A program made the translations under genes and the position numbers. Positions 1 through 64,000 of a stretch of 64,000 nucleotides of DNA are shown here, one piece after another; within the stretch, counting starts at the first letter, position 1, and each line of letters opens with the position of its first letter. This DNA is from Cellulophaga sp. 20_2_10. GTDB lineage: Bacteria > Bacteroidota > Bacteroidia > Flavobacteriales > Flavobacteriaceae. The stretch spans positions 186,001 through 250,000 of the forward strand of contig NZ_JAMCOJ010000005.1 in assembly GCF_023476645.1 (NCBI RefSeq). The letters run 5' to 3'. The notes beneath the pieces are model-generated. The model worked only from the letters and a program-made list of their open reading frames with translations. It did no database searches and was not told where the DNA came from.

Positions 1-1344
1 AAAGAAAAAATAGCTCTAGAAACCGCTACTATCGCTAAACAAAAAGCAACTAAACTTAATGACCCCAAGCTTTTAGAAAAAAGTGAAGAACGTTATGTGC
101 AAGCATTAATCTGGAATAGAAAATTTGTATCTGCAAAACAAGAAATTAGCGCATTAGACCAAAAATATACAAACCGAAATTGGGTTATGGCACTAAAAGC
201 TACATTGGGTATGTACACTGCTAAGTTTAAAACTAGTATTACTAATTATGACAAAATACTAGCAAACGATAGCTTATCTTTTGATGGTAATTTAGGAAAA
301 GCAAATGCATTATTTGCGTCTGATAAAATTGTACCTGCATACATAACTACATATAAAACCTTAGATATTTTTCCCAAACAGAAAGATGCATCAGGCTTAA
401 TTAAAAAGCTAAATACGAATTACACGCCATTTGCAGAACAGCAAGTTAGTTACACGTTTGATAATGGCGACAACACAGCTATATCTTTAAGAACTGCTGT
501 TATGGTACCACTATCTACTAAATTTAGAACAATGGTATCTTACCAATATAGAACCACAGAAAATACCACTACAAACAACAAAGCAAATTCGCATATTGTA
601 CAAGCTGATATTGAATATAAATTGATGCCGCAAACTAATTTATTAACCTCTATTGGCCTTAACAACTCTAGGTTTTCTAATACTGCATACACACAACCCA
701 TTTTACAAGCTAAATTACAAATGAAGCCTTTATCTTTTTTAAACCTAGATTTAGGATACCAAAGAGAGGTACAAAACTTTAACGCAGAGCTTATAGAAAG
801 AGAAATTGTGATGAACCATTACAGCTTAATTTATAACCTTAGTACTAATTTTAATTTAGGTTGGTATAGCCAACTTATACATACTAAGCAAACCGATGAC
901 AATGAAAGAAATCTTTTATTTACTTCTTTATATTATAATGTATTGCAAAAACCTGCTTTAAAATTTGGTGTAAACTACCAATACATAACATTTAAAGATC
1001 AGTTACCATTAATATATTTTAGTCCGGACAAATACAAAGCATTAGAATTATTTGGTGATGTAAGAGGAAAAGTAAATGAAAAAACAAACTATTTTGCAAG
1101 CGCAGCAACTGGTTTACAATATGTAGAAGAACAAGATGCTAGTTCCCTTTTTAGAGCTGAAGCTGGTTTAACACATCAATTTTCTGATCGGTTAATTGGT
1201 GACGTCTATGGTAAATACAGTAACATAGCATCTGCAACAGCTGCTGGTTTTGAGTTTACTGAAGTTGGTATTAAACTAAAATACTACTTAACTAAACAGC
1301 CATTATTTTTAAATAAGCTCAAGAAAAAATATCAGATAAAATAA
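1..1344 (+). CDS. C-terminal part of an outer-membrane beta-barrel protein (5' end outside window)
   Basis: The reading frame is open from the first base and has no convincing start, so the gene begins upstream of the window. The GTG at 97 is simply an internal valine codon. The first ~140 visible residues are helical and Lys/Ala-rich, ending in a segment about repeated units and spacing that resembles TPR-type repeats. From about residue 145 the chain switches to alternating short polar/hydrophobic stretches with Tyr/Phe at regular intervals, typical of an outer-membrane beta-barrel of the YaiO kind. Such barrels follow TPR domains in Bacteroidota export or polysaccharide systems. The product ends in a Lys-rich tail rather than a terminal Phe. 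The exact family and function are not identifiable without the missing N-terminus. Confidence 0.7.
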   Translation, partial: KEKIALETATIAKQKATKLNDPKLLEKSEERYVQALIWNRKFVSAKQEISALDQKYTNRNWVMALKATLGMYTAKFKTSITNYDKILANDSLSFDGNLGKANALFASDKIVPAYITTYKTLDIFPKQKDASGLIKKLNTNYTPFAEQQVSYTFDNGDNTAISLRTAVMVPLSTKFRTMVSYQYRTTENTTTNNKANSHIVQADIEYKLMPQTNLLTSIGLNNSRFSNTAYTQPILQAKLQMKPLSFLNLDLGYQREVQNFNAELIEREIVMNHYSLIYNLSTNFNLGWYSQLIHTKQTDDNERNLLFTSLYYNVLQKPALKFGVNYQYITFKDQLPLIYFSPDKYKALELFGDVRGKVNEKTNYFASAATGLQYVEEQDASSLFRAEAGLTHQFSDRLIGDVYGKYSNIASATAAGFEFTEVGIKLKYYLTKQPLFLNKLKKKYQIK

Positions 1345-1371
1345 AAATGCCTCAACATATAGTTAAGGCAT
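1335..1371 (-). terminator. Rho-independent terminator of the H-NOX/LytTR operon
   Basis: A stem (1347-1371, ATGCCT...AGGCAT plus an inner AAC/GTT) is followed on the minus strand by an interrupted T tract. The inner U-G pair forms only in minus-strand RNA, so it fits the end of the LytTR gene. It overlaps the stop of the convergent plus-strand gene. Confidence 0.6.
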
Positions 1372-1400
1372 AAACTTGTTTTTTTAGACTGAAGAGCTAC

Positions 1401-2120
1401 TTATAATAAATTTAATCTTCTCATTAATTCTGGTCTATTAGACCTGCTAATTGGCACTACGTTTTTTTCTATTAACACACTATTGTCTTCTATATCTATA
1501 ATCTTAGTAAAGTTTATAATATAAGATCTGTGTATTTGCAAAAACAGCTTTTCTGGTAATTTATCTTTAATCTTCTTTAGCGTATTACGTACTCTATAGG
1601 TTTCTTTTACTGTTTTAACTTCTATATAATCTCCTTTGGCTTCTATTAACTGTATGTCGTTAAAATTTATTTTTATTAGTCGCCTGTCTATATTAATATA
1701 CAATTCTTCACCTATCTCAGAGCTAGATGATGAACTTTGTGTTACCGACTCTACCTGTGACTGCTGAGAAAGTGATTTTTTTATTTTTTGTATCGATTTT
1801 TCAAAACGTTCTAGTGTAACTGGCTTTACCAAATAATCTACAATAGCCTCGTACTCATAAGCTTCTATTGCAAAGTTTGTGTCAGAAGTCGTTAAAACTA
1901 TTTTTGGTGGATTTTTTAATGTCTGCACAAAATCAAAACCACTAAAACCTGGCATATGTATATCTAAAAAGATTACATCTACTGTATTCTGATTTAAAAA
2001 TTTTATAGCCTCTATTGCGCTACTAAAATCATCTATAACATCCAAGTTATCAATTTTAGAGCATAGCTGAGATACAATTAGCCTTGCTGTTGCTTCGTCA
2101 TCTACTATAATACAATTCAT
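1401..2120 (-). CDS. LytTR-family response regulator
   Basis: This 239-residue protein has an N-terminal CheY-like receiver (about 1-120), with the acidic pair at D7/D8, phospho-acceptor D53 in FLDIHMPG and a KP near residue 100. A Ser-rich linker follows, then a C-terminal LytTR DNA-binding domain (about 140-239) with the typical IHRSYIIN core. LytTR regulators bind pairs of short direct repeats about 21 bp apart. It is the last gene of a tightly packed operon, three bases after the HPt gene, and is the only DNA-binding protein there. It is therefore the likely transcriptional output of the H-NOX/FIST kinases. Candidate target repeats lie at 7694-7756, upstream of the operon's first gene. 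Family assignment is secure; the target site is inferred. Confidence 0.93.
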   Translation of the reverse strand: MNCIIVDDEATARLIVSQLCSKIDNLDVIDDFSSAIEAIKFLNQNTVDVIFLDIHMPGFSGFDFVQTLKNPPKIVLTTSDTNFAIEAYEYEAIVDYLVKPVTLERFEKSIQKIKKSLSQQSQVESVTQSSSSSSEIGEELYINIDRRLIKINFNDIQLIEAKGDYIEVKTVKETYRVRNTLKKIKDKLPEKLFLQIHRSYIINFTKIIDIEDNSVLIEKNVVPISRSNRPELMRRLNLL

Positions 2121-2123
2121 ATT

Positions 2124-2441
2124 CTAAATGGTTTTTAGGTAGCTAGTTATTTTATCTAGTATTCGTTTAAAATCTGAGTCTAATTTAAAATTTCCTTCTC
2201 TTAGCTCGTTTTCATAAGTAACGGCCAATCCATAGGCTTTTTCTAGTCCTAGAATATTAAACTTGTGTTTTAATTTATGTACTATATCTGCCGTAGCAAT
2301 ATGGTTCTTAGTACTAACTCCCTTGTTGTACGTCTCTACTTCTCCAGGGTATTCTTTTTTTATAATAGCAATAAATTCGTTTAAAAATTCTTGGTTTCCG
2401 TCTGCTAGGGTATTTACGTAATTTAGATTAGGCTCTTCCAT
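2124..2441 (-). CDS. Stand-alone HPt phosphotransfer protein
   Basis: This all-helical protein of 105 residues carries the HPt signature around H55 (IVHKLKHKF), the expected phospho-accepting histidine. HPt proteins shuttle phosphate between receiver domains. The canonical G after HxLK is replaced by H, a mild deviation. Its start overlaps the end of the upstream histidine-kinase gene by 14 bases, and its stop lies three bases before the LytTR gene, implying translational coupling. Neither kinase in the operon has a fused receiver, so the HPt probably takes phosphate from a separate receiver, possibly the one encoded at 7234-7635, or acts as a phosphate sink. Confidence 0.85.
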   Translation of the reverse strand: MEEPNLNYVNTLADGNQEFLNEFIAIIKKEYPGEVETYNKGVSTKNHIATADIVHKLKHKFNILGLEKAYGLAVTYENELREGNFKLDSDFKRILDKITSYLKTI

Positions 2442-3504
2442 TCTGTTCTTTTTTAATAGTGAAGTAAAATGTAGTTCCTTCGTTTTCTTTTGATTCTAAA
2501 AATATTTCACCCTCATAGAAATTTACAATTTTTTCTACTAATGCTAAACCTATTCCGTTAGCTTCTATATCGTTATCTAACTTTTTAAACATTTCAAAAA
2601 TTTTACCTTGGTATTTTTCAGGAATGCCTGTACCGTTATCTTTTACAGCAAACCTCCAAAATTTATCATCTTCTTTATAACTAATACTTATTATACCCCT
2701 ATCTAAATGCTCTGTAGCTTTAACAGCGTTAGTAAGTAAGTTCATAAACAATTGATCTAACCTATACTTGTCTATATGTATCGTTGGTAGTTTATCTTCT
2801 ACTATAATTGTAACGTTTTCGGGTACATATATAGTACTCTCGATATCTTTTATAAGTTCTACTAAATCTACATTACTTTTAGTTTCTTCATTAGACCCAA
2901 TGGTTGCATGTTTTAAAATGCCACTAATTAGGTTGTCCATTTTTATTAAGTTCTGCGATATTAGCGAGCAGTTGTTTAGACTATCTTCTGCAAACTTGTG
3001 CTTTTCCTCTTCTACAATCCAACTCATAAGCGTATTTATATTACGCATAGGAGATTTTAAATCATGAGATACTACGTGCGCATAGTTATTTAAAGACTTA
3101 TTTTGTTCCTCTAAATCCTTTACCAGCCTATCTTTTTCTATAGTAACCATTGCAATATGTTCTGCCTGTTTACTAATATGCTTTGCTAACATTTGTGCAC
3201 TTACTATATTAGATTCTGTTTTAACAACATCTTCTGTATTACCTAAATTAATATTTAGGCTATTAATGGCTTTTTCTAGTGCCTCTAGTGTTTTATTTTG
3301 TTCTTTTGCCTCTTCTGCTAGTTCTAAATTTGCTGCTTTTAATTCTTGTGCACTAATAGTCGTTGCACGTTGTATCATAGAAATTTTATCGTCATAATCT
3401 TCATAAGATTTTTCTACGGCACTAAACAGCATTGCTAAGTCTACATCATTTTTAAACTTTTCTGGCAAATTTTTTCGAATTTGTCTTTTTAATAGTGAAT
3501 GCAT
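2428..3504 (-). CDS. Sensor histidine kinase lacking a membrane or PAS sensor domain
   Basis: The 358-residue protein has an N-terminal helical/coiled-coil part (about 1-140), then a HisKA dimerisation helix with phospho-accepting H147 (VVSHDLKSP) and a HATPase_c domain with N, G1 (DNGTGIP) and G2 (NGIGLAL) boxes. No membrane segment is visible, so it should be cytosolic and take its signal from a partner. It starts at the stop of the FIST gene with a one-base overlap, and FIST proteins (NosP group) are known to control adjacent kinases, so the FIST protein is its likely input. Its catalytic half closely resembles that of the larger kinase at 4642-6621. Confidence 0.93.
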   Translation of the reverse strand: MHSLLKRQIRKNLPEKFKNDVDLAMLFSAVEKSYEDYDDKISMIQRATTISAQELKAANLELAEEAKEQNKTLEALEKAINSLNINLGNTEDVVKTESNIVSAQMLAKHISKQAEHIAMVTIEKDRLVKDLEEQNKSLNNYAHVVSHDLKSPMRNINTLMSWIVEEEKHKFAEDSLNNCSLISQNLIKMDNLISGILKHATIGSNEETKSNVDLVELIKDIESTIYVPENVTIIVEDKLPTIHIDKYRLDQLFMNLLTNAVKATEHLDRGIISISYKEDDKFWRFAVKDNGTGIPEKYQGKIFEMFKKLDNDIEANGIGLALVEKIVNFYEGEIFLESKENEGTTFYFTIKKEQNGRA

Positions 3505-4637
3505 TACTCGCTAATTAAGGTTAAAGTCATTGTTTGGTTGTGCAATTTGCAAGCATTGTTGCCTTCAAAAGGTGCCATTTCTCCGTAAGAATAATATCCC
3601 ATAATTTTAGATTGATTTCCTATTACATCTAAAACCTCTTCTACTTCTTCTTCTGTTCTTTGGTCCATAACCAATTTACGACCAATGCAACTTACAAGTA
3701 ATGCAAGCTCTGGATTTGTTTTCCTATTTCTAGATGCATATACAGCCGCTTTATTTGCACCTTCTGCAATATCATCTACAGTAGACATCATTAATTGTAC
3801 AATAGAGCCTTCTGGTACATCACCGGCTAATATCATTGTATTTTTATCTTCATCAATATTTAAAATTGTGCGTACAATGGGCTCTGCACCTTCGTCTGTT
3901 TTTACACTTAAAGGGTATAATAATGCAGATTTAGGCAACTCGTTTGCTTTTTCTCCTAAATACTTTTTATAGAGATCTAATGCAGGCTTACCATCTAACT
4001 CATATAAAATATTTCCTTTAGATTTTGTTATAATACGTTCTGGCCCAAAACCCGTCCAGCCTCCATAATTAGCACTAGTAATCTCTAATGATGTACCATA
4101 AAAACCAATGGCAACAATTTCACCTTCTTTAGGGTTCTCATTATAAGATGTTAGTGTTCTTTCAAAACGATCATCATCTCCACATAAACCACCAGAAAGT
4201 CCTATAGATATATCTTTCTCTTTTTCTATTCCGGCAATTAAAGCACTACCATTTACAGTACTGCCTTCAGAGACTACATATATATGCCTAAGATCTTCCT
4301 TAGGGAATTCTGCTATTAATTGTGATCCTAAATCTTCTTCGTTATTATTAAAATCCTTTACATTTTTACTCTTAACTATATAAGACGATTTTTTAAACTC
4401 TATTGCTGTTAATACAATTGAATTATTAGTGACACTATCTCCTAAAATTTCACCAGAAGTACTACCAAAAACTATGTTTCCGTTAGGAAACATTTCCTTA
4501 ACCTCGGTATATAAATTTGTATCCTCTAACATATATCTATTGCCAAATACCAATACCAAAGGGTTATTTAAAGCTACATTTTCTGTTGTAAATTGAAAAC
4601 TAGAGCCATTATTTTTTTTTGCTTGTACTATTATCAT
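3504..4637 (-). CDS. FIST-domain protein, candidate NosP-like sensor
   Basis: This protein has an N-terminal FIST_N region (roughly residues 10-215 of 377) and a C-terminal FIST_C domain (about 220-377) ending in the family-typical LHNQTMTLTLISE. I chose the ATG at 4637, five bases after the upstream kinase's stop. The in-frame ATG at 4697 would overlap that gene by 56 bases and add 20 atypical residues. FIST domains are sensory; the NosP subgroup binds haem and nitric oxide and regulates a neighbouring histidine kinase. The presence of an H-NOX gene two genes upstream makes NO sensing plausible here, but I cannot identify a haem ligand from sequence alone. It has no signal peptide and no membrane segment. 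Confidence 0.88.
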   Translation of the reverse strand: MIIVQAKKNNGSSFQFTTENVALNNPLVLVFGNRYMLEDTNLYTEVKEMFPNGNIVFGSTSGEILGDSVTNNSIVLTAIEFKKSSYIVKSKNVKDFNNNEEDLGSQLIAEFPKEDLRHIYVVSEGSTVNGSALIAGIEKEKDISIGLSGGLCGDDDRFERTLTSYNENPKEGEIVAIGFYGTSLEITSANYGGWTGFGPERIITKSKGNILYELDGKPALDLYKKYLGEKANELPKSALLYPLSVKTDEGAEPIVRTILNIDEDKNTMILAGDVPEGSIVQLMMSTVDDIAEGANKAAVYASRNRKTNPELALLVSCIGRKLVMDQRTEEEVEEVLDVIGNQSKIMGYYSYGEMAPFEGNNACKLHNQTMTLTLISE

Positions 4638-4641
4638 AACT

Positions 4642-6621
4642 CTAATTACTATCTTTTTTAAGGGTGAAAAAGAATTTTGTTCCTTTTCCCAATTCACTTT
4701 CTATCCAAACTTTACCTTGGTAGCGGTCTACAATTTTTTTAACTATTGATAAACCTATTCCTGTAGAGCGCTCGTTGTCTCCTATAGATTGAAAAATTTC
4801 GAATATCTTTTTGTGAAATTTCTCTGGTATACCAACACCGTTATCTTCTATACAAAATTGCCAATGTTCTTTTTGATCTGTACACAATACTTTTACAATT
4901 CCTTCCTTTTTTTCTATATGAACAACAGCATTACCAATTATATTCTGAAACAATTGATGAATTTTAGTACTGTCTGCAATTAACAATGGAAGTTTTTCTG
5001 GTACAACTACAGTTACATGTTCTGGTATATAAATACTATCTTTTATGTCTGTAATAATGTTATTTAAATCTACTTTAGCAGTAGACATTTGGGAGCTTCC
5101 GGCAGTAGAATACTCTAAAATACCGTGAATTAACTTGTCCATAAAAGCAATTTTTTCTTGCATAAGTGTTAGGTTTTGCACTCCAGCTTCATCCAACACA
5201 TCTTTATAATCTTCATACGTCCAAGTTGCCAATGCACTTATACTACGTAGAGGTGATTTAAGATCATGAGATACTATATGTGCATACTCTTGCAAACCAT
5301 CGTTACTAATTTTTAACTCTTTAAGTAGCTGCTCTTTTTGCTCTTCTAACTTTTTTTGCCCTGTTATATCTAAATGAATACCAATAGAACCAACGACCTT
5401 ACCTTCTTCATTATATCTTGGAGCACCACTAACAAGCCAATCTCTAATCTCTCCTTTTTTATTAGATATTTTAATCTCGTAAGAGTCTGATATTCCTTCT
5501 AGTCTTTTACGAGTTTTCTCTGCTACAGCTTCATTATTCTGTATGTTTAATATCTTAATAGCATCTTTACCTATTAGTTCTTCTTTGGTATAACCACTCA
5601 TAGAACAAAAGCTTTGGTTTACCATCTGGATTTCATCATCAATAGTTATCTCTATTAAACCCAGATTCATATTAGCTATAATGCCACTATATTTATCTTT
5701 TTCTGCTTTAATTTGTTCTTCTGCTTTTCGCTCTTTGGTAATGTCTTCTATTACGTAAACTTGATATTCTATCTCTCCTTTATCGTTTTTAACAACACTT
5801 ACATTTGTTTTAGCTAAAATGATAGAGCCATCTTTTTTAAAGTACTTTTTTACAGTAGAAAAGTTGTCTAAAAGCCCTGCAGTCATTTCTGAAACCTGCT
5901 TTTCTGTTGCTGCTACATCTTCGGGTTCAGAAATGTTTGATAATTTTATTTCTTCTACCACAGCATTTTTATATCCTAAAAGGTTTATAAACGCGGTATT
6001 AGATTTTATTATTTTATCGTCAACAGTTAAAACAATCCCTAAAGGAGAATTTTCTACAATAATATCTAATTGTTTTTTTTGCTCGTTTAGTAATTCTTTA
6101 ATTTCTGTTTCCTGACTAATATCTCTTATTATACCTTGGGCGCCTATTGGCTTAAAGTCCATATCATAAATAACGCTTGTATTTATTTGTATCCACTTAT
6201 AGCTACCATCTTTTAAAATAATTTTAGCTCTGTAATTTTTTAAAGTCCCAATTTCTAGTAATCGCTGAAAAGACTCTATGGTGTATTGTATAAAATCTTT
6301 GTGTACTAACTTGGGTAGGTTTATGGTTTCTTTGGTATTATCATAACCCAAAAATTCTCGGGCAGATTTGTTCATGTTTACAACATTAAAATTTAGATCC
6401 ATAACAACATAAGGATCTATAATATTAACAAAGCCACCGTCTAATTGTGATGTTGTTTCTGTTAACAAATTTTCTAATTTGTTGTTTGCCTGTTTAAGAT
6501 GTAGTGCAGTATCAAAAAGCTCCTTAGATTTATCCTCTAAAATTTTCTCTGCTTGTATTCTCGCTTTCTTTTGTCTTTCTAGTGCTCTTTTGAGCAAGTG
6601 TATTTCTTTCTCACTATCCAT
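4642..6621 (-). CDS. Three-PAS-domain histidine kinase, likely H-NOX partner
   Basis: The 659-residue cytosolic kinase has an N-terminal coiled coil (about 1-60), three consecutive PAS/PAC modules (about 62-172, 184-296 and 312-421), a HisKA helix with H452 (IVSHDLKSP) and a HATPase_c domain (DNGVGIP, STGIGLSI). No transmembrane segment is visible. Its start overlaps the H-NOX gene's stop by eight bases, the arrangement seen for H-NOX proteins that control a cognate kinase in cis. The regulatory input is therefore probably NO- or redox-dependent binding of H-NOX, with the PAS domains free to add further signals. There is no receiver domain, so phosphate must pass to a separate protein. Confidence 0.94.
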   Translation of the reverse strand: MDSEKEIHLLKRALERQKKARIQAEKILEDKSKELFDTALHLKQANNKLENLLTETTSQLDGGFVNIIDPYVVMDLNFNVVNMNKSAREFLGYDNTKETINLPKLVHKDFIQYTIESFQRLLEIGTLKNYRAKIILKDGSYKWIQINTSVIYDMDFKPIGAQGIIRDISQETEIKELLNEQKKQLDIIVENSPLGIVLTVDDKIIKSNTAFINLLGYKNAVVEEIKLSNISEPEDVAATEKQVSEMTAGLLDNFSTVKKYFKKDGSIILAKTNVSVVKNDKGEIEYQVYVIEDITKERKAEEQIKAEKDKYSGIIANMNLGLIEITIDDEIQMVNQSFCSMSGYTKEELIGKDAIKILNIQNNEAVAEKTRKRLEGISDSYEIKISNKKGEIRDWLVSGAPRYNEEGKVVGSIGIHLDITGQKKLEEQKEQLLKELKISNDGLQEYAHIVSHDLKSPLRSISALATWTYEDYKDVLDEAGVQNLTLMQEKIAFMDKLIHGILEYSTAGSSQMSTAKVDLNNIITDIKDSIYIPEHVTVVVPEKLPLLIADSTKIHQLFQNIIGNAVVHIEKKEGIVKVLCTDQKEHWQFCIEDNGVGIPEKFHKKIFEIFQSIGDNERSTGIGLSIVKKIVDRYQGKVWIESELGKGTKFFFTLKKDSN

Positions 6622-7156
6622 TCTGTACTATATCAAATTTAACTTCTGTTCCGTTATCATTTAAAAGTTGATATGTTACTGTAGCCGTACTATTAAAATG
6701 TTCAAAAGACTTTTCTATAAGACCGTGAGCTAATTGGTACAAACCTCTAGATGAAGAATAAACCATAGAGATAGAAGTATCTGTTTTTTCTAAAATTTTA
6801 AACGTTGGCAACTCAGCATCAGGATACAGTTTTTTTACATGTACATGAATATGGTCTTCTATAGAGTACAATAAACTTAAAGGAGAATTATAACTTTTAA
6901 TTACTTCTGGGTGTGCACTTGCCAAGCCATTAAATAAAAATAAACCAAATGCGTAGATTAAATCTCCTACTGGCGTTTTAACTTCTGTACTTAAACTGGT
7001 AATAAGACTTACCATTTCGTTAAAACTGTAGGTGCCAACAGATGTATAAATCCCTTCTGATGGTAAATTAGAATTTTCTATAATATTATCTACAGTTTCT
7101 AATCCAAACTTAGATTCTACCATTTCTAAAAATTCGGTAAATACAACTCCTTTCAT
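6614..7156 (-). CDS. H-NOX haem nitric oxide/oxygen-binding sensor
   Basis: This single-domain protein of 180 residues matches the H-NOX (HNOB) family over its whole length. The proximal haem ligand is H104 in IHVHVKKLYPDAELP, aligned with the sGC/Tt H-NOX histidine. The haem-propionate clamp YxSxR is intact as Y133-S135-R137 (YSSSR). H-NOX proteins bind NO, and in some lineages O2, and regulate a neighbouring histidine kinase or cyclase. I see no obvious distal Tyr, but I cannot exclude O2 binding without an alignment. It is encoded directly upstream of, and overlaps, the PAS kinase gene. Expression may come from the promoter of the receiver gene 77 bp upstream or from a weak internal promoter. 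Confidence 0.94.
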   Translation of the reverse strand: MKGVVFTEFLEMVESKFGLETVDNIIENSNLPSEGIYTSVGTYSFNEMVSLITSLSTEVKTPVGDLIYAFGLFLFNGLASAHPEVIKSYNSPLSLLYSIEDHIHVHVKKLYPDAELPTFKILEKTDTSISMVYSSSRGLYQLAHGLIEKSFEHFNSTATVTYQLLNDNGTEVKFDIVQNG

Positions 7157-7175
7157 ACTTAGACGTTTAAGTAAT

Positions 7176-7202
7176 TAAAAGTAAGAAAAATAATACCTAC
7201 AA
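7176..7202 (-). promoter_or_regulatory. Weak candidate internal promoter before H-NOX gene
   Basis: On the minus strand a TTG (7200-7202) is followed after 16 bp by TACTTTTA (7176-7183), one mismatch from the Bacteroidota TAnnTTTG element. The leader would be only about 15 nt, so this is tentative. Confidence 0.25.
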
Positions 7203-7233
7203 TATCATTTTTGTTGTGAAACGCGTTAAATCA

Positions 7234-7635
7234 TTAGCCTTTTACTAGTTCGTTGTTGTCCCAGTAGTTAAGAACACTTTGCATTTTAGTTTCGTAATCC
7301 TCGTATTTAAGCGGTTTAATAACATAACCTGCAATACCAATTCTATAACATTCTAATAAATCTGCTCTATTTTCTGATGTTGTTAATACAATTGTTGGCA
7401 AATACCTTAAAGTGTCATCTGCCTTTAAAATAGACAAAAACTCTATGCCACTCATTCTTGGCATATTTAAATCTAACAAAATAATGTCTGGTAAAGTATT
7501 ACCTGATTTTAATATATCTAGAGCTTCCTCACCATTCTTTGCCTCCGTTATTTTATGCTTTAATTGAAGCTTAGAAACTGTTCTTTTCAGCTTCATAGTC
7601 TCAATCATATCGTCTTCAATAAATAAAATATTCAT
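7234..7635 (-). CDS. Stand-alone CheY-like receiver protein
   Basis: This 133-residue protein is a lone receiver domain. It has acidic residues E7-D8-D9, phospho-acceptor D55 in ILLDLNMPRMSG, the conserved T in VLTTS and K in GYVIKPL. There is no output domain. It lies 77 bp upstream of the H-NOX gene on the same strand with no terminator between, so it probably belongs to the same transcript. Since the two kinases of the operon have no receivers of their own and an HPt protein is encoded downstream, this protein is the obvious intermediate in a kinase-receiver-HPt-LytTR relay. That role is inference. Confidence 0.93.
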   Translation of the reverse strand: MNILFIEDDMIETMKLKRTVSKLQLKHKITEAKNGEEALDILKSGNTLPDIILLDLNMPRMSGIEFLSILKADDTLRYLPTIVLTTSENRADLLECYRIGIAGYVIKPLKYEDYETKMQSVLNYWDNNELVKG

Positions 7636-7655
7636 AATTCTAGATTTTATATAGA

Positions 7656-7663
7656 CAAAAGTA
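7656..7663 (-). promoter_or_regulatory. Promoter -7 element of receiver/H-NOX operon
   Basis: TACTTTTG on the minus strand matches the Bacteroidota TAnnTTTG consensus exactly and lies about 20 bases before the ATG at 7635. The -33 region has only TTT-like sequence, which fits a promoter needing an activator at the adjacent repeats (7694-7756). Confidence 0.45.
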
Positions 7664-7693
7664 ATAGTACACTTCTAATTAAAATTTAGCCTG

Positions 7694-7756
7694 TAGGTGA
7701 ATAGTAGTTTAGTGTAGACGAATGGTAATTTACTATAGGTTAATAAATTTAAATTT
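7694..7756 (-). promoter_or_regulatory. Three 21-bp direct repeats, candidate LytTR operator
   Basis: Three head-to-tail 21-bp units occupy 7694-7714, 7715-7735 and 7736-7756. The two nearest the promoter share 15 of the first 20 positions. Read on the minus strand their common core is ACYATTCRYCTA; the distal copy keeps ATT and CCTA. Tandem repeats with 21-bp spacing are the known site architecture of LytTR regulators. The array ends about 30 bp upstream of the -7 element, a position expected for an activator. Confidence 0.5.
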
Positions 7757-7816
7757 TAATAATTAATAAAATTCACCATTAAGCAACCAAGAAATCTAGT
7801 GAAATATTATCTTGTT

Positions 7817-10552
7817 TTATTTAATCTCTTTTTCTACAAATGGCGTATTTGGATCGCAAATAGCGTGCACCAAACTTTGCAGCTCTTTTGTAAACAACTC
7901 CAATGTATCTTGTGTTATTATAGTACTTTTGTTATCCGTAAATTTTAAAATACCTGCCTTTATGTTTTTAAAAGAAAAAATACCTGCCTCAACTTTATCT
8001 ATAGGATGCTCACTATTATACATATATGCGTAGCATAGCAATTGGAAAGCTTTACTTTTATCGTACTCTTGTACAATGTCTTCCCATGAAGATAAATTAA
8101 GATTCCTTTGCTCCACCTTACCTGTTTTATAATCTATTACACGCAAAACACCATCTATCTCGTCTATTCTGTCTAGTTTACCTTTTATATGTATAGGAAA
8201 GTTTAATCCAGGTACATTTATAGCTGTTTTTAGTGCTAGCTCTAATCCTATTATTTTTATCTTATGTCTTTTAGCACTCGTAACTTCTAACTTAATAAAG
8301 TTTTCTACATACTTTAAAACTACATTAAAAGCTATTAAATTTTTCCCTTCTTCTAAGCTTACGTTCTTATAAAACTTAGCAAATTGTTTACGTACAACAG
8401 CATTAATAGATGGTAGTAGCGCGTTTAACTTTTCGGGATCTAAAAATTGGCCTAAAAATGGTTGATAAAGCTCGTCTAAAGTTTCATGTACAATAGTACC
8501 AAAAGTATTGGCCGCTACAGTTTCTTCCACTTCCTCTAATTCGTTAATTTTTAAAATGTTCTTTTTATAAAAATCTAAAGGATTTCTAATGTAATTAGAT
8601 AAAGATGTTGGCGAAAAACCATAAGCAGCAATGCCTTTAATTAACTCCATTAAATGTATATCTTTCTGTATTAAAACCTCTTTCTTTTCTGGAGATTTAA
8701 TTTCTGGAAAAGCTATGGTTTCGGTAATGTAGTTAGACATGTTATCATCTGCTACCAACTGTCTAATTAACCTACTAACCTCACCGCCTTCTAGTACATC
8801 TGGTTCTGTATTATACACCAAATGAATATTTTTTGCTCGTTGAAGAAGTCTATAAAAGTGATATGTGTAAACTGCATCTTTTTCCTTGTACGTAGGCAAA
8901 CCATACAATTTTTTAATATCAAAAGGAATAAAAGAATTGTTAGACTTTCCTGATGGTAATATACCTTCGTTTACAGATGTTAATATTACGGTTTCAAAAT
9001 CTAGATTTCTACTCTCTAACATTCCCATAATTTGCAAGCCTTTTAATGGCTCTCCCTTAAAGTCTAAGGTTTCACTAGACAGTAATTCTTTATAAAGTCC
9101 AAAAAGCGATTGTAAATCGTCTAAAAATGGGTATTTAACTACTAAATCATTCAACTGATTAAACAACTGATGAAACCTATATAAATATTCTAACTCCAAA
9201 CCATTACCCTCTACAGTTACGTGTTCTTTTATTGCGGTAATAAGAGTTAAACATTTCTCTAAAAACACTGGTACCGTTACAGTAGAACTGTAAAACAATA
9301 AGTCTAAATGAGTTGTATTGTTGTTACTAGCTAACTTTAATTTAGGCACATCTACATAAATCCAGTTTCTAGATTTAATTTCTGTACATATAGTATCTGC
9401 AATAGATTCTGCATCTTCAGTAGAAAACAATAGTTGTATATAGGGGTGATTTAAAAGTGTTATTACTTGTTGGTAGTACCAGCCTTTTACATCTTGGCGT
9501 ATATAAGCCTCGAACAATTGCGTAAATAAACTTTCTAAAGGTGATTTATGTAACGGAAAACCCATTGTAATGTTAATACCATTAATTTCTTCTGGTATAG
9601 CGTTAATTAAAGGGTTTAAAAGAGTTTCATCTCCCAAAACAACCGCTGTATTGGTTAATATACTCTTTTTCTCTAAATGCATTTCTCCTAATAGGTTACC
9701 AACAAACTTGGCCTGTGATACATTTTTAGGAACACCTGTAATGCTAATGTTTTTTTCTGTTAAGTATTGCCCCTTTGTAGTTCGTAATGGCTTGTCTTTA
9801 AAATAACCCCATTTAGTACTAAACTGACGAATAAAAAAGCCTGCATCATGCACAGGATCGTTAAAGAAATACTCATCTAAATCCCAGTAAATTTCTGCTT
9901 CTGTTTTTTCTAAAATAGTTTCTAAAATAAGCTCCTCGGCAGTATTTAAAGCATTAAAACCTATAAACAAATGTTTACTTTGTTTTGTTTCTTGTATATA
10001 GCTATCTAAATTAGCACAAGCTTGCCTATACACCAATCCTTGGTGACCAAGACCTTCTGCCTTAAGTCCAGCATTAAAAGCTGTGTACAAAGCCTCTAAA
10101 GAGTTCCAGAAAGCAATATAATTGGTTATAATAGTACTATTATCTTTTTCTACAGACCAATGATTAATTTCTTGTACCGCATTAAGGTGAGAAAAGATTT
10201 TAGCGGTATCTACTAAATATCTATCTATTTCATTAAAGTCTTGTAATAGGGTAGTTCCCCATTTAGAAAAAGCATAAAAATTATCTCTTTCTCCTTTTAC
10301 AGAAGATTCGTATGCTTTGTATAACTCAAATAATTGTTGTGTGTTAGACGCATAAGCTAAACCAGATATTGTTTCTACAAAGTCTTCTATACTTTGTATT
10401 TCTGGGGCAAATATGGTTGCATCTGTATGTTGGGAGATTGCATTTTTAAGAAACGTGCCTGCACGTTTACTAGGTAGAACAAAAATAAGGTTCTCTAATG
10501 AACCTTCTTTTTCTATAATTGTAAGTAGTGTTTCTTCTAAAAAGCTTTGCAT
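7817..10552 (-). CDS. addB: AddB-like PD-(D/E)XK nuclease/helicase-fold protein
   Basis: The 911-residue protein begins with an inactivated helicase-like region (LPSKRAGTFLK near residues 26-36 in place of a Walker A) and ends with a RecB-type PD-(D/E)XK nuclease. The nuclease core is visible near residue 805 (RVIDYKTGK), with the preceding GKLDRID Asp and an upstream TIVHETLDELY helix. This organisation matches AddB/RexB-like partners of AddA, which process double-strand breaks for RecA loading. I see no evident C-terminal iron-sulphur cysteine cluster. The AddA-like partner is encoded at 13293-16412 on the same strand, with kbl and an OmpA gene in between. The function is well supported by family; the gene symbol is less certain. 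Confidence 0.85.
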   Translation of the reverse strand: MQSFLEETLLTIIEKEGSLENLIFVLPSKRAGTFLKNAISQHTDATIFAPEIQSIEDFVETISGLAYASNTQQLFELYKAYESSVKGERDNFYAFSKWGTTLLQDFNEIDRYLVDTAKIFSHLNAVQEINHWSVEKDNSTIITNYIAFWNSLEALYTAFNAGLKAEGLGHQGLVYRQACANLDSYIQETKQSKHLFIGFNALNTAEELILETILEKTEAEIYWDLDEYFFNDPVHDAGFFIRQFSTKWGYFKDKPLRTTKGQYLTEKNISITGVPKNVSQAKFVGNLLGEMHLEKKSILTNTAVVLGDETLLNPLINAIPEEINGINITMGFPLHKSPLESLFTQLFEAYIRQDVKGWYYQQVITLLNHPYIQLLFSTEDAESIADTICTEIKSRNWIYVDVPKLKLASNNNTTHLDLLFYSSTVTVPVFLEKCLTLITAIKEHVTVEGNGLELEYLYRFHQLFNQLNDLVVKYPFLDDLQSLFGLYKELLSSETLDFKGEPLKGLQIMGMLESRNLDFETVILTSVNEGILPSGKSNNSFIPFDIKKLYGLPTYKEKDAVYTYHFYRLLQRAKNIHLVYNTEPDVLEGGEVSRLIRQLVADDNMSNYITETIAFPEIKSPEKKEVLIQKDIHLMELIKGIAAYGFSPTSLSNYIRNPLDFYKKNILKINELEEVEETVAANTFGTIVHETLDELYQPFLGQFLDPEKLNALLPSINAVVRKQFAKFYKNVSLEEGKNLIAFNVVLKYVENFIKLEVTSAKRHKIKIIGLELALKTAINVPGLNFPIHIKGKLDRIDEIDGVLRVIDYKTGKVEQRNLNLSSWEDIVQEYDKSKAFQLLCYAYMYNSEHPIDKVEAGIFSFKNIKAGILKFTDNKSTIITQDTLELFTKELQSLVHAICDPNTPFVEKEIK

Positions 10553-10561
10553 GGGTTAAAA

Positions 10562-10594
10562 ATAAAAAAAGCTCCGCAATTGCGGAGCTTTTTC
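10562..10594 (-). terminator. Terminator after OmpA gene
   Basis: A perfect 10-bp palindromic stem (AGCTCCGCAATTGCGGAGCT, 10570-10589) is followed on the minus strand by a T-rich run. It separates the OmpA gene from the AddB-like gene. Confidence 0.85.
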
Positions 10595-10620
10595 TATAAA
10601 ATTAGAGTTTAAAACTCTTA

Positions 10621-11979
10621 TTATTTTACTAAGTTGATTTCAACTCTTCTGTTTTGCTTTCTACCAGCTCTAGTTTTGTTAGTAGCCATTGGCTTATCTT
10701 CTCCGTAACCTACAGCAGATAATCTAAATTCACCAATTCCTTTTTCTACTAAAAATTCTTTTACTGAAAGAGCTCTAGACTCAGACAATTTCTGGTTTAA
10801 AGAAGCAGAACCAACACTATCAGTGTGACCTTCAACTGTAAACTTAGCGTTAGGATACTCTTTTAAGATAGTAATGATATCTACCATAACAGCAGTAGAC
10901 TCAGCTTTGATAGAAGATTTACCTGTATCAAATAAGATAGTTCTAGCGTAGTCATTCAATTGCTTTTGAACTTCTTCAGTTACTTCAGGACAACCGTTGT
11001 TAGCAACAGTACCAGCAACCTCAGGACATTTATCATCCTTGTCTAATACACCATCTTTATCTTTATCAGCCCAAGGACATCCGTTGTTTGCAGCAGGACC
11101 AGCCTCAGAAGGACATTTATCATCTTTATCAGCAACACCGTCACCATCAGCATCAGGACAACCGTTTAATGCAGCAGTACCTGCTTCATTAGGACAAGCG
11201 TCATCTTTATCAGCGATACCATCACCGTCAGCATCAGGACAACCGTTCATTTCTTTAGATCCAGCTTCGTTAGGACAAGCATCTTTGCTGTCTTCGATAC
11301 CATCACCATCAGCATCAGGACAACCGTTGAAAGCTTCTAAACCAGCAACTTCTGGACAAGCATCATCTTTGTCATAAACACCATCACCATCTGTATCAGC
11401 ACCACCAAATTTGATAGCAAGACCAGCTAAGTGTTGGAAATGTTTAACGCTGTAATCTTCAAATCCGTGCTTGTAACCAGTTTGTAATGTTAAACCTATG
11501 TTCTCAGAGAACCATATGTTAACACCAACACCACCGTTTACAGTACCAGAACCGATTTCATCAACCCACGTGTAACCACCACCGATTTCAACGAAAGGAT
11601 CAATTGTTGTATTTTTTAAGAATGCATATTTAATTGCACCATCTAAACCGTAGTAAGAAAGGTCATCAGCTGCCCAATCTCCTAAGTTTTCAATTCTATT
11701 TAAAGAACCTCTAACTCCTACAGAGAAACCATTACCTACAGATCTAGAAACTCCAATATAAGAGATAGAAGGAAGAATGTTCCAGTGATCAGTAGCATTG
11801 AAGTACTCATCAAACAATTCTCCAGTAGGGTAAGCGGCATCCTCATCATTAGTTGGCCACATATCAACTGCGTTTACACCAAAATTAATCTGCCAAGGAT
11901 TATTTTCGTCTTGCGCTTGCATGTTGTTTACACCTACTAGAAGTAAGGCAACAACCATTAATTTGCTAAGATTTTTCAT
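10621..11979 (-). CDS. OmpA/OprF-type outer-membrane protein with thrombospondin type 3 repeats
   Basis: The 452-residue protein has a signal peptide cut near residue 22 (NMQAQ). An N-terminal beta-barrel (about 25-190) follows, then five or so calcium-binding thrombospondin type 3 repeats (about 193-330; DxDGDGxxDxxDxCPxxAG pattern) and a C-terminal OmpA peptidoglycan-binding domain (about 340-452; [26 protein letters not shown]). The repeats are also visible in DNA as near-identical blocks of about 60 bp. It anchors the outer membrane to peptidoglycan and is typically among the most abundant envelope proteins. A strong promoter is present at 12015-12044 and a strong terminator follows the gene, so it is a monocistronic unit inside the addA-kbl-addB region. 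Confidence 0.95.
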
Positions 11980-12014
11980 GCTTTAAAATTTAAGTTTTAA
12001 GTGTTTGTAAGCTG

Positions 12015-12044
12015 CAAATGTAAGTTGTTAGGATTTATTAACAA
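12015..12044 (-). promoter_or_regulatory. Promoter of OmpA gene
   Basis: On the minus strand TTG (12042-12044) is separated by 19 bp from TACATTTG (12015-12022), an exact fit to the Bacteroidota sigma-A promoter consensus. The ATG at 11979 lies about 35 bases downstream. Confidence 0.65.
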
Positions 12045-12093
12045 AATCAAACAACTCTTTTTTTTAACATTACATGTAAAAAAAGAATGTTAA

Positions 12094-13287
12094 TTATATG
12101 ATACCAAGTTCTTTTCCAACCTCGGTGAAAGCCGCAATAGCTTTGTCTAAATGCTCTTTTTCGTGTGCAGCAGACAGTTGAACTCTTATCCTTGCCTTGT
12201 CTTTAGGCACAACCGGAAAGAAAAACCCTATTACATATATGCCTCTTTCTAATAGCATATTTGCCATTTTCTGAGAAAGCTTTGCGTCATAAAGCATTAC
12301 GGGTACTATTGCAGAATCACCATCTATAATGTCTAAACCTGCTGCCTTCATCCCTTTTTTAAAGTATGCCGTGTTTTCTGCTAGCTTATCTCTTAGGGTT
12401 GTATCCTTATCTAACATCTCAAAAACTTTAATAGATGCACCTACTATTGCTGGCGCTAAAGAGTTTGAAAACAAATAAGGTCTAGAACGCTGTCTTAGAA
12501 TTTCTATAATTTCTTTTTTACCGGTAGTATAACCTCCCATTGCACCACCTAAAGCTTTACCCAAGGTACCTGTTATAATATCTATACGGTCTAAAACTCC
12601 TTTTTCTTCTAATGTACCACGACCTGTTTCTCCTATAAAACCTGCCGAGTGGCATTCATCTATCATTACCAAAGCATCATACTTATCTGCTAAGTCACAT
12701 ATTTTATCTAAAGGTGCTAGTATACCATCCATAGAGAATACACCATCTGTAACAATTATTTTAAACCTAGAACCATCTGCATTGGCTTGTTTAAGCTGCT
12801 CTTCTAAATCTGCCATATCATTATTAGCATACCTATATCGCTTTGCTTTACACAAACGAACACCATCTATAATAGATGCGTGGTTTAATGAATCTGATAT
12901 TATAGCATCTTCTGCAGATAATAATGGTTCAAAAACACCTCCGTTAGCATCAAAAGCTGCTGCATATAATATGGTATCTTCTGTACCATAAAAATTAGCT
13001 ACTTTTTGTTCTAGCTCTTTATGTATATCTTGTGTACCACATATAAAACGCACAGATGACATACCAAAACCATGCGTATCCATAGCATCTTTAGCTGCTT
13101 GTACTACTTCTGGGTGATTTGATAAACCTAAATAATTGTTGGCACAAAAATTAATTACCTCTTCTCCTGTAGAGATTTTAATAACTGCATCTTGTGGAGA
13201 CGTTATAATACGCTCTGTTTTGTATAGACCTGCTTCTTTAATCGCGTCTATTTCTTGTTGTAAGTGTTCTTTAATTTTACCGTACAT
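12094..13287 (-). CDS. kbl: Glycine C-acetyltransferase (2-amino-3-ketobutyrate CoA ligase)
   Basis: This is a fold-type I PLP enzyme of the alpha-oxoamine synthase group, 397 residues, the usual Kbl length. The PLP lysine is K244 in GTLGKALGG, and the FCANNYLGL start and [10 protein letters not shown] (Asp binding the pyridine nitrogen) are intact. It cleaves 2-amino-3-ketobutyrate with CoA to glycine and acetyl-CoA in threonine breakdown, or works in reverse. The gene begins five bases after the stop of the AddA-like gene, so the two are probably co-transcribed. No threonine dehydrogenase is encoded nearby. Related members (KBL versus serine palmitoyltransferase-like) are hard to separate by eye, but the sequence favours Kbl. 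Confidence 0.93.
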
Positions 13288-13292
13288 AATTT

Positions 13293-16200
13293 TTAACTTA
13301 TAAATTCTGGCGTTATGTTATCATTAATATAGACTATAACTTTAGTTGCTATTTTATAATTCATAGCTTCTAATGCCGCAGCATACTTATTTACTTGTTG
13401 GTGATACGTTTTGTTTTCAACACCCGTTTTATAATCTATAATAGCTGCTTCATTATTTGTATTAATAACAACCCTATCTGGACGCAAAAGTAACCCTTCT
13501 GCTGTAATTATATCCTTTTCGTTCTTAACAATATTTCCTTCCTTATAATATATCTCTAAATCTGGATGCTCTATTATTGTAAGTACTTTTTGCTTAGTGT
13601 CTTTTTTATCTTGCTGGGCTAAATGCCCATCTCTTATTAATATAGCAATAGCCTTATCTACATCTTTTTTTGTTTTAATATAACTAAGGAGTAGATGTAT
13701 TAAGTTCCCTTTTTCCATAGCTACGTCTCTACCAGTCTCCCACAACATACCAGACTGAGTTAGTATTTTAAAACTTGGTCTATCTTTTGTAGAATATTGA
13801 TAAGGTATGTGGTTTAGCTCATTAACTACTTTAGCAGAAGCTTCTGCTTCCTCTAAATTACCAAAACTATAGGTAAGCTCAGTGTCTGTCCAAACTCCTA
13901 TTTGTTGCAGGTACTTAATAAACAAGCCAGAATACTTATTCATATTAGGTTCGCCTTTTGTACTAATCTCTTTTTTACTTATTACATATAATCCTTTAAC
14001 TGCTCTTGTAAGTGCTACATACAGTACATTAAAGGCGTCCAGTTCCATTTTACTATGCTCTTCTGTAAATAACTTTGCTGCTAACTCACCGTACTCTTCC
14101 ATTTCTTGCTTCTTAGTAACAAGCATTTCTGTAAAACCATTAAAATGTACAGGATCTACGGGAAGCCAAATCTTCTCGTCTTTACCATATATAAATGAAT
14201 TTGCAAACGGAAATATAACAATAGGAAACTCTAACCCCTTAGACTTATGAACTGTCATAATCTGGACAGCATTAATATTATCTGGAGCTTTTAAAGACAA
14301 TTTATCTTTTTTCTTTTCCCAATATGATAAAAAAGTTTGGGCGCTAACACCATCTTTTTGCTCTACATCTAAAACCTCATCCATTAAGCTTATTAGGTAT
14401 GCGTCTGATGCTTCTGCTAATTTAAATTGATGAATTGCTTTTTCAAAAGCATCATAAACAGATGATTGTTTTAATTTACCTATTGCAAAACCATAATCAT
14501 TAAGCAAAAACTCTTCTAAAGAGTTTAAATGGGTTTGTATAAAATTATGAGTTCCTTCTTTTTCATCTGCTAAAAAATATAAGATTTCATAAGCTGTATC
14601 CTTATCCTTTGGCTGTGTACTGTATTTTAAAAGATTGATAAGAAAAGTTACTTTAGTACTACTCTTTAATAACAAAGATTCTGATGATATAATAGGTATG
14701 CTTTGCGCAGTTAAAAAATCTGCTAATACATAACTATGACTATTAGACCTTACTAAAATACAAATGTCCTTATAATTGTATTTTTTTTCTAACGTAAGTT
14801 CTTCTATTGTTTCTAAAACAGTAATACAATATAAATCGTTATCATTTTCTTCCTTTTCATTTGGTATAAAAGATAATGTAACCAAACCACCTTCTTTTGT
14901 ATTTACCTCTTGTTTATTACCAGAAACATACAATTCTGCATAGGTTGGGTTATTTAAAAGCTCACTAGATAAACTAAAAAAACTATTATTAAAATTAATA
15001 ACCTCTGAATAACTTCTATAATTTTTAGGTAATTCTGCTGTTACGGGCTCTAATACATAAGGCAGCTTTTCTTTATTGGTAAGTTGTATAAACTGTTCTG
15101 CTTTACCTCCACGCCACCTATAAATAGCTTGCTTGGCATCACCCACCAATAAAAGAGATCCCATTTTACCATAATCGTCTAAGCTTTCTAGAGCATTACC
15201 AATTAGTGGCACTAGGTTTTCCCATTGAAGCTCAGATGTATCCTGAAATTCATCTACAAAATAGTGCCTGTATTTCTCCCCTAAACGTTCATATATAAAA
15301 GGAGCTGGCTGATTTTTTATTTCTTTAGAAATAATAGCATTAAAAGAAGCCAATGTTAACTGGTCCCTTTCTTTACAAATAGCATTTATCTCTTTTTGTA
15401 TTTCGTTTAAGACGGTTAATGGCACAATATTATTGTACACGTTTTTATACAATGCTCTTTGGTAAACACTTTGCTTTACACTTAAATAAATTTCTAAAAG
15501 TAAAGGTGCTATATGCTCTGGCGCATTTTTTACGCTCGCTTTAAATATTTTACCATCTCGCAAGTTTTCTTCTAACTTGTTGTTGTACAACTTGGTTGGA
15601 TTAAACTCACCCTCTATTACTTTTTTAAAATGATTTGGTAATGTTTGCCTTGGAAAATCTACAATATCGATACCTTCTGTATCTATAATAGTTTGTACTG
15701 CCTTTGCTTTTTCTATACTACTATCCTCTAAATTTTTTAGAGCCGTAGTAATTGTCTTTTTTAAAGCTAAAAAATCGGTAATACTTTTGGCTTTAAAACT
15801 CTTTAAATGCTCTATGTTATTTTCATTAAATAACATTTTCCCTACCTTATTTAAATCAAAAGAGATGTCCCAACTTTTATCATCATCAATTTTTTCAAAA
15901 GTAAATTCTAACAATGTATTGGTTAATAATTTATCTGTACCTGCTTTAGCTATTAAACGTTCCACCGCTTCAGCCAAAAGTAATTCGGTATCTAAAACAA
16001 CTTCAAAATTCTGAGGTATTTTTAAATCTTTAGCAAAGGTTCTAATAAGCCTGTGCGTAAATTTATCTATCGTAGATATATCAAAAAAAGCATAATTATG
16101 CAATATACTCTTATGTACTTGCTTAGCTCTTTTTTGTAATTCTTCTGTACTTACACTTAACTCTTTAGCGACATCTAAGAATAAATCTGATGGCGTAACT

Positions 16201-16412
16201 GTAATACCTGTTTTACTAAAAGCATATAAATTATCTAAAATACGCTGTTTCATTTCGTTTACAGCCTTATTTGTAAATGTAATAGCTAGTATTTGTCTAT
16301 AACTTTTAGATGTTTCTGAAGACAAAATAATTTTTAGGTATTCTTTGGCCAAGGTGTATGTTTTACCAGAACCGGCAGATGCACTGTATATTTTATAAGG
16401 AGAAGTTTCCAA
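13293..16412 (-). CDS. addA: AddA/RecB-like UvrD helicase-nuclease
   Basis: The 1039-residue protein is a superfamily 1A helicase fused to a nuclease. Walker A is at residues 11-18 (SAGSGKT, K17), motif Ia ([13 protein letters not shown]) near 45, Walker B ([10 protein letters not shown]) near 389, motif III/IV ([13 protein letters not shown]) near 430 and motif V/VI ([19 protein letters not shown]) in the C-terminal half. A RecB-type nuclease core (IIDYKTG) lies near residue 992. This matches AddA of the AddAB recombination complex, which unwinds and resects double-strand breaks. It is the first gene of a minus-strand group; kbl follows at five bases. It is divergent from the superoxide dismutase gene. 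Confidence 0.9.
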
Positions 16413-16488
16413 GTAGTTTTTAGTTGCAAATTACATAATATTACAATGTTCTTAACAGAAACCTTATGGAAAATGCTTTAGAATATTG

Positions 16489-16496
16489 TAAATTTG
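16489..16496 (+). promoter_or_regulatory. Promoter -7 element of superoxide dismutase gene
   Basis: TAAATTTG matches the TAnnTTTG consensus. Its position, 38 bases before the ATG at 16535, argues that the in-frame ATG at 16466 lies upstream of the promoter and is not the start. Confidence 0.5.
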
Positions 16497-16534
16497 AGCT
16501 ACGACATTTTTTTAACTTAAAAATAGATATAATT

Positions 16535-17143
16535 ATGGCTTTTGATTTACCAAAATTACCTTACGCATACGATGCGTTAGAACCACATATTGATGCTAGA
16601 ACTATGGAGATTCACCATACTAAACATCATAACGGATATACCACTAAACTTAATGGCGCTATAGAAGGTACAGATTTAGCAAATAAATCTATTGAAGATA
16701 TCTTAACTAATTTAGATATGAGCAATGGTGCTGTACGTAACAATGGTGGCGGTTTTTACAATCACTCTCTTTTTTGGGAAGTTATGTCTCCAAACGGTGG
16801 TGGTGAGCCAACAGGAGAATTAGCTGCTGCTATAACCGCTGCTTACGGATCTTTTGATGCTTTTAAAGAAGCTTTCTCTAATGCTGCTGCAACTAGATTT
16901 GGTTCTGGTTGGGCTTGGTTATGTGTACATAAAGGTGGTAAAGTAGAAGTTTGTTCTTCTCCTAACCAAGATAATCCATTAATGCCAGGTGTTGGTTGTG
17001 GTGGTTTCCCTATCTTAGGTTTAGATGTTTGGGAACATGCATACTATTTAAATTACCAAAACAGAAGACCTGACTACATTGGAGGATTCTTTAATGTTAT
17101 TAACTGGGATAAAGTATCTGAACTTTACGCTAGTAATAAATAA
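16535..17143 (+). CDS. sod: Superoxide dismutase (Mn/Fe family)
   Basis: This is a complete 202-residue Mn/Fe superoxide dismutase. Its metal ligands are visible as the His in MEIHHTKHH, the His in YNHSLFWE, and Asp/His in LDVWEHAYY. The C-terminal [10 protein letters not shown] motif is typical. It converts superoxide to hydrogen peroxide and oxygen in the cytoplasm, with no signal peptide. I chose ATG 16535 ([20 protein letters not shown]) because the family starts there and a promoter element lies upstream at 16489; the longer frame from 16466 adds 23 unlike residues. Metal preference (Mn, Fe or cambialistic) cannot be read with confidence. It is monocistronic and closed by a strong terminator. 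Confidence 0.96.
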
Positions 17144-17160
17144 GAATTATTCTTACAAAT

Positions 17161-17198
17161 AAAAAAAGCCACTCTAAACTTAGAGTGGCTTTTTTTAT
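17161..17198 (+). terminator. Terminator of superoxide dismutase gene
   Basis: A perfect stem (AGCCACTCTAA/TTAGAGTGGCT) is followed by a run of T. It is rich in A before the stem, so it may also act on the opposite strand. Confidence 0.88.
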
Positions 17199-17221
17199 AC
17201 CTTTTATTTAAATAGTTTCTG

Positions 17222-17301
17222 TAAAATAGAAAAGGGCAGAGAAATCTCTACCCTTTTCGTCCCAAATCTTACCATAAACTTAACCTACTTATGCTATGGC
17301 T
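17222..17301 (-). ncRNA. Candidate small RNA, copy 1 of 4
   Basis: A minus-strand unit of about 80 nt. It has a TAATTTAG element (17305-17312), a core CATAGCATAAGTAGGTTAAG shared with the other copies, the segment ATGGTAAGATTTGGG, and a terminator hairpin (17232-17256) with a T-rich tail. In this copy the hairpin is G/C-swapped relative to the others and contains a U-G pair that exists only in minus-strand RNA. It lies between the dismutase terminator and the metalloprotease gene. No reading frame is conserved among copies. The most divergent of the four. Confidence 0.6.
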
Positions 17302-17421
17302 CTGCTAAATTACTGGTATTGTGTCTAATAAAAAAAATATTATGAGAAAAAATTAATGAAAAAAAACGAAAAAATGTAAAAAACATCGATGAAATGCACC
17401 CTAATCGCTTGATTACAAGCA

Positions 17422-17453
17422 AATAAAAAGGCGAAGTTTCCCTCGCCTTTTAT
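17422..17453 (-). terminator. Terminator-like hairpin resembling the small-RNA terminators
   Basis: The stem AAAAGGCGA/TCGCCTTTT with loop GGGAAACT on the minus strand is almost the same as the terminators of small-RNA copies 2-4. The conserved 5' core is absent. It lies about 100 bases after the metalloprotease stop and probably ends that transcript, or it is a decayed copy of the small-RNA unit. Confidence 0.6.
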
Positions 17454-17551
17454 CCAAAAACTAATACCAAAACTTGTGCACAAATCTTATAGTACTGTTA
17501 AAATTATAGTAACAATTAAAAATTTGTACAAAAATGATTGCATTACAATTT

Positions 17552-18442
17552 TTAATCTAACTCAAAATACTCTTCATCTGTCATTTCACCATTCTTAATT
17601 CTTTCTAATTCCTTAGTATAAGAACGAATGTATTTGTCCATTTCTGGATTAAAAAATTCTGATTTCTCTTGTTTGTAAGAACCATTTAAAACTCCATTAT
17701 AGTAGTAGAAAAAGTTGTAATCAAAACTAGATGCATTAAGATCATAAGCTCCTAAAAGAAACCCTAATCTTACTGCAGAACGTCTTTGGTAGCTACGACC
17801 ATGGTGTCCTGGACTAGATGTGTTATTATCACCAATAGATTCTGCAAACTCATAAGCTGCTGCAATCTGAGAAAAACTAGTTTTATTGTACCCGTTTGGT
17901 CTTCTTAGGTAATACCCGGCCATACCATCTGCTTCTAACTCCGCCGCCCTTGCTGTAGTTTCATTTTTAGAAGGATAACCATAAGTAAATTGTAATTGGT
18001 GTGCATATTCATGTGCTAAAATCATAACATTAGCAATTTGCCCTTGTGCCTTAGCTGCATTATAAATAGCCTGACCATAATAAATTTTACCACTACCATA
18101 AGATATAGCATTGTACGTAGAATTTGGATTAGAATTATCTTTTACAAAAGATAAAGGCACTGCTGGCCTTCCCCAAACAGATGCTATCTTAGAATTCTGC
18201 GTTTGCATAAAATTTGTTTCTGATGTAGTACCAATTGAGCTAGATAAAAAAGCTGAACTACTCCAGTTACCATCTACATACCCACAATTATGCAATTCCT
18301 CTGGAAAAGCATCTGAAATTGCCAAAACAGATTCTTCTGCACTCTCTACATCTGCAACGTCTGTGTCTTTGCTACAAGATTGTAACATCGAAAAAAAAGT
18401 AACTCCTAAAACATAGGCTACTTTGCGGTTTAAGTTTTTCAT
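17552..18442 (-). CDS. Putative zinc metalloprotease lipoprotein
   Basis: The 296-residue protein has a lipoprotein signal with lipobox LQSC (C23), so it is probably membrane-anchored outside the cytoplasm. The central part holds a gluzincin-like HExxH motif (H144-E145-H148 in AHEYAHQLQF). An Ala/Glu-rich helix follows with E170/D172 in AAELEADGMAGYY, a good candidate for the third zinc ligand; this layout resembles the YpfJ-type neutral zinc peptidases. The C-terminus is acidic and ends in EEYFELD. The substrate is unknown. The gene stands alone, flanked by the small-RNA repeats on both sides, and I see no clear operon partner. Catalytic identity is inferred from the motif. Confidence 0.82.
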   Translation of the reverse strand: MKNLNRKVAYVLGVTFFSMLQSCSKDTDVADVESAEESVLAISDAFPEELHNCGYVDGNWSSSAFLSSSIGTTSETNFMQTQNSKIASVWGRPAVPLSFVKDNSNPNSTYNAISYGSGKIYYGQAIYNAAKAQGQIANVMILAHEYAHQLQFTYGYPSKNETTARAAELEADGMAGYYLRRPNGYNKTSFSQIAAAYEFAESIGDNNTSSPGHHGRSYQRRSAVRLGFLLGAYDLNASSFDYNFFYYYNGVLNGSYKQEKSEFFNPEMDKYIRSYTKELERIKNGEMTDEEYFELD

Positions 18443-18670
18443 TTCTTTAAAAATTTAAATTAGTTATATATATCACAATATTAATAAATAAATTCTTACA
18501 AATAATTAAATATTAGTTTTTTTTTAACAATATATATGAAACCATCGGATTACTAGGCTTTTATCAAATGAATCTACAATTGTTAATCAAGAAAGAGTCA
18601 AAACAAAATAAAAAGTGAAAAAATGTAATTGTTTTAGATAGACAGAAAATCTAACGCTAGAAAAGTAATG

Positions 18671-18746
18671 AAAAATAAAAAGGCGAAGTTTCCTTCGCCT
18701 TTTTCCCCAAATCTTACCATGAACTTAACCTACTTATGCTATGGTC
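18671..18746 (-). ncRNA. Candidate small RNA, copy 2 of 4
   Basis: On the minus strand TATCTTTG (18750-18757) matches the -7 consensus, with a TTG 23 bp upstream (18781-18783). RNA would start near 18746 with GGACCATAGC, continue through the conserved core and TAAGATTTGGGG, and end at a perfect terminator (AGGCGAAGGAAACTTCGCCT then T-rich). A 5' helix ACCAT/ATGGT can enclose the core. A 9-bp inverted repeat (18757-18765/18776-18784) lies between the promoter elements. Confidence 0.7.
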
Positions 18747-18870
18747 CTCCAAAGATATTGTTTAAATAAACCCTGTTAAACAATATTAGTTAAACTATTG
18801 AGTTTACTAGACTAAGTGTGCTATTAAAGAGATTTGAAAAAAAAAGAAAATTTACATTTGGGAAAGTAGT

Positions 18871-18947
18871 AAAAAATAAAAAGGTAGAGTTTCCTCCACC
18901 TTTTTCCCCAAATCTTACCATGAACTTAACCTACTTATGCTATGGTC
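18871..18947 (-). ncRNA. Candidate small RNA, copy 3 of 4
   Basis: TATCTTTG at 18951-18958 is an exact -7 match. The unit has the same 5' end (GGACCATAGC), core and TAAGATTTGGGG as copy 2. Its terminator stem has changed to AGGTGGAG/CTCTACCT, which pairs by G-U wobble only in minus-strand RNA. A 6-bp inverted repeat (TATGTG/CACATA, 18962-18982) precedes the -7 element. Confidence 0.7.
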
Positions 18948-19046
18948 CTTCAAAGATATAGTATGTGGTACACACACACATAATCTATCGGATTAACGTC
19001 CATTTCATCAGTCAAACTACATATTATCCGACGTACAGCATAGTAT

Positions 19047-19124
19047 AAAAAATAAAAAGGCGGAGTTTCCTCCACCTTTTCCCCAAATTTTACCATGAAC
19101 TTAACCTACTTATGCTATGGTAGC
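19047..19124 (-). ncRNA. Candidate small RNA, copy 4 of 4
   Basis: TAATTTAG (19127-19134) serves as the likely -7 element, as in copy 1. The core is identical to copies 2 and 3 except for TAAAATTTGGGG. The terminator stem AGGTGGAG/CTCCGCCT contains a U-G pair that again forms only in minus-strand RNA. It starts about 100 bases downstream of the purF stop, so purF read-through could also enter it. Confidence 0.68.
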
Positions 19125-19223
19125 CCCTAAATTAGTTATGGAAACACCGTTGTATTGCATAAAAAAGACCAAATACATATTTTACCGATAAAATACACTA
19201 ATTACACTTTTTATCGACTTAAA

Positions 19224-21122
19224 TTAATATGCACGTTCACTTTTACCTTCATAAAAGTTAATAAAAGCTTTGTTTACGACTCTGTTACCACCTGGAGTTG
19301 GGTAATCTCCAGTAAAGTACCAGTCACCTAAATTTTTAGGACAAGCTTTATGTAAATTATCTACTGTTTGATATATAATCTCTACTTCTGCTTTAATTTC
19401 TGATGAACTAAGCAACTCTCCTATTTTCTCAGAAACTTCTTCTGGTGTAAATGGTTCGTAAAACTCTTTTACATAGTTTATAATATCTTTATCATCAGAA
19501 TCTACTTGCGTTAAACATTTTTTATAAATGCCCTCTACAATATGCATAGTATCTCTATCCTTATGTAAGTCTAACGCAGCTCTAAAAGCAATAAAATCTT
19601 CTAACTTAGCCATATCTATACCATAACAATCTGGATATCTAATTTGTGGCGCAGAAGAAACTACAACTATTTTCTTTGGCAGTAACCGATCTAATATTTT
19701 TAAAATACTCTTTTTAAGTGTTGTACCACGTACAATACTATCGTCTATTATAACTAAATTATCTCCTTCTTTTACAGAACCGTAAGAAATATCATAAACA
19801 TGGGCTACTAAATCATCTCTACTGCTATCTTGCGTAATAAAGGTTCTTAATTTAGCATCTTTAATTGCTACTTTTTCTATACGTGGCCTTACCTCTAAGA
19901 TCTCATGTAATTCCTCAGAAGTAATTTCTCTTCCTATAGATAATATCTGTTCTTCCTTTTTACGGTTTAGGTGGTTTTGAGCCTCTTTTACCATACCATA
20001 GAAAGATGTCTCTGCTGTATTAGGTATGTATGAAAATACGGTGTTTTTAATATCGTCCTCAATAGATTCTAATATCTGTGGAAAAAGCAACTTACCTAGC
20101 TCTTTACGTTCTTGGTATATTTCTTTATCACTACCTCTAGAAAAATAAATACGCTCAAAAGAACAAGCTTTACGTTCTGTTGGTTCTAATATTTGCTTTA
20201 TATCCATTTTACCACTCTTCTTAACAATAAGAGCGTGGCCAGGATCTAACTCATGTATTTCATCAAATGGAACATTAAATACAGTTTGTATTGCTGGTCT
20301 TTCTGATGCAACAACAACAACCTCATCATCCTTATAGTAGTACACTGGTCTAATACCAGCTGGGTCTCTAAGCACAAAACTATCTCCATGACCTAAAAGT
20401 CCGGTCATTGCATAACCACCATCCCAGTTCTTAGCTGCTTTCCTTAGAATTTTACCAAGATTTAAACGTTCTGCTATTAACGGTGAAGCTTCTAACTTTG
20501 TAAAACCCTCTTTTTTTATTTGCTTATATAGTTTTGCTACGGCGTCATCCAAAAAATGACCTATCTTTTCCATAACAGTTACTGTATCTGCTTTTTCTTT
20601 TGGGTGCTGACCTATTTGCACAAGATTGTCAAAAAGCTCATTAACATTAGTCATGTTAAAGTTACCTGCAACAATAAGATTTCTGTGCATCCAATTGTTT
20701 TGTCTTAAAAATGGGTGCACACTTTCTATACTATTTTTTCCAAAAGTTCCGTAGCGTACATGTCCTAATAAAACTTCTCCTATATAAGGTATGTGTTTTT
20801 TTTGGGCAGCCACATCATCCACATATTCTGGATTTTCTAACATAGCCGTGTTAATACGGTCGTTAATTTGTGCAAAAATATCCTGTATAGGCTGGCTTTC
20901 TGCAGAACGCACTCTACTCATATAGCGTTCTCCTTGCTCCATATCTAACTTAATGCTGGCAAAACCTGCGCCGTCTTGTCCACGGTTGTGCTGCTTTTCC
21001 ATCATTAAATACATTTTATTAACTCCGTAAAAAGCTGTACCGTACTTTTCTTTGTAATACTCTAAAGGCTTTAAAAGCCTAATCATAGAAATTCCACATT
21101 CGTGCTTAATGGCGTCACTCAT
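19224..21122 (-). CDS. purF: Amidophosphoribosyltransferase (glutamine PRPP amidotransferase)
   Basis: This is a 632-residue PurF-type enzyme catalysing the first committed step of purine synthesis. The N-terminal glutaminase domain starts at HECGI, where C9 should become the nucleophile after propeptide removal; RGQDGAG and HVRYGTFG are intact. The C-terminal phosphoribosyltransferase domain carries the PRPP motif VIIDDSIVRGTT. The protein is about 130 residues longer than E. coli PurF, mostly through insertions in the second half, a size I associate with Bacteroidota homologues. The PfkB kinase gene upstream is separated by a terminator, so purF probably has its own promoter. Confidence 0.93.
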   Translation of the reverse strand: MSDAIKHECGISMIRLLKPLEYYKEKYGTAFYGVNKMYLMMEKQHNRGQDGAGFASIKLDMEQGERYMSRVRSAESQPIQDIFAQINDRINTAMLENPEYVDDVAAQKKHIPYIGEVLLGHVRYGTFGKNSIESVHPFLRQNNWMHRNLIVAGNFNMTNVNELFDNLVQIGQHPKEKADTVTVMEKIGHFLDDAVAKLYKQIKKEGFTKLEASPLIAERLNLGKILRKAAKNWDGGYAMTGLLGHGDSFVLRDPAGIRPVYYYKDDEVVVVASERPAIQTVFNVPFDEIHELDPGHALIVKKSGKMDIKQILEPTERKACSFERIYFSRGSDKEIYQERKELGKLLFPQILESIEDDIKNTVFSYIPNTAETSFYGMVKEAQNHLNRKKEEQILSIGREITSEELHEILEVRPRIEKVAIKDAKLRTFITQDSSRDDLVAHVYDISYGSVKEGDNLVIIDDSIVRGTTLKKSILKILDRLLPKKIVVVSSAPQIRYPDCYGIDMAKLEDFIAFRAALDLHKDRDTMHIVEGIYKKCLTQVDSDDKDIINYVKEFYEPFTPEEVSEKIGELLSSSEIKAEVEIIYQTVDNLHKACPKNLGDWYFTGDYPTPGGNRVVNKAFINFYEGKSERAY

Positions 21123-21138
21123 TTCTTATAATTTGATA

Positions 21139-21163
21139 TTAAAAAAAGCCCATAAATGGGCTT
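21139..21163 (-). terminator. Terminator between PfkB kinase gene and purF
   Basis: The stem AAGCCCAT/ATGGGCTT (21147-21162) is followed on the minus strand by a T run. Confidence 0.75.
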
Positions 21164-21167
21164 GTTG

Positions 21168-22094
21168 TTATTGTAATTCTATATTAAACTGCGTTAATTC
21201 CGCAAACTGACGCAGTCTTTTATCTACTTCAGTTTTTTCTAATTTCTCCATACGTTCTGTACCAAAACGCTCCACACAAAAAGAAGCCAAATTAGATCCG
21301 TGAATAATTGCACTTTTTAAATTCTCAAAAGACACATTACCAGATGCTGCTATATGGCCAGAAAAACCACCGGCAAAAGTATCGCCTGCTCCCGTAGGAT
21401 CAAAAACCTCTTCTAAAGGTAATGCTGGTGCAAAGAATACCTTATCGTCTTTAAACAATAAAGCTCCGTGTTCTCCTTTTTTAATAACCACAAATTTTGG
21501 TCCCATTGTTTGTATTTTGGCTGCTGCCTTAACTAAAGAGTATTCTCCAGTTAATTGTCTTGCCTCTTCATCATTAATTGTAATAACATCTATATGTTTA
21601 ATTACGTTTAACAATTCATCTAATGCATTGTCCATCCAAAAGTTCATTGTATCTAAAACAATAAGTTTTGGTTTTTTTGTCATTTGTTCAATAACACTCA
21701 TTTGGACGCTAGGATGTAAGTTTCCTAACATTACAACATCTGCTTCTTTATAACTCTCTGGAACTACAGGTTTAAAATCTGCCAATACGTTTAACTCTGT
21801 AGCTAAAGTATCTCTAGAATTTAAATCGTTATGATATTTACCTTTCCAGAAAAATGTTTTACCGCCTTTAACTACTTCTAAAGCAGATAAGTCTACATTT
21901 TTGCTTTTTAATAGGTCTAGGTGTTCTTGAGGGAAATCTTCACCTACAACAGATACTATTGCAGAGTTCACCTTAAATTGTGATGCAGCTAAAGCTATGT
22001 ACGTTGCCGCGCCACCAAGAATAACATCTGTTTTACCAAAAGGGGTTTCTATAGCATCAAAAGCTACCGTACCCACAATTAACAATTTGCTCAT
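21168..22094 (-). CDS. PfkB-family sugar/nucleoside kinase
   Basis: The 308-residue protein is a ribokinase/PfkB-fold kinase. It has an N-terminal substrate region with a GG pair (VILGGAATYIALAAS), and the PfkB signature 2 FDPTGAGDTFAGGF near residue 235 with catalytic Asp in GAGD. I chose the ATG at 22094 (MSKLLIVGTVAFDAIE), where family homology starts; the frame from 22136 adds 14 residues of no similarity. Its place between purine genes suggests a nucleoside or ribose kinase such as an adenosine kinase-like enzyme, but the substrate cannot be read from the sequence. It is probably the third gene of a purN-rnhA-kinase group. Confidence 0.88.
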   Translation of the reverse strand: MSKLLIVGTVAFDAIETPFGKTDVILGGAATYIALAASQFKVNSAIVSVVGEDFPQEHLDLLKSKNVDLSALEVVKGGKTFFWKGKYHNDLNSRDTLATELNVLADFKPVVPESYKEADVVMLGNLHPSVQMSVIEQMTKKPKLIVLDTMNFWMDNALDELLNVIKHIDVITINDEEARQLTGEYSLVKAAAKIQTMGPKFVVIKKGEHGALLFKDDKVFFAPALPLEEVFDPTGAGDTFAGGFSGHIAASGNVSFENLKSAIIHGSNLASFCVERFGTERMEKLEKTEVDKRLRQFAELTQFNIELQ

Positions 22095-22180
22095 ATAAGT
22101 TAATTTTGGTGCAAAGATACATTTTTGAAATAGCAATTCCGAAGCATTAGAACATCAATTTATAAAAACAAGAAAAAGTA

Positions 22181-22813
22181 CTATTTACGACCAAAATCTG
22201 CAGGAATTTCTCCCCATGCCTTGGTTTCCCATTTTACAATTGTAGTGGTGTATGTATTTGTTTTTAGCCAATCTTCTGCTCTACGTATTAGCTCAAAAAC
22301 ATCCTTATTCTTTGCGGATTCCGCTAATTTACTGTTGCACTTTTTTTTACGAACCCAACTCATAGCTGTTCTAGAGTCGGTATAAAGTATGCGGTCACTA
22401 TTGTTTTTCTTTAAATACGCTAACCCGTGCACTAAAGCCAAAAACTCACCTATATTATTGGTTCCTTGCTTAAAAGGTCCTTGTTTAAAAAGCTCTTTTG
22501 CCCCTTGGGTAACTACTCCTCTATATTCCATAATACCAGGATTACCGCTAGAGGCTGCATCTACAGAAATAGAATTGTAATTTGGCTGTCCTATTTTATC
22601 TAACGCTGTCTTAGATAAGGTTGTTCCTATTTTTTTTCCTTTATAGTCGTCATAATTACCATTAAAAGCCTTTTTTGCAGCTTCAAAAGAAGGAAAAGAT
22701 TTGTATTGCGCTCCCTTTTCTTTATTAATAGCCGCCTTGCAAGCAGACCAAGAATCATAAATTCCTGGCTTTTTACCTCTCCAAACCGTATAAAATTTTC
22801 CTTTTTTACCCAT
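22181..22813 (-). CDS. rnhA: Ribonuclease HI with N-terminal viroplasmin/RHBD domain
   Basis: The 210-residue protein joins an N-terminal RNase H1 hybrid-binding (viroplasmin-like) domain (about 5-50; YTVWRGKKPGIYDSW) to an RNase H domain (about 80-210). Catalytic acids are visible as D85 (SVDAASSGNPG), E123 (NNIGEFLAL) and D146 (LYTDSRTA), with the fourth acid in the C-terminal segment. It cuts RNA in RNA-DNA hybrids. Bacteroidota commonly carry this eukaryote-like two-domain form. The gene abuts purN (one base apart) and is surely co-transcribed with it. Confidence 0.93.
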   Translation of the reverse strand: MGKKGKFYTVWRGKKPGIYDSWSACKAAINKEKGAQYKSFPSFEAAKKAFNGNYDDYKGKKIGTTLSKTALDKIGQPNYNSISVDAASSGNPGIMEYRGVVTQGAKELFKQGPFKQGTNNIGEFLALVHGLAYLKKNNSDRILYTDSRTAMSWVRKKKCNSKLAESAKNKDVFELIRRAEDWLKTNTYTTTIVKWETKAWGEIPADFGRK

Positions 22814-23380
22814 TTAGTTTGATAAAATTTGATCTATTACCTTAGGAAAGTATTCGTACTCCAATGCATGCACTTTCTCTGCAATATTTTCTGGAGAATC
22901 TTCTTTAGTAACAGTCGTTTTTGCTTGATGAATTATTGCTCCCTCGTCATAATTTTCATTTACATAATGAATTGTGATGCCAGTTTCGGTCTCATTATTG
23001 TTTTTTACTGCATTATGTACGTTCATCCCATACATTCCTTTTCCTCCATATTTTGGAAGAAGTGCAGGATGTATATTTACAATCTTATTTGGGAAGGCTG
23101 TCACGAAGTTTTTAGGTATTTTAAGTAAAAAACCGGCCAAAATAATTAAATCCGGATCCATACCCTTAAGTATGCTTAAAAGGCAATCTGACTTAGAAAA
23201 CGACTCCTTATTAAAATACAACGCACTGATATTTAATCTGTTACATCTGTCAATTACTTTGGCATCCCTTTTGTTAGTAAATACACTGGTGATAGTCACC
23301 AAAGGGTTGTCTTTAAAATAATTTGCTATGTTTTCTACATTAGAACCAGAACCAGAAGCAAATAGAACAATACGTTTCAT
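22814..23380 (-). CDS. purN: Phosphoribosylglycinamide formyltransferase
   Basis: The 188-residue enzyme transfers a formyl group from 10-formyl-THF to GAR in purine synthesis. It starts with MKRIVLFASGSGSN (PRPP-phosphate loop) and carries the formyltransferase core (ILAGFLLKIP, NIHPALLPKYGGKGMYG) with the catalytic N/H pair, and GITIHYVNENYDEGAII with the catalytic Asp. Length is normal. It is divergent from acpP and heads the purN-rnhA group. Confidence 0.95.
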   Translation of the reverse strand: MKRIVLFASGSGSNVENIANYFKDNPLVTITSVFTNKRDAKVIDRCNRLNISALYFNKESFSKSDCLLSILKGMDPDLIILAGFLLKIPKNFVTAFPNKIVNIHPALLPKYGGKGMYGMNVHNAVKNNNETETGITIHYVNENYDEGAIIHQAKTTVTKEDSPENIAEKVHALEYEYFPKVIDQILSN

Positions 23381-23502
23381 AGAGGGCTATAAAGGGTTAT
23401 TATTGAATAAAAAATGAGGTGTAAAATTAACACTTCAATATTAAATTAAATTAAAAATTGACACATTTTAACGACAAATGGTGTATTTAAACCAAAGTTT
23501 TT

Positions 23503-23510
23503 TATTTTTG
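23503..23510 (+). promoter_or_regulatory. Promoter -7 element of acpP
   Basis: TATTTTTG fits TAnnTTTG and lies 32 bases before the acpP ATG. The -33 TTG is not clear. Confidence 0.4.
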
Positions 23511-23542
23511 CCTTCAATTAAAATTATTAAAACAAAATTATT

Positions 23543-23776
23543 ATGTCAGACATTGCATCAAGAGTAAAAGCTATAATCGTTGACAAATTAGGAGTTGATG
23601 AGAACGAAGTTGTTACAGAAGCGAGCTTTACAAACGACTTAGGAGCAGATTCTTTAGATACTGTTGAGTTAATTATGGAGTTCGAAAAAGAATTCGATAT
23701 TCAAATTCCAGATGATCAAGCGGAGAACATCGCAACAGTTGGTCAAGCAATAAGTTATATAGAAGAAGCAAAGTAA
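23543..23776 (+). CDS. acpP: Acyl carrier protein
   Basis: The 77-residue acidic protein is acyl carrier protein. The phosphopantetheine attachment site is S37 in [11 protein letters not shown]. It carries growing acyl chains in type II fatty acid synthesis. It is followed by a terminator-like hairpin and then fabF, rnc, the usual acpP-fabF-rnc order. Confidence 0.97.
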
Positions 23777-23808
23777 TTTATTATATCTTGAACAAGATTT
23801 AAAAAAAT

Positions 23809-23846
23809 ATCCATGTGGTAGTCTTGCTGCATGGATTTTTTTTTTT
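23809..23846 (+). terminator. Terminator/attenuator after acpP
   Basis: ATCCATG pairs with CATGGAT (23809-23836), followed by ten T. It probably allows acpP to be made in excess over fabF. Confidence 0.75.
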
Positions 23847-23890
23847 AATTTACACGTATCTAATAAATAGATTTAACAAAATTTGAGTTC

Positions 23891-25141
23891 ATGCAATTAA
23901 AGCGAGTTGTAGTTACTGGTCTTGGAGCTTTAACGCCTATAGGCAATAACATAGAAGAATACTGGGATGGGTTGATAAATGGAAGAAGTGGATGCGCCCC
24001 TATTACCTATTATGACGCAGAAAAATTTAAAACAAAGTTTGCCTGCGAATTAAAAAACTATAATCCAGCCGATTTTTTTGATAGAAAAGAAGCACGTAAA
24101 CTAGATAAGTTTGCTCAATACGCTATGGTTTCTGCTGATGAAGCTATCGCAGATTCTAAATTAGACTTAGATACATTAGACAAATTTAGAGTTGGTGTTA
24201 TTTGGGGAGCAGGTATTGGTGGCTTAGAAACATTCCAAAACGAAGTATTAAATTTTGCTGCTGGTGACGGCACGCCAAGATTTAATCCTTTCTTTATACC
24301 AAAAATGATTGCCGATATAGCGCCAGGTAACATATCTATTAAACATGGATTTATGGGACCTAACTATACTACTGTATCTGCATGTGCATCTTCTGCAAAT
24401 GCAATTATAGATGCACTAAACACAATACGTTTAGGCCATTGTGACGTAATTGTTACTGGTGGTAGTGAGGCTGCTGTAACCATTGCGGGTATGGGCGGTT
24501 TTGGAGCAATGCATGCATTATCTACAAGAAACGAAAGTCCAACAACAGCATCTAGACCTTTTGACGCTACCAGAGATGGTTTTGTATTAGGTGAGGGAGC
24601 TGGTGCACTTATATTAGAAGAATACGAACATGCTGTAGCAAGAGGTGCAAAGATTTATGCAGAAGTTGCTGGCGGTGGTTTATCTAGTGATGCTTACCAC
24701 ATGACAGCTCCACACCCAGAGGGTATTGGTGTTGTACGTGTTATGCAAAACTGCCTTAAAGATGCAGGCTTAAATCCTGAAGATGTAGATGCCATTAATA
24801 CACATGGTACTTCTACACCATTAGGAGACGTTGCAGAACTAAAAGCTATTACTAAAGTTTTTGGTGAGCACGCACATAACATTAATATAAACTCTACTAA
24901 ATCTATGACAGGGCACTTACTTGGTGCTGCAGGGGCAATAGAAGCAATTGCATCTATCCTTGCTATGGAACACGGTATTGTACCGCCTACTATTAATCAT
25001 GAGCATGTAGATGAGAATATAGATCCTAAGTTAAACCTTACACTTAATAAGGCTCAAAAAAGAGACGTGAAAGTTGCACTGAGCAATACGTTTGGATTTG
25101 GAGGGCACAATGCTTGTGTAATTTTTAAAAAAATAAACTAA
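23891..25141 (+). CDS. fabF: 3-oxoacyl-[acyl-carrier-protein] synthase II
   Basis: The 416-residue condensing enzyme extends acyl-ACP with malonyl-ACP. The catalytic triad is intact: Cys in TVSACASSANA, His in NTHGTSTPLGD and His in SMTGHLLGAAGA. The C-terminal NTFGFGGHNA glycine loop is present. Length and start (MQLKRVVVTGLGALTP) are standard. rnc follows after four bases, so the two genes form an operon. Confidence 0.97.
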   Translation: MQLKRVVVTGLGALTPIGNNIEEYWDGLINGRSGCAPITYYDAEKFKTKFACELKNYNPADFFDRKEARKLDKFAQYAMVSADEAIADSKLDLDTLDKFRVGVIWGAGIGGLETFQNEVLNFAAGDGTPRFNPFFIPKMIADIAPGNISIKHGFMGPNYTTVSACASSANAIIDALNTIRLGHCDVIVTGGSEAAVTIAGMGGFGAMHALSTRNESPTTASRPFDATRDGFVLGEGAGALILEEYEHAVARGAKIYAEVAGGGLSSDAYHMTAPHPEGIGVVRVMQNCLKDAGLNPEDVDAINTHGTSTPLGDVAELKAITKVFGEHAHNININSTKSMTGHLLGAAGAIEAIASILAMEHGIVPPTINHEHVDENIDPKLNLTLNKAQKRDVKVALSNTFGFGGHNACVIFKKIN

Positions 25142-25145
25142 GATA

Positions 25146-25886
25146 ATGAGTTTTATCTCCAAAATATTTAATTCCCATCCAGAAAAAGATGGGGATTTTT
25201 TTTTAGGAATAACACACATTTTAGGTTTTAAACCTAAAGAGATAGGTATTTACCAGAAAGCCTTTTTGCATAGATCCGCAAACAAAAAAGACAAAGACGG
25301 GAATCCTTTAAACTACGAGCGCCTAGAATTTTTAGGAGATTCTATGCTAGGCACTATTATTTCTAAATACTTGTATAATGAGGTACCACTAGGAGACGAA
25401 GGATACCTAACCAAAATGCGCTCTAAAATTGTTAGCAGAGAGCATTTAAACGAATTAGGAAAAGATCTAAACCTAATTAAATACGTAGAAAGCCGAATTT
25501 CTAAATCTCATTTTGGAGAAAACATACATGGCAATGTTTTTGAAGCCCTAGTCGGCGCCATTTATTTAGATAGAGGATACAACTATTGTGAAAAATTTAT
25601 TCGCGAAAGAGTAATTGGCCCCTATGTAGATATAGAACAATTAGAAGGTAAAGTAATAAGTTATAAAAGTTTGGTTATTGAGTGGTGTCAAAAACAAAAA
25701 AAGCAGTTTAATTATAATGTATATGAAGATACAGGTAATGATGCTCTAAAACACTTTGCCGTAAAACTTTCTATAGACAATAACATCATAGCAAAAGCCA
25801 GAGCAACATCTAAAAAGAAGGCTGAAGAGCTTGCTTCTAAGCGTGCTTTTTTCGCACTTCAAGACAAAATTAAGCAGTCTAAGTAA
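25146..25886 (+). CDS. rnc: Ribonuclease III
   Basis: The 246-residue protein has the RNase III signature NYERLEFLGDSMLG with catalytic acids, a second helix with GNVFEALVGAIYLD, and a C-terminal dsRNA-binding domain (about 175-242). It cleaves double-stranded RNA in rRNA and small-RNA maturation. It is linked to fabF and lies just upstream of the IPExxxVDY-pyk pair. Confidence 0.96.
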   Translation: MSFISKIFNSHPEKDGDFFLGITHILGFKPKEIGIYQKAFLHRSANKKDKDGNPLNYERLEFLGDSMLGTIISKYLYNEVPLGDEGYLTKMRSKIVSREHLNELGKDLNLIKYVESRISKSHFGENIHGNVFEALVGAIYLDRGYNYCEKFIRERVIGPYVDIEQLEGKVISYKSLVIEWCQKQKKQFNYNVYEDTGNDALKHFAVKLSIDNNIIAKARATSKKKAEELASKRAFFALQDKIKQSK

Positions 25887-25996
25887 AATAATTGTTAACT
25901 AAAACGTTTGCGCTCTAAATACCTTGCTTAAACCTTAAAACATACTAGGCTAGTATTTGTTTTAATCCTATATTTACTCTTTCAGACATAAAGAAT

Positions 25997-26461
25997 ATGG
26001 GAGCTATACATAAAATTTCTGAAGATTTTTTTGAAGATTCTTTTTCATTAATTGCCCTACACAGCAGTCTAGAAGATTATGCAATTGGCTATAATCTTAA
26101 TTTATTTTTAAAAACTAATTTTAAAAGAGCTAAAATAGATTTAGATGTCAACCAGCGTATTTCATTTCCTTTTTTTGAATGGGAAGACATAGACAATCAC
26201 AATAATTGGACTTTAATTAGCAACCATAGTAAAATAGAAGAACAAGAGGAACAAGGAGGTCTGTTTGGTAGTGAACTATCATACACAACACATTATCTAG
26301 TGCCCGAATATAAGGACGTAGATTATTTTTTAAAGATTGAGCAAGAAGACAAACAAATTGTAGCTGCAATTTTAAAGCAAATTGTAAGTATACCAAAAAT
26401 TGTAACTGCTTATAGTATTGATGTTGATAACCTAAAATCTAAAAACAACTTAATTTTTTAA
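25997..26461 (+). CDS. IPExxxVDY family protein
   Basis: The 154-residue protein belongs to the small flavobacterial family named for its C-terminal motif, here in the variant form IPKIVTAYSIDVD. The rest is acidic and aromatic-rich with no signal peptide. Its function is unknown. The coupling to pyruvate kinase (two bases between stop and start) suggests a shared transcript. Confidence 0.8.
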   Translation: MGAIHKISEDFFEDSFSLIALHSSLEDYAIGYNLNLFLKTNFKRAKIDLDVNQRISFPFFEWEDIDNHNNWTLISNHSKIEEQEEQGGLFGSELSYTTHYLVPEYKDVDYFLKIEQEDKQIVAAILKQIVSIPKIVTAYSIDVDNLKSKNNLIF

Positions 26462-26463
26462 GA

Positions 26464-27912
26464 ATGCCAACTAACAAAAAAACAAAAATAGTAGCAACAC
26501 TAGGACCAGCTACCAGCACAAAAGAGGTTTTAAGAGATATGATTAATTCTGGAGTAGATGTCTTTAGAATTAACTTTTCACATGCAGATTATGCAGATGT
26601 TACTGAACGTGTTAAAATGATACGTGAACTAAGTGAAGAATTAGGATCTAACACTTCTATATTAGGAGATTTACAAGGACCTAAACTTAGAGTTGGTGTT
26701 ATGGCTGGTGAAGTAGTTGTTTCTCCAGGAGATAAAATATCTTTTATTACAGGAAAACCTTTTGAAGGTACAGCAGAAAGAGTATACATGAACTATGCCT
26801 CTTTTCCTAAAGATGTTAAGCCAGGAGAATTAGTTCTTTTAGACGATGGTAAATTAATGTTTAAAGTACTTTCTACAAACAAGAAAGACGAAGTAAAGGC
26901 AGAGGTTATACAAGGTGGACCATTAAAGTCCAAAAAAGGAGTAAACTTACCTAATACCAATATCTCTTTACCTGCACTTACAGAGAAAGATATTAAAGAT
27001 GCCATTTTTGCCATTTCAGTAGAAGTAGATTGGATAGCACTTTCTTTTGTTCGTTTTAGTCAAGATTTGATTGACCTACAAACACTAATTAAGAAGCACA
27101 CAGATCACAAAATTCCTATAATAGCTAAGATTGAAAAACCTGAAGCTGTAGAAAATATAGATAAAATTGTTGCTTATTGTGACGGTTTAATGGTTGCTCG
27201 TGGAGATCTAGGAGTAGAAGTTCCTGCACACGAAGTACCATTAATTCAAAAACAATTAGTACTTACCGCTAAAAAAGCGCGTATCCCTGTAATTATTGCT
27301 ACACAAATGATGGAAACAATGATTACAAGCCTTACACCAACACGTGCAGAGGTTAATGACGTTGCAAACTCTGTTATGGACGGCGCAGATGCTGTAATGC
27401 TTTCAGGAGAAACTTCGGTTGGAAATTACCCAGTACAGGTAATACAAAAAATGACTAGCATTTTAAAAAGTGTAGAAGGATCAGATTTAATTTCTGTACC
27501 ACATAATCCACCTCATGTAAAAACGAGCAGATACATTACAAAATCTGTATGTTACCATGCAGCTATTATGGCTAATGAAATTAAAGCAAAAGCTATTTCT
27601 ACATTAACAAATAGTGGATATACTGCTTTTCAAATTTCTGCATGGAGACCAAGTGCACATATTTTAGTTTTTACATCTAACAAAAGAATATTAACACAGT
27701 TAAACCTTCTATGGGGTGTTAAAGCTTTTTATTATGACAAATACGTTACTACAGATGAAACTATAGATGATGTAAATGCTATTGCTTGCAAAAAAGGATT
27801 TCTAGAAGTTGGCGATATGCTTATTAGCCTTGCCGCAATGCCAATTGCAAATAAAGGCATGGTAAATACATTACGTGTTACAGAAATAGAAGCTAGTACA
27901 ATAAAAAAATAA
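26464..27912 (+). CDS. pyk: Pyruvate kinase
   Basis: The 482-residue glycolytic enzyme converts phosphoenolpyruvate and ADP to pyruvate and ATP. The catalytic signature IPIIAKIEKPEAVENID (Lys and Glu) is intact, as are RINFSHA at the start and MVARGDLGVEVP. The C-terminal regulatory domain is present at normal length. It ends at a strong terminator. Confidence 0.97.
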   Translation: MPTNKKTKIVATLGPATSTKEVLRDMINSGVDVFRINFSHADYADVTERVKMIRELSEELGSNTSILGDLQGPKLRVGVMAGEVVVSPGDKISFITGKPFEGTAERVYMNYASFPKDVKPGELVLLDDGKLMFKVLSTNKKDEVKAEVIQGGPLKSKKGVNLPNTNISLPALTEKDIKDAIFAISVEVDWIALSFVRFSQDLIDLQTLIKKHTDHKIPIIAKIEKPEAVENIDKIVAYCDGLMVARGDLGVEVPAHEVPLIQKQLVLTAKKARIPVIIATQMMETMITSLTPTRAEVNDVANSVMDGADAVMLSGETSVGNYPVQVIQKMTSILKSVEGSDLISVPHNPPHVKTSRYITKSVCYHAAIMANEIKAKAISTLTNSGYTAFQISAWRPSAHILVFTSNKRILTQLNLLWGVKAFYYDKYVTTDETIDDVNAIACKKGFLEVGDMLISLAAMPIANKGMVNTLRVTEIEASTIKK

Positions 27913-27935
27913 GAAATTTTTTAAGTTTATACAAG

Positions 27936-27965
27936 AATCCTGAGTTTACGCTCAGGATTTTTTTG
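27936..27965 (+). terminator. Terminator of pyk
   Basis: The 9-bp stem AATCCTGAG/CTCAGGATT is followed by seven T. Confidence 0.88.
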
Positions 27966-28039
27966 TTTGTAACCACAAGTAATTGTAAGTTAGGCCTACT
28001 TTAAAAGACTACTAAGCTAGAGCATTAACACCTGTCTTT

Positions 28040-28882
28040 ATGAAATTTAAATATACCGATACTAAAGTAGATTCTGTTTTTGGAATGACAGACGATATTA
28101 AAAAACATCTCACTTATTTTAATACCAATAAAGACACCATAAGTATTTTATGGAACCAAAATAATACGACAGTTACTCTAGAAATAGACAACACAATTGT
28201 AGAGCTACACCCAAATCAATTAATTACAACCACCTATTTACACTACGTTTCTTATCAAAAAACAGAAAAACCTTTAACAGCTTTTATGTTTAACAGGCCT
28301 TTTTATTGTATTAGAGATCACGATAGTGAGGTCTCATGCAACGGTATTCTATTTTTTGGCACGCAAGAATTGCCAATTGTAACCATACCTAAAGAACAAG
28401 AACGCAAATTTAGCACGCTGTATGAGATTTTTATAGATGAGTTTAGTACGTCTGACAAAATACAAGGAGATATGCTACAGATGCTCTTAAAAAGGCTTAT
28501 AATCATATGCACACGTTTAGCTAAAGAACAACTAACTTTAAAAAAGTTAAATAATGAACAAATAGATATTGTACGTAGATTTAATGTTTTGGTTGATGAG
28601 CATTTTAAAACCAAACGCAAAGTAAGTGACTACGCAGACCTGCTTTTTAAAAGTCCAAAAACCCTTTCTAATATTTTTGCGCTTTACAATCAAAACTCAC
28701 CACAACAAATAATTTTAAGTAGAATTGCCTTAGAGGCAAAACGACTTATGAATTTTACAGACAAGCAAAATCAAGAAATTGCATACGACTTAGGTTTTAA
28801 CGATCCTGCACATTTTAGTTCATTTTTTAAAAAAATGACCAACTATTCTCCTACCCAATACCGCGAAATACACAAAAACTAA
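28040..28882 (+). CDS. AraC-family transcriptional regulator
   Basis: The 280-residue regulator has an N-terminal cupin-like ligand region (about 15-125) and a C-terminal AraC DNA-binding domain with two helix-turn-helices (about 195-278; ALEAKRLM-like helix, IAYDLGFNDPAHFSSFFKK and the YSPTQYR end). Its ligand is unknown. The genes downstream on the same strand encode a small His/Cys peptide, an AhpD-like protein and a cupredoxin-like protein. A 21-bp-spaced direct repeat right after its stop is a good candidate binding site, so it probably controls those genes. Confidence 0.92.
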   Translation: MKFKYTDTKVDSVFGMTDDIKKHLTYFNTNKDTISILWNQNNTTVTLEIDNTIVELHPNQLITTTYLHYVSYQKTEKPLTAFMFNRPFYCIRDHDSEVSCNGILFFGTQELPIVTIPKEQERKFSTLYEIFIDEFSTSDKIQGDMLQMLLKRLIIICTRLAKEQLTLKKLNNEQIDIVRRFNVLVDEHFKTKRKVSDYADLLFKSPKTLSNIFALYNQNSPQQIILSRIALEAKRLMNFTDKQNQEIAYDLGFNDPAHFSSFFKKMTNYSPTQYREIHKN

Positions 28883-28887
28883 CCTTT

Positions 28888-28922
28888 TCGGGAAGTTTCT
28901 ACAAGTCGTCGGGAAATTGCTA
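28888..28922 (+). promoter_or_regulatory. Direct repeat, candidate AraC-regulator operator
   Basis: TCGGGAAGTTTCTA (28888-28901) and TCGGGAAATTGCTA (28909-28922) match at 12 of 14 positions with start-to-start spacing of 21 bp. Same-face direct repeats are the usual site form for AraC-family dimers. The site lies upstream of the small ORF and the AhpD-like gene. Confidence 0.5.
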
Positions 28923-28980
28923 TTAACAAATAACTTGTAATAGGCTGCATCTTTGCATTGTAATTAAAAACAACGCAATC

Positions 28981-29142
28981 ATGAACTTAATACATACATC
29001 TATTTTTAACCTAATCGAAATCTTTAGGTCATCAAAAAAAAGCAAACAACAACCTGTATTAGCTACAGATCATTGTGAAAAAAAATACCATCACGATTTC
29101 TACTGTGATGCAGAAAAACCTTTTATCCAAAATTTTCAATAA
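28981..29142 (+). CDS. Small His/Cys-containing protein, unknown function
   Basis: A 53-residue frame starts at ATG 28981, 98 bases after the AraC gene and 52 bases before the AhpD-like gene. The second half carries the pattern HCEKKYHHDFYC, which could bind a metal. The first half is a short amphipathic helix. I do not recognise the family. Support is positional: it fills an otherwise empty gap downstream of a candidate operator and has flavobacterial codon use. It could be a leader ORF or chance. Confidence 0.45.
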   Translation: MNLIHTSIFNLIEIFRSSKKSKQQPVLATDHCEKKYHHDFYCDAEKPFIQNFQ

Positions 29143-29194
29143 TAAAAAATAATAGCAACTGTCATTTCAAAAAATGATTTCAAAAAAAATAATT

Positions 29195-29743
29195 ATGAGC
29201 AAATTTAACGTACCAACAAGAGCAGAAGTAAGTGAAAAAAATCAAGTAATTTTTGATTCACTAGAGAAAAAAGTAGGTTTTGTACCCAACTTATACGCAA
29301 CATATGCATACTCTACAAACGCATTAGAAAACTACCTTAATTTAAGTAGCGCAAAATCATCTTTATCTGCAAAAGAAAAAGAAGCTGTAAACTTAGCCGT
29401 TAGCGAGGTTAACAATTGTATTTACTGTTTATCTGCACATACTGCAATAGGTAAAATGAATGGTTTTATAGATTCAGAAATACTAGAGTTAAGAGCTGGT
29501 AAAGCTTCTTTTAATTCTAAACTAGATGCTTTAGCTGCTTTAGCCAAAAATATTACAGAAAAAAGAGGAGCAACAGAGACTACTGTTGTAGATAACTTTT
29601 TAAATGCTGGTTACACTAAAGAAAACCTAATAGACACCATAGTTTTAGTTGGCGACAAAACCATATCTAACTACGTACACAGCACAACAAAAGTACCTGT
29701 AGATTTCCCTTTAGCACAGCCATTAAACGCAGTAGAGGCTTAA
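29195..29743 (+). CDS. AhpD-like/carboxymuconolactone decarboxylase-family protein
   Basis: The 182-residue protein has the CMD/AhpD fold with the redox motif C75-x-x-C78 and H82 (NNCIYCLSAH). Members are peroxidases of the AhpD type. I chose ATG 29195 (MSKFNVPTRAEVSEKN), where family similarity starts, over the in-frame ATG at 29174. It lies in the group controlled, by inference, by the AraC regulator, followed by a cupredoxin-like gene after 36 bases. A role in oxidative or electrophile defence is likely but not proven. Confidence 0.9.
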   Translation: MSKFNVPTRAEVSEKNQVIFDSLEKKVGFVPNLYATYAYSTNALENYLNLSSAKSSLSAKEKEAVNLAVSEVNNCIYCLSAHTAIGKMNGFIDSEILELRAGKASFNSKLDALAALAKNITEKRGATETTVVDNFLNAGYTKENLIDTIVLVGDKTISNYVHSTTKVPVDFPLAQPLNAVEA

Positions 29744-29779
29744 CACAAAAACAACAAACAATTAAATAAAATAAACAAG

Positions 29780-30178
29780 ATGAAAAATTTAAAAAACACA
29801 ATCGCATTAGTTGCATTAGTAGTAGGTTCTGTATTTACAAGCAACGCACAAGATAAAATGGACAAAAAACAACCTAAAGTAGTTTCTTTAGAGCAAGTTG
29901 AAGGTGAGTTTACTAAGAAAAACTTAACCCTTAGTCAAGGTACGTATGTCTTTGAAATTGCAAACAACAATGTTGGTCATGATGTTGGTTTTGTACTCGT
30001 GAAAAAAGGACAAGATATTAGCAAGCCAGAAAACCATATTAAGACAGCTTACGTTACTAAAGCAGTTGCTAATGGTAAAAAAGAAAAGTCTAACCCAACG
30101 GTTTTAGAAAAAGGCGAGTATATATACTTTTGTCCTTTAAACCCAACAGCTACAGACAATACAATTACAGTAAAGTAA
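29780..30178 (+). CDS. Exported cupredoxin-like protein
   Basis: This 132-residue protein has a clean signal peptide ending near residue 24 (TSNAQ). The mature part is a beta-sandwich with H67 (NNVGHDVGF) and C118 in YIYFCPLNPTATDN, matching two ligands of a type 1 copper site. The second His and the Met expected after the Cys are missing, so the copper site may be incomplete or altered. The product should be periplasmic. It follows the AhpD-like gene and ends at a terminator, so it is the last gene of that group. Confidence 0.85.
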   Translation: MKNLKNTIALVALVVGSVFTSNAQDKMDKKQPKVVSLEQVEGEFTKKNLTLSQGTYVFEIANNNVGHDVGFVLVKKGQDISKPENHIKTAYVTKAVANGKKEKSNPTVLEKGEYIYFCPLNPTATDNTITVK

Positions 30179-30208
30179 AGTAAAGTAAGGATATTCTTTT
30201 TTTGTGTA

Positions 30209-30251
30209 AAAATCCTCCTCTAGCATAATTATGTTGGTAGAGGATTTTTTT
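30209..30251 (+). terminator. Terminator of AhpD/cupredoxin group
   Basis: AAATCCTC (30209-30216) pairs with GAGGATTT (30239-30246), with a long loop that may pair internally, followed by a T run. It lies between convergent genes. Confidence 0.75.
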
Positions 30252-30254
30252 ATT

Positions 30255-30704
30255 TTAGAGTACGTCTGTTATGCCTATACTTTCACCATTAAAAACAAAA
30301 TTTTCTCCTTTGCATTTACCAAACAATAACTTACCAATTGGTGTATTTGCAGATATACAATATATATTTTTAGCTCCTAGTGTATACTCACCTGCAGATA
30401 TAGCTAAAAAGTAATTGTTTTTCTCTGTTAAAACAACACTTCCCAACCCAATAGCAGCTACCTGCTTTATAGGTCTAACTTTAGATAACAATTGCTGCAT
30501 TTTCTCCGCCTCTAATAACTGCTGCCCCAGCTTTTCTCGTTCTAGCTGCAACATAGCTCTACCGGTCTCGTGCTTATCGCCAGCGCTACTTTTTGTTTCA
30601 GAAGTAAGTGATTCTTGCACTCCTGCAATGTTCTTTTGTATTCTAGAAACTCTGTCGTTTACAAAACTTGCACAAAATTTTAAAAGCTCTTTTTTATCTA
30701 CCAT
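30255..30704 (-). CDS. GreA/GreB-like protein
   Basis: The 149-residue protein has an N-terminal helical hairpin-like half (about 1-80; SSAGDKHETGRAM) and a C-terminal half resembling the FKBP-like domain of Gre factors (YCISANTPIGKLLFGKCKGE). Similar flavobacterial proteins are, in my experience, sometimes labelled 3-oxoacyl-ACP synthase, which the sequence does not support. A role at RNA polymerase is inferred from the fold only. Its start overlaps the end of the FAD oxidoreductase gene by seven bases, so the two are translationally coupled. Confidence 0.75.
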   Translation of the reverse strand: MVDKKELLKFCASFVNDRVSRIQKNIAGVQESLTSETKSSAGDKHETGRAMLQLEREKLGQQLLEAEKMQQLLSKVRPIKQVAAIGLGSVVLTEKNNYFLAISAGEYTLGAKNIYCISANTPIGKLLFGKCKGENFVFNGESIGITDVL

Positions 30705-31816
30705 TTTACTATATCTGCTAATTCTTTACCAACCAAGCTACCTATAGCTATTCCCATTCCGCCTAGACGCACACCGCAATACACATTAGGCTCTATCTCT
30801 TTTACAATTGGAGCTTTTTGACTACCAACACCCATAATACCACTCCATCTTTGATCTACTTTAAAAGTTGTATTCGGCAAAATAGTCTCTCTAAGTATTT
30901 TTTCAAGTTGATGCTGCACTAACTCCGTTTGTCCAAATTCTGAGGTTTCTTCTGTTTTAAAATCTAAGTTCCTTCCTCCGCCAAATAAAATTCTATCATC
31001 TATATTTCTAAAATAATAATAACCTTCGTCTAAATGAAAAGTTCCTTTTATATGTAAATTAGGTATCGGTTCTGTTACTAACACTTGCGCCCTTGCTGGC
31101 TTAACTTTTTCTTGTAATAGTTCCGCTGCAAAACCATTGGTTGCAACTATTAGTTTCTTCGTCTGTAAAGTAAAATTACCGGTGTCTACAGCTACACCAT
31201 TTGCTGTTGTTGTAAACGCTTTTACACTTGTGTTATTCAAAATTAAAATACCTTTTTGGTGGACCTTTATTAATAAACTCTGCATCATTTTACCAGTGTC
31301 TATTTGCCCTTCAAAAGTATGTGTAATATAGTTTTCTTGTATTTTATTAAAGTTGAATTTATTCTGTGTAGTTACAAATGCATCACCTTTAAAAACAAGA
31401 TTTAGCAACTTATTTATAGTGCTTAATTTATCTAAACAATGTTGATACAAATTAAGACTAGAGCCTAAAAATAACTCGTGCCCACCGTAATTTTTATATC
31501 CAATAGCTGTGTCTCCTAAATTAGATCGCAATAAACTAATGCCCTCTAATCTTTTTTTTACAAGCGATACAACTTCTTCTTCTGAGTGCGAGTTTAAATC
31601 TGATACTATTTCTGAAATACTTCCAAAACAAGCAAAACCAGCATTTTTAGTACTAGCTCCTTGTGGCAGCATTCCTTTTTCTAAAATTAAAACCTTGGCT
31701 TTAGGATAACGTTCTTTTAAATACAATGCACAGCTTAAACCTACAATACCACTACCCACAACAGTAAAGTCTACTGCAGACAACCACGTTTTATGCTCCC
31801 AGTAACTAAAATTCAT
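30698..31816 (-). CDS. FAD-dependent oxidoreductase (DAO family)
   Basis: The 372-residue protein has an N-terminal dinucleotide fold (DFTVVGSGIVGLSCALYLKE), a second FAD contact (ASTKNAGFACFGS) and the C-terminal GGMGIAIGSLVGKE loop of the glycine/D-amino acid oxidase group. It should oxidise a C-N bond of an amine or amino acid. The substrate is unknown. It has no signal peptide. It is coupled to the Gre-like gene downstream. Confidence 0.9.
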   Translation of the reverse strand: MNFSYWEHKTWLSAVDFTVVGSGIVGLSCALYLKERYPKAKVLILEKGMLPQGASTKNAGFACFGSISEIVSDLNSHSEEEVVSLVKKRLEGISLLRSNLGDTAIGYKNYGGHELFLGSSLNLYQHCLDKLSTINKLLNLVFKGDAFVTTQNKFNFNKIQENYITHTFEGQIDTGKMMQSLLIKVHQKGILILNNTSVKAFTTTANGVAVDTGNFTLQTKKLIVATNGFAAELLQEKVKPARAQVLVTEPIPNLHIKGTFHLDEGYYYFRNIDDRILFGGGRNLDFKTEETSEFGQTELVQHQLEKILRETILPNTTFKVDQRWSGIMGVGSQKAPIVKEIEPNVYCGVRLGGMGIAIGSLVGKELADIVKW

Positions 31817-31861
31817 TTTACTAAAATAAGAACTAAAACCAAGTAAATGTGTGCAAAAATC

Positions 31862-33259
31862 TTATTTGGCATTTTCTAAACCAAAAAAGAGCTGGGTAAT
31901 AATATTTATATCTTCCCTTTTTGCTGATAATGAACCCTCTAGACCAACAACACCTTGTTTAACCAAGTTTGCCTTTACATCTAGTGTATTTAAAAGTCCA
32001 AATAGTACGCCGGACTTAGGAAAGCTTATATCTCTGTTTAATTTAGAGAAATTAGCCGTAATATCTAAAAAGTTAGCGCTTTTAAACACCTCTGTTTTTG
32101 GTGCCTTTTTAGCTGTAGCAAACAAGCTTGTTGTTGCTGTTGATGATACGTAAAAATTATAAATAGGCAATGCAGTAAATACACCCTGTTCTATGGTACC
32201 TTGTGTTTGTAGATAAGCCGGAAAACCATCCTTATTTACTCCCAAGTTTACAAACATTTTTGGCGCCTCTTTTTCTTGAACCGTTTTCTCTTCAACCTTA
32301 TTAAAATTATCATCGTAAGCATACGTAATAATAGTATCTTGTTGTTTGGTTTTACCGTCTATAGCTAAACTAAAAAAACCAGTACTGTACTTAGCAATAC
32401 TGTCTACCTGTAAATTACTTTTCTGTAAAAAAGAACTATTTTTAAAGGTTGATATAAAATCTTTCTTATGATTATCATCTGCAAAACTATAATCTATATA
32501 CATCTGTAAAGATGCGTCCGGAAGACTATTTACTATAATTTCATTGGAGAAAACTGAAGATTTATCAACTTCTAATTGTCCAGCTACAGCTAATTTTCCG
32601 TCTTCAAAATTTAATCCAATTACACTAGCTCCTTTTACATAAGCAATATGATCTTTTATACTTTTTAGTTTCTGAATTAAACTATTACTCTTATCTGTAA
32701 TTAACTTTTCATCAACTAAAACATCCTTAAAAACAGCAGTAATTTTTGAAATGTCTATTTTATCTGGCGCAGCTGCAATTGCCAAGTTTTTAGTGTTCCA
32801 AGCTATACTAACTTTAGACTTTTCTAAAACTGCATATGTGTACCCCTCTGCAATTTGTATTACTCCTTTTTTCTTTGTTACGTACTCCTTTACATACGCA
32901 TTAAAATCCGCTGTGTTTTCTATAGGTAACGTTGTAAAAATTGTATTTTTTACATTTTTAAGTGTATATAAAACTGCAGTATATGGCTTTAGGTTAATGC
33001 CTTTTTCTACGGTAGAATCTTTCTCTTTTTTACTACTTGAAAACGATATGTTATCGTAATAAAACTTAGGTGCAGATAGTGCATCTAAAACTAAAGTTTC
33101 TTTAATACCGTGCAAGTCTATTTTTACAACAGCATCTGCATTTTTATGTACAACACCAATTAAAGAAGATGTGTTGTTTACAAATTTATAGCCCCAATAA
33201 ACTATACCTAAAAGTATAATCATTGGGACTACTATTTTTACTATTTTTTTTAAACGCAT
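31862..33259 (-). CDS. Membrane-anchored protein of unknown function
   Basis: The 465-residue protein has a single N-terminal membrane helix (about 10-27, VVPMIILLGIVYWGYKFV) and a large extracytoplasmic part with alternating beta-strands and many Lys/Ser. I do not recognise a family with confidence. Its N-terminal theme (a protein that measures a residue set after VVKIDLHGIKE) resembles the start of the neighbouring exported protein, and both may be distant relatives of the DUF4836-type family. It is the third gene of a minus-strand trio with the proteins at 33275 and 35220. Confidence 0.8.
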   Translation of the reverse strand: MRLKKIVKIVVPMIILLGIVYWGYKFVNNTSSLIGVVHKNADAVVKIDLHGIKETLVLDALSAPKFYYDNISFSSSKKEKDSTVEKGINLKPYTAVLYTLKNVKNTIFTTLPIENTADFNAYVKEYVTKKKGVIQIAEGYTYAVLEKSKVSIAWNTKNLAIAAAPDKIDISKITAVFKDVLVDEKLITDKSNSLIQKLKSIKDHIAYVKGASVIGLNFEDGKLAVAGQLEVDKSSVFSNEIIVNSLPDASLQMYIDYSFADDNHKKDFISTFKNSSFLQKSNLQVDSIAKYSTGFFSLAIDGKTKQQDTIITYAYDDNFNKVEEKTVQEKEAPKMFVNLGVNKDGFPAYLQTQGTIEQGVFTALPIYNFYVSSTATTSLFATAKKAPKTEVFKSANFLDITANFSKLNRDISFPKSGVLFGLLNTLDVKANLVKQGVVGLEGSLSAKREDINIITQLFFGLENAK

Positions 33260-33274
33260 ATTGTGTTTTAAAAC

Positions 33275-35215
33275 TTAATCTACAAAAGCATCTATAAAAT
33301 TAATAAAGTATGCTAAGCCATTTTTATGTCCTTCTTCTGGAGTATTTAAAATAACTTGACTACTAGATTTATTCCCCTTTAACTTACCTGTTGTGATTAA
33401 AAGGTCTTCTGTGTTACTTGTTAAAAAGTTTATTTTTCTTTTAAACTCTCTTGGCAATTCATTAACTGGTATCTGAGAAATTATATTTTTACCATTAACG
33501 TATGCTGCAGAAGTATTTTTACTAATATTTTTCTTATGTTCACTACTAACTCCACCTTTAAAACTACCATTTCTAATTGCTAATAACTGGTCTTTAGATG
33601 TTCCAAAAAACAACACTCCTTTGTTGTGCATTGCATACACATTTACAGGCACACTTCTTGGCGTATTAAACTTGTAAATACCGTTATCTACTGTCATTTC
33701 GTTTTCTTTAATAGCAATAGCCATAAGCTTGTTAAAGATACTTTCTCCATTAGACGTAGCCATAAAAATAAAATCTGGCACGACTTCTTCTTTAGTTTTC
33801 TCTATTGGAATTCTGTTGTAGTCTTCGTCATAATCATAGGTCGTATATGTTACTTGCTTTTTAGCAATATCATTTACCACAAACAACATATCTCCTCTAA
33901 CCAATTCACCAATAGCTTCTTCATCTAAAAAGATTGACAAAACATCTGCGCCAAGTGGTACAAGTGTTGCCATTTCGTTATTAGAAGAGTTAGCAAACAT
34001 TGACTTCATAAGTTTTGGATACTCTGTAAGTAAACCTTCTGTGCTAGCATTAACAGACATATAACCTAACATTTTATCCTCATTAAAATACTTAAAAAAG
34101 TCTTTGTTCATTTTACCATCATACATCGCTTTGGCGTGTTTAGCCATAGCATCGCTCATCGTATAATCTATATTTAAAACAGCACTAGTTTTGGTAAAGT
34201 CTAAAGTAGAAGATACAGAAGAGTTTCTATATAATTCCTCCACATTATACATGCCAAAAGTATTGGTAAAACCTCTAGTTAATACCAATTCCTGGTAAAG
34301 GTTCATAAAATCTCCTGCCCAAGCGTGTGCCTCAAAGTTTTGTTTTCCTAAACTAGCAACATAACTTTTATTACGTAAAATATTATTAGATGAGTGATCA
34401 CCATGTATAAAAGCCTTTGCTTTTTGCAAATTAAGCACTTTTATTTTTTGAGTTTTAGCTATTCTCTTTGCTTCTCTTTCTTCGCGCTCTCTTTTGTAAC
34501 GCTCCTCTCTTTTTTGGTAGTAATCCTCATTAGAGTATGCTGCATCTTCAGTAGATTCAATTACCGTTTCTTCAATTTCAACTTCTTCAACTTCTACAAC
34601 CTCAATGGTTTCTTCTGCCTCTTCAACTTCCTCAACTTCTACTACCTCAACAGCTTCTTCTACAGCGTCCGCAGCGGCTTCTACTACTTCTTCAACCTCT
34701 ACAGCATCACTATAATTATAATAGCCATAATCATCATCTTCGTTTGTATCCTCAGAAATAACCACAACAAGCATGCTATCATTCCAGGCTACAGTAATGC
34801 CGTCATAGTTGTCCTGTAAATATGTAATATCACCATCAGTCTTTATTTTCTCTGTACTGCTGTTATTCTTTTTTATTAGGCTATCAAAACCACTTTTAGA
34901 ACGCAATGGAATAGCAAAGTAATTAGAAAAAACGCCTTTTTCTGCCTGTAAAAAGTAGTACGCATTTGCATTAAAATCTATACCCAAATCAGTAAGACTT
35001 GTTAAGTCACCATCTGATTCTCTAGTTAGTTCTCTTAGCATTTCTTTTCCTATTTTAGAGTTTTCAAACTCCTTAATAGAAAACAACTCTGTAACATTAC
35101 TTCCTTTTATAGTGACAACCGCACTAGAGTTGGCGGGTATATTTTGTATTAAATCTTGTGCTTGTGCCGTATAGGCTGCACAACAAATGGTTAGGCTTAA
35201 TAATAATTTTTTCAT
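33275..35215 (-). CDS. Exported protein with acidic Glu/Val tract, unknown function
   Basis: The 646-residue protein has a signal peptide cut near residue 19 (AYTAQAQ). A globular N-terminal region (about 20-155) leads into a strikingly repetitive Glu/Val/Ala tract (about 167-220, VEVEEVEEAEE-like) and then a Lys/Arg/Glu-rich helix (KREERYKREREE, about 230-250). A long beta-rich C-terminal region follows. It resembles DUF4836-like envelope proteins, but I cannot confirm this. It starts four bases after the lipoprotein gene upstream and is followed by the anchored protein at 15 bases, so the three form an operon. Confidence 0.8.
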   Translation of the reverse strand: MKKLLLSLTICCAAYTAQAQDLIQNIPANSSAVVTIKGSNVTELFSIKEFENSKIGKEMLRELTRESDGDLTSLTDLGIDFNANAYYFLQAEKGVFSNYFAIPLRSKSGFDSLIKKNNSSTEKIKTDGDITYLQDNYDGITVAWNDSMLVVVISEDTNEDDDYGYYNYSDAVEVEEVVEAAADAVEEAVEVVEVEEVEEAEETIEVVEVEEVEIEETVIESTEDAAYSNEDYYQKREERYKREREEREAKRIAKTQKIKVLNLQKAKAFIHGDHSSNNILRNKSYVASLGKQNFEAHAWAGDFMNLYQELVLTRGFTNTFGMYNVEELYRNSSVSSTLDFTKTSAVLNIDYTMSDAMAKHAKAMYDGKMNKDFFKYFNEDKMLGYMSVNASTEGLLTEYPKLMKSMFANSSNNEMATLVPLGADVLSIFLDEEAIGELVRGDMLFVVNDIAKKQVTYTTYDYDEDYNRIPIEKTKEEVVPDFIFMATSNGESIFNKLMAIAIKENEMTVDNGIYKFNTPRSVPVNVYAMHNKGVLFFGTSKDQLLAIRNGSFKGGVSSEHKKNISKNTSAAYVNGKNIISQIPVNELPREFKRKINFLTSNTEDLLITTGKLKGNKSSSQVILNTPEEGHKNGLAYFINFIDAFVD

Positions 35216-35219
35216 TCTT

Positions 35220-35909
35220 TTAATTGTTTATTAATTGTATGGTATTTTCTAAGGTTTGTTGGCCTGTTATTAAAGACAATGCAGGCACACGCATAAATAC
35301 TGCCTTTTTATTTGGAGCTATTTTTGCACCTGAATTAGAAATGCTTTTTACAGGTGAATTAAATCTATATATTGTTGTGTAACTAGCATCGTTAAACACT
35401 TTCTTATCTTCTTGTTTAAGTGAATTAAATGTCTTTTTTACACTACCGTCGTATCTAAAATGTCTTTTAAATTGATGATTTGTATTATTGTATGAGAAGT
35501 TTGTAGTATTAAAGTTTGTTTTCTCTCTTTTATTCTGCTTGGTAATTAACTCTTTAAAAATTGAGTTTACATTCTCTACCGATTTAAAATTGCATGAAAT
35601 TGAAAAGATATAATTATCAAAATCAACACTCTTTTCTATTTTAGAAATACCTTCTGTTTTACCGAGATGATCTATTGCATTTTTTATAGCTAAATTGATA
35701 TCGTCCTTAGACGGCACCTTATAACCATTAACACTATCTAATAGCATTACAGAAGCTAACTTAGACTTACTCTTACTTAGATTGGCTGTAACTATTATAC
35801 GGCCACTACCGTCTTTATTTAAGTTTATCTCTTCTAAAATCTCAAAACAACTTGTACACAACAACAATGAGCTAAACAAAAGTGTGTATGTAAATAGTTT
35901 TTTAAACAT
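35220..35909 (-). CDS. Lipoprotein of unknown function
   Basis: The 229-residue protein starts with a lipoprotein signal (lipobox CTSC, C20 or C21 region, then FEILEE). The mature part opens with a beta-hairpin (INLNKDGSGRIIVTANLS) seen in several Bacteroidota lipoproteins that respond to or stabilise envelope complexes, but I do not recognise a named family. It leads the three-gene envelope operon 35909-31862, so the products probably act together outside the cytoplasm. Confidence 0.8.
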   Translation of the reverse strand: MFKKLFTYTLLFSSLLLCTSCFEILEEINLNKDGSGRIIVTANLSKSKSKLASVMLLDSVNGYKVPSKDDINLAIKNAIDHLGKTEGISKIEKSVDFDNYIFSISCNFKSVENVNSIFKELITKQNKREKTNFNTTNFSYNNTNHQFKRHFRYDGSVKKTFNSLKQEDKKVFNDASYTTIYRFNSPVKSISNSGAKIAPNKKAVFMRVPALSLITGQQTLENTIQLINN

Positions 35910-36006
35910 GTGTATTGTTGTAAAATTATAATAGTAAACTATATTTTTCCTTTAAAATTGTAATTAGAGCAAACTTTCTTAATTAGACTACCATTCGCTT
36001 TAAATG

Positions 36007-36774
36007 TTACTCTAATACAGAAATAACGTATTCCCAGTTTAATGCCTTAGCATATTCTAGTGCTGTTTTTCCCTTATTATTTTTAACTTCTTTATCTGCT
36101 CCTAAACTTAATAATATCTCTATGGTTTTTTTATTACCTGCAATTGCTTGCCTGTGTAAAACAGTAAAACCTTCTTCATCTACAGCCGTAACTTGGTCTG
36201 GATTTTCTTTAAAGAATTCTAAAAATTTATCACCCATATTTACACACATAGGATGCTCTATAAGGTTTTCTGGGTTTTCTTGCTGGTTATAAACAGTTAA
36301 AATGTTATTGTAATCACCAAAATCTAATCCCCAAGAACTATCATGTTGTGCTCTTGCTTCTTCACTCATATCAGAACGCAATGCGTGAACAGTATAACCA
36401 CCATAGGTTTTACCTGAGATAGCGAGCAGCCAATCACTAATTTTATGTAAATCACAAGTAACTACATCTCCTTCAGACACATTTGTTAATTGTATCGGTT
36501 TATTTACTAGCACTCCGGTAACAGACTCTCCATTAAAATTAATATCGTTAACCCACATATACTCAATTGTAGGTTTTTCATCTCCTTCAAACATTTGCTC
36601 AAACGGAAACTTAACTATTGCTATACCATGAGCTGGCACTATACGCCTATGTTCCCAATATAATTCTCTCCAAAAAAACTTAAAAGTTTCCTGTGCTTTT
36701 TTATAAGCTACAGACATTTTATCGTTCTCTTTTACAAAAAAAACTTCTTGTTCTTTATTTTCTGATGTTGACAT
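36007..36774 (-). CDS. DUF2314 domain protein with C-terminal ankyrin repeats
   Basis: The 255-residue cytosolic protein has an N-terminal DUF2314 (YegJ-like) domain (about 12-115; KMSVAYKKAQETFKFFW, MWVNDINFNGESVTGVLVN) and ends in about two ankyrin repeats (about 195-255; EGFTVLHRQAIAGNKKTIEILLSLGAD). I chose ATG 36774 (MSTSENKEQ); the frame from 36819 adds 15 unconvincing residues. DUF2314 has no known enzymatic role. The domain fusion suggests protein-protein binding. Gene stands alone upstream of the accC terminator. Confidence 0.85.
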   Translation of the reverse strand: MSTSENKEQEVFFVKENDKMSVAYKKAQETFKFFWRELYWEHRRIVPAHGIAIVKFPFEQMFEGDEKPTIEYMWVNDINFNGESVTGVLVNKPIQLTNVSEGDVVTCDLHKISDWLLAISGKTYGGYTVHALRSDMSEEARAQHDSSWGLDFGDYNNILTVYNQQENPENLIEHPMCVNMGDKFLEFFKENPDQVTAVDEEGFTVLHRQAIAGNKKTIEILLSLGADKEVKNNKGKTALEYAKALNWEYVISVLE

Positions 36775-36868
36775 TGCGTTACTTTTTAATTGATACTGCA
36801 AAGATATTGCCAAAGCCATCTAGCCTATACCCTGTAAACCGTGAAAAGCTAACTTCTCGCTATTATCC

Positions 36869-36898
36869 AAAAAAAAACTCCGATTTAGAATCGGAGTT
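36869..36898 (-). terminator. Terminator of accC
   Basis: The perfect 10-bp stem AACTCCGATT/AATCGGAGTT (36876-36898) is followed by an extended T run on the minus strand. Confidence 0.88.
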
Positions 36899-36924
36899 AT
36901 TAATTTATACTTCTTTGTTATTAT

Positions 36925-38280
36925 TTATTCGTCGTCTTTACTTGGTTCCATAACAAAAGTATCCATAAAGGCAGTGGTATAATTACCTGCCAAATAATCT
37001 GGATGATCCATTAATTGCCTATGAAAAGGAATTGTAGTTTTTACACCTTCAATTACAAATTCATCTAAAGCACGTTTCATTTTATTAATAGCCTCTTCTC
37101 TAGTTTGCGCAGTTGTAATTAACTTAGCAATCATAGAATCGTAATAAGGAGGTATCGTATAACCACTATAAACTGCAGTATCTAAACGTATACCATGACC
37201 ACCTGGCGTATGTAGTGTCGTTATTTTTCCTGGAGAAGGTCTAAAATCGTTTCTAGGATCTTCTGCATTAATTCTACATTCTATAGAGTGTAATTTAGGA
37301 AAGTAGTTTTTACCAGAAATTGGCACACCACCTGCTACTAAAATTTGCTCACGTATTAAATCGTAATCTACTACCTGTTCTGTTATAGGATGCTCTACTT
37401 GTATTCTAGTATTCATCTCCATAAAGTAGAAGTTACGGTGTTTATCTACTAAAAATTCTATAGTACCTGCACCTTCATACTTAATAAATTCCGCAGCTTT
37501 AACCGCAGCTTCTCCCATATCTTTACGCAGCTGATCTGTCATAAATGGAGAAGGTGTTTCTTCTGTTAATTTTTGGTGACGTCTTTGTATAGAACAATCT
37601 CTTTCAGACAAGTGACATGCCTTACCGTATTGATCACCTACAATCTGTATCTCTATATGTCTAGGCTCTTCAATAAGCTTTTCCATATACATAGCACCAT
37701 TACCAAAAGCAGCTGTTGCTTCTTGCACGGCACTTTCGTAAAGAGATTCCATTTTATCCTCAGACATAACAGCACGCATACCTTTACCACCACCACCTGC
37801 AGTTGCTTTTACCATAACAGGATACCCCATTTTTTTAGCAACTTTTTTAGCTTCAGCAACATCCTTAAGCAAACCTTCTGAACCAGGAATAGTTGGAACA
37901 CCAGCTTTTTTCATAGTTTCTCTAGCACTAGCTTTATCTCCCATACGGTCAATATGCTCGCCAGATGCTCCTATAAACTTAATCTCATGCTCTGCACATA
38001 TCTTTGAAAACTTAGAGTTTTCTGATAAAAACCCATATCCTGGGTGTATTGCATCTGCATTAGTAATTTCTGCTGCTGCAATTATATTCGGTATTTTCAA
38101 ATAAGATTCACTACTAGAAGCAGGGCCAATACATACAGCCTCATCTGCAAACCTAACATGCAAGCTTTCTTCGTCTGCCTTAGAGTATACCGCTACCGTT
38201 TTAATCCCCATTTCTTTACAGGTCCTAATAATACGCAACGCTATCTCTCCTCTATTTGCAATAAGTATTTTTTTAAACAT
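36925..38280 (-). CDS. accC: Acetyl-CoA carboxylase, biotin carboxylase subunit
   Basis: The 451-residue ATP-grasp enzyme carboxylates biotin on AccB. Visible are [19 protein letters not shown], the ATP loop GGGGKGMR near residue 163, the carboxylate-binding [16 protein letters not shown] motif and the RINAEDP segment. Length is standard. It follows accB after 67 bases in the fatty-acid operon fabH-accB-accC and ends at a strong terminator. Confidence 0.97.
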
Positions 38281-38347
38281 CTTATGAAATTTTAAATTTT
38301 AAATCCTAAATTCTAAAAAACTAAAAGTATTTAGTGTCTAAAATTCC

Positions 38348-38830
38348 TTATGATGGATCTACTAAGAATAAAGGTTGATCAAATTCTACCGGAGAAGAAT
38401 CATCTACCAACACTTTTACAATTTTACCAGATACTTCTGATTCTATATCGTTAAAAAGTTTCATTGCTTCTATAACACAAAGAACATCTCCTTGACCAAT
38501 AGTATCGCCAACTTCTACAAACACAGGTTTGTCTGGAGATGGTTTTCTATAAAAAGTACCAATAATTGGAGACTTTATAGTAATGTATTTAGCATCTTCG
38601 CTTTCTGCCGGAGCAGGTGCCGCTTCAGTTCCTGCCACCGGTGCAGGTGCTGCAGCTTGTCCCATATGAGGTTGCCCCATTGGTATCTGCTGTAAAATAG
38701 TAGTCTCTCCACCAGAGTTTAGTGCTCCTGTTCTAATGGTAATTTTAATGTCTTCCATTTCTAATTTAACTTCGCTAGCGCCAGATTTTGCAACGAACTT
38801 AATTAAACTCTGAATTTCTTTAATATCCAT
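38348..38830 (-). CDS. accB: Acetyl-CoA carboxylase biotin carboxyl carrier protein
   Basis: The 160-residue protein has an N-terminal helical part, an Ala/Pro-rich linker (about 60-78) and a biotinyl domain with the biotin-accepting Lys in VIEAMKLFNDIES. It carries carboxybiotin between AccC and the transcarboxylase. It lies between fabH and accC. Confidence 0.97.
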   Translation of the reverse strand: MDIKEIQSLIKFVAKSGASEVKLEMEDIKITIRTGALNSGGETTILQQIPMGQPHMGQAAAPAPVAGTEAAPAPAESEDAKYITIKSPIIGTFYRKPSPDKPVFVEVGDTIGQGDVLCVIEAMKLFNDIESEVSGKIVKVLVDDSSPVEFDQPLFLVDPS

Positions 38831-38872
38831 AAAAATTAGATTTTGTTTAGTTGTAAGTTTTTATATGTTTTA

Positions 38873-39868
38873 TTAAGAGTTGTAGGCCCATTTTAAGTAA
38901 ATAGAACCCCAAGTAAAGCCACCTCCAAAAGCAGCAAAAACAAGATTATCTCCCTTTTTTAATTGTTTCTCGTAATCTGCTAACAATAAAGGTAAAGTAG
39001 CAGATGTGGTATTACCGTATTTCTGAATATTCATCATTACCTTAGAAGAATCAACACCCATTCTACTAGCTGTAGCATCTATAATACGTTTGTTTGCTTG
39101 GTGCGGCACCAACCAATCTACGTCTTTTTCCTCTAAATTATTACGTTCCATTATTTTTGCAGAAACTTCTGCCATATTAGATACGGCATATTTATAAACA
39201 GATTTTCCGTCCTGGAAAACAAAGTGTTGTTTATTTTTTACTGTTTCTTCAGATGCTGGCAATAAAGATCCACCTGCATCAATTTTTAAAAAGTTTCTTC
39301 CGATACCATCAGACCTTAAGTACTCGTCTTGAAAACCTAAACCTTCTTCATTTGGCTCAAAAAGTGCAGCTCCTGCACCATCACCAAAAATGATACAAGT
39401 AGTTCTGTCTGTATAATCTAAAATAGAAGACATTTTATCTGCTCCTATTAATAGCACTTTCTTATACCTTCCAGATTCTATATAACTACTAGCTGTAGAC
39501 ATACCGTATAAGAAACTAGAACACGCAGCCTCTAAATCAAAAGCAAAAGCATTAGTTGCTCCTATTTCTGACGCTACAAATGCTGCTGTTGCCGCCACCT
39601 GTAAATCTGGCGTTGCAGTACCTACAATAACTAAGTCTATCTCCTTTGGATCTATACCTCTTTTTTGTATTAATTCTTCAGCTGCTTTAATTGCCATAAA
39701 AGAAGTTCCTTTACCCTCTCCTTTTAATATTCGCCTCTCTTTGATACCTGTTCTAGTGGTAATCCACTCATCATTTGTATCTACCATCGTTTCCAATTCC
39801 TTGTTAGTTAAAACAAAGTCAGGAACATACTTACCTACTGCAGTTATTGCCGCTGATATTTTACCCAT
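38873..39868 (-). CDS. fabH: 3-oxoacyl-[acyl-carrier-protein] synthase III
   Basis: The 331-residue initiating condensing enzyme joins acetyl-CoA and malonyl-ACP. The catalytic Cys (LEAACSSFLYG), His (VPHQANKRI) and Asn (YGNTTSAT) are all present, with the closing AFGGGFTWGS loop. It starts a transcript that continues to accB and accC; the rpmF terminator lies upstream. Confidence 0.97.
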   Translation of the reverse strand: MGKISAAITAVGKYVPDFVLTNKELETMVDTNDEWITTRTGIKERRILKGEGKGTSFMAIKAAEELIQKRGIDPKEIDLVIVGTATPDLQVAATAAFVASEIGATNAFAFDLEAACSSFLYGMSTASSYIESGRYKKVLLIGADKMSSILDYTDRTTCIIFGDGAGAALFEPNEEGLGFQDEYLRSDGIGRNFLKIDAGGSLLPASEETVKNKQHFVFQDGKSVYKYAVSNMAEVSAKIMERNNLEEKDVDWLVPHQANKRIIDATASRMGVDSSKVMMNIQKYGNTTSATLPLLLADYEKQLKKGDNLVFAAFGGGFTWGSIYLKWAYNS

Positions 39869-39984
39869 ATTAAAGTCTGATTTTTTTAATCAAAAAGTTT
39901 CAAAAAAGTCTAAAAATTATGGAAAATTAGTCAATTTTTATGACTTTTTACCAAAAGTGATTATTTTTTGACGAAAATTGATGA

Positions 39985-40019
39985 AAAATAAAAAAACCCT
40001 CACTTTTACGGTGAGAGTT
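39985..40019 (-). terminator. Terminator of rpmF
   Basis: The 9-bp stem with one U-G pair that forms only on the minus strand (39995-40019), followed by a T run, separates yceD-rpmF from fabH. Confidence 0.8.
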
Positions 40020-40042
40020 TTGAATATTGTACAAAAATAGAA

Positions 40043-40240
40043 TTAAGCTACTGCCTCTTCTGCTTTGTCAATTAAAATTTGTCCACGGTAGTATAATTTA
40101 CCTTCGTGCCAGTGAGCTCTGTGAAACAAGTGAATTTCTCCTGTTGTTGCATCTTTTGCAAGTGTTGGAGCTACCGCTTTATAGTGCGTTCTTCTCTTGT
40201 CTCTTCTGGTTTTTGAAATTTTTCTCTTTGGATGTGCCAT
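40043..40240 (-). CDS. rpmF: 50S ribosomal protein L32
   Basis: The 65-residue basic protein starts with the L32 signature [19 protein letters not shown]. It has none of the four zinc-binding cysteines found in some L32 forms, so it is the zinc-independent (C-) type. It follows the DUF177 gene after nine bases, the common yceD-rpmF pair. Confidence 0.97.
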
Positions 40241-40249
40241 TATGAAACT

Positions 40250-40783
40250 TTATTTATCCGTTATTAATTTTTTTAATGCGTCCCACCTGGGATCAATATC
40301 TTCCTTATTTTCCTTCTCTTCCTTTGGTTGAAGTTCCTCCAACTTATCTACAGCCTCAGATCTTAAAGTTCCATCCATTACTCCTGGATGTATTCTTCTA
40401 GACGGCATGGCTAATACCAGCATTTCGTATAAATATTGCGAAATATCTACCTGGTAATCTCCGTGAGGTATTATCAGTATTTCTTCATTCTCATCATTAT
40501 ACTCGTCGCCAAACTTAACTACCAATTCTAATTCAGAATCTATAGCTTGGTCATAAGCTTCATTAGAAATATCACAAAAAACATTCACTGTCCCTTCTGC
40601 TCTCATCTCTAACTCCAACATTGTGCTTGTCTTATTTAACAACACCTCTATATGTATAGTAGCGCTATTAAACTCGTCGTACTCAAATGCTTCAAAGAAC
40701 TTATTATCTATATTATACTCAAAACTGTGCTTTCCCTGTTTTAATCCAGAAAAAGGAATGGAAAACTCCTTTAGCTTCATCAT
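40250..40783 (-). CDS. yceD: DUF177 (YceD-like) protein
   Basis: The 177-residue acidic protein belongs to the DUF177/YceD family, encoded next to rpmF in most bacteria. The family motif of a conserved Cys and acidic strand (NVFCDISNEAYDQ, ELVVKFGDEY) is visible. Links to 23S rRNA or large-subunit biogenesis are known for relatives. Two adjacent Met codons (40783, 40780) are possible starts. Confidence 0.88.
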   Translation of the reverse strand: MMKLKEFSIPFSGLKQGKHSFEYNIDNKFFEAFEYDEFNSATIHIEVLLNKTSTMLELEMRAEGTVNVFCDISNEAYDQAIDSELELVVKFGDEYNDENEEILIIPHGDYQVDISQYLYEMLVLAMPSRRIHPGVMDGTLRSEAVDKLEELQPKEEKENKEDIDPRWDALKKLITDK

Positions 40784-40949
40784 AACAACACTATATTTAA
40801 AAGTACCAGCCTCCTTAAAGGCGGGTGCAAAGATATTATTTTTTTAATTAAACCCAACTATTTGTTGCAAATATATTACTACTTAATAGTTTAGGTATAG
40901 TTTTCGCCTATTTTCGGGGCTAATTATCTCTAAATCTAGAGGAAATATT

Positions 40950-42002
40950 TTATTCTTTTCGTTTTAAACGCTGCTTTTTTAATGGATTCTGCGTTAACTC
41001 CTTGTACTCTTCTCTGTTTTTAAAGATTTTTAGAGCTGTAAATACAGCCTCTTTAAAAGAACTATGATCAGCCTCTCCTTTACCCGCTATTTCATAAGCT
41101 GTTCCATGATCTGGAGATGTACGCACCTTACTTAACCCTGCAGTATAATTTACTCCTTTACCAAAAGACAATGTCTTAAAAGGTATTAAGCCTTGATCAT
41201 GATATGCTGCTAAAATGGCGTCAAAATTAGAATATGCATCAGAACCAAAAAAACTGTCTGCGGAATACGGTCCAAAAACCATTTTACCTTGGTTTTTTAA
41301 TTCTGTTATGGTTGGCTTTAAAACAGCATCGTCCTCTTTGCCTATAACACCATTGTCTCCACTATGTGGATTTATACCTAACAATGCTATTTTTGGTTTT
41401 TGTATTGCAAAATCTTCTATCAAAGAACGTTCTACAGTAGCAACCTTTTCTTTTATCAACTTAGCCGTAATAGCTTCAGCTACATCCTTTACTGCTATAT
41501 GATCTGTTAACAAGCCCACTTTTAAAGAATCCGTTACCATAAACATTAGACTTTTACCATCTAATTCTTTTGCCAAATAATCTGTATGCCCTGGGAAATT
41601 AAACTCTTCAGACTGTATATTATTTTTATTTATAGGTGCTGTTACCAACACATCAATCTTATCTTCTTTTAATGCTTTTGTTGCCGCTTGCAAAGATTTT
41701 AACGCATACCTACCACTTTCTTCAGTTGCTTCACCAAATTTAGTGTTGGGCACCTCTTTCCATACATTAACTACATTAATTTTGCCATCTATTGCTTTTT
41801 CTGCATCTTGAATACCATTGTAATTAATGTTTAACTTTAATTCATTTTTTTGAAATGAAATGGTCTTGTTCGATGCAAAAATAACTGGAGTACAAAAATC
41901 TAGCATTCGGTTGTCTTCAAAAGTCTTTAAAACAACTTCACAGCCAATTCCGTTTAAATCGCCTATAGAAATTCCTACTTTAATTTTTTTGCCTTCTTGC
42001 AT
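40950..42002 (-). CDS. pdxA: 4-hydroxythreonine-4-phosphate dehydrogenase
   Basis: The 350-residue metal-dependent dehydrogenase of pyridoxal phosphate synthesis. It starts with KVGISIGDLNGIG and has the metal-binding His residues in FPGHTDYLA, GINPHSGDNG and YHDQGLIPFK, with RTSPDHGTAYEIAG at the end. A Lys/Arg-rich C-terminal tail follows. It is divergent from ribE with 55 bases between the starts. Confidence 0.96.
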   Translation of the reverse strand: MQEGKKIKVGISIGDLNGIGCEVVLKTFEDNRMLDFCTPVIFASNKTISFQKNELKLNINYNGIQDAEKAIDGKINVVNVWKEVPNTKFGEATEESGRYALKSLQAATKALKEDKIDVLVTAPINKNNIQSEEFNFPGHTDYLAKELDGKSLMFMVTDSLKVGLLTDHIAVKDVAEAITAKLIKEKVATVERSLIEDFAIQKPKIALLGINPHSGDNGVIGKEDDAVLKPTITELKNQGKMVFGPYSADSFFGSDAYSNFDAILAAYHDQGLIPFKTLSFGKGVNYTAGLSKVRTSPDHGTAYEIAGKGEADHSSFKEAVFTALKIFKNREEYKELTQNPLKKQRLKRKE

Positions 42003-42057
42003 AATTCAACTGTATAATGTCTAAATTTACACCGCAAAACTACTTAATTAAAACGAT

Positions 42058-42642
42058 ATGTTTACTGGGATTATAGAAACTTTAGGGAAAGTAACCGCAT
42101 TACGTAAAGAAGACAGCAATCTACACATTACTGTACAATCTACTTTAACACCAGAACTTAAGATAGACCAAAGTGTTGCCCACAATGGGGTTTGCCTTAC
42201 AGTAGTTGCTATTGACAACGATACCTATACTGTTACTGCTATTGATGAAACATTACAAAAAACAAGTATTGGCTCCCTACAAGTTAATACTCCGGTAAAT
42301 TTGGAGCGCGCAATGATCTTAGGAACAAGGTTAGACGGACATATAGTACAGGGCCACGTAGACCAAACTGCAATTTGCACTGCTATTGAAGAACAAGATG
42401 GTAGTTGGGTTTTTAATTTTGAGTATGACCCCAATTATAACAATGTAACTATTGAAAAAGGTTCTATTACTATAGACGGTACTAGCTTAACTGTTTTTAA
42501 CTCCGGAAAAAATACATTTAGTGTAGCTATAATTCCGTATACGTTTGAAAACACTGTTTTTAACACCTATAAAGTTGGTACTGTTGTAAACCTTGAGTTT
42601 GATGTTATTGGAAAATATGTAGCTAAGCTAATTGCCAAATAA
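42058..42642 (+). CDS. ribE: Riboflavin synthase
   Basis: The 194-residue protein has two lumazine-binding repeats: MFTGIIETLGKV with NGVCLTV in the first, and GHIVQGHVDQT with DGTSLTV in the second. It dismutates two 6,7-dimethyl-8-ribityllumazine molecules to riboflavin. It stands alone and is closed by a strong hairpin. Confidence 0.96.
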   Translation: MFTGIIETLGKVTALRKEDSNLHITVQSTLTPELKIDQSVAHNGVCLTVVAIDNDTYTVTAIDETLQKTSIGSLQVNTPVNLERAMILGTRLDGHIVQGHVDQTAICTAIEEQDGSWVFNFEYDPNYNNVTIEKGSITIDGTSLTVFNSGKNTFSVAIIPYTFENTVFNTYKVGTVVNLEFDVIGKYVAKLIAK

Positions 42643-42672
42643 GCGAGCCTCTTCTAACGATTTTCATATAAA

Positions 42673-42719
42673 AAGCCGTGTATATATCTTTTAGACCTAT
42701 ACACGGCTTCGTCTTTTTG
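42673..42719 (+). terminator. Convergent terminator between ribE and symporter gene
   Basis: A perfect 12-bp stem AAGCCGTGTATA/TATACACGGCTT (42673-42709) with T-rich flanks on both sides can serve ribE and the convergent symporter gene. Confidence 0.82.
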
Positions 42720-42720
42720 T

Positions 42721-44532
42721 TTACAAAATGTCTGTTTTCATTTTATTCCAAGCTTTTATTAAGAATAAACCAGCTACAATTGCAATGACTGTAAATATAA
42801 TTCCTTTCATTGTTTCTCCGTAAATCCAATATCCAGTTGCAAACATACAAGTGTAGATTAACACGCAACCTAACACCATAGCACCTATACCAGATGGTAC
42901 ACTCCATTTTTCGTTAGGGTTTACGATATCTACATTGTCTGCTTTAGCATCTATTACCACCTTTTCCCAACCAGGGCCTCCTGGTTGAATTTTTTTATAA
43001 AAACTATTTAATACGTCTTTAGATTCTGGCTTGGTCATAAAGGTAGCTACCACCCATATTATGGTAGTTACAAGTACCACAAATGGTATTTCAAACCAAT
43101 CTGGGAAAACACCTGTTTCTGTAGCAAAAAGATAGTTTCCAAGAGGAGTTACTTTTAAGAGTATAGATAATATTCCAGATGCAAACATGGCTGTAATCTC
43201 TGTCCATGCATTAATTCGCCACCAGAACCATCGTAAAATAAAAATTAACCCTGTACCGGCACCAAAAAGAAGTAACATATCAAAAACCTCCATTGCATTT
43301 TGCATTAACAATGCTAAACATGCACTTAGTATCATTAATATCACTGTAGAAATTCTACCAACTGCTACTAATTTTTTTTCTGATGCCTTAGGATTAACCT
43401 GTTGCTTGTAAAAATCGTAGACAATATAAGAAGACCCCCAGTTAAGTTGCGTAGAAATAGTACTCATATAAGCCGCTATTAAAGAGGCTAGCACCAAACC
43501 TAAAAGTCCGCTTGGTAATTTTGTTAGCATTGCCGGATACGCTAAATCGTGCCCCAACTTATCTGCCGCAATATTAGGAAAAGCTTCTGATATACTTGCT
43601 ATATCTGGATAAACAACTATAGACGCCAATGCTACTAAAATCCATGGCCAAGGACGTAATGCATAATGCATAATATTAAAAAAGAATGTTGCCCCTATTG
43701 CATGGTTTGCGTCTTTGGCCGCCAACATACGTTGCGCAATATAACCACCCCCTCCTGGCTCCGCTCCTGGATACCAAGAACTCCACCATTGTACAGCTAA
43801 GGGTATAACCAATAAGGTAATCACTGCCTTTGTATTACTAAAATCTGGTAAAATAGAAAGTTTTCCTTTTACATTTTCGTGCGCAAGCAATTTTGCAACA
43901 CCACCAACTTCTGGTAAGTTAACCAAGTAATAAGCTGCACCTATAGCTCCCCCCATTGCTACAAAGAACAATAGAAAATCTGTATAAACTACACCTTTAA
44001 AACCACCTAACGCACTAAAAGTAACTGTTATTAAACCTGCGCTTACTACTGTTTGCCAAGGCTCTAAACCAAGCATTATTCCTCCAATTTTTATAGCTGC
44101 TAATGTTACAGCAGACATTGTAATCACATTAAAAATAACTCCTAGATATATTGCTCTAAATTTTCTTAAAAAACTGGCTGGCTTGCCACCATATCGTAAT
44201 TCATAAAATTCTAAATCTGTATTTACATTAGACTTACGCCATAGTTTTGCATAAACAAAAACGGTTAGCATACCCGTAATTAAAAAAGCCCACCAAACCC
44301 AGTTACCAGAAACACCATCTGTTCTAACAATATCTGTTACTAAATTGGGCGTATCTGTAGAAAATGTTGTAGCCACCATAGAAAGCCCCAACAACCACCA
44401 AGGCATTGTTCTCCCTGATAAAAAATATTCCGACGAACTTTTTCCTGATTTTTTAGAAACCACAATTCCAATACCCAAAACAATTGTAAAAAAAACAATG
44501 ATTAGGGTGTAATCTAACGTACTTAATTCCAT
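42721..44532 (-). CDS. Sodium:solute symporter (SSS family)
   Basis: The 603-residue inner-membrane protein has about 13-15 membrane helices. The start (LDYTLIIVFFTIVLGIGI), SSSEYFLSGRTMPWWLLGLSM and the GGFKGVVYTDFLLFF helix are typical of SSS transporters, which take up sugars, myo-inositol or amino acids with sodium. An extended cytoplasmic loop (about 500-540) precedes the last helices. The solute is unknown. It is divergent from the TauE/SafE gene. Confidence 0.93.
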   Translation of the reverse strand: MELSTLDYTLIIVFFTIVLGIGIVVSKKSGKSSSEYFLSGRTMPWWLLGLSMVATTFSTDTPNLVTDIVRTDGVSGNWVWWAFLITGMLTVFVYAKLWRKSNVNTDLEFYELRYGGKPASFLRKFRAIYLGVIFNVITMSAVTLAAIKIGGIMLGLEPWQTVVSAGLITVTFSALGGFKGVVYTDFLLFFVAMGGAIGAAYYLVNLPEVGGVAKLLAHENVKGKLSILPDFSNTKAVITLLVIPLAVQWWSSWYPGAEPGGGGYIAQRMLAAKDANHAIGATFFFNIMHYALRPWPWILVALASIVVYPDIASISEAFPNIAADKLGHDLAYPAMLTKLPSGLLGLVLASLIAAYMSTISTQLNWGSSYIVYDFYKQQVNPKASEKKLVAVGRISTVILMILSACLALLMQNAMEVFDMLLLFGAGTGLIFILRWFWWRINAWTEITAMFASGILSILLKVTPLGNYLFATETGVFPDWFEIPFVVLVTTIIWVVATFMTKPESKDVLNSFYKKIQPGGPGWEKVVIDAKADNVDIVNPNEKWSVPSGIGAMVLGCVLIYTCMFATGYWIYGETMKGIIFTVIAIVAGLFLIKAWNKMKTDIL

Positions 44533-44606
44533 TTTTTAGTCGTTGGTTAATTAGTAAAGATATTATTTTTTACAATACTTTTGCCTTTTTTAGCTAAACG
44601 CCAATT

Positions 44607-45362
44607 ATGGGTCTATTAATAACAACAGATATTTCTACAACTGCTTGGATATTGGCATTTACTGCCGTATTTGTTATGGGCGTTTCTAAATCTGGATTAA
44701 AAGGTATTTCTATTATTGTAGTTACGATTATGGCTTTAGCTTTTGGAACTAAAGCGTCTACTGGTTTGCTAGTTCCATTATTAGTTGTTGGCGATATTTT
44801 TGCGGTTATATACTACAGCAAACACGCACAATGGAAATATATCATTAAGTTTTTACCTTGGATGATTGCAGGAATACTCATTGGAGTTATTGTTGGTAAA
44901 GATTTACCCGAAACTACATTTAAGTATTGTATGGGTGCCATTATATTACTTACCGTAATTATGATGCTTTGGTGGGATCAAAAAAAATCTAAAAATGTAC
45001 CTACACATTGGGCATTTGCAGGATCAATGGGCCTACTAGCAGGGATAACCACAATGATTGGTAATCTTGCAGGTTCTTTTTCTAACATTTACTTTTTAGC
45101 AATGCGCTTACCTAAAAAACAATTTATAGGGACAGCTGCTTGGCTTTTTTTAATAACAAACATTTTTAAACTACCATTCCACTTTTTTGTGTGGAAAACA
45201 ATTACCACAGATACGCTATTATTAAACCTAAAACTTTTACCAGGAATTTTTATTGGTTTTATAGTTGGTACATTTTTAGTAAAGCATATTAAAGACAAGT
45301 ATTACAGAAAAATGATATTAATACTTACGGCTATAGGTGCTTTATTAATCTTGGCACGATAA
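44607..45362 (+). CDS. TauE/SafE-family transporter
   Basis: The 251-residue membrane protein has about eight helices and matches the TauE/SafE (DUF81) sulphite/organic-anion exporter family: GVSKSGLKGI near the start and the repeated half GITTMIGNLAGSFSNIYFL. The substrate is unknown. It lies alone before the polysaccharide locus regulator. Confidence 0.88.
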   Translation: MGLLITTDISTTAWILAFTAVFVMGVSKSGLKGISIIVVTIMALAFGTKASTGLLVPLLVVGDIFAVIYYSKHAQWKYIIKFLPWMIAGILIGVIVGKDLPETTFKYCMGAIILLTVIMMLWWDQKKSKNVPTHWAFAGSMGLLAGITTMIGNLAGSFSNIYFLAMRLPKKQFIGTAAWLFLITNIFKLPFHFFVWKTITTDTLLLNLKLLPGIFIGFIVGTFLVKHIKDKYYRKMILILTAIGALLILAR

Positions 45363-45441
45363 ACTATTGCTTTTTTACTCAATAGTGTTATATTGAAATT
45401 ATTGCTCGTAAACATACAATCTTAAATTTTGAATGTCCCCT

Positions 45442-48207
45442 ATGAAAAATTTAACCTCATTTATTCTATTTCTTTTTATTGGCGGCCTATCTATGGTTGG
45501 CCAAAACCTATATCCGCCTATACATAACTATAAAATATTTGATTATAACGCAGCCAGCAATAACTGGGGGTTATCTACCAGTGAAGATGGCGAATTATTC
45601 TCTGCCAATAATGCGGGCCTTCTACATTTTAATGGCGAAGAATGGAAACTTAATACTCTGCCTAGTAAAACCACCATACGTTCTGTTGCCGCGATAAAAG
45701 ATAAAATATATACAGGTTCTTATGAAGAATTTGGTTTTTGGAAAAAAGACAGTTTAGGTCTTTTACAGTACACCTCTTTAACGCACCTAATTAAAAATCA
45801 CGAATTTACTAGTGAAGAATTTTGGCAAATTATCCCTTTTAAAAATACTATTATTTTTAGATCTTTCTCCAAGGTCTACGTTTACAAAGACAATAAAATA
45901 ACAGTTGTAAAATCAGACATTATTGTAAATAATATTACCGTACACAATAACAAAATAATTGTAGCTGGTGGCGAAGATGGTCTATTTTGGCTTAACGGAG
46001 AAACCCTAGAAATACTACCATTAAAGAATAGTTTTTCTTTTGCAGATAAAACGGTTGTAGATATGGTAACATTTAACAACGGTTTATTAATAGGTACCAA
46101 ATTAAGTGGTTGTTACTATATAAAAGATGGTGTAATTACAGAGTGGAGCAGTACCATTAATGATACACTAAAACAGCATCAACTAAATAAAATAGTAGTT
46201 CTAGATCAAAACAATATTGCCTTTGGCACTATAAAAAACGGACTCTTTTTATATAACGAATTTACAAAAACATATAAAAGTATAAATAGAGAAGTTGGCC
46301 TACAAAACAACACCATTTTAGCAATGATTGTGTTTAAAAACCAATTGTGGCTGGGTTTAGATAATGGTATAGACCACATACAACTAGACCACCCAATTAC
46401 ATATTACACAGATTTTACGGGTGTTTTAGGTACTGTTTATGACATTGCTACTTACAACAACAAAGTATACTTGGGTTCTAATACTGGATTGTATTATGTA
46501 GACAATAATGAACTACACTTTGTAAAAGGCACTCAAGGTCACGTTTGGGATATTGCGGTAGTAGATAACGAACTTTTCTGCGGGCACAATACAGGAACAT
46601 TTAAACTAAATGAAGACGGAGTAACAAAAGTATCTAACATTTCTGGAGGTTATCAAATAGAAAAAATACCAGAAAGAAACTCTTCATTCTTACAAGGTAC
46701 ATATACCGGCATCGCAAAATACTCAAAAGACGATACTAACAACTGGCTTGTTACAAAATTAAAAGGTTTTGATTTACCTGTAAAAAAGCTATGTTTTGAA
46801 GACGATAAAACACTTTGGGTGGCCCACCCATATAAAGGTTTTTACAAACTTAAATTAAACAGTACGTATGATTCTGTACTTAGCGTCAAAGAATACAATG
46901 GAGATAATGCTCCTAATAAATACAATGTAAAATTGTATAATATTAAAAATCAGATTGTGTTTTACAGCCAAGGAGATTGGTTTAAATATGATCCCATTTT
47001 AGATAAGATTGTAACGTTAAAAGAGTTTGATTCTTTTAAGAACAATGAGCTGTTATACTACAACAATGATCATTTTTGGTTTATAGATAATGAAAAAAGT
47101 AAAAAAATAACTTATACCAATTTTAAGGAAGACAATATTATTATTGAAAACCAGAGCTTAAAAAAGAGGATCATTCCTGAAGCAGAAAACATCATTAAAG
47201 TAAACGATTCTACCTATTACTTTTCGCTTGTAGATGGCTACAGCAAAATAAACTTTAACAAACTTAATTCTCAACTAAAAGACAACAATAGACTGCCAAC
47301 TCCTAAGCTTATTAGCTTTAAAGGCAAGCAAAACGCCTATGCTATAAGCACCAAAAATATTACATTACCCTATAAAGACGCCAGGAACATTACGCTAAAA
47401 ATTGCTTCTCCCGGTATAATACACCCCAAGTACTACTATAGTTTAGATGGAAAAAATGCTCAGTTTGCTGAATTGGATAAAGGGTTTATTTCTTTTCAGA
47501 ATCTTAGTTATGGCGATTATACATTAGAAGTTTTTGGCGTTGGCATAGACAATAAGAAGTCTGCTCCAAATAGCATCAACTTTACCATAAAAGCACCTTG
47601 GTATTTATCTGTGCCTGCACTATTAATTTACTGTTTGCTTGTAATTGCCGCAATAATTGTCATCAGAAAATATAATAAATACAAGCTAAATTTAAAACAC
47701 AACAAACTAAAAGAGCTTTTACAAAAAGAACAAGATGAAAAAATTGCACTACTAGAAAAAGAAAAGCTAGCTAAAGAAATAAAACTTAAACAGAAAGAAT
47801 TAGCGAATACCACCTTAAATATTGCCAAAAAGAACGAGATAATCCTAGATGTAAAAACATTGTTGGTCCAGAATAAAGACAAGTTTACCAATCAACAGCG
47901 TTATAAATCTTTTATGAAAAGATTAAACAATTCTGTAAACAACAAAGAGGATTGGAAACGCTTTGAGATGAACTTTAAAGAACTACATAGCGACTTTTTT
48001 GAAAACCTATTAAAGCAATATCCGAAGCTTACTCCTAAAGATTTAAAACTCTGCGCATACCTTAAAATGAACCTATCTACTAAGGAAATTGCACCACTAA
48101 TGGCTATTACAATTAGGGGTGTAGAGATACATCGTTACCGTTTACGTAAAAAGTTAAATATAGATAGCTCAGAAAACATATCTAACTACCTAATCACCTT
48201 TAAATAA
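45442..48207 (+). CDS. Membrane-spanning propeller/Y_Y_Y regulator with LuxR-type HTH
   Basis: The protein of about 921 residues has a signal peptide, a large periplasmic beta-propeller (about 30-650), a Y_Y_Y-like Ig domain (about 650-715), one membrane helix (about 720-743) and a cytoplasmic coiled coil. It ends in a LuxR/GerE-like helix-turn-helix (about 860-920; LSTKEIAPLMAITIRGVEIHRYRLRKKLNI). It has no kinase or receiver domain, so signal passes from the periplasm to DNA in one chain. ATG 45442 begins the signal peptide; 45433 is an alternative. It lies immediately upstream of susC on the same strand and should control the locus in response to an oligosaccharide. Confidence 0.9.
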   Translation: MKNLTSFILFLFIGGLSMVGQNLYPPIHNYKIFDYNAASNNWGLSTSEDGELFSANNAGLLHFNGEEWKLNTLPSKTTIRSVAAIKDKIYTGSYEEFGFWKKDSLGLLQYTSLTHLIKNHEFTSEEFWQIIPFKNTIIFRSFSKVYVYKDNKITVVKSDIIVNNITVHNNKIIVAGGEDGLFWLNGETLEILPLKNSFSFADKTVVDMVTFNNGLLIGTKLSGCYYIKDGVITEWSSTINDTLKQHQLNKIVVLDQNNIAFGTIKNGLFLYNEFTKTYKSINREVGLQNNTILAMIVFKNQLWLGLDNGIDHIQLDHPITYYTDFTGVLGTVYDIATYNNKVYLGSNTGLYYVDNNELHFVKGTQGHVWDIAVVDNELFCGHNTGTFKLNEDGVTKVSNISGGYQIEKIPERNSSFLQGTYTGIAKYSKDDTNNWLVTKLKGFDLPVKKLCFEDDKTLWVAHPYKGFYKLKLNSTYDSVLSVKEYNGDNAPNKYNVKLYNIKNQIVFYSQGDWFKYDPILDKIVTLKEFDSFKNNELLYYNNDHFWFIDNEKSKKITYTNFKEDNIIIENQSLKKRIIPEAENIIKVNDSTYYFSLVDGYSKINFNKLNSQLKDNNRLPTPKLISFKGKQNAYAISTKNITLPYKDARNITLKIASPGIIHPKYYYSLDGKNAQFAELDKGFISFQNLSYGDYTLEVFGVGIDNKKSAPNSINFTIKAPWYLSVPALLIYCLLVIAAIIVIRKYNKYKLNLKHNKLKELLQKEQDEKIALLEKEKLAKEIKLKQKELANTTLNIAKKNEIILDVKTLLVQNKDKFTNQQRYKSFMKRLNNSVNNKEDWKRFEMNFKELHSDFFENLLKQYPKLTPKDLKLCAYLKMNLSTKEIAPLMAITIRGVEIHRYRLRKKLNIDSSENISNYLITFK

Positions 48208-48439
48208 AGGTTTTTCTGTCATAAACAGCTTAACAATTACATAACATACGGTACATCATTACTACATCAAACTGTTAAAACGGATTAAAAAATACTGTAG
48301 CAGCACTACTGCAAACCACACTATTGGTGGTTTATAGCGCATATACTACTTTGATGTAGTTTTTATGTAGTTGCTAAAACCTCTGCAAACACACTGTTTT
48401 ATTAATTTAGTAAAAATCTAACTCAATTTTTAATGTATT
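48208..48439 (+). promoter_or_regulatory. Intergenic control region upstream of susC
   Basis: This 232-bp gap holds no ORF. ACTACATCAAA (48261-48271) recurs in inverted form as TTTGATGTAGT (48350-48360), followed by a partial direct copy ATGTAGTT. Between them lies a 7-bp hairpin AAACCAC/GTGGTTT (48313-48333). A TAATTTAG element (48403-48410) is a possible -7 box for susC. It is the probable target of the upstream regulator. Confidence 0.45.
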
Positions 48440-51400
48440 ATGAAAATACTCAATCAAATATTATTAATATGCTTTATTCTGCTAGGTACAACAGCCTACG
48501 CACAAGAGAGTATTGCCGTTAAAGGGCAAGTATTAGATAATGATGGTATGCCTTTATTAGGCGCTAGCATTGTTATTAAAGGTACAACAACAGGAACACA
48601 GACAGATTTTGATGGTAACTACCAACTAAACTCCGTTCCTACTAACGCAACTTTAGTCGTTAGTTATATTGGTTTTATTACTTCAGAAATTGCTGTAAAT
48701 AATAAGACCTCTATAAATGTAACATTACAAGAAGATGCCGAGTCTTTAGATGAGGTTGTTGTAATTGGTTACGGAGAAATGAAATCTAAAGATTTAACCT
48801 CAGCTATTACAACTATTAAAGCAGATGAATTAGCAGCAGTACCAACAGGATCTGCTATGCAAGCAATGCAAGGTAAAGTTGCAGGTATGCAAGTTGTAAG
48901 TAGTGGTTCTCCCGGACAAGGACCTACTATTAGAGTAAGAGGTATAGGATCTTACAACACAGGTGCCTCTGCTCCTTTATATGTTGTGGATGGTATGTTT
49001 TTTGACAATATAGATTTCCTAAACACATCAGACATAACATCCATTTCTGTTTTAAAAGATGCTTCTGCGTCTGCTATTTATGGCGTTAGAGCTGCTAACG
49101 GTGTTGTTTTAATAGAAACTAAATCTGGTGCTTTTAACAAAAAAGCAGAAATTACATATGATGGCTACACAGGTTTTCAAATAGCACAAAACGTATTAAA
49201 AGTTGCTAACGCAGAACAGTTTACTACATTGGCCTTGGAATCTGGCTCTGCACCAGATGCAGAGTTTATTTTAAATGCTATGCAACGTTATGGCCGTAGT
49301 AGAGTAAACCCAAATGTGCCAAATGTAAATACAGATTGGTACGATGAGATTATTAGACCAGCTATAATTCAGAACCACAGTATAGGTATTACTGGTGGTA
49401 GTGATGATGTTAGCTACTCTGTTGGTGCTAATTATTTTGGTCAACAAGGTATTCTTAAAATGAAAAACGAATACGAGCGTTTTAACCTAAGAAGTAAAAT
49501 AGAATTCAAGGCTAACGACAGATTAAGAGTAGGTGCAAATACTGTAATTAGTAACGCTACAAGATATGATGGCGAAAACTCTGCTTGGCGTTCTGCTTAT
49601 TTTGCAGTTCCTATTTTACCTGTTTATGATGCAAACCTTGCGAACAACCCAAACGTTTTCCCTACAAACTACGCTAATGCACAGGACCTAGGCTACAGAG
49701 GTGGTCAAAACCCTTTTCCCCTTTTAGATTTTAATGAAAACAGAACAAAAATTAGAAATGTACTTGCTAATTTTTATGCCGAATTAGACGTAATACCTAC
49801 TAAACTTAAGTTTAAAACTGCATACAACCATAATTACCAAACATTTGAAACTAGAAATCTGGGACTTCCATATTTTATAGGCAATGGTTTTCAGAGGCAA
49901 GATGCTTCTTTATCTAAAAGTAACACAACAATATCTAACCAAATTTGGGATAACACATTAACCTATAAAGAATCTTTTGGCAACCACAACTTAACTGTTT
50001 TAGCTGGTACCTCTTTTAGAGACGAATCTTTTCAATCTTTAAGAGCAACAGGCTTAAATTTTCCTTTAACAGGTGAAGAAGCATATTACCTGGATCAGGC
50101 ACAAACTATTGTAGAAAATAGTGTTGGTGATGGTGGTGCAAGAGAATACGGATTCTCTTATTTTAGTAGAGTTTCCTATAACTATGATGATAAATACCTT
50201 CTTTATGGAACCTTTAGAGCAGACGGAACTAATAAATACCAAGAAAAATGGGGTTACTTCCCTACTATTGGTGCTGGTTGGGTACTGTCTGAAGAATCTT
50301 TTATGCAAAATAACGGTATTTTCGATTTTCTTAAACTACGTGCAAGTTGGGGTAAATTAGGGAACGATAATGTTGCCGGCAGTAATGGCTCTATTACTTC
50401 TACTGTCGTTACTACTGCTTTAGGAGACACTATGTTTAGTGGTTTAAACACAGGAAGTGATTTTACTTCTTTAAAATGGGAAGTAACAGAAGAAACTAAT
50501 GTTGGTATTAATGCTAACTTCTTAAATAATAACTTATCTCTAGAAGCAGATTATTACGTTAGAGATACTAAAGATGCTGTTATACCAGTACAAAGACCTT
50601 TAATTCCAGGTACAACTAGACAAAACGTTGGAGAGATAAGAAACTCTGGTTTTGAAATGTCATTAAACTGGAATAAAAAAGTATCTGATGATTTTAGTTA
50701 TTCTATTGGCGGTAATTTTTCTACCCTAAAAAATGAAGTTTTAGATCTTAACGGACAATCATATATAGATGCTGGATCAGCAGAATTTCGTCAACGTTCT
50801 ATAGTGGGCGAACCTCTTTTTGCTTTTTATGGACGTGAAATTGCTGGTGTTTACCAGAATGAAGCAGAGATATTAGCAGATCCTGTAGCTGTAGCAAACA
50901 ACTTAGTTCCTGGCGATTTTAAATATAAAGAAAACGGTGGTGACCCAACTACTATTGATGATGATGACCGCGTAGTTTTAGGATCTTACCTACCAACATA
51001 CTCTTATGGTTTTAACTTTGGCTTTAACTATAAAAACTTTGACTTTACAGCCACAGCTTCTGGACAAGGTGGTAACAAAATACTTAACCGTAAAAGATTA
51101 GAAGTAATTTTTACTAGTGATACGAACTGGGATAGAGATTTTGCTGTAAACCGTTGGCACGGAGAAGGAACAACAAACTCGTACCCATCCTCTGCTGCTA
51201 CACGCAAAGGTTGGAACCAGAAACTGAACGATTACTACGTAGAAGACGGAGATTATTTTAGAATTCAGAATATAACTCTTGGGTATACCATTAATAAAGA
51301 TGGTAAAATGAAAGATTTTCCTAAAACACGTATTTACTTAACAGCAGAAAAACCTTTAACCATATTTGGTTACAACGGGTTTAGCCCTGAGGTTGCTGAC

Positions 51401-51466
51401 GGTGTAGATAACCAAACATACCCAATCCCAGCTGTATTTACAATGGGAGTTAACATTAAAATATAA
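48440..51466 (+). CDS. SusC/RagA TonB-dependent outer-membrane transporter
   Basis: The 1008-residue protein has a signal peptide, an N-terminal carboxypeptidase-D regulatory-like domain (about 25-100), the SusC signature SLDEVVVIGYGEMKSKD, a plug (LKDASASAIYGVRAANGV) and a TonB-dependent barrel. It imports oligosaccharides across the outer membrane with the SusD lid encoded five bases downstream. This is the first gene of the polysaccharide locus operon. Confidence 0.97.
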   Translation: MKILNQILLICFILLGTTAYAQESIAVKGQVLDNDGMPLLGASIVIKGTTTGTQTDFDGNYQLNSVPTNATLVVSYIGFITSEIAVNNKTSINVTLQEDAESLDEVVVIGYGEMKSKDLTSAITTIKADELAAVPTGSAMQAMQGKVAGMQVVSSGSPGQGPTIRVRGIGSYNTGASAPLYVVDGMFFDNIDFLNTSDITSISVLKDASASAIYGVRAANGVVLIETKSGAFNKKAEITYDGYTGFQIAQNVLKVANAEQFTTLALESGSAPDAEFILNAMQRYGRSRVNPNVPNVNTDWYDEIIRPAIIQNHSIGITGGSDDVSYSVGANYFGQQGILKMKNEYERFNLRSKIEFKANDRLRVGANTVISNATRYDGENSAWRSAYFAVPILPVYDANLANNPNVFPTNYANAQDLGYRGGQNPFPLLDFNENRTKIRNVLANFYAELDVIPTKLKFKTAYNHNYQTFETRNLGLPYFIGNGFQRQDASLSKSNTTISNQIWDNTLTYKESFGNHNLTVLAGTSFRDESFQSLRATGLNFPLTGEEAYYLDQAQTIVENSVGDGGAREYGFSYFSRVSYNYDDKYLLYGTFRADGTNKYQEKWGYFPTIGAGWVLSEESFMQNNGIFDFLKLRASWGKLGNDNVAGSNGSITSTVVTTALGDTMFSGLNTGSDFTSLKWEVTEETNVGINANFLNNNLSLEADYYVRDTKDAVIPVQRPLIPGTTRQNVGEIRNSGFEMSLNWNKKVSDDFSYSIGGNFSTLKNEVLDLNGQSYIDAGSAEFRQRSIVGEPLFAFYGREIAGVYQNEAEILADPVAVANNLVPGDFKYKENGGDPTTIDDDDRVVLGSYLPTYSYGFNFGFNYKNFDFTATASGQGGNKILNRKRLEVIFTSDTNWDRDFAVNRWHGEGTTNSYPSSAATRKGWNQKLNDYYVEDGDYFRIQNITLGYTINKDGKMKDFPKTRIYLTAEKPLTIFGYNGFSPEVADGVDNQTYPIPAVFTMGVNIKI

Positions 51467-51471
51467 GACTT

Positions 51472-53022
51472 ATGAAACTGTATAAAAAACACATTTCACC
51501 TTTATTTTTACTAGCCGTAGTTGCCTTAGTATTTGTTGGGTGTTCAGACAAGTTAGACGAGCCACAGGAAAATAATAATTTTGCTGGTGGTACAGATTTT
51601 ACAAAAACCCAGGATATGATTTTATCTGTCATTGGTGTTTACGATGCTTTTCAGTCTCGTGGATGGGAGCAGCCTTTACTAATCTCTGTTCGTGGAGACG
51701 ATGTTAATGCTGGTGGTTTAGGAGATCAACAAGATTTCTCAGAAACAGATCTTTTTAATTACAACAAAGATTATTGGATGTACAATTCGCTTTGGGAAAA
51801 CGTATATGTAGATGTTATTACGGCACATACAGCTATGGAACAAATAGCGCGTTACCAAGAGTTTGCAGATGCAGATGGTGTAGATAAGGCAAATCAATAC
51901 ACTGCAGAATCTAAAGTACTTAGAGCAATGATGCTTTTTCAAATATCTCAGGTTTGGGGAGACGTTTTTATCCCAGAATCGTCTGATACTGGTGCTCTTT
52001 TAAGTGTAACAGAATTACCTACTAAGGATCAGGTTATGCAGCATTTATCTGATCAAATGGACGAAGCTATTCCGTTTTTACCAGATATGAGACCTAACGA
52101 ACGCACAGATATACCTGGTGGTGTAACTAAGTATACTGCTCTTGCTATAAAAGCATTGGCAAATCAAGAACTTAAAAACTACCCAGCTGTTGCTTCTGCT
52201 ACAGGACAAATTATAAACTCTGGTAAGTTTAGTTTATTCTCAGATTATTACGAGCTTTTTAAAACGCCTGGTAAGTTAAGTGACGAGAGTATTTTAGATT
52301 TACAATATTCAGATTTCGGACAAGGAGAAGGTGATCGTGAAGGTCATTTATTACAACCTTACGGACCACAAAACTGGACACCTGCTGTTACTGGTGCGGG
52401 TTCTGGATGGGGATTTTATGAGCCTAGCATCAAGTTTATTAAATTTATGTTAGATCGTGGAGAAGCTGTTCGTTTAGAAACCAGCGTATTATTTACAGAC
52501 CGCGGTATTGCCGAGCTTCAAACAGACCCAGCTTATGCTAGTTTACCAAGTTTTGTAAACAACACTACAAGAGATGGTGATATAATCGAGGACTATGCTA
52601 GAGCACTTTTCTCTAGTGGTAAACACTATTTACCATCAAACCAACTAATAGAAGGCAGAACAGAATACGGTAGTAACAAAAACTACAGTGTTATACGTTA
52701 TGCAGAAATTTTATTAATGTACGCAGAAGCCGTAACACAAGGAGCACCTGCAACTTCTATTAGTGCAGATAATGCGGTAAACATTGTGAGACAAAGAGCT
52801 GGTATGCCATCACTTACTGGCGTAACATTAGATAATGTCTTAGATGAAAAATTTGCAGAACTAGGAATGGAATGGGGTAAACGCTATTATGATATGGTTA
52901 GACTAGGTAGATTTAATGAGCTAAGCTACGACGGAAGGACTTTTTCTGAAGACAAAATTTACCTTCCTTATCCACAACCACAAGTAGATCAATTTCCAAT
53001 ATTAGGAAACCCATCAAACTAA
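51472..53022 (+). CDS. SusD/RagB surface glycan-binding lipoprotein
   Basis: The 516-residue protein has a lipobox FVGC (C24) and the SusD fold: N-terminal helical TPR-like units and the C-terminal NYSVIRYAEILLMYAEA and RYYDMVRLGRF motifs. It binds the glycan and caps the partner SusC. It is the second gene of the operon. Confidence 0.96.
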   Translation: MKLYKKHISPLFLLAVVALVFVGCSDKLDEPQENNNFAGGTDFTKTQDMILSVIGVYDAFQSRGWEQPLLISVRGDDVNAGGLGDQQDFSETDLFNYNKDYWMYNSLWENVYVDVITAHTAMEQIARYQEFADADGVDKANQYTAESKVLRAMMLFQISQVWGDVFIPESSDTGALLSVTELPTKDQVMQHLSDQMDEAIPFLPDMRPNERTDIPGGVTKYTALAIKALANQELKNYPAVASATGQIINSGKFSLFSDYYELFKTPGKLSDESILDLQYSDFGQGEGDREGHLLQPYGPQNWTPAVTGAGSGWGFYEPSIKFIKFMLDRGEAVRLETSVLFTDRGIAELQTDPAYASLPSFVNNTTRDGDIIEDYARALFSSGKHYLPSNQLIEGRTEYGSNKNYSVIRYAEILLMYAEAVTQGAPATSISADNAVNIVRQRAGMPSLTGVTLDNVLDEKFAELGMEWGKRYYDMVRLGRFNELSYDGRTFSEDKIYLPYPQPQVDQFPILGNPSN

Positions 53023-53034
53023 AAACAAAAAGCA

Positions 53035-54138
53035 ATGAAAAATTTAAAATACATCGTAATCTGTATGGTTACTGCATTATTTTTCTATTCTTGTGATCAA
53101 GGTATAGATAATATTACACAAGTAGTTGCAGGCGCAGATGAAACTGCTCCGGTAGTTAAAATAAATTACCCTACAGAGGGCACAAGAATAAGAGTGGTTG
53201 AAGATGTAACATCTATAACTATAGATTTTGAAGTTACAGATGATATAGAGGTTGCTTCTATTGATGTTGCTGTAGACAATACTACAATTCAGTCTTTCTC
53301 TAGTTTTAAAGATTATAGAAGGGTTTTAATAGATGATCTTGTTTTTGATAATTTAGTTGATGGTACACATAAGCTAACTATTACGGCTCTAGATTTAGAA
53401 GGTAAAACTACAGAGGTATCAACAAATTTTGAAAAAGAACCTCCATATAAGCCATTATACGACGGTGAGACTTTTTATATGCCTTTTGATGGTGATTACT
53501 TAGAGCTTATTACGTTAACTGAAGCAACAAAAGTAGGTACACCTAATTTTGCTGGTGAAAGTGTTATAGGCACCAATGCATATGCGGGTTCCACAGATAC
53601 TTACCTAAACTATTCTACAGAAAATTTAATAGGTGGCACAGGGTTTACCGCTACATTTTGGTATAAACTAAATGCAACGCCAGACAGGGCGGGGATATTA
53701 GTAATGGGACCACCTGACACAGAAAATGCAGGATTCCCAGATGTTCAAAACCTAAGAACAAGTGGTTTTAGATTCTTTAGAGAAGGAAGCCCAGATAGGC
53801 AAGAATTTAAATTGATCGTAGGTAATGGTTCTGCAGATATTTGGTTTGGCGGTGGAGATAATACAGCTATAGCAGCATCAAGTGGTGAATGGGTGCAAAT
53901 TGCTTTTACGATTTCAGATACTAGATGTGTTATTTATTTTGATGGAGAATTAGTTGCTGAAGGTGATTTTTCTGGAATAGATTGGACAGGTTGTGATATT
54001 CTATCAATTGCTTCAGGCGCACCAAGGTTTACTGAATGGGGACATCTATCGGATCAAAGTTTTATAGACGAATTACGCCTATACAACAAAGCACTTACAC
54101 AAGAAGAAATACAGTCTATTAGAGACGCAGATTTATAA
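53035..54138 (+). CDS. Surface lipoprotein with Ig-like and LamG/concanavalin-like domains
   Basis: The 367-residue protein has a lipobox FYSC (C20), an Ig-like/cadherin-type domain (about 40-130; VVKINYPTEGTRIRVVEDV) and a concanavalin-like LamG domain (about 150-365; AGILVMGPPD, ELRLYNKALTQEEIQSIRD). LamG domains in this position after SusD usually bind the target glycan at the cell surface. No catalytic residues are evident. Third gene of the operon. Confidence 0.9.
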   Translation: MKNLKYIVICMVTALFFYSCDQGIDNITQVVAGADETAPVVKINYPTEGTRIRVVEDVTSITIDFEVTDDIEVASIDVAVDNTTIQSFSSFKDYRRVLIDDLVFDNLVDGTHKLTITALDLEGKTTEVSTNFEKEPPYKPLYDGETFYMPFDGDYLELITLTEATKVGTPNFAGESVIGTNAYAGSTDTYLNYSTENLIGGTGFTATFWYKLNATPDRAGILVMGPPDTENAGFPDVQNLRTSGFRFFREGSPDRQEFKLIVGNGSADIWFGGGDNTAIAASSGEWVQIAFTISDTRCVIYFDGELVAEGDFSGIDWTGCDILSIASGAPRFTEWGHLSDQSFIDELRLYNKALTQEEIQSIRDADL

Positions 54139-54176
54139 AATACAGACATTTTTTAGTTTTTTAGTTATTCATATTT

Positions 54177-55514
54177 ATGAGATTATTTTTAGTAGTTGCG
54201 GTTGCTGCATCCCTATTAACGGGATGCAAAGACCATCCAAAAAAAATACAAAAACAAGTTTGGACAGATGAAGCCCTAATGGACACTGTACAAAAACAAA
54301 CTTTTAGTTATTTCTGGGAAGGCGCAGAGCCAACTTCAGGTTTGGCTAGAGAACGCATACATTTAGATAGCATTTACCCGTCACACGATAAAGATATTAT
54401 AACAATTGGCGGTTCTGGTTTTGGACTAATGACAATATTAGTTGGTGCAGAACGTGGTTATATTACCAAAGAAGAAGCGCTTATTCGATTTGAAAAATCA
54501 GTTTCTTTTTTAGAGAAAGCAGACCGTTTTCACGGTGCTTGGCCACATTGGTTATTGCCTTCTGGAAAAGTTGCTCCTTTTAGCACGTATGATGATGGTG
54601 GAGATTTGGTAGAAACTGCCTTTTTAATTCAGGGTTTACTAACTGTAAAAGAATACTACGCAAATGGTAATGAAAGAGAGCAAAAACTAGCTGCACAAAT
54701 TCAGAAACTTTGGGAAGAAGTAGAATGGGATTGGTATACAAAAGGCGAAAATACCTTGTACTGGCATTGGTCTCCTAATGTAGAATGGAAAATGAATTTC
54801 CCCGTTGGTGGTTATAATGAAGCTTTAGTAATGTATGTGCTAGCTGCTGCATCACCAACACACCCAATAACAAAAAAGGTATATGATGAAGGTTGGGCTT
54901 TAAAAGGAGAAATTGCAAAAGACACAACTTTTTACGGTCTAGAAACGGTACTTAATCATTACGAGCATGATGCATCACCTGTTGGCCCTTTATTTTGGGC
55001 ACATTACTCATACTTAGGCTTAAACCCAAAAGGATTAACAGATGCCTATGCAGACTATTGGAAACTAAATGTAAATCACGCTAAAATACAATACAACTAT
55101 GCTGTAGACAATCCTAAGAAATACAAAGGATACGGCAAAAAAATGTGGGGATTAACATCTAGTTATTCTATAAACGGTTACGATGGTCATAGACCAGATA
55201 ACGACTTAAGTGTAATATCACCTACAGCTGCGTTATCTTCTATGCCATACACACCTAAAGAAAGCTTACAATTCTTGCGCTATATGTACACAGAGCAAGA
55301 TTCTCTTATTGGCAAATATGGTCCTTACGATGCTTTTAGTTTAGAAAAAAACTGGTCTTTACCGCGTTATTTAGCTATAGATCAAGGTCCAATTCCTGTA
55401 ATGATAGAAAACTACAGAACAGGTTTATTATGGAATTTATTTATGAAAAATAAAGACTTACATAAAGGATTAGAAAAATTAGGTTTCTCTACAACACACA
55501 AAAATGACAATTAA
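54177..55514 (+). CDS. PF10091/GH144-like lipoprotein glycosidase, first copy
   Basis: The 445-residue protein has a lipobox LTGC (C17) and an (alpha/alpha)6-type domain of the glycoamylase-like family PF10091. Typical motifs are FLEKADRFHGAWPHW, LFWAHYSYLGLNPKGL and LAIDQGPIPVMIENYRTGLLW. Characterised family members (GH144) are endo-beta-1,2-glucanases, so beta-1,2-glucan is the first substrate to consider. It shares most motifs with the next gene, with an 11-base overlap. Confidence 0.9.
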   Translation: MRLFLVVAVAASLLTGCKDHPKKIQKQVWTDEALMDTVQKQTFSYFWEGAEPTSGLARERIHLDSIYPSHDKDIITIGGSGFGLMTILVGAERGYITKEEALIRFEKSVSFLEKADRFHGAWPHWLLPSGKVAPFSTYDDGGDLVETAFLIQGLLTVKEYYANGNEREQKLAAQIQKLWEEVEWDWYTKGENTLYWHWSPNVEWKMNFPVGGYNEALVMYVLAAASPTHPITKKVYDEGWALKGEIAKDTTFYGLETVLNHYEHDASPVGPLFWAHYSYLGLNPKGLTDAYADYWKLNVNHAKIQYNYAVDNPKKYKGYGKKMWGLTSSYSINGYDGHRPDNDLSVISPTAALSSMPYTPKESLQFLRYMYTEQDSLIGKYGPYDAFSLEKNWSLPRYLAIDQGPIPVMIENYRTGLLWNLFMKNKDLHKGLEKLGFSTTHKNDN

Positions 55515-56886
55515 AAATAGTCTTTTTACAACACTACTTATACTTTTAATTATCTCTTGCAAAAGCGGAGATGATTACGAGTATACTCCAATTGAGTTTC
55601 CTACTGATGACGATCCTATTTCTACGCCTACGATAACAGACGAGGAATTGCTAGATATTACTCAGGCTGAAACCTTTAACTATTTTTGGGATTTTGCTGA
55701 GGTAAATTCTGGTGCAGCAAGAGAGCGTTATCATCCTAACGACCCTAATAACAGTAAAAATACAGTTACCACAGGTGGTACGGGTTTTGGTATTATGGCA
55801 CTTATTGTAGGTGTAGAAAGAGGATTTATAACAAGGGAACAAGGATTAGATAGATTTGATAAAATTTTATCTTTTTTAGAAAAAGCAGATCGTTTTCACG
55901 GTGCTTGGCCACATTGGATTAATGGTGAAACTGCTAAGGTTTTACCTTTTAGTGATTTAGATAATGGAGGAGATTTAGTAGAAACTGCCTTTTTAACTCA
56001 AGGTTTAATCTGCTTAAAAGAGTATTTAAAAAACGGCACAGATGCAGAAAAAGCATTGGCTGTTAAGGCAGATCAACTATGGAAAGGAGTTGAATGGGAT
56101 TGGTACACAAAGAATGAAGATACGCTGTACTGGCACTGGAGTCCTAGCAATAATTTTGACATAAACTTAGAATTAAAAGGATACAATGAAGTACTAATTA
56201 CTTATGTTTTAGCTGCTGCTTCACCAAATTATTCAATTTCTAAAGAGGTATATACAAACGGTTGGGCTTCTAATGGTGGTATTGCATCACCTAACACAAA
56301 ATATGGTTTTCCTTTACTGGCAAAGCACGCTGGCAACCAAGAGTATGGCGGTCCCTTATTTTGGGCACATTACTCCTACTTGGGTTTAAACCCAAAAGGT
56401 TTATCAGATGCATATATAAACTATTGGAACGTAAATACAAATCACGCTAAAATAAATTACAGCTATAGTGTAGAAAACCCAAAGCAGTTTGCAAATTATG
56501 GTAAAGATTGTTGGGGATTAACAGCTAGTTACACAAGAAATACAGATGGTACCATTGGTTACAATGCTCATAGTCCGTCTAACGATACAGGTGTAATATC
56601 GCCAACAGCTGCAATAAGTTCTTTGCCGTATACACCAACAGAATCTATGCAGGCATTGCATTATTTTTATAAAAACAAAGACAAATTATTAGGGCCTGCT
56701 GGTTTTTATGATGCGTTTAGTCCAGAATATAATTTTTGGGTAGCAGAGCAGTATTTAGCCATAGACCAAGGACCTATTATTCTTATGATAGAGAATTACA
56801 GAACAGGATTACTTTGGGATTTGTTTATGCAAAATACTGATGTAAAAAATGGTTTAGACAAATTAGAGTTTAGTTATGCGAATTAA
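55504..56886 (+). CDS. PF10091/GH144-like lipoprotein glycosidase, second copy
   Basis: The 460-residue protein has a lipobox IISC (C19), an acidic linker (about 20-45; FPTDDDPISTPTI) and the same (alpha/alpha)6 domain as the upstream gene, from which it clearly arose by duplication. The same motifs FLEKADRFHGAWPHW and LAIDQGPI are present. The longer linker could place it further from the membrane. Its start overlaps the previous gene and its end overlaps the esterase gene, each by 11 bases, showing translational coupling. Confidence 0.9.
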   Translation: MTIKNSLFTTLLILLIISCKSGDDYEYTPIEFPTDDDPISTPTITDEELLDITQAETFNYFWDFAEVNSGAARERYHPNDPNNSKNTVTTGGTGFGIMALIVGVERGFITREQGLDRFDKILSFLEKADRFHGAWPHWINGETAKVLPFSDLDNGGDLVETAFLTQGLICLKEYLKNGTDAEKALAVKADQLWKGVEWDWYTKNEDTLYWHWSPSNNFDINLELKGYNEVLITYVLAAASPNYSISKEVYTNGWASNGGIASPNTKYGFPLLAKHAGNQEYGGPLFWAHYSYLGLNPKGLSDAYINYWNVNTNHAKINYSYSVENPKQFANYGKDCWGLTASYTRNTDGTIGYNAHSPSNDTGVISPTAAISSLPYTPTESMQALHYFYKNKDKLLGPAGFYDAFSPEYNFWVAEQYLAIDQGPIILMIENYRTGLLWDLFMQNTDVKNGLDKLEFSYAN

Positions 56887-57667
56887 AAAAGTAAGCACAT
56901 TTCTTCTTTTTATTCTTATTGCTTTTTATGCAAAGGCACAAGGTACAGAAGCCTACCAATCAAAACATTTTATAAAAGACGCAGATACTTTGTTGTATAG
57001 AGTTTTGTATCCAGAAAATTTTGATGAAAACAAAAAATACCCCATACTATTGTTTTTGCACGGTGCTGGTGAACGCGGTAATGATAATAAAAAACAGTTA
57101 ACACACGGCAGTATATTGTTTACCTCTAGCAAAATTAGACAAGACTATCCTGCTATTATAATTTTTCCGCAATGTGCAGAAAATGATTATTGGTCTAAGG
57201 TGAAAGTAAACCGAAAAAAGAGTCCTATAGGTTTAAAGTTTAAATACAAAAAAGGGCCTACAACGTCGTTAGCATTAACTATGGAATTGTTGGACAGTAT
57301 TACTGCGCAAAAGTATAGCAACAAAGACCAAGTTTATGTAATGGGACTTTCTATGGGCGGTATGGGAACGTATGAGATTTTATCTAGAAAACCCAATACG
57401 TTTGCCGCGGCCATACCAATTTGTGGTGGTGGAGATCCTAAAACGGCTAGTAATTATGCTACAAAAACTCCAATTTGGACTTTTCACGGAGCAGAAGACA
57501 ATGTTGTTAGCCCACAAGAGTCTTTAACTATGGTTTCTGCGATACTAAAAGCTAATGGCAAACCTAGATTTACCTTATATGAAAATGCAAACCACAACAG
57601 TTGGGATTCTGCCTTTGCAGAATCTTTATTATTGCCTTGGTTGTTTTCTCATTCTTTGAAAAAATAA
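56876..57667 (+). CDS. Exported alpha/beta-hydrolase esterase
   Basis: The 263-residue protein has a signal peptide (cut near KAQ, residue 22) and a serine hydrolase core: oxyanion motif LHGAGERGND, nucleophile S159 in GLSMGG, D208 (HGAEDNV) and H240 (NANHNSW). It resembles the CE1/phospholipase-like esterases of glycan loci. In a glycan operon it probably removes ester groups from the polysaccharide. The fifth enzyme-locus gene, coupled to the second GH144-like gene. Confidence 0.9.
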   Translation: MRIKKVSTFLLFILIAFYAKAQGTEAYQSKHFIKDADTLLYRVLYPENFDENKKYPILLFLHGAGERGNDNKKQLTHGSILFTSSKIRQDYPAIIIFPQCAENDYWSKVKVNRKKSPIGLKFKYKKGPTTSLALTMELLDSITAQKYSNKDQVYVMGLSMGGMGTYEILSRKPNTFAAAIPICGGGDPKTASNYATKTPIWTFHGAEDNVVSPQESLTMVSAILKANGKPRFTLYENANHNSWDSAFAESLLLPWLFSHSLKK

Positions 57668-57723
57668 ACATCAATCATAAAAAAATACAAACCCTCCATA
57701 ACACGGGATATAAAATACAGCAT

Positions 57724-59988
57724 ATGAAAAAAACAAATCTACTCCTAGTACTCGCCTTTTGTAGCGGTTTTTTAGCAATAGGACAAACTAAAGTTCCGTT
57801 TATAGAGGACTTGCTTGCTAAAATGACAATTGAAGAAAAAATTGGACAATTAAACTTAGTAACCCCAGGTGGTGGTATTGCCACTGGTTCTGTTGTAAGT
57901 AGCAATGTAGAAGAAAAAATTAAAGCCGCTGAGGTTGGTGGTTTGTTTGGGATTTCTGGACCAGAAAAACTAAAAATAGCACAAGATTTTGCTGTAAATG
58001 AAACACGTTTAAAAATTCCACTATTCTTTGGGTCAGATATTATTCACGGTTATAAAACAACATTTCCTATTCCGCTTGGCACAGCATCTAGTTGGGATAT
58101 GGATTTGATAAAAAAAATGGCTGAAACTGCCGCAAAAGAAGCAACTGCAGATGGTATAAACTGGAACTTTTCTCCTATGGTAGATGTAGCTCGTGATCCA
58201 CGTTGGGGAAGAATTGCAGAAGGTGCGGGTGAAGATCCTTTTTTGGGCTCTGCTATTGCAAAAGCAATGGTACACGGTTACCAAGGGACAGATTTAACAG
58301 CTAAAAATACTATGATCGCTACAATTAAGCATTTTGCACTTTATGGCGCTGCAGAAGCTGGTAGAGATTATAATTCTGTTGATATGAGCAGAACAAAAAT
58401 GTTTAATCAGTATTTACCACCGTACAAAGCAGGTATAGATGCTGGCGCGGCTAGTATTATGACCTCTTTTAACGATGTAGATGGTATTCCTGCTAGTGGT
58501 AACAAATGGTTACTTACAGATGTACTGCGTAAAAAATGGGGTTTTAAAGGTTTTGTAGTATCAGATTACACGTCTGTAAATGAAATGATTGCGCACGGAC
58601 TTGGAGACTTACAAGATGTATCTGCTTTATCTTTAAAAGCTGGTTTAGATATGGATATGGTTGGCGAAGGTTTCTTAACCACACTTAAAAAATCTTTAGA
58701 TGAAGGTCGTGTTACTGAAGAAGAAATTACCAATGCCTGTAGACGAATTTTAGAAGCGAAATATAAACTTGGGCTTTTTGATGATCCGTACAAATATATT
58801 GATGCAAAAAGACCTAAAAAAGATATTTTAACCAAAGAAAATAAAACCTTAGCAAGAGATGCAGCTAAACGTTCTTTTGTATTATTTAAAAACCATAACA
58901 ACGTATTACCACTTAAAAAAACAGCAAAAATTGCACTGGTAGGACCACTAGCGAACAATAAAAATAATATGCTCGGTACATGGGCACCTACAGGAGACCC
59001 GCAATTATCTATTCCTGTATTAGAAGGTTTTAAAAATGTTGCACCAAAGGCAAAAATAACATACGCTAAAGGAGCAAATATTACAGATGATGCTGAATTA
59101 GCTAAAAAAGTAAATGTTTTTGGTACACGTGTAGATATTGATAAACGCTCATCTGAAGTCCTTTTACAAGAAGCTTTAGACCTAGCAAACACATCTGATG
59201 TTGTTGTTGCTGTAGTTGGTGAGGCATCAGAAATGAGTGGTGAGGCAGCTAGTAGAACAGATATTTCCATTCCTACTAGTCAGAAAAAACTAATACAAGC
59301 ACTAGTTAAAACAGGCAAGCCAGTTGTTTTGGTATTAATGAGCGGTAGACCACTTACTATTGAAGAAGAATTTAATCTTCCTGTTGGTATTCTTCAGGTT
59401 TGGCATCCAGGCATAGAAGCTGGTAATGCCATAGCCGATGTTGTTTTTGGTGATTATAATCCGTCTGGAAAACTAACTGCTACGTGGCCAAGAAACGTTG
59501 GACAAATTCCTATTTATCATAGTATAAAAAATACAGGTAGACCAGCACCAACTGAAGCATTTGAAAAGTTTAAAAGCAACTACTTAGATGTTAAAAATAC
59601 TCCTTTACTGCCATTTGGTTATGGACTTAGCTATTCTTCGTTCGAGTATTCTAACATTAATCTATCCAAAAAAGAAATTATAAAAGGAGAGGATGTAACG
59701 GTTTCTGTAACTGTAAAAAACACGGGCAATTTTGATGGTGAGGAAGTTGTACAACTCTATTTAAGAGACGTAGTACGTAGCATTACACCGCCAATGAGAC
59801 AATTAAAAGGATTTAAAAAAGTATTTATTAAAAAAGGTGAAACAAAAAAAGTAGATTTGGTACTTACTGCCGATGACTTAAAGTTTTACAACAGCAATTT
59901 AGATTTTGTTGCAGAACCAGGAGATTTTGAACTTTTTATAGGTACAAACTCTAACACACAGTTAAAGGCAAGCCTAACGCTAAAATAA
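57724..59988 (+). CDS. bglX: Glycoside hydrolase family 3 beta-glucosidase
   Basis: The 754-residue protein has a signal peptide (cut near AIGQ), a GH3 N-terminal barrel with KHFALYGAAEAGRDYN and nucleophile Asp in FVVSDYTSVNEM, the GH3 C-terminal domain and a terminal fibronectin III-like domain (about 660-750). I chose ATG 57724 (MKKTNLLLVLAFCSGF), as the frame from 57601 adds 41 residues without a signal sequence. It should cleave short beta-glucosides such as sophoro-oligosaccharides made by the GH144-like enzymes, in the periplasm. Confidence 0.93.
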   Translation: MKKTNLLLVLAFCSGFLAIGQTKVPFIEDLLAKMTIEEKIGQLNLVTPGGGIATGSVVSSNVEEKIKAAEVGGLFGISGPEKLKIAQDFAVNETRLKIPLFFGSDIIHGYKTTFPIPLGTASSWDMDLIKKMAETAAKEATADGINWNFSPMVDVARDPRWGRIAEGAGEDPFLGSAIAKAMVHGYQGTDLTAKNTMIATIKHFALYGAAEAGRDYNSVDMSRTKMFNQYLPPYKAGIDAGAASIMTSFNDVDGIPASGNKWLLTDVLRKKWGFKGFVVSDYTSVNEMIAHGLGDLQDVSALSLKAGLDMDMVGEGFLTTLKKSLDEGRVTEEEITNACRRILEAKYKLGLFDDPYKYIDAKRPKKDILTKENKTLARDAAKRSFVLFKNHNNVLPLKKTAKIALVGPLANNKNNMLGTWAPTGDPQLSIPVLEGFKNVAPKAKITYAKGANITDDAELAKKVNVFGTRVDIDKRSSEVLLQEALDLANTSDVVVAVVGEASEMSGEAASRTDISIPTSQKKLIQALVKTGKPVVLVLMSGRPLTIEEEFNLPVGILQVWHPGIEAGNAIADVVFGDYNPSGKLTATWPRNVGQIPIYHSIKNTGRPAPTEAFEKFKSNYLDVKNTPLLPFGYGLSYSSFEYSNINLSKKEIIKGEDVTVSVTVKNTGNFDGEEVVQLYLRDVVRSITPPMRQLKGFKKVFIKKGETKKVDLVLTADDLKFYNSNLDFVAEPGDFELFIGTNSNTQLKASLTLK

Positions 59989-59994
59989 ATTGTA

Positions 59995-60927
59995 ATGAGC
60001 AGCTTAAAACTAACTATTAATAAACGTTTTGCACTACTATTTCTTGTACTGTTAACAACTGGTATAGGCCACGCCCAAACTAGATACGAGCAAAAAGTAT
60101 TTTCTGAAGTAAAAATGAAAACGTATAGTTATGCAGATACTTTAAAGTTAGATTTTTATAGCTACAAAAAAGATACAGTCACAAAAAAACCTTTACTAAT
60201 TTTAGTTCACGGAGGCGGTTTCAGTGGGGGAAAACGCGATAATCCAGCAGAGATAAAATTTTGTGAAGATATGGCAAAAAGAGGCTACGCTGTAGCCTCT
60301 ATGAGCTATAGGTTGGTACGTAAGGGCAATCCGCTTGGTTTTGGATGTAATTGTCCGGCTGACCAAAAAATAGAAACTTTTGTATCTGTTTCTAGAGATA
60401 TTTTAAAGGCTACGCAGTATTTAGTTGAGAAGAGTGACAAACTTGGGTTTAACCCATCTAACATTATTCTTGTTGGCAGCAGCGCTGGCGCAGAAGCTGT
60501 TTTAAACACCGTATTTATGAAGAATGAATATGCATTTAAAAAACTGCCCTACACCTCTGTAAAGTATGCCGGAGTTATTTCTTTTGCTGGTGCCATTGTT
60601 AATGCAAACTACATTACCAAAAAAACGGCTATACCAACAATGCTTTTTCACGGTGTTAAAGATAATTTAGTGCCATATGCTACAGCACCTCATCATTTAT
60701 GCGAAGAAGATAAACCTGGTTTTATTATGCTAGATGGCTCTTATACTATTGCACAAAAATTAGAAGCCTTAGATATTGCACATACACTTGTTGTAGACAA
60801 AGAAGGTACGCACAACTGGGCTGGCATACCTTATGCCTATACAGATCTTATTGCCAAATTTATAAAGCAAAATGTTCTAGATAAAAATAATATACAAAGT
60901 ACTATTAAGGTAAAGCACAAAAATTAA
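59995..60927 (+). CDS. Exported alpha/beta-hydrolase esterase, second of the locus
   Basis: The 310-residue protein has a signal peptide (GHAQ, residue 28) and a hydrolase core with the HGGG oxyanion motif (LVHGGGFSGGKRD), S163 in GSSAG, an Asp in FHGVKDNLVP and a His in EGTHNWAG. It resembles acetyl-esterase-type enzymes of the BD-FAE/HSL group. It has an unusual CNCP pair that could form a disulphide. It begins six bases after the GH3 stop and ends the operon. Confidence 0.88.
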   Translation: MSSLKLTINKRFALLFLVLLTTGIGHAQTRYEQKVFSEVKMKTYSYADTLKLDFYSYKKDTVTKKPLLILVHGGGFSGGKRDNPAEIKFCEDMAKRGYAVASMSYRLVRKGNPLGFGCNCPADQKIETFVSVSRDILKATQYLVEKSDKLGFNPSNIILVGSSAGAEAVLNTVFMKNEYAFKKLPYTSVKYAGVISFAGAIVNANYITKKTAIPTMLFHGVKDNLVPYATAPHHLCEEDKPGFIMLDGSYTIAQKLEALDIAHTLVVDKEGTHNWAGIPYAYTDLIAKFIKQNVLDKNNIQSTIKVKHKN

Positions 60928-60941
60928 TACACCATAAAACA

Positions 60942-60967
60942 AAAGCCGATGCTTACACACCGGCTTT
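60942..60967 (-). terminator. Convergent terminator after glycan locus
   Basis: The stem AAAGCCG/CGGCTTT extends by a G-U and two more pairs only in minus-strand RNA, which has the better T tail. It can end the symporter transcript and perhaps the esterase transcript. Confidence 0.5.
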
Positions 60968-61070
60968 AAACTGACTTAAATTAGATTAATAAAGAACAAT
61001 TAATCTAGTACAAATGTTACTGTTTTTATAGTCTTACATGTTAATTTAATATCAAAGTTGTATTAACGTT

Positions 61071-62246
61071 TTACGCAACTGCCTCTTCTTTAGTTACTAT
61101 TTTGTTTACAATAAGTGCAATAGCACCATCACCAGTAATATTTGCGGCTGTACCAAAGCTATCCATTGCTATATAAAGAGCAATCATTAATGCCTGTGCT
61201 TCTGCATTAAAACCCAACATTGTTTGTAATATACCAACAGCAGCCATAATTGCACCACCAGGAACTCCTGGAGCAGCAACCATAGCTATACCAAGCATCA
61301 TTACAAAACCTGCAAACATTCCAAAATTAAAATCTAAACCTTGCATAAGCATTAAGGCTACTGCACAAGCAACAATTTTCATTGTGCTACCTGCCAAATG
61401 TATGGTTGCACAAAGCGGTACTACAAAATTAGCAACCTTAGGAGATACTCCGTTTTTTTGTACTTGTTGTAATGTAACCGGTATAGTTGCCGCAGAAGAC
61501 TGCGTACCCAAAGCCGTTAAATAGGCAGGTGCCATATTTAGTAATGCTTTTATTGGATTCTTTTTTGTTATTGCACCTGCAATAACAAACTGTACTAGCA
61601 TTAGTAAAAAATGCATTATAAAAATGATTCCAATAATTTTTAGGAAAACACTTAGTACAGACTCTACCTGACCATTATATGCAATTGCAGAAAAAATACC
61701 AAGAATGTATAAAGGAAGTAAAGGAATAATTACCTTTTCTATCACCATCATTATTATTTTTTGAAAATCATTGGCTACCTTTTTTAAACTACTGTCTCCT
61801 TGTGATGCCAATCCTAAACCAATTACAAAAGCTAAAACTAATGCCGACATAACATCTAATACTGGCGGAATTGTTATGGAGAAAAATGGACTTAATTTTT
61901 CTACACCTTCACCAACGTTTTCTACCGTTTGTGGTTCTATAAACGAAGGAAAAAAGCTTGATGCTACAAAATAGGTTGAAAACCCTGAGAATAACGTAGA
62001 GCCATATGCTATACCAGCTGTAATAAGTAATAGCTTACCAGCTCCTTTGCCCAAATCCGCAATTGCAGGCATAATTAAGCCCAAAATAATTAACGGAATG
62101 GCAAACCCTAGAAACTCGCTAAAAAATGCTTTAAAAGTATTAAAAAAACGGTTTATAGATTCTGGTAAATACAAACCAATAAGTATACCTAAAATGATTG
62201 CGATAAATACTTTAAACAGTAGGTTTGATGTAATTTTTTTAAGCAT
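61071..62246 (-). CDS. Dicarboxylate/amino acid:cation symporter (DAACS family)
   Basis: The 391-residue inner-membrane protein has about eight helices and two re-entrant loops with the family's Ser-rich motif (ALGTQSSAATIPVTL) and the substrate/Na motifs LAGSTMKIVACA and AMDSFGTAANITGDGAIALIV. It takes up glutamate, serine or C4-dicarboxylates with cations. It is convergent with the glycan locus and not obviously part of it. Confidence 0.92.
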   Translation of the reverse strand: MLKKITSNLLFKVFIAIILGILIGLYLPESINRFFNTFKAFFSEFLGFAIPLIILGLIMPAIADLGKGAGKLLLITAGIAYGSTLFSGFSTYFVASSFFPSFIEPQTVENVGEGVEKLSPFFSITIPPVLDVMSALVLAFVIGLGLASQGDSSLKKVANDFQKIIMMVIEKVIIPLLPLYILGIFSAIAYNGQVESVLSVFLKIIGIIFIMHFLLMLVQFVIAGAITKKNPIKALLNMAPAYLTALGTQSSAATIPVTLQQVQKNGVSPKVANFVVPLCATIHLAGSTMKIVACAVALMLMQGLDFNFGMFAGFVMMLGIAMVAAPGVPGGAIMAAVGILQTMLGFNAEAQALMIALYIAMDSFGTAANITGDGAIALIVNKIVTKEEAVA

Positions 62247-62350
62247 AATTTAGTTTTGTTGTTTGTAAGAAACACAAATATAGCCTAAGTAAATTACAAC
62301 AGAATTTTATACGCTAGTAAATTTCTATTTCTCTAAATTGATAAAAACTA

Positions 62351-63430
62351 CTAATCTAAAGAAAAAGAAAAGTCGTTAAATGTTTCTGTACTCCACGCTA
62401 AATGCTTGGTTGCTGGTGATGCGGCAAATAAAGGAGAAAACGTATGTACTTGTACTGTTTTACCATCTGGTAAAAACTCTAGTATTCTTAACCAGCCATC
62501 ACCACCATTACCCTGCCAGCCACCGCCCATAGCTTGGGCGTTAAATGCCATTTGACTCACTTTCTTACCTGCCTTGTTTTTATCTTCTTTAAAGCCTACG
62601 TGTGCTTTAAAATCATCTGCACCACCTATATGACCAGAAAAGACAAGCTGTATATTTTTAGCCGGCTCAACTAATTTTTGCCAAACAGCCTCTCCATAAT
62701 TACCATCCTTTATTGGGTAGTTTTCCTTTTTTATACGCTGGTTTTTAGAGTTTAAATACGAGTGTGTAAGCAATGCTATCGTATGGTCTTTGAATTTCTC
62801 TTCATCAACAACATCTTTTGCCCATTGCACAATAGTATCTCGTGGAGCAAACTCTAAGGTCATAAATAAAAATTTACGCCCGTCTGGAGCTGTAAAATCG
62901 AGTGCTGAATTTTCTAAACTAGGATGTCCTTCTGCGTTTTTACCTGCTGCGCTAAGCAATTTATAGTTTGCTTGGTTTTTATGTGCAGGGAAATAGGTAT
63001 TGTAATTAGAACCCCTATGCTCTACTTTTTTGTATCCATAATCGTGATTGCCTGTTGCTAATATATATGGTACTTGTCCATCTAGTCTACCAAACATTCT
63101 AGATACAGCCAACCATTGTTCTCTACTTGTCTGGTTTCCGTTTTTACCGTCTGGAACAATCATGTCATTTTGTTCTACCAAATCTCCGGTACACAACACC
63201 ATTTTTATATTTAAAGAATCTATGTTTTCGCTAATCCAAGCGGTCATTAAATCTAACGTTCCTTGGTTGCGTTGGTACTTTACATAGTTTTGGGTATCTG
63301 GCACTAAAATTAGTGACCAAGAGTTAGGGTTAGATAGCTTTGGAGCTTCATACTTTTTTTGAGCCTGAACAGGTTGCTGTACTACTGTTACTAAAAATGC
63401 TACTATTAGATATTGATAAACCTTTTTCAT
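62351..63430 (-). CDS. Exported metallophosphoesterase
   Basis: The 359-residue protein has a signal peptide (cut near PVQAQ) and a calcineurin-like phosphoesterase fold. Metal motifs are visible: PDTQNY near residue 49, CTGDLVEQND, ATGNHDYGY, LTHSYL and FSGHIGG. It hydrolyses a phosphate ester outside the cytoplasm; the substrate is unknown. It is a single gene without a clear link to the glycan locus. Confidence 0.92.
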   Translation of the reverse strand: MKKVYQYLIVAFLVTVVQQPVQAQKKYEAPKLSNPNSWSLILVPDTQNYVKYQRNQGTLDLMTAWISENIDSLNIKMVLCTGDLVEQNDMIVPDGKNGNQTSREQWLAVSRMFGRLDGQVPYILATGNHDYGYKKVEHRGSNYNTYFPAHKNQANYKLLSAAGKNAEGHPSLENSALDFTAPDGRKFLFMTLEFAPRDTIVQWAKDVVDEEKFKDHTIALLTHSYLNSKNQRIKKENYPIKDGNYGEAVWQKLVEPAKNIQLVFSGHIGGADDFKAHVGFKEDKNKAGKKVSQMAFNAQAMGGGWQGNGGDGWLRILEFLPDGKTVQVHTFSPLFAASPATKHLAWSTETFNDFSFSLD

Positions 63431-63505
63431 TCCAACGAAATTATGATCAACCTTAAAAAAGATTGATTGCTTTATTTTGGCATCAAAAATAAATGAAAAA
63501 ATAAT

Positions 63506-64000
63506 TTACTGGCTATTAAAAGAGTTTTTATTATTAGAATACATCGGCACATATTTATCTATTATATAGGGCGTAATAACTCTTAATGTTTTACCTGTAA
63601 CTGGGTGTAATCCTGGGCTAGAAAAATACTCTATTTTATCATTGCTTTTAACATACCAAACTAATGGTTTATTAGTTACTTCATCAAAAAAATTAGTAAC
63701 CATAGTAACCTCAACTTTTTTAAAATTTTTAAATTTATTCTTATCATACGGTAAAACATGAGTCCTATATTCTGGTGGTAAATTAGTAGTACAGTCTATT
63801 AGCTGGTACTCCGTTTTTACCCAAATCATACATTTTTCTATTTGGCTACTTGGTGGTTGACTAAAAAAATAAACAGCTCCTCCTAAAGCACAAATTAACA
63901 ACACAATAATTAGTAGAGCACTCCTCTTATTCACCTTATCATCTCTTGTAGATTTTAAAGGATCTGTTGTACTTTCTTTAGGCTTTTTACTTACCAAGTT
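63506..64000 (-). CDS. Membrane-anchored protein, unknown function (5' end may lie outside window)
   Basis: The visible frame of about 164 residues begins with a Lys/Asp-rich cytoplasmic part, has one membrane helix (SALLIIVLLICALGGAVYFF) and then a small extracytoplasmic domain with a Cys pair (KCMIWV, IDCTTN). The frame remains open to the window edge and its only candidate start inside is TTG at 63997, so the true start may be upstream. I do not recognise the family. Confidence 0.65.
   Translation of the reverse strand, partial: NLVSKKPKESTTDPLKSTRDDKVNKRSALLIIVLLICALGGAVYFFSQPPSSQIEKCMIWVKTEYQLIDCTTNLPPEYRTHVLPYDKNKFKNFKKVEVTMVTNFFDEVTNKPLVWYVKSNDKIEYFSSPGLHPVTGKTLRVITPYIIDKYVPMYSNNKNSFNSQ

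Follow-up and report, generated by a model that had tools for sequence, protein, structure and literature searches.

A seven-gene operon of Cellulophaga sp. 20_2_10 joins two sensor-type proteins, H-NOX and FIST, to two histidine kinases (HK1 and HK2), a stand-alone receiver, an HPt protein and a LytTR-type response regulator, and probably encodes an autoregulated phosphorelay, in which phosphate of HK1 and HK2 would reach the LytTR regulator via the receiver and HPt and by which matrix genes would be controlled in response to NO. The gene order, the kinship of the two kinases, the coupling of FIST to HK2, the DNA sites and the genes located behind these sites are documented below by comparison of sequences.

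Organization of the operon

The stretch of DNA analyzed here (the window) comprises 64,000 nucleotides of contig NZ_JAMCOJ010000005.1. All seven genes proposed in an earlier sequence-only reading were found on the minus strand, from position 7635 to 1401, in the order receiver, H-NOX, HK1 (a PAS kinase), FIST, HK2, HPt and LytTR regulator (Table 1). From H-NOX to the LytTR regulator, the genes overlap or abut; 77 bp separate the receiver and H-NOX genes. The proposed neighborhood search for H-NOX plus FIST, run on 80 named loci fetched via FIST similarity, recovered the full gene order in 51 loci, that of Kordia algicida among them. Across these 51 loci, the gaps between neighboring genes have medians of −4 to +9 bp, the largest single gap (219 bp) lying between receiver and H-NOX, and given this recurrence with small gaps, the order in the window is not due to chance. 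Judging from its sequence context, the receiver gene is a member of the operon, because LytTR-type repeats are located upstream of it and a terminator-like hairpin is present downstream of the LytTR gene.

Table 1. Features of the operon and its surroundings (window coordinates)
Feature	Position	Strand	Evidence or remark
TPR protein, C-terminal part of 705 aa	97..1344	+	Full gene begins left of the window
Terminator-like hairpin, 3' of the LytTR gene	1347..1371	-	One of 4 in the stretch (mean of shuffles, 2.0)
Receiver-LytTR response regulator, 239 aa, Asp53	1401..2120	-	Response_reg 66.6 and LytTR 72.3 bits
HPt, 105 aa, candidate phospho-acceptor His55	2124..2441	-	Fold model, invariant His
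HK2, N-terminal FIST-partner domain (about residues 1-120) and HK1-related core, His147	2428..3504	-	HATPase_c (Pfam)
FIST_N and FIST_C protein, 377 aa from ATG 4637	3504..4637	-	FIST 138.9, FIST_C 119.7 bits
HK1, three-PAS histidine kinase, 659 aa, His452, without receiver	4642..6621	-	Three PAS stretches and HATPase_c (Pfam)
H-NOX, 180 aa, His104, YxSxR, hinge Gly71	6614..7156	-	HNOB 135.1 bits (cut-off 25.5)
Single-domain receiver, 133 aa, proposed relay Asp intermediate	7234..7635	-	Pfam Response_reg 74.7 bits
Promoter box TACTTTTG, 26 bp past the last half-site	7656..7663	-	Coordinates by hand from sequence
Three tandem LytTR-type half-sites, 21-bp period; presumed autoregulatory site	7690..7747	-	Pattern and matrix scan

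The FIST protein and the two kinases

Both FIST_N and FIST_C are present in the FIST protein, which places it in the FIST family; for its gene, ATG 4637 is a more likely start than GTG 4697. Against the NosP equivalog (NCBIfam NF041558), it scores 64.2 bits, far under the cut-off of 450. Of the integrated NO circuit that had been suggested, the single operon, the two sensor-type proteins, the two kinases and the one LytTR output are supported, and FIST is a candidate NO sensor. A sequence search found no solved FIST structure; the structural model, the one good model out of five, resembles FBXO22 (E 8.9e-11).

With a chance that we put just short of even, NO is a candidate ligand of the FIST protein, heme or another ligand being the alternative. 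A serious contender, also somewhat below even odds, is a scheme in which the relay is the same but FIST senses another small ligand (free heme or a metabolite), so that the operon would join NO with a second signal. The wide margin by which the NosP cut-off is missed favors a ligand other than NO, as do the identities of the protein to plasmid-borne FIST of Legionella and Azospirillum (37-41%) and to the other plasmid records (22-30%), the heme response of the FIST protein CdpA, as given in a review (PMC8846402), and the loss or relocation of the FIST-HK2 pair independently of H-NOX (loci L075, L076, L077, L079, L080, L088 and L089). By contrast, the FIST-kinase pairs described in PMC12570481 respond to NO and/or heme, and two residues close to the C-terminus, Cys363 and His366, do not vary among the 23 aligned proteins and might form a ligand site; His366 is the sole invariant His but, being common to all aligned FIST rows together with Cys363, does not discriminate as a heme ligand.

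The N-terminal domain of HK2 is encoded directly behind FIST in 44 of its 47 matches among 296 genomes, which appears to mark HK2 as the kinase of FIST, and is absent from all 51 HK1 sequences. In the kinase tree, the HK1 and HK2 cores form one group (support 98) that excludes most of the other FIST- and H-NOX-associated kinases tested; as to a possible single origin of HK2 from HK1, this tree implies 3 changes for HK1, and the support on the HK2 side is 32. The best paralogue of HK2 in the genome is HK1, with 203 bits compared to 111 for the next (28 matches, HK2 itself included). Both kinases show a phospho-His consensus resembling YAHxVSHDLKSPLRSIxALxxW (51 sequences each), which is looser at three positions in HK2. 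Such closely related catalytic cores suggest that both kinases probably serve one relay.

The proposed phosphorelay

All parts of a split phosphorelay are encoded in the operon, namely, receiver-less kinases, a stand-alone receiver, an HPt and a DNA-binding receiver protein, a part list that we take to be comparable to that of a Spo0F/Spo0B/Spo0A-type split phosphorelay. Residues D8, D55 and K107 of the receiver are kept in 52 of 52 sequences, and HPt His55 and Asp53 of the LytTR regulator are likewise invariant (52/52 each). The regulator is recognized as a LytTR response regulator by its receiver and LytTR domains. HPt is a weak match to Pfam PF01627 (16.1 bits, under the cut-off of 24.6). 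Its predicted structure (pLDDT 93.9) has a helical-bundle fold, and the best solved matches of the model are HPt domains (3myf, TM 0.77; BarA; HptB), with modest E values (best 5.6e-3, none under 0.001).

We propose that H-NOX would set the activity of HK1, whereas FIST would dock on the HK2 N-terminal domain to set the activity of that kinase. Both kinases would hand phosphate to the stand-alone receiver, in a Spo0F-like manner; this shared acceptor is suggested because HK1 and HK2 lack receivers of their own and have related cores. From the receiver, phosphate would pass to HPt and then to the LytTR regulator, and the phosphorylated regulator would bind tandem 21-bp repeats directly upstream of promoters and activate its own operon along with polysaccharide and secreted surface-protein genes. 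NO on H-NOX would alter HK1 output and hence matrix production and, by precedent, may lower both kinase activity and matrix synthesis. In this scheme, we infer the order of phosphotransfer, the direction of the NO effect and activation. The H-NOX/HqsK system of V. parahaemolyticus, where the HPt protein LuxU is described as phosphorylated only by His-Asp-His transfer via a receiver (PMC6759604), provides a precedent by which HPt phosphate would come via gene 1, because gene 1 encodes the only separate receiver here. Alternatively, the kinases could phosphorylate the receiver of the LytTR protein directly; the sequence does not decide between these routes.

Given the related kinase cores and the promoter site in common, the two kinases likely converge on a single regulator. 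We consider it unlikely that two parallel pathways are encoded on one transcript, with HK1 signaling through the receiver to a protein target and HK2 through HPt to LytTR. Such an arrangement would fit genomes G072 and G206, where receiver-H-NOX-HK1 occurs without adjoining HPt-LytTR and FIST-HK2 is located elsewhere, which implies that HK1 can have another output. However, operons without FIST-HK2 (L075, L076, L077 and L079) retain HPt and LytTR, and their genomes retain the site upstream of the receiver. The receiver, in turn, is retained in operons without H-NOX (L084, L085, L153 and L158), although the LytTR gene of L084 has the opposite orientation and the other three have no assigned LytTR gene beside them. 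The kinship of the HK1 and HK2 cores also argues against separate pathways.

The H-NOX protein

From its sequence, H-NOX is very likely an NO sensor. The heme His and the YxSxR motif noted previously were confirmed as His104 and Tyr133-x-Ser135-x-Arg137 (numbered on the translation); in the complete operons, they are present by pattern in 50/51 and 48/51 H-NOX proteins, respectively. The closest solved structures are those of Kordia algicida H-NOX (PDB 6BDE, 196 bits, and 6BDD, 193 bits), which is 49% identical to the window protein and has Ala in place of Gly71. Over the residues compared by eye, the H-NOX of L154, a locus with the same operon type, is identical to the 6BDD chain, and the structurally known Kordia H-NOX can now be placed in an operon. 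It is quite improbable that H-NOX of this clade mainly signals redox state or O2 instead of NO: V. cholerae H-NOX is reported to sense redox state without heme (PMC8738867), but the near-universal heme His, the classification of the related Kordia H-NOX with facultative-anaerobe H-NOX (PMC7356049) and the copper nitrite reductase encoded in the genome, a possible source of NO, all speak against such a role.

In a Flavobacterium group, a cyanobacterial/sGC-like H-NOX appears to have taken the position of the original one, and the remaining operon is kept.

Regulatory site and predicted target genes

The half-sites upstream of the operon (7732-7747, 7711-7726 and 7690-7705) score 5.1, 24.6 and 13.7, respectively, the first being weak, and the half-site pairs score 29.7 and 38.3, whereas the reversed control gave 0 in the window; the repeat pattern was matched twice vs 0.01 matches expected. 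A tandem LytTR-type repeat with a period of 21 bp is present upstream of all 52 operons, and in a clade-split test, 17/17 and 34/35 repeats exceeded every dinucleotide shuffle. The box TACTTTTG is, we assume, a Bacteroidota −7-type promoter box. AnnTTTG occurs upstream of 27 of the 52 operons (7.4 on average and at most 14 in shuffles), in 24 of these 27 at 26-28 or 47-49 bp, and the stricter TAnnTTTG in 8 of the 52 (shuffles: mean 3.0, max 10).

Of the 20 genomes that carry the operon or one of its variants, 15 had a match to the pattern, compared to 8 of 276 others. In 12 of the 15, the match is upstream of the receiver gene in the same orientation; in G143 and G221, it is on the opposite strand, approximately 250-290 bp upstream, and in G206, about 7 kb away. 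Five of the 20 (G072, G153, G201, G231 and G256) had no match at 2 mismatches. For LytTR systems, PMC6193735 describes direct repeats that are mostly 12 bp apart (11-13) and directly upstream of the −35 element, and positive autoregulation in the direct-repeat systems; the 21-bp period would fit repeats of about 9 bp at such 12-bp separation. Those systems resemble the present operon in their direct repeats near the promoter but differ in that the sensory class is set apart from phosphosignalling.

LytTR-type sites precede polysaccharide and surface-protein genes, both beside the operon and elsewhere, and the output likely consists of such genes and the operon itself. Outside the operon, 42 sites were detected vs 0 and 0 with two control matrices (717,047 bases). 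One site is located between the TPR gene and a divergent STAS-flippase run; the TPR protein may be an outer-membrane export protein, its matches to export-porin profiles being far under the cut-offs. The pattern search of the genome itself (up to 3 mismatches) yielded 8 matches, compared to 1 in the reversed control; the C34:13150 site, with a matrix score of 31.5, precedes a >2330-aa ORF by 160 bp, and C34:40620 and three 3-mismatch matches, with no or low matrix scores, were dismissed as chance. Two observations count against a matrix-gene output: 13 of the 30 ORFs behind sites match no cluster probe, although three of these 13 are of the sugar/polysaccharide type by Pfam (one weakly), and the polysaccharide cluster of the window has a homologue in the fetched flank of only 30 of the 51 loci.

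NO detoxification was rejected as the main output: no site was detected at the nirK locus (L225) or the COX1-like locus (L226) by pattern search (up to 3 mismatches) or matrix scan, where weaker sites may exist, and a globin search found nothing.

Relation to known systems

H-NOX/FIST neighborhoods and H-NOX plus NosP networks are already in print. NosP reportedly modulates the H-NOX network of Shewanella oneidensis (work of Nisbett, 2019), a system that is similar in its two NO-linked sensors, one network and biofilm connection and, by the title of that work, dissimilar in its c-di-GMP output. LuxO, the regulator in the Vibrio H-NOX pathway, is not known to be a LytTR protein.

The Vibrio H-NOX-HqsK-LuxU-LuxO pathway, as described in PMC6759604, is alike in that an H-NOX-controlled kinase acts through an HPt on a regulator by His-Asp-His-Asp transfer, and unlike in that HqsK, as a hybrid kinase, contains a receiver itself and the output is quorum sensing; that description names no FIST partner. 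The NosP-NosK systems, as presented in PMC12570481 and PMC11784011, also have FIST beside a kinase, with a NosK N-terminus of about 130 aa without a known domain, and an HPt is located downstream in the P. aeruginosa NahK-HptB pathway. In contrast to these, the window FIST falls under the NosP cut-off and the HK2 core is related to that of the H-NOX kinase; their output is a c-di-GMP-type regulator, whereas LytTR and polysaccharide genes are predicted here.

The sequence-only reading regarded H-NOX and FIST as separate systems, which is too strong: a review (PMC8738867) names FIST genes among the neighbors of group 1 H-NOX, and both sensors are described in intersecting networks of V. cholerae. 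The group 1 section of this review gives no operon, kinase order, HPt, LytTR, target or taxa names, and in a word search of text from the work to which the group 1 network is credited, none of FIST, Bacteroid-, Flavobacteri- and neighborhood had a match. Among the matches listed, none describes the seven-gene operon by title and start of abstract.

There is an even chance, in our estimate, that the operon represents a conserved flavobacterial NO-integration module, in which two sensors of different chemistry, read by two kinases with related cores and different docking parts, would feed a single split phosphorelay with a single LytTR regulator and, independently of c-di-GMP, directly control genes for matrix polysaccharide and adhesin-like proteins, and in which the sensor slots would be exchangeable. 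The control of biofilm by NO has been described so far for c-di-GMP and quorum sensing, in the work considered here mostly in Proteobacteria; the predicted route from NO sensor through kinase, split relay and LytTR to polysaccharide genes would involve neither. The presence of the cluster in many marine flavobacteria, a widespread group, now with a defined DNA site and target list, offers a testable link between NO and biofilm, and the FIST-partner domain at the HK2 N-terminus provides a handle for finding FIST pathways. The natural variants, with no FIST, no H-NOX or a swapped H-NOX, open a way into why one relay keeps two sensors.

Operon anatomy and conservation

All seven minus-strand genes named in the sequence-only reading are present, and the operon anatomy is confirmed with much stronger support than that reading could have known. 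The later FIST start is preferred because almost every aligned homologue starts there. The gene below the Pfam cut-off is assigned as an HPt because its predicted model (pLDDT 93.9) has HPt domains as top solved matches, at a modest level (TM 0.77, best E 5.6e-3), and because His55, Lys58 and Lys60 are invariant in 52 of 52 sequences. A genome search found one FIST and one H-NOX match in the window's own genome. Among solved structures, the FIST model matches FBXO22 first and then cyclic amide hydrolases of the Toblerone fold (TM about 0.33-0.37), which hints at an old enzyme fold.

Operon genes and upstream repeat in the window
Feature	Position	Strand	Support
Receiver (stand-alone)	7635-7234	minus	Pfam above cut-off
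H-NOX	7156-6614	minus	Pfam above cut-off
HK1, PAS kinase	6621-4642	minus	Pfam above cut-off
FIST	4697-3504, better start ATG 4637	minus	Pfam above cut-off
HK2 kinase	3504-2428	minus	Pfam above cut-off
HPt	2441-2124	minus	below Pfam cut-off; predicted model and invariant residues
Receiver-LytTR	2120-1401	minus	Pfam above cut-off
Three LytTR-type half-sites, one weak	7690-7747		matrix scan

The unit is conserved. In an order-level sample of 296 genomes, H-NOX was matched in 33, FIST in 51 and both in 22, and in 12 of these 22, all from the window's own family, the pair lies on one strand at most 3 kb apart. A FIST-alignment scan of named genomes gave 578 confirmed relatives, of which the best 80 were kept; under profile thresholds, 51 of these have receiver-H-NOX-HK-FIST-HK-HPt-LytTR as a same-strand series, with median gaps between neighbours of -4 to +9 bp. 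In 11 of the other 29, all close relatives, the operon is partial, cut by a contig end or a variant (L106, L118, L121, L138, L144, L145, L148, L153, L157, L158, L164); the remaining 18 (L161-L163, L166-L180) are distant FIST loci to which no H-NOX, HPt or LytTR was assigned. By record title, the 51 operons come from Flavobacteriaceae, given as a genus or just as the family; the one exception, L136, bears the title Cytophagaceae. Among the genera are Cellulophaga, Maribacter, Flagellimonas, Winogradskyella, Algibacter, Aquimarina, Polaribacter, Leeuwenhoekiella, Christiangramia, Kordia and Flavobacterium. Nearest among the matches listed is Cellulophaga fucicola, with FIST 92% identical and H-NOX identical across aligned columns.

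Two kinases and a probable common relay

A Pfam search found no domain in the N-terminal ~120 residues of HK2 (window:3145-3504). A profile of this region picks out the FIST-adjoining protein in every one of 18 distant FIST loci versus none of 51 HK1 proteins, and in the own genome it matches HK2 only (E up to 1). Across the 296 genomes it matched 47 times, in 46 genomes; 44 of these matches follow a same-strand FIST_N domain at a distance of 482-520 bp, whereas three, in G088, G188 and G211, occur without a FIST match, and the domain is missing from 8 of the 51 FIST genomes. From this linkage we infer a putative FIST-docking domain.

A quick tree covered 64 kinase cores: those from 16 of the 51 named operons and from variants, 9 out of 13 distant FIST kinases tried, 8 out of 9 other H-NOX kinases tried, and 3 further FIST kinases. 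Kinases without a usable core were left out, as was locus L088. The operon HK1 and HK2 cores form one group (98), apart from most other FIST- or H-NOX-associated kinases; the L161 and L094 kinases also fall at its base. The best HK2 paralogue in the own genome is HK1, at 203 bits against 111 for the next (28 matches counting HK2 itself), and the two share a phospho-His consensus across 51 operons each, HK2 being looser at +6, +8 and +11. The integration first proposed from the sequence, with the two sensors' kinases converging on one relay, is likely.

Because neither kinase has a receiver domain, the HPt needs an Asp donor. For a Vibrio H-NOX kinase, the available text of PMC6759604 has the HPt LuxU phosphorylated solely via His-Asp-His. 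Here the natural donor would be the stand-alone receiver, in which Asp55 and Lys107 are present in 52 of 52 sequences.

Natural variants and a probable sensor exchange

Among 40 stretches from sampled genomes, four (L075, L076, L077, L079) keep receiver-H-NOX-HK1-HPt-LytTR in order without FIST-HK2; G286, which lacks FIST-HK2 in its operon, carries a separate HK-FIST-HK2 set at another site (L080). Two lack H-NOX (L084, with LytTR on the opposite strand; L085, with no LytTR assigned), and two have receiver-H-NOX-HK1 alone, with FIST-HK2 at another site (L073, with FIST-HK2 at L089; L074, with FIST-HK2 at L088). Each sensor-kinase pair thus behaves as a cassette would on a shared relay. In L145 (Tenacibaculum), a receiver-H-NOX-HK1-HK2'-HPt-LytTR operon is preceded, some 2 kb away, by FIST-HK2, placing two HK2-type kinases beside a single FIST. 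In L097 (8772-11963), which belongs to another family, the ORF after H-NOX is 1063 aa long and itself matches the LytTR regulator; it may be a kinase-regulator fusion.

H-NOX proteins of a Flavobacterium group are 26-27% identical to that of the window where BLAST matched (4 loci). They form a separate clade (12 rows, support 100) of five named Flavobacterium operons (L119, L120, L125, L126, L142) and seven rows of one genus, g2 (L061, L064, L066, L067, L068, L071, L072). The one tested against solved structures, L061, came closest to Nostoc Alr2278 (161 bits) and sGC beta-1 (103 bits), against 39 bits for the Kordia H-NOX; judged by score, the H-NOX of L117, another record under the title Flavobacterium sp., is of the usual type. 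Since the genes beside these divergent H-NOX are ordinary homologues of operon genes, we read the pattern as a probable exchange of the sensor in place. L067 and L072, 57 kb apart on G231:C1, carry identical H-NOX copies with YYTST at the YxSxR motif, each adjoining a receiver gene; FIST and HK2 are assigned behind one copy only, which looks like a partial locus duplication.

A LytTR-type repeat and its candidate targets

Upstream of the receiver gene, a tandem direct repeat resembling ACCATTCRYCKACACT is present in 52 of 52 operons (the window and 51 others), with a period of 21 bp in 50 and 22 bp in two. Its matrix scores exceed all 1040 mononucleotide shuffles; as the matrix was trained on the same 52 operons, a clade split was made, with training sites positioned by the full matrix. 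With 35 operons for training, all 17 test operons scored above every one of 680 dinucleotide shuffles; with 17 for training, 34 of 35 exceeded the top score among 1400 shuffles and 35 of 35 the 99th percentile. According to the accessible part of PMC6193735, LytTR repeats are mostly 12 bp apart and just upstream of -35, with which a 21-bp period would agree if the repeat is ~9 bp. In 27 of 52 operons, the stretch from the repeats to the start codon contains a -7-like box, AnnTTTG (shuffle mean 7.4, maximum 14); in 24 of the 27 it is 26-28 or 47-49 bp past the scored pair, distances that differ by one repeat period. The stricter form, TAnnTTTG, is present in just 8 of 52, not above all shuffles. 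Repeats plus box suggest an activator layout.

A mismatch pattern of the repeat (at most 3 mismatches) gave 8 matches in the own genome (reversed control, 1), two being the operon promoter. Site C45:185121, ~850 bp left of the window, lies between a minus-strand STAS-flippase-glycosyltransferase run and a plus-strand TPR gene ending in the window at 1344; the flippase, without a Pfam hit, was named by comparison and inspection. A second, matrix-only site precedes the glycosyltransferase of this run. Further left are a glycosyl-hydrolase-like protein, a Big_1-like protein, a 1028-aa protein with no library match and a receiver-GT2 fusion. In the fusion (L195:14687-15838, contig C45), near polysaccharide genes, the receiver domain is joined to a family-2 glycosyltransferase, an enzyme possibly controlled directly by phosphate. 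A strong site, C34:13150, is found 160 bp upstream of L190:1-6990, which encodes a repeat protein of secreted appearance. The protein is longer than 2330 aa, a lower bound as its end falls outside the fetched stretch.

With operon and promoter set aside, the 51 named loci (717,047 bases) gave 42 matrix pairs at score >=20, and none with reversed or complemented matrices. Of 36 pairs scoring >=22, six have no assigned ORF and the others lead to 30 ORFs, 17 of which match probes: an L129-type secreted family (6, including L129), STAS (5), flippase (3) and glycosyltransferase (3). The 13 matching no cluster probe include a nucleotidyl transferase (mannose-1-phosphate guanylyltransferase-like; L151), a UDP-glucose/GDP-mannose dehydrogenase (L165), a weak GNVR/Wzc-like protein (L149) and a phosphoribosyltransferase-like protein (L126; L125 alike by look); several short ORFs among them are perhaps spurious. 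The L129-type proteins (about 820-870 aa; L129, L132, L136, L137, L140, L147) are encoded after the LytTR gene with a site in front; DUF6923 and a T9SS sorting tail were detected on L129, and L136 is only 29% identical. At least one homologue of the window's polysaccharide cluster flanks 30 of the 51 loci, and two or more flank 22.

At 2 mismatches the pattern matched 23 of the 296 genomes (reversed control, 1): 15 of 20 assigned to the operon or its variants, counting G072 and G206, which lack an adjacent LytTR, versus 8 of 276 others. When matches were placed by hand, 12 of the 15 genomes proved to have one upstream of the receiver gene and oriented like it, G143 and G221 have theirs on the opposite strand, 250-290 bp upstream, and in G206 the distance is about 7 kb; G072, G153, G201, G231 and G256 have no match.

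A possible NO source

A copper nitrite reductase is encoded in the own genome (L225:2392-3861, contig C12; 348-350 bits against a cut-off of 296). Its C-terminus gives weak cytochrome-c matches, and a gene for a fused cbb3 oxidase subunit I/II runs divergently from the reductase gene. Also encoded is a COX1-family protein (739 aa) of doubtful identity, by its size possibly a quinol NO reductase. Matrix scans of both loci found no LytTR-type site.

Relation to known systems

In S. oneidensis, H-NOX and NosP (haem/NO-binding FIST proteins) reportedly act on intersecting pathways, going by a paper's title. The same is described for V. cholerae in a source available in part, and the accessible text of PMC8738867 already has FIST near H-NOX (group 1) in a neighbourhood network. 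Among the titles and abstract openings listed from the open-licence literature, none describes the seven-gene operon, which may have been published elsewhere. H-NOX and FIST may both sense NO, at roughly even odds. Beyond the sequence-only reading, matrix polysaccharide and surface proteins are predicted to be the output of the LytTR regulator, a prediction that is directly testable.
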